From Gemmatimonadota bacterium (lineage in GTDB: Bacteria; JBHIER01; G020348925): 9,324 nt of DNA. Below are positions 1-9,324 of the stretch, one piece after another. The DNA is taken from contig CP070758.1 in the NCBI GenBank assembly GCA_020348925.1, positions 1,914,179 to 1,923,502 of the forward strand. The letters are read 5' to 3'. How positions within the stretch are numbered: the stretch's first letter is position 1; the number at the start of each line of letters is the position of its first letter. The notes beneath the pieces are model-generated. The model was given only the letters and a program-made list of their open reading frames with translations, had not been told where the DNA came from and did no database searches. The position numbers were made by a program, and so were the translations under genes.

Positions 1-886
1 GAATCCCCGAACCCCCGATGCCCCCCCACAAAACCGGATAAAATAAAGCCTCCACCGGCATGAAAAACCCCCAACGCGCCAACCCCAAAAAGAACTTCGG
101 ATAGGCGCTGTTGGATACCTCATTTACCACCCTGGCCCACACATCGTAGGGCACATTCTCACACGGGTAGCGCGGACTCCAGCGAATAGCCCGCGCATGC
201 ACCGGCTGCACCCGACGCCCGTCCGGCCCCACGTAGATCCGCTCCGGATAGGGCAGAAACTCGATCTCCACCTCACCCCACTCGCCATCGCATTTGAACC
301 CCCGCACCCTCATGATCACAGGATCCTCCGGCTCCTGTCCGTCCGGCCAGACCGTCACGTACACACTGTCCCTGTCCGAAGGAGTTCCGAAAGGCTGCAG
401 AACCAGAAGGGTCTCGCTCAATGTAACCTCCCATCCTACAGGGACATCTTCAAGAAACAGGGCGACCGTTAGAGGCATACCGGTATCGTTCCATACCGGA
501 ATCGCAATCGGTTTCAAATTCCACCGCACCGGCTCATGATCCCACGGCTCATCCGGCCAGACCGTCATCCGACACCGACGACTGAAATACCGCACATCCG
601 GATCGTCAAAACAGAAGTTCATATCCCGGTTCCAGGATATCAACAGGTTTCTCGCCCACCAGTTCTTCTCGTCAGAAAAATGATGATACCCGCATTCGCA
701 CACCACGGTATCGGCTCCGTCTCCTGTAACGGAAGCGGAACTCACACAGTAAGGTTCCGCCCCAACAGGAGGCATTGTGAATAGTCCCCACGGAGCGTCA
801 TAAAATTCGACAAATACGGACGCACTGGTCTCACAGGTGTTATGGAAGATGGCCTGAACCGCATAATCATCGCACACGCACGGATA
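1..886 (-). other. Ig-like C-terminal domains with an internal duplication (residues 2624-2918, continuing)
   Basis: One Ig-like domain starts at YPCVCDDYAVQAIFHN (Tyr2624) and contains VFVEFYDAPWGLF, CECGYHH and WWARNLLISWN. A second domain of NEW3/CARDB-like character follows at about residues 2752-2833: IPVWNDTGMPLTVALFLEDV, PVGWEVTLSETLLVLQPFG, then DSVYVTVWPDG. At Tyr2863 a second copy of the first domain begins (YPCENVPYDVWARVVNE ... ARWGFFMPV) and is cut by the window edge. The domain family assignment rests on strand pattern and recalled motifs, and is tentative. Confidence 0.55.
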
Positions 887-3800
887 CGCACCACGGTACG
901 GATGGCTCCACGTAATATCCTGTTCCTGTAACTCGATACACCCGGCATCGTATTCCAGGCACGCCCTCACCATGTACTCATATCCGGCAAAACACTTCCA
1001 CATCCCCTGCTCCGCATTGTAGATCCACGAAGCGCTTGCAACGTGACCGGCATCGGCCAAGATCCTGGGCCGATCCCTCCCCGCCTTCATCGTCCACACC
1101 ACGTAGAAACAGCTCTTGGCCGGAATCTGAAGACACACGCTATCCCCCAAAACCACCCTCTCCCAATCCCAATTCCCCATGAAACCACCCGAGTCAAATG
1201 CACCCAACAACTCGCCCAACGGTCCCTCACCCCTGCCGAGAGGCTCACACACAGGACACGGCCCCTCAGGACCGAGATGAACCGACAGATCCACAGAACC
1301 GGGATCGTACCACTGAAAAGAGATCGACGTCAACCGGGCCTGGCCCAGAGGATTGTAGAAACCCACGGCATAACTGTCCTGATCCGCGTACTGGGGACTG
1401 CTGCCAACGAGAAAATCGTCGGCAGTGCCCATCAAATTATTCTGGAGACACGTGTCCCCCCAGGCCACCGCACAGGGATACAGCCAGGGAACATAATCCA
1501 CATTCGCAGAAGGGGGTAAAATGAGTTCACCCTGGCCCAGAGGATTGTTATCGTGCTGGGGGCCGGTGCAGGAATCCCAGTAATTGTTCTCAGCGTCGAC
1601 GACGCCGTCGTGAGCCACCACCTCAACGGCCACCCTGCACGTATTATTATTGAAATGACATTGGTTGACAGCACATCCGGAAATGGATCCGCCTGAGATG
1701 TGAGGTCCCAGCAGCAGAGCCGGACTGCAATTCGTGAACTCAAATCCTACGATGGTTATATTGTTTGCCTGAACCGTAATCCCCGGTCCACCTCCACCGT
1801 CGATGATGGGCTTTGATCCGGCTTCAAGAGTCAGACCATCCTTCGTCAGCACGATCCCACCTCCGTATAGTCCGTCGTAGACAACCACTGTACCGCCGGT
1901 CTCCACGGCATCGTGGCCGTTCTGGATGGTATCGAAGCCATTCCATCCCTTGAGGATGTCCTCTCCTGAGCGGCCCTTGCCGAGGTGCGTTCCCCACACC
2001 TCATCGGCCCAGTCGTCGTCGACATAGACCATTGCGTACGCAACCTCGACCCCCTGAGAAACAGGAAATCCGCACGAACCTGCCCCCTCATCTCCGGGTA
2101 CATCAAAACCGAGTTTTGTACGGTACCGTTCCACCTCGAGGGCGGCCAGGGCGTAGCCGCCTGCTTGAGTCGTACGCATGCCTGAGATCAGGGCAGACCC
2201 CACAAAGTCAGGGGGAACCTCGGGAAGGTCTTCGAAAACGACATACGTCACCTGCTTCTGTTTCAGCCTCCAATACAGGGAATCCACCGCCAGACCGGCT
2301 TCGTCAAAGAGAAAAAGTACACAGTCCGTGTAACCGGGATTGGGATTGACGTTCTGGAGGGCGATTTCAGAGGTTATACCCGATGTATGCAAGGCTTTCC
2401 AGATCCCGGGAATAGCGATCACACCCACATCGGAAACCCAGTGAGGTGGAAGGGCATTATACGTCACGGCCTCCATGAGATACGGCGGCTGAGTCAGAGA
2501 GCCCTTGAAAAGAGTTACAACGGAAGAGATGTTCGGTGCCGACAGGGGACCGGCGGGAGTGTACGAAGCCTGTGACTCCACGCGGACCGCCCCGACGTTG
2601 AGTCCGGAAAGATCATTGAGGCGCGGCAGGGTGAAATTCTCCGATCCCCGGGGACAGACCCAATCGACCAGGGTCGTAATAATATCCCCTTCATCATCAA
2701 GGAAATAGACCTTCACCTTGGCGTTGGTCACCGGACTCAGGTTCTGAACCGTGATCGTCGTCTCCCAGCCCTGGTCTTCGCGAAACATGAGGGGTGCGTA
2801 GTTGATCGTCGAACCGGCAGTGAAGCCCGCATCAGGGACGTCTGACGGAACGCCGGTGTGCGTCATCAAGACATCTTCGCCCACATGATCGATCACAACG
2901 CCCAGGGGTTGGGACGACCGCAACCAGGCCGAGCCCACAAAGTCCGGCCCCACGCAGTCGGAAGCGTCATAGAGATATGTTTCACCAGGAGCCAGGATTG
3001 AAATCTCGCTGATTGTGGCGCGCAGACAGTCGCCCTGCTCCCGGAACCAGATCTCCACCGAGGCGCACTCAACTCCGGCGTTCTGGATAGAGAGCCAGGA
3101 ATTGAACCCTTGGGGCACATCGGCGTAGACAAGGGGCGCATAATAGGCGTACCCGCCTGAGACAGGATCGGTCACACCCACCATCCCCTCACAAATACCG
3201 GAATAGGAAGAGGTAACAGGAACACCGGGTGTAGCATCGCCCGGTGCCGTTCGTTTCACCGTGGCGGTCAGGGGTTGGCCGTCAGGCTCCGTCGTTTCGT
3301 CCGGTTGAATCAAGGGCTCGTTTTGAAAGGACAGCAGGATGGCCGACCGGGCGAGGTCCGGAGATAGTACGGTCCACCCGGCGTTGGGGGGGAGCCACTG
3401 CTTGTTCCATGTATCCAGCGGACCGTTGTGATCAGGGGGACAGTTGCCGGCATCTCCCCAGTATATTACGGCAACCCATGTCCCTTCCTGGCCTACGTTC
3501 TGGACACGAATCGAGGCCTCCCAACCTGACCAGCCAATTTCACTCACAACCGCGGGGGCGAGGATCCGGGTGCCGATCGCAGGCAAGGGCGAAGGGGAAG
3601 GTGGCGGCTCAGGGGTGCACTCGGGGAGGATCTCAAATTCAAACTCATTGAGCACTGTGAAGCTTTGAGAGCCGCCTATTTCGTCTCCAGGTAAGTCATG
3701 TCCCATTGTTGTACCCATCCGTCCGACTTCCACGGCAGCCAGTCCGAAGCCCCCGTCCTGGGTGGTGTGCGTGGCAGCAATCATGGCTGACCCCTCAAAA

Positions 3801-6800
3801 CCCTCATTGATATATCCCCAGGCGTCGAAATTAATGTACTCCACCTGATTTTCGTTCAATCTTTCGCACACGTAGTCCAGCAGACCGCTTTCGTCATAAA
3901 CGAGTATGGCAAAGTCCGTGTACCCTGGATTCGGATTGATATTCTGGATGGCGACTTCAGACGTCCACTCTCCTACGCCCTTGTCCAGGCCGGGCAGGGC
4001 CAACAGGCCGACCTCCGTATCCTCCAGAGACGGAAAGGCGTTGTACATCGTCGCCTCCCTCGGCTCGCTCCCGCTGTATCTCACGAGACCGACCACGGAG
4101 TGTATACCGGCCACGTCTCCGGAAGGACCGCATGCTGGCCACCAATTCTGCGAGGAGATGCGCGCCGCCCCCACATGGTGCCCGGGGAGCTCTTGTGTGG
4201 CGGACAGAACGAAGCTCTTCGATCCTTCCGGGCAGATCCAGCTCTCCTGTGTGTTGATGATGTTGCCACTGGCATCCATGAAATCCACCCAGACCAGGGC
4301 GTCGATCCCTGCGCTCAGATTTTGAACTGTGATTGTCGTCTCCCAGCCGTGATACTCTCGAAAGAAGAGAGGCGCGTAATTGACCTCCGACCCCGAGGCG
4401 CTCGCCGGCAGCCCGACGTACGTCAAGAGCAGATCGTTGCCCACGTGGTCGACCACAATGCCCAAGGGCTGCGAAGCTCTGAGCCAGGCCGACCCCGCAA
4501 ATGAGGGTCCGACACTGTTCCTGGCATCGAATAGAACTGTTTCCCCAGGCGCTAAAAGTGGGACTTCACGGATCGTAGCCTGCTGACAATCATCCTGCCC
4601 CCTGAACCAGATCTCAACGGAGGTACATTCGTCACCCGAGTTCTGGATATTCAGCCAGGAGGTGAATCCGTTGTCCCCGTCGGCGTACACCAGAGGCGCA
4701 AAGTAACCGTAACCGCCCACATAGGGATCGTACACGCCTTCTACCTCTTCGGAGATCCCGGAATAGGATGAATTGACGGATACCCCGGGTTCGACATCCC
4801 CGGGTCCTGAGCGACGAACAGTGACGGCCAGGGGCGGATCATCGAAAAGACCGAAATCGAAACCGGACCACGTCGAGCCCTCCCGAAAAGCCCTGTCGAA
4901 GCGACGCCATTCGTCATCATCCCCGATCACGTCTGATCCGAGGGATGCACACACTCCGTCAGCAAAAATATCCTCGCCAGTCTCCCCACCACTCAGTGAG
5001 TAGACAATGCCTGAAATCGCTCCACCCAAAATTCCCGAACCCCTAAATCGCCAGGCGGTGCCGGGTTTCAACATCCCACTGCAGGCCACTCTCAGGGGAC
5101 CAACGGCTTGAGGAGGACAGGGACCGGACTCACCCCACAACACCAGGGCCACCTTCGCATAGACCTCCCCTACATTCTGAACTTCAATCCAGGGGTCGAC
5201 CCCCGCATCGTTATCGCCAATAGCGCCCAGGACCGGTAACTGGATGCGGGTCCCCCCTGTGGCCAGTGGTGTCGGTGTATACGGTGGCTGGGGAAAAGGT
5301 TCAGGAATCTCTTCAAAGGCAGTGCCGTCGAATACGGGCAGACCCGGGGATCCGGATACTTCGTCACCAGGGATGTGCCAGCCAAAGGCCGTGCCCCACC
5401 GCTCGAGGGCCATGGTTGCCAGAGCGTAGCCGCCGCTCTGGGTCGTTGAAAGAGCCGAGATAACAGCCATGCCGACAAAACCGGGACTGATGACATCCCA
5501 CGTATTGAGGTCGATGTACTTCACCTGATTGGCCTCTATACTCTCGGATACGGAGTCCAGAAAACCGTTCTGATCGTAAATGAGGACGGCGAGATCGGTG
5601 ATCCCCGGACTGGGGTTGAGGTTCTGGATGGCAATCCCGGAGATCCACCCCTGTGCATCCTTGTGAAGGCCGGGAAAGGCCACCACATCCACATCAGTAA
5701 CCCAATGAGATGGAAGCGCATTGTACGCCACCGCCTCCATCATAACATTCCCATCGTATTTAACAAGACTCACCACAGACTGAACATTCCAGTCCTGAGA
5801 CTCCACCCGAACTGCGCCCACTTCCTGTCCGGGCAGGGTGCCGATGACAGGAAGAGTAAAATCCTCAGCCCCTCCCGGGCAGATCGCACCATCCATGGTA
5901 ACAATGACACTCCCGTCCGCCTCCAGAAAATCGACCTGGATCACTGTGGAGACCGTTGAGCTCAGGTTCTGAACCGTGATGATGGTTTCCCAGCCCCGAT
6001 CCTCCCGAAAAATCAAGGGGGCATAGTTGACCGGCGATCCGGCGGTGAAATCCGACTCCGGAACATCGGCCGGCACACCGGTGTACGTCATGAGCATATC
6101 ATTCCCGATCTGATCGACCACGATTCCCAGTGGTTGTGAGGACCTCAACCGCGTTGAGCCGACGAATCCCGGTCCCACGCAGTACATGGCACCGAACCCA
6201 ACTGTCTCACCCGGTGCCAGAAATGGAATTTCGCAGATCGTCGCCTGCTGACAGTCATCCCGCCTCCGGAACCAGAGTTCCACCGAAGTACACTCGTCCC
6301 CTGAGTTTTGAATATACAACCAGGAGGTGATTCCATTGGCTGCACCGGCATAGACGAGAGACGCATAATAGCTGTAACCGCCAAAGACAGGATCGTAGAC
6401 GCCCTCCACCTCCCCGCAGATCCCTGAATACGAGGAATTAACAGATACCCCAGGGGTATCATCCCCGGGTCCGGTGCGACGAACCGTCACCGCCAGGTCC
6501 GGACTTTGATACAGGCCGAAGTCGAAGCCGAACCACGTCAAATCCTCCCGAAAGGCCCTGTCGAAGCGGCGCCACTCGTCATCATCCCCCATCACATTCT
6601 CGTACAGGGCTTCACAGACGGCATCTGCGAAGATATCTCCTCCAGCTTCCCCGGCGTTCAGGGAGTAGACAATGGCCGATTTCGCTCCAATTGGAATCTG
6701 GGCGTCTTTGAAGTGCCAGGCGGTGCCGGGTTTCAACAGCCCACTGCACTCCACCTTCACAGGTCCATTGGCCTGAGGGGGACAGTCGCCGGACTCACCC

Positions 6801-8755
6801 CACACCACCAGAACCGACTTCGCATAGGCATGACCAACATTCTGAACCTCGATCCATGTACGGGCAATATCGTCCTCTCCAAGATAGTTTAAAATAGGGA
6901 CCTGGATACGGGTACCTCCCGAGGTAGGCGGCACAGGTGTGGGCGGTGGCTGCGGAGAGGGCTCAGGAATCTCTTCAAAGGCAGTGCCGTCGAATACGGG
7001 CAGACCCGGGGATGCGGATACTTCGTCGCCAGGTATGTCCCAGCCAAGCGCCGTGCCCTGCCGCTCGATGGCCAGGGCCGCCAGAGCGTAGCCACCGCTC
7101 TGGGTCGTTGCCGTGGCCGAGATGAGGGCCATACCCACAAAACCGGGATTGATGGCATCCCACGTGTTGAGGTTAATGTACTTCACCATATCGGCCTCTA
7201 TACTCTCGGAACCGTAGCCAAGAAAACCGTTCTGATCGTAAATGAGGACGGCGAGATCGGTGATCCCTGGATTGGAATTGAGGTTCTGGATGGCGATCTC
7301 GGAGATCACCCCATACGTACCCATCGCCTTCGCGACAAGAGGAAAAGCGATCATTCCCACATCAGCGACCATCTGAGATGAAAAAGCATTGTAAGCCAAC
7401 GCCTCCAGCGCTTGCGTCTTGGCGGGATCGGAGTACTTGATCAATTGAACGACGGTTACGACGTTCTGTGGTTGTTGAGAGTCCATTTGGTGACTCTCAA
7501 TACGTGCTGCGCCCACGTCGTGACCGGGAAGATTGTTACTGACGGGTAGGGTGAAAGTCTTTGATCCATTCCGGCAGATCCAATCCTCCATTGTGGTAAT
7601 GATGTTCCCTTCGTCGTCCAGGAAGTCGACCGTTACATAGGTGGGCGATGATGTTGAAGTCAAGTTCTGAACTGTGATGTTTGTTTCCCAGCCATTGTAC
7701 TCTCGAAAGATGAGGGGTGCATAATTGACGAGCGAACCGGCGCCGTCGAAATAAGGTTCGCCGTTGTAAGTCATCAGCAGGTCGTTGCCCACCTGATCCA
7801 CGATGATTCCCAGGGGCTCATTGGCCGTGATGTAAACATTCCCCAGCCAGGGAGCATCAATTTCCGGCGACCTGAAAGGTACATCAGCCTCAGTGATTGG
7901 CCCAATGGAGATGGCCTCGCCCGGCGCCAAAAACTCGATGTGCTGGGCCACCATGAGCTCGCAGTTTCCGTCCTCCTTGAAGTAAAGCCAGATAGAAGTG
8001 CAATCGTCACCCGAGTTCTGGATGGTGATGATGCTGGACAGGCCGTTATAGCCGTGCATGATGCGGGGTGCGAAGTACCCGTAGGGTGGACCGAGACCCT
8101 CCATGTCTTCGGAGATACCCGTGTATGAAGCGTTGACGGATACACCAGGTGTGACATCACCGGGTGCATCACGTTTGACCGTCACAACCACGGGTTGGCC
8201 TTCGTGCGCCGCGAAGTCGAAGCCCGACCAGGTTGAACCCTCCCGAAAAGCGATGTCAAAGCTGCGCCATTCGTCATGGTTCCCGAGGACCGTCTCAAAA
8301 AGAGCTTCGCAGACGGCATCGGCGAAGATGTCCCCCCCGGTCTGCTCCACGTTCAGCGTATAGACGATGCCCGACTTCGCCCAGAATGGAATCTGGGAGC
8401 CTTTGAAGTACCAGGCAGTGCCTGGCCTCAACAGGCCGCTGCACTCCACCTTCCAAGGACCGCTGGCCTGGGGTGGACACAGGCCGGACTCACCCCACAA
8501 TACCAGGACAGCTTTGGTGTAAGTTACACCCACATTCTGCACTTCGACCCAGGCCTCGGCAACATTGTTCTCCCCGAGGTAGTTTAATACGGGCACCTGG
8601 ATGCGCGTACCGCTCGCGTCCGGAGGCATAGAGACAGGCATCCCGTTCCTCTCGCCGGTTCCCATATCGCCAGCCACACGAGTTGTCAGCATAAGAAGCA
8701 GACCCATTCCCAGAAAAAAAGCGATACGTAATAACGGCTCAGATTGTTTCTCCAT
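1..8755 (-). CDS. Giant secreted multi-repeat surface protein, 3'-truncated by window edge
   Basis: The ATG at 8755 opens a frame of 2,918 codons with no stop before position 1, so the C-terminus lies outside the window. This start is chosen because it follows an AAAGGGG ribosome-binding site by 7 nt and begins a good signal peptide. Order of parts by residue: signal peptide 1-29; superunits at 49, 614, 1168 and 1728, each of four (V/I/L)QN modules; beta-helix-like segment about 2243-2427; beta-sandwich-like segment about 2428-2622; Ig-like domains from about 2624. Conserved Cys pairs recur in the repeats, which fits folding outside the cytoplasm. I see no catalytic motif, internal membrane segment or sorting signal, but the C-terminus is missing. 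The modules resemble unnamed repeats in Chloroflexota-type envelope proteins (recalled, not searched). A structural stalk or adhesin role is inferred. Existence of the gene is near certain; its function is unknown. Confidence 0.95.
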   Translation of the reverse strand, partial: MEKQSEPLLRIAFFLGMGLLLMLTTRVAGDMGTGERNGMPVSMPPDASGTRIQVPVLNYLGENNVAEAWVEVQNVGVTYTKAVLVLWGESGLCPPQASGPWKVECSGLLRPGTAWYFKGSQIPFWAKSGIVYTLNVEQTGGDIFADAVCEALFETVLGNHDEWRSFDIAFREGSTWSGFDFAAHEGQPVVVTVKRDAPGDVTPGVSVNASYTGISEDMEGLGPPYGYFAPRIMHGYNGLSSIITIQNSGDDCTSIWLYFKEDGNCELMVAQHIEFLAPGEAISIGPITEADVPFRSPEIDAPWLGNVYITANEPLGIIVDQVGNDLLMTYNGEPYFDGAGSLVNYAPLIFREYNGWETNITVQNLTSTSSPTYVTVDFLDDEGNIITTMEDWICRNGSKTFTLPVSNNLPGHDVGAARIESHQMDSQQPQNVVTVVQLIKYSDPAKTQALEALAYNAFSSQMVADVGMIAFPLVAKAMGTYGVISEIAIQNLNSNPGITDLAVLIYDQNGFLGYGSESIEADMVKYINLNTWDAINPGFVGMALISATATTQSGGYALAALAIERQGTALGWDIPGDEVSASPGLPVFDGTAFEEIPEPSPQPPPTPVPPTSGGTRIQVPILNYLGEDDIARTWIEVQNVGHAYAKSVLVVWGESGDCPPQANGPVKVECSGLLKPGTAWHFKDAQIPIGAKSAIVYSLNAGEAGGDIFADAVCEALYENVMGDDDEWRRFDRAFREDLTWFGFDFGLYQSPDLAVTVRRTGPGDDTPGVSVNSSYSGICGEVEGVYDPVFGGYSYYASLVYAGAANGITSWLYIQNSGDECTSVELWFRRRDDCQQATICEIPFLAPGETVGFGAMYCVGPGFVGSTRLRSSQPLGIVVDQIGNDMLMTYTGVPADVPESDFTAGSPVNYAPLIFREDRGWETIITVQNLSSTVSTVIQVDFLEADGSVIVTMDGAICPGGAEDFTLPVIGTLPGQEVGAVRVESQDWNVQSVVSLVKYDGNVMMEAVAYNALPSHWVTDVDVVAFPGLHKDAQGWISGIAIQNLNPSPGITDLAVLIYDQNGFLDSVSESIEANQVKYIDLNTWDVISPGFVGMAVISALSTTQSGGYALATMALERWGTAFGWHIPGDEVSGSPGLPVFDGTAFEEIPEPFPQPPYTPTPLATGGTRIQLPVLGAIGDNDAGVDPWIEVQNVGEVYAKVALVLWGESGPCPPQAVGPLRVACSGMLKPGTAWRFRGSGILGGAISGIVYSLSGGETGEDIFADGVCASLGSDVIGDDDEWRRFDRAFREGSTWSGFDFGLFDDPPLAVTVRRSGPGDVEPGVSVNSSYSGISEEVEGVYDPYVGGYGYFAPLVYADGDNGFTSWLNIQNSGDECTSVEIWFRGQDDCQQATIREVPLLAPGETVLFDARNSVGPSFAGSAWLRASQPLGIVVDHVGNDLLLTYVGLPASASGSEVNYAPLFFREYHGWETTITVQNLSAGIDALVWVDFMDASGNIINTQESWICPEGSKSFVLSATQELPGHHVGAARISSQNWWPACGPSGDVAGIHSVVGLVRYSGSEPREATMYNAFPSLEDTEVGLLALPGLDKGVGEWTSEVAIQNINPNPGYTDFAILVYDESGLLDYVCERLNENQVEYINFDAWGYINEGFEGSAMIAATHTTQDGGFGLAAVEVGRMGTTMGHDLPGDEIGGSQSFTVLNEFEFEILPECTPEPPPSPSPLPAIGTRILAPAVVSEIGWSGWEASIRVQNVGQEGTWVAVIYWGDAGNCPPDHNGPLDTWNKQWLPPNAGWTVLSPDLARSAILLSFQNEPLIQPDETTEPDGQPLTATVKRTAPGDATPGVPVTSSYSGICEGMVGVTDPVSGGYAYYAPLVYADVPQGFNSWLSIQNAGVECASVEIWFREQGDCLRATISEISILAPGETYLYDASDCVGPDFVGSAWLRSSQPLGVVIDHVGEDVLMTHTGVPSDVPDAGFTAGSTINYAPLMFREDQGWETTITVQNLSPVTNAKVKVYFLDDEGDIITTLVDWVCPRGSENFTLPRLNDLSGLNVGAVRVESQASYTPAGPLSAPNISSVVTLFKGSLTQPPYLMEAVTYNALPPHWVSDVGVIAIPGIWKALHTSGITSEIALQNVNPNPGYTDCVLFLFDEAGLAVDSLYWRLKQKQVTYVVFEDLPEVPPDFVGSALISGMRTTQAGGYALAALEVERYRTKLGFDVPGDEGAGSCGFPVSQGVEVAYAMVYVDDDWADEVWGTHLGKGRSGEDILKGWNGFDTIQNGHDAVETGGTVVVYDGLYGGGIVLTKDGLTLEAGSKPIIDGGGGPGITVQANNITIVGFEFTNCSPALLLGPHISGGSISGCAVNQCHFNNNTCRVAVEVVAHDGVVDAENNYWDSCTGPQHDNNPLGQGELILPPSANVDYVPWLYPCAVAWGDTCLQNNLMGTADDFLVGSSPQYADQDSYAVGFYNPLGQARLTSISFQWYDPGSVDLSVHLGPEGPCPVCEPLGRGEGPLGELLGAFDSGGFMGNWDWERVVLGDSVCLQIPAKSCFYVVWTMKAGRDRPRILADAGHVASASWIYNAEQGMWKCFAGYEYMVRACLEYDAGCIELQEQDITWSHPYRGAYPCVCDDYAVQAIFHNTCETSASVFVEFYDAPWGLFTMPPVGAEPYCVSSASVTGDGADTVVCECGYHHFSDEKNWWARNLLISWNRDMNFCFDDPDVRYFSRRCRMTVWPDEPWDHEPVRWNLKPIAIPVWNDTGMPLTVALFLEDVPVGWEVTLSETLLVLQPFGTPSDRDSVYVTVWPDGQEPEDPVIMRVRGFKCDGEWGEVEIEFLPYPERIYVGPDGRRVQPVHARAIRWSPRYPCENVPYDVWARVVNEVSNSAYPKFFLGLARWGFFMPVEALFYPVLWGGIGGSGI
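890..1474 (-). other. Cys-rich beta-sandwich-like region (residues about 2428-2622)
   Basis: This region follows the beta-helix directly. It contains DSYAVGFYNPLG, RLTSISFQWYDPGSVDLSVHLG, a CPVC pair at about residues 2500-2503, ERVVLGDSVCLQIPAKSCFYVVWTM and a closing WKCFAGYEYMVRACLEYD. The order (predicted strand-rich start, W-x-x-V-L, a 'FYVVW' strand, then W...Y.VRA) resembles beta-sandwich modules found beside Ig-like domains in large bacterial extracellular proteins. I cannot give it a family name. Frequent Cys suggests disulfides in an exported protein. Confidence 0.5.
1475..2029 (-). other. Right-handed beta-helix-like segment (residues about 2243-2427)
   Basis: It begins VYVDDDWADEVWGTHLG, followed by GWNGFDTIQNGHDAV and GGTVVVYDGLYGG. 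This is the entry pattern of many secreted parallel beta-helix proteins (a 'xDTIQ..xDAV..GGTV.V..G.Y' cap). Short beta turns follow: KPIIDGGGGPGITVQANNITIVGFEFTNC. The segment closes with AENNYWDSCTGPQHDNNPLG and NVDYVPWLYP, the usual end signature (NNYW...TGP...NP.G.G...V.Y.PWL). About 185 residues is short for a full pectate-lyase-like helix, and no catalytic residues of such enzymes are apparent. A structural or ligand-binding role is inferred. Confidence 0.8.
2081..3574 (-). repeat. Superunit 4 (residues 1728 to about 2225), divergent and shorter
   Basis: This copy starts GTRILAPAVVSEIGW. QN motifs fall at residues 1752, 1891, 2004 and 2134. Module 1 is the odd one: WGDAGNCPPDHNGP is kept, but the second Cys and the long insert (GEDIFADAVC ... 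DDEWRRFDRAFRE) seen in copies 1-3 are missing. The distance from QN1 to QN2 is therefore 139 residues rather than 173-178. From PGDATPGVPVTSSYSGIC onward it rejoins the family, with Cys1855 and Cys1934 paired as in superunit 2. Module 3 begins INYAPLMFREDQGWE. Module 4 ends GGYALAALEVER...PGDE at about residue 2220, and a beta-helix follows in place of a Pro-rich linker. Confidence 0.88.
3575..5254 (-). repeat. Superunit 3 (residues 1168-1727), four QN modules plus Pro-rich linker
   Basis: This copy starts GTRIQLPVLGAIG and ends in a linker (residues about 1709-1727, PECTPEPPPSPSPLPAI). QN motifs fall at residues 1193, 1371, 1478 and 1604. Module 1 retains WGESG-PC-PPQ and the DIFADGVC and DDEWRRFDRAFREGSTW segments. 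In module 2 the positions that are Cys in superunits 2 and 4 are both Ser here (Ser1335 in SYSGIS and Ser1414 in NSVGP), at the same 79-residue spacing. Module 3 begins VNYAPLFFREYHGWE and contains SWIC. Module 4 is more diverged (EVAIQNINPNPGYTDFAIL), and its DNA no longer closely matches superunits 1 and 2. Confidence 0.92.
5255..6916 (-). repeat. Superunit 2 (residues 614-1167), four QN modules plus Pro-rich linker
   Basis: This copy starts GTRIQVPILNYLG and ends in a linker rich in Pro (residues about 1150-1167, PEPFPQPPYTPTPL). QN motifs fall at residues 638, 816, 929 and 1044. Module 1 keeps the long insert with GEAGGDIFADAVCEAL and DDDEWRRFDRAFRE. Module 2 has the conserved pair Cys822/Cys835 plus a second pair, Cys780 (SYSGIC) and Cys859 (CVGP), 79 residues apart. 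Module 3 begins VNYAPLIFREDRGWE. Module 4 contains GIAIQNLNPSPGITDLAVL. The 1,662-base length is an exact multiple of three, as needed for in-frame duplication or contraction. Confidence 0.92.
6917..8611 (-). repeat. Superunit 1 (residues 49-613), four QN modules plus Pro-rich linker
   Basis: This copy starts at GTRIQVPVLNYLG and ends in a Pro-rich linker (residues about 596-613, PEPSPQPPPTPVPP). QN motifs fall at residues 73, 246, 363 and 490. Module 1 has Cys93, Cys105 and Cys149 (WGESG-C-PPQ, VECSG, DAVCEAL). Module 2 has the Cys252/Cys265 pair and ends in GIIVDQVGND. Module 3 starts VNYAPLIFREYNGWE and contains DWIC. Module 4 contains EIAIQN and ends SGGYALAALAIER...PGDE. It differs from the other copies after module 2's strand pair: the segment around residues 285-300 (ITEADVPFRSPEIDAPWLG) replaces the CVGP/SVGP segment. 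Its module 4 and linker are almost identical in DNA to those of superunit 2. Confidence 0.92.
8669..8755 (-). other. Signal peptide (residues 1-29)
   Basis: The N-terminus has a short polar segment with Lys3 and Arg10, then a hydrophobic core at about residues 11-23 (IAFFLGMGLLLML), then a polar stretch ending in Val27-Ala28-Gly29 before Asp30. This matches a Sec-type signal peptide cleaved after Gly29. No lipobox Cys follows, so a lipoprotein is unlikely. After cleavage there is a flexible, Gly/Met/Pro-containing segment up to residue 48, where the first repeat begins. Confidence 0.8.
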
Positions 8756-8762
8756 TTAGCAA

Positions 8763-8769
8763 CCCCTTT
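8763..8769 (-). promoter_or_regulatory. Ribosome-binding site of the giant gene
   Basis: On the minus strand AAAGGGG is followed by TTGCTAA and then the ATG at 8755. The 7-nt spacing is near ideal, and the site supports this ATG rather than the in-frame Met codons at residues 17 and 22, which lie inside the signal peptide. Confidence 0.7.
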
Positions 8770-8869
8770 CTTCAGAACACTTCGAGTCCTTCACTGAATA
8801 GTACGTTGCTCATTTTCTATGTTTGAAATCGTTATTGGAAGCAATCGTGATTCTATAAATGCTACGTAA

Positions 8870-8898
8870 AGATTAGTAATACAGAAACTTGTTGTCAA
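8870..8898 (-). promoter_or_regulatory. Candidate sigma70-type promoter of the giant gene
   Basis: On the minus strand a perfect TTGACA (8898-8893) is separated by 17 nt from TAATCT (8875-8870), which matches three of six -10 positions. Transcription would start near 8863 and leave a leader of about 108 nt before the ATG. The -10 is weak. The assignment rests on the perfect -35, the spacing and the position upstream of the only large gene. Confidence 0.4.
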
Positions 8899-8909
8899 GC
8901 TTTTTCTGT
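8881..8909. repeat. Imperfect inverted repeat over the -35 box
   Basis: ACAGAAA (8881-8887) and CTTG (8888-8891) pair with CAAG (8896-8899) and TTTCTGT (8903-8909), with a TTGT loop and a 3-nt bulge. The dyad spans the TTGACA of the candidate promoter, so it could be a repressor or activator site. No T-tract follows on either strand, so it is not an intrinsic terminator. Confidence 0.35.
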
Positions 8910-8998
8910 GTCTGTGAAGAATCCTTCAGACCGTTTCTACCGATTGTTCTTTTATTCTCCGAATTTTTTAAAATGTACGGTCGTCACACAAATTTGTT

Positions 8999-9015
8999 GA
9001 GGGTACAATGCCCTC
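8999..9015. repeat. Short inverted repeat (GAGGG/CCCTC)
   Basis: GAGGG and CCCTC enclose a 7-nt loop and can be extended by a pair or two. It lies just downstream, on the minus strand, of the stronger hairpin at 9028-9053. No T-tract follows, so on its own it is not a terminator. It may be a transcript-end stabilising stem or chance. Confidence 0.25.
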
Positions 9016-9019
9016 GAAC

Positions 9020-9053
9020 AAAAAATACCGCCCCGGCTTGACATTCGGGACGG
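9020..9053 (-). terminator. Intrinsic terminator for a transcript entering from the right
   Basis: On the minus strand CCGTCCCG and CGGGGCGG form an 8-bp stem (one G-U wobble) around a 10-nt loop, immediately followed by TATTTTTTG. On the plus strand the same stem has a C-A mismatch and no T-tract, so the orientation is clear. It lies upstream of the candidate promoter at 8870-8898 and so would end an upstream minus-strand transcript, separating the giant gene as its own transcription unit. Confidence 0.6.
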
Positions 9054-9121
9054 CCTATTACAAAATAGTTGGAAAAAACAGCAGGTACTTCACCAGAAAC
9101 ACCTTCTCTATTATTATATTT

Positions 9122-9175
9122 TCAATTATCGCTATCCTGATCCCAAAATGTATATTCATCTAATCCAACAATCAT
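9122..9175 (-). CDS. Possible 17-codon small ORF with strong Shine-Dalgarno site
   Basis: The ATG at 9175 follows GGAGGGG, with 9 nt between that stretch and the ATG, and encodes a short acidic peptide ending DEYTFWDQDSDN before TGA. A second ORF of 24 codons in another frame (ATG at 9230, stop at 9156) overlaps its start but has no ribosome-binding site. Both sit upstream of the terminator at 9020-9053, so they could be the end of an upstream transcript, or together the frameshifted remnant of a lost gene. Chance is quite possible at this length, and no function can be given. Confidence 0.18.
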   Translation of the reverse strand: MIVGLDEYTFWDQDSDN

Positions 9176-9192
9176 CGTATGCTTCCCCTCCG

Positions 9193-9208
9193 ATCATTGT
9201 GCAATGAT
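9193..9208. repeat. Inverted repeat ATCATTG-TG-CAATGAT
   Basis: Two perfect 7-bp arms are separated by 2 nt. The size and symmetry suit a dimeric regulator site, but no promoter can be placed beside it and no T-tract follows. It also overlaps the possible ribosome-binding region of the small ORF on the minus strand. Confidence 0.3.
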
Positions 9209-9324
9209 AAACCGTGCCATCAGACTGCATTTACAAAAGTGAAGAATTTCAAACTTATTCAGTACTTTTACTCCAGTAGGAACAGTCTTAGTTTGTGTCA
9301 AAAAGTGTAGAATTCAACTCTTAA

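Follow-up and report, generated by a model that had tools for sequence, protein, structure and literature searches.

The DNA analysed here, called the window below, is a 9,324-nt stretch (G000:C1:1914179-1923502) of a bacterial genome consisting of a single contig of 5.04 Mb. Most of it is occupied by one minus-strand ORF that starts with an ATG at position 8755, and its features are the following, with M1 to M4 standing for modules 1 to 4 of each superunit.

8763..8772, minus strand: ribosome-binding-like sequence AAGAAAGGGG, 7 nt upstream of the ATG, recognised from sequence
2..8755, minus strand: the ORF, 2918 aa inside the window and 3029 aa in the genome, extending beyond the left edge
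8669..8755, minus strand: probable signal peptide, residues 1-29 (MEKQSEPLLRIAFFLGMGLLLMLTTRVAG), hydrophobic, read from the sequence by eye
6917..8611, minus strand: superunit 1, residues 49-613, from self-alignment (M1 8084-8611, M2 7730-8083, M3 7370-7729, M4 7019-7369, Pro-rich linker 6917-7018)
5255..6916, minus strand: superunit 2, residues 614-1167, from self-alignment and AlphaFold2 model (M1 6377-6916, M2 6032-6376, M3 5702-6031, M4 5357-5701, Pro-rich linker 5255-5356)
3575..5254, minus strand: superunit 3, residues 1168-1727, from self-alignment (M1 4712-5254, M2 4385-4711, M3 4022-4384, M4 3677-4021, Pro-rich linker 3575-3676)
2051..3574, minus strand: superunit 4, residues 1728-2235, from self-alignment (M1 3152-3574, helical insert lost; M2 2807-3151, M3 2438-2806, M4 2084-2437; without Pro-rich linker)
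2..2050, minus strand: C-terminal part after the repeats, without a Pfam family in Pfam/NCBIfam scans
1727..1924, minus strand: short beta-helix-like stretch 3′ of the repeats, a weak NosD-type match scoring 29.9 bits, far under the cut-off of 300 (E 2e-7)

Judging from the probable signal peptide, the window protein is probably extracellular. Unlike its neighbours, it showed no type IX-like sorting domain when its C-terminal part was scanned with Pfam and NCBIfam; two large proteins of secreted type encoded nearby in the host (L002:3672-7670 and L004:4349-7492) have FlgD-Ig/CHU_C/Por_Secre_tail-like C-terminal domains, which suggests type IX-like secretion in the host phylum. Besides the beta-helix-like stretch, region 2-2050 contains further domains for which Pfam has no matching family, and 34 residues near the end of the protein are masked in the genome text (L003). 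A search of the host genome detected no second copy of the repeat outside the window protein.

The preliminary description had read the repeats as a nested 4 x 4 array in which each of sixteen beta modules is marked by a (V/I/L)QN core. All sixteen motifs lie exactly at the residues it gave, with the Q at 73, 246, 363, 490, 638, 816, 929 and 1044, and at 1193, 1371, 1478, 1604, 1752, 1891, 2004 and 2134. In 2000 composition shuffles the count averaged 0.73 and never exceeded 5, against 16 in residues 49-2225 of the actual protein; downstream of the repeats, a stretch of 693 residues has two more. The spacing recurs as described (173/117/127/148, 178/113/115/149, 178/107/126/148 and 139/113/130), that is, in every copy except for the first gap of the last one, which is short because the ~40-residue helical insert of module 1 has been deleted there. 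Each superunit is about 510-565 residues long, the four starting at residues 49, 614, 1168 and 1728; in full-length alignment superunits 2, 3 and 4 are 62, 52 and 44% identical to superunit 1, respectively. Repeats at the DNA level agree with this (60-80% identity, spacing 1560-1695 nt). The modules proper comprise about 105-125 residues, module 1 being longer than the others because of its insert. The motif itself needs to be redefined, though: while all 16 sites are real, comparison of 43 superunits from the window and related proteins indicated that the constant letter is N and not QN, the Asn being kept in 42-43 of the 43 at every module and the Q of module 4 in just 16 of 42.

The modules were also proposed to descend from one ancestral module that was quadrupled before the whole set was duplicated, and this was borne out by profiles, models and a tree. 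In module-against-module comparisons with hhalign (43 aligned superunits), E-values, each from a single comparison, were 1e-10 for M2-M3, 7e-8 for M3-M4, 2.4e-6 for M2-M4 and 9e-4 for M1-M2, and reversed-profile controls gave 0.04-0.6. By these profiles, modules 2, 3 and 4 are clearly homologous to each other, and M1 is joined to the rest via Chloroflexota module profiles (E 3.6e-5). The profiles from distant Chloroflexota, which have no window sequence inside and whose source proteins were found with M2-M4 profiles, match 15 of the 16 window modules, M1 of superunit 1 alone being missed. Their best E-values ranged from 4e-17 to 1e-7 for M2, M3 and M4 in every superunit, and were 0.008, 0.002 and 1e-8 for M1 of superunits 2, 3 and 4, respectively. 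Since M1 played no part in finding those Chloroflexota proteins, its detection is a fair test. In the superunit tree the four window copies form one clade (98/98) nested among Chloroflexota superunits. This means that the tetrad of modules predates its tandem amplification, and that a single tetrad was amplified in the host lineage. Superunit 4 branches first, in a tree that is midpoint-rooted and in which that superunit is a long branch.

Structure prediction of one superunit (AlphaFold2, superunit 2; the models rest on seven sequences) gave four beta modules with pLDDT 78 and pTM 0.83, each modelled as a beta-sandwich, so that the modules did not turn out to have unrelated folds. The pTM suggests that the four modules may be held in a fixed arrangement. 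When this model was compared with solved structures (VIA-align), the top match of M2 was TM1070 (1nc7; Z 13.5, rmsd 2.5, 106 residues) and that of M4 was ASRT (2iia, 2ii9 and 2ii8, Z 10.0-10.2; for 2iia, Z 10.2, rmsd 1.9, 85 residues), in both cases well above the remaining structures. M3 was closest to a carbohydrate-binding module from Ruminococcus (5aos; Z 8.1, rmsd 2.6, 93 residues), with no ASRT entry for M3 in a comparison where any one chain is listed solely at its best place, so that this absence carries little weight. Modelled alone, M1 also had TM1070 (1nc7) on top (Z 7.5, rmsd 4.2, 105 residues, Foldseek probability 1.00) and scored Z 5.5-5.7 against ASRT, its Z values sitting in a range that calls for caution. 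Sequence searches of solved structures with superunit or module profiles returned nothing related. A search of a viral fold library returned FirrV-1-C4 of Feldmannia irregularis virus a (Q6XLX4, 525 residues), which aligned over all four modules of the model (TM 0.46-0.48, rmsd 10.4, 11% identity; Foldseek E 8.7e-13) and may have a similar four-sandwich layout; no relative was found among the viral contigs, phages and plasmids searched.

ASRT and TM1070 are the proteins from which the ASRAH superfamily was defined (De Souza, Iyer, Aravind 2009; PMC2739507). Its hallmark is a nearly absolutely conserved Asn that ends strand 2, a Trp opening strand 1 is called 'well-conserved' rather than invariant, and the His/Cys pocket signature differs among families (PMC2739507). 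Secreted forms are always dyads or tetrads, and tetrads were found on Chloroflexi amidases (PMC2739507). In the superunit 2 model the Asn of QN is the end of strand 2 in every module (strands 19-26, 197-204, 309-317 and 424-432), so the window modules possess the hallmark residue, and with four modules per superunit they have the organisation of the secreted forms. The ASRT/TM1070-type sandwich is recognised by structure in M1, M2 and M4, and in M3 by sequence homology to M2 (E 1e-10). Other features are missing: position -25 relative to the Asn, where ASRT carries its Trp, holds another residue in all 16 modules, many of which have a Trp at -8 or -5 instead, and residues other than those of the SHEshChhN pocket signature occupy its His and Cys positions. 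The strand-1 Trp is likewise missing from Chloroflexota tetrad modules, whose profile reaches PF07100.

At the sequence level, the window protein has no PF07100 match, and in direct profile comparison its modules are not significantly similar to ASRT (best E 0.017); the kinship therefore runs solely through intermediates. That is, window modules match Chloroflexota modules mostly at 1e-5 to 1e-18, and Chloroflexota tetrad module profiles in turn reach PF07100 members (E 2.6e-5). These weak direct scores would also be expected if the modules were ordinary repeats of the Ig-like or CARDB type whose QN motifs arose by convergence, with no special link to ASRT, a reading with which a CARDB match in one Chloroflexota tetrad protein and a weak NCBIfam FxLYD match in L016 are compatible. 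We nevertheless consider it highly improbable, given that TM1070 or ASRT is the top structural match for three of the four modules, that one Chloroflexota tetrad protein (L114, a subtilase with four modules) exceeds the Pfam ASRT cut-off (29.1 against 25 bits), and that the strand-2-end Asn is kept in every module. Assignment of the repeats to the ASRAH superfamily, as distant members arranged in tetrads, is made with high confidence; because the strand-1 Trp and the His/Cys signature are missing, they are filed as distant members and not as ASRT proper.

The statement that no named family exists for the superunit accordingly holds in part. Neither Pfam nor NCBIfam has a model that covers the ~550-residue superunit, and no family describing the 555-residue unit was met with; the module, on the other hand, belongs to the ASRT/ASRAH superfamily, and tetrads were described in 2009 (PMC2739507). 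The module is also near the Pfam family DUF5719 (PF18986), which matches superunit 2 module 3 at E 1.6e-4 and 21.3 bits, under the gathering score of 26.2 bits. Weak in the window, the match exceeds the cut-off in tetrad proteins of Chloroflexota, and the DUF5719 model, for which no function is given, has 319 positions and so corresponds to about three modules and not to the superunit. Compared with ASRT/TM1070 (PF07100; PDB 2ii7-2iia, 1nc7), the window modules have the same fold (Z up to 13.5) and likewise keep the Asn of strand 2, but ASRT and TM1070 are solo intracellular proteins of ~120 residues that form homotetramers and carry a His/Cys pocket signature, which the window modules do not have. 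The secreted ASRAH tetrads of Chloroflexi (PMC2739507) are closer: shared with them are (probable) secretion, four ASRT-like beta-sandwich modules per unit, the strand-2 Asn and the phylum of the nearest relatives. The window unit differs in its length (~550 and not ~420 residues), in the helical insert of module 1 and in conserved cysteines, and the window array differs in that it has no amidase link and consists of four units in series. It is this serial arrangement of four covalently linked ASRAH tetrads that is new here, the tetrads themselves having been known since 2009 (PMC2739507).

Solo ASRAH proteins are tetramers, similar assemblies were thought possible for dyads and tetrads, and sugar binding by the superfamily is a prediction (PMC2739507). 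On this basis we propose that the four diverged modules in one chain would be the counterpart of one TM1070/ASRT homotetramer. This tetrad was then duplicated to four copies, with Pro-rich linkers after the first three. The array would lie outside the cell and engage glycans, or surface polymers related to them, through several sites simultaneously, the tetrad being the binding unit and its repetition conferring avidity and reach. Both the pseudo-tetrameric packing and the sugar binding are read across from the superfamily to the window array. The predicted role as a whole, a secreted array of four linked ASRAH tetrads serving as a multivalent surface or glycan binder, has in our estimation about an even chance of being correct.

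The distribution of relatives bears on this proposal. With the superunit profile (E < 1e-30), matches were found in all seven genomes examined from the Chloroflexota order of Ardenticatenales SJ541, at 3-22 per genome, some of them partial. Across 301 evenly drawn Chloroflexota genomes, full-length matches occurred in Ardenticatenales SJ541 only and partial ones in 17 others, and many of these partial matches turned out to be four-module proteins. A set of 386 genomes sampled from the bacteria as a whole yielded matches in just two, the host and a genome whose matching 481-aa protein has exactly four modules. Exactly four modules were likewise counted in 18 distinct Chloroflexota proteins in a first module scan, and tetrads are the usual form in which the module occurs in secreted proteins of Chloroflexota, the modules of the divergent ones being about 105 residues apart. 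ASRAH-type tetrads are fused to GH18 (L113) and to subtilase (L114, L058), beyond the amidases reported in 2009. C-terminal tetrads also occur on ORFs of 4700-5400 aa (G060:C209:3685-5436, L083, L086, L095, L098), and one ORF of 11,555 aa has a tetrad as well.

Single superunits of the Ardenticatenales type (L015, L016 and others) are about 40% identical to the window superunit over its full length. Usually they are present in one copy near the C-terminus, whereas the window has four N-terminal copies. The tail after the order's tetrads is at most 65 residues long in 25 of 39 proteins, 170-250 residues in 13 and longer in one, and the 170-250-residue tails hold one extra domain, P-domain-like in several. 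The parts preceding the tetrads range from <50 to >4400 residues; DUF11 repeats, LTD and DUF7948 are among their domains. A CPG(V/Q/L/F)-P type motif directly follows the tetrad in 34 of the 39 order proteins (L016, L060, L061, L075, L094 and others). Several end exactly at CPGQP or CPGVP, and a Cys is also present in 4 of the 5 proteins without the motif; in the window protein no CPG motif follows the tetrads. This near-terminal position, behind such variable N-terminal parts and just before CPG, would suit a surface-retention domain anchoring secreted proteins to the envelope, in the manner of S-layer-homology or cell-wall-binding domains. For the window protein we regard such a role as unlikely, as its tetrads are N-terminal, fourfold, followed by ~700 residues and free of CPG, and as the host's neighbouring genes have type IX-like C-terminal domains instead.

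Somewhat less unlikely, though still improbable, is a structural stalk, in which the sandwiches would give only length and stiffness, like the Ig-like repeats of large adhesins, and any binding would reside in the ~700 residues C-terminal to the repeats. The window modules do not conserve the residues of the ASRT pocket, the superunits are joined by Pro-rich linkers, and tandem tetrads are found elsewhere too (G361 C283, C31 and C48), all of which could be expected of a stalk. Most tetrads of the order, however, are single per protein and C-terminal, a position ill-suited to a spacer, and several Chloroflexota tetrads are by themselves an entire protein of secreted type (460-490 aa), which leaves nothing for a stalk to carry.

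As to how the tetrad came to the host, transfer from a Chloroflexota relative is plausible, though the host is the sole genome of its phylum among those compared, the tree is midpoint-rooted and superunit 4 is a long branch in it. The GC content is 57% in the window tetrads, 49-53% in neighbouring genes and 60-70% in the Chloroflexota-order loci, and DNA composition is not decisive with regard to horizontal transfer. A bolder and tentative scenario, which we think possible but doubtful, is that the tetrad with its CPG tail constitutes an unrecognised C-terminal surface-retention module used by one Chloroflexota order on many unrelated secreted proteins, which would then have been acquired by a bacterium of a barely sampled phylum and expanded to 16 modules.

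These results show that the ASRAH tetrad is widely used by Chloroflexota as a building block of their secreted proteins, far beyond the original amidases, and that amplification can take it to 16 modules. They also bring to light a ~550-residue domain that has no Pfam or NCBIfam model of its own and yet numbers up to about 20 per genome in one order. Single-chain tetrads are now on offer for checking the sugar-binding prediction made for the superfamily (PMC2739507).
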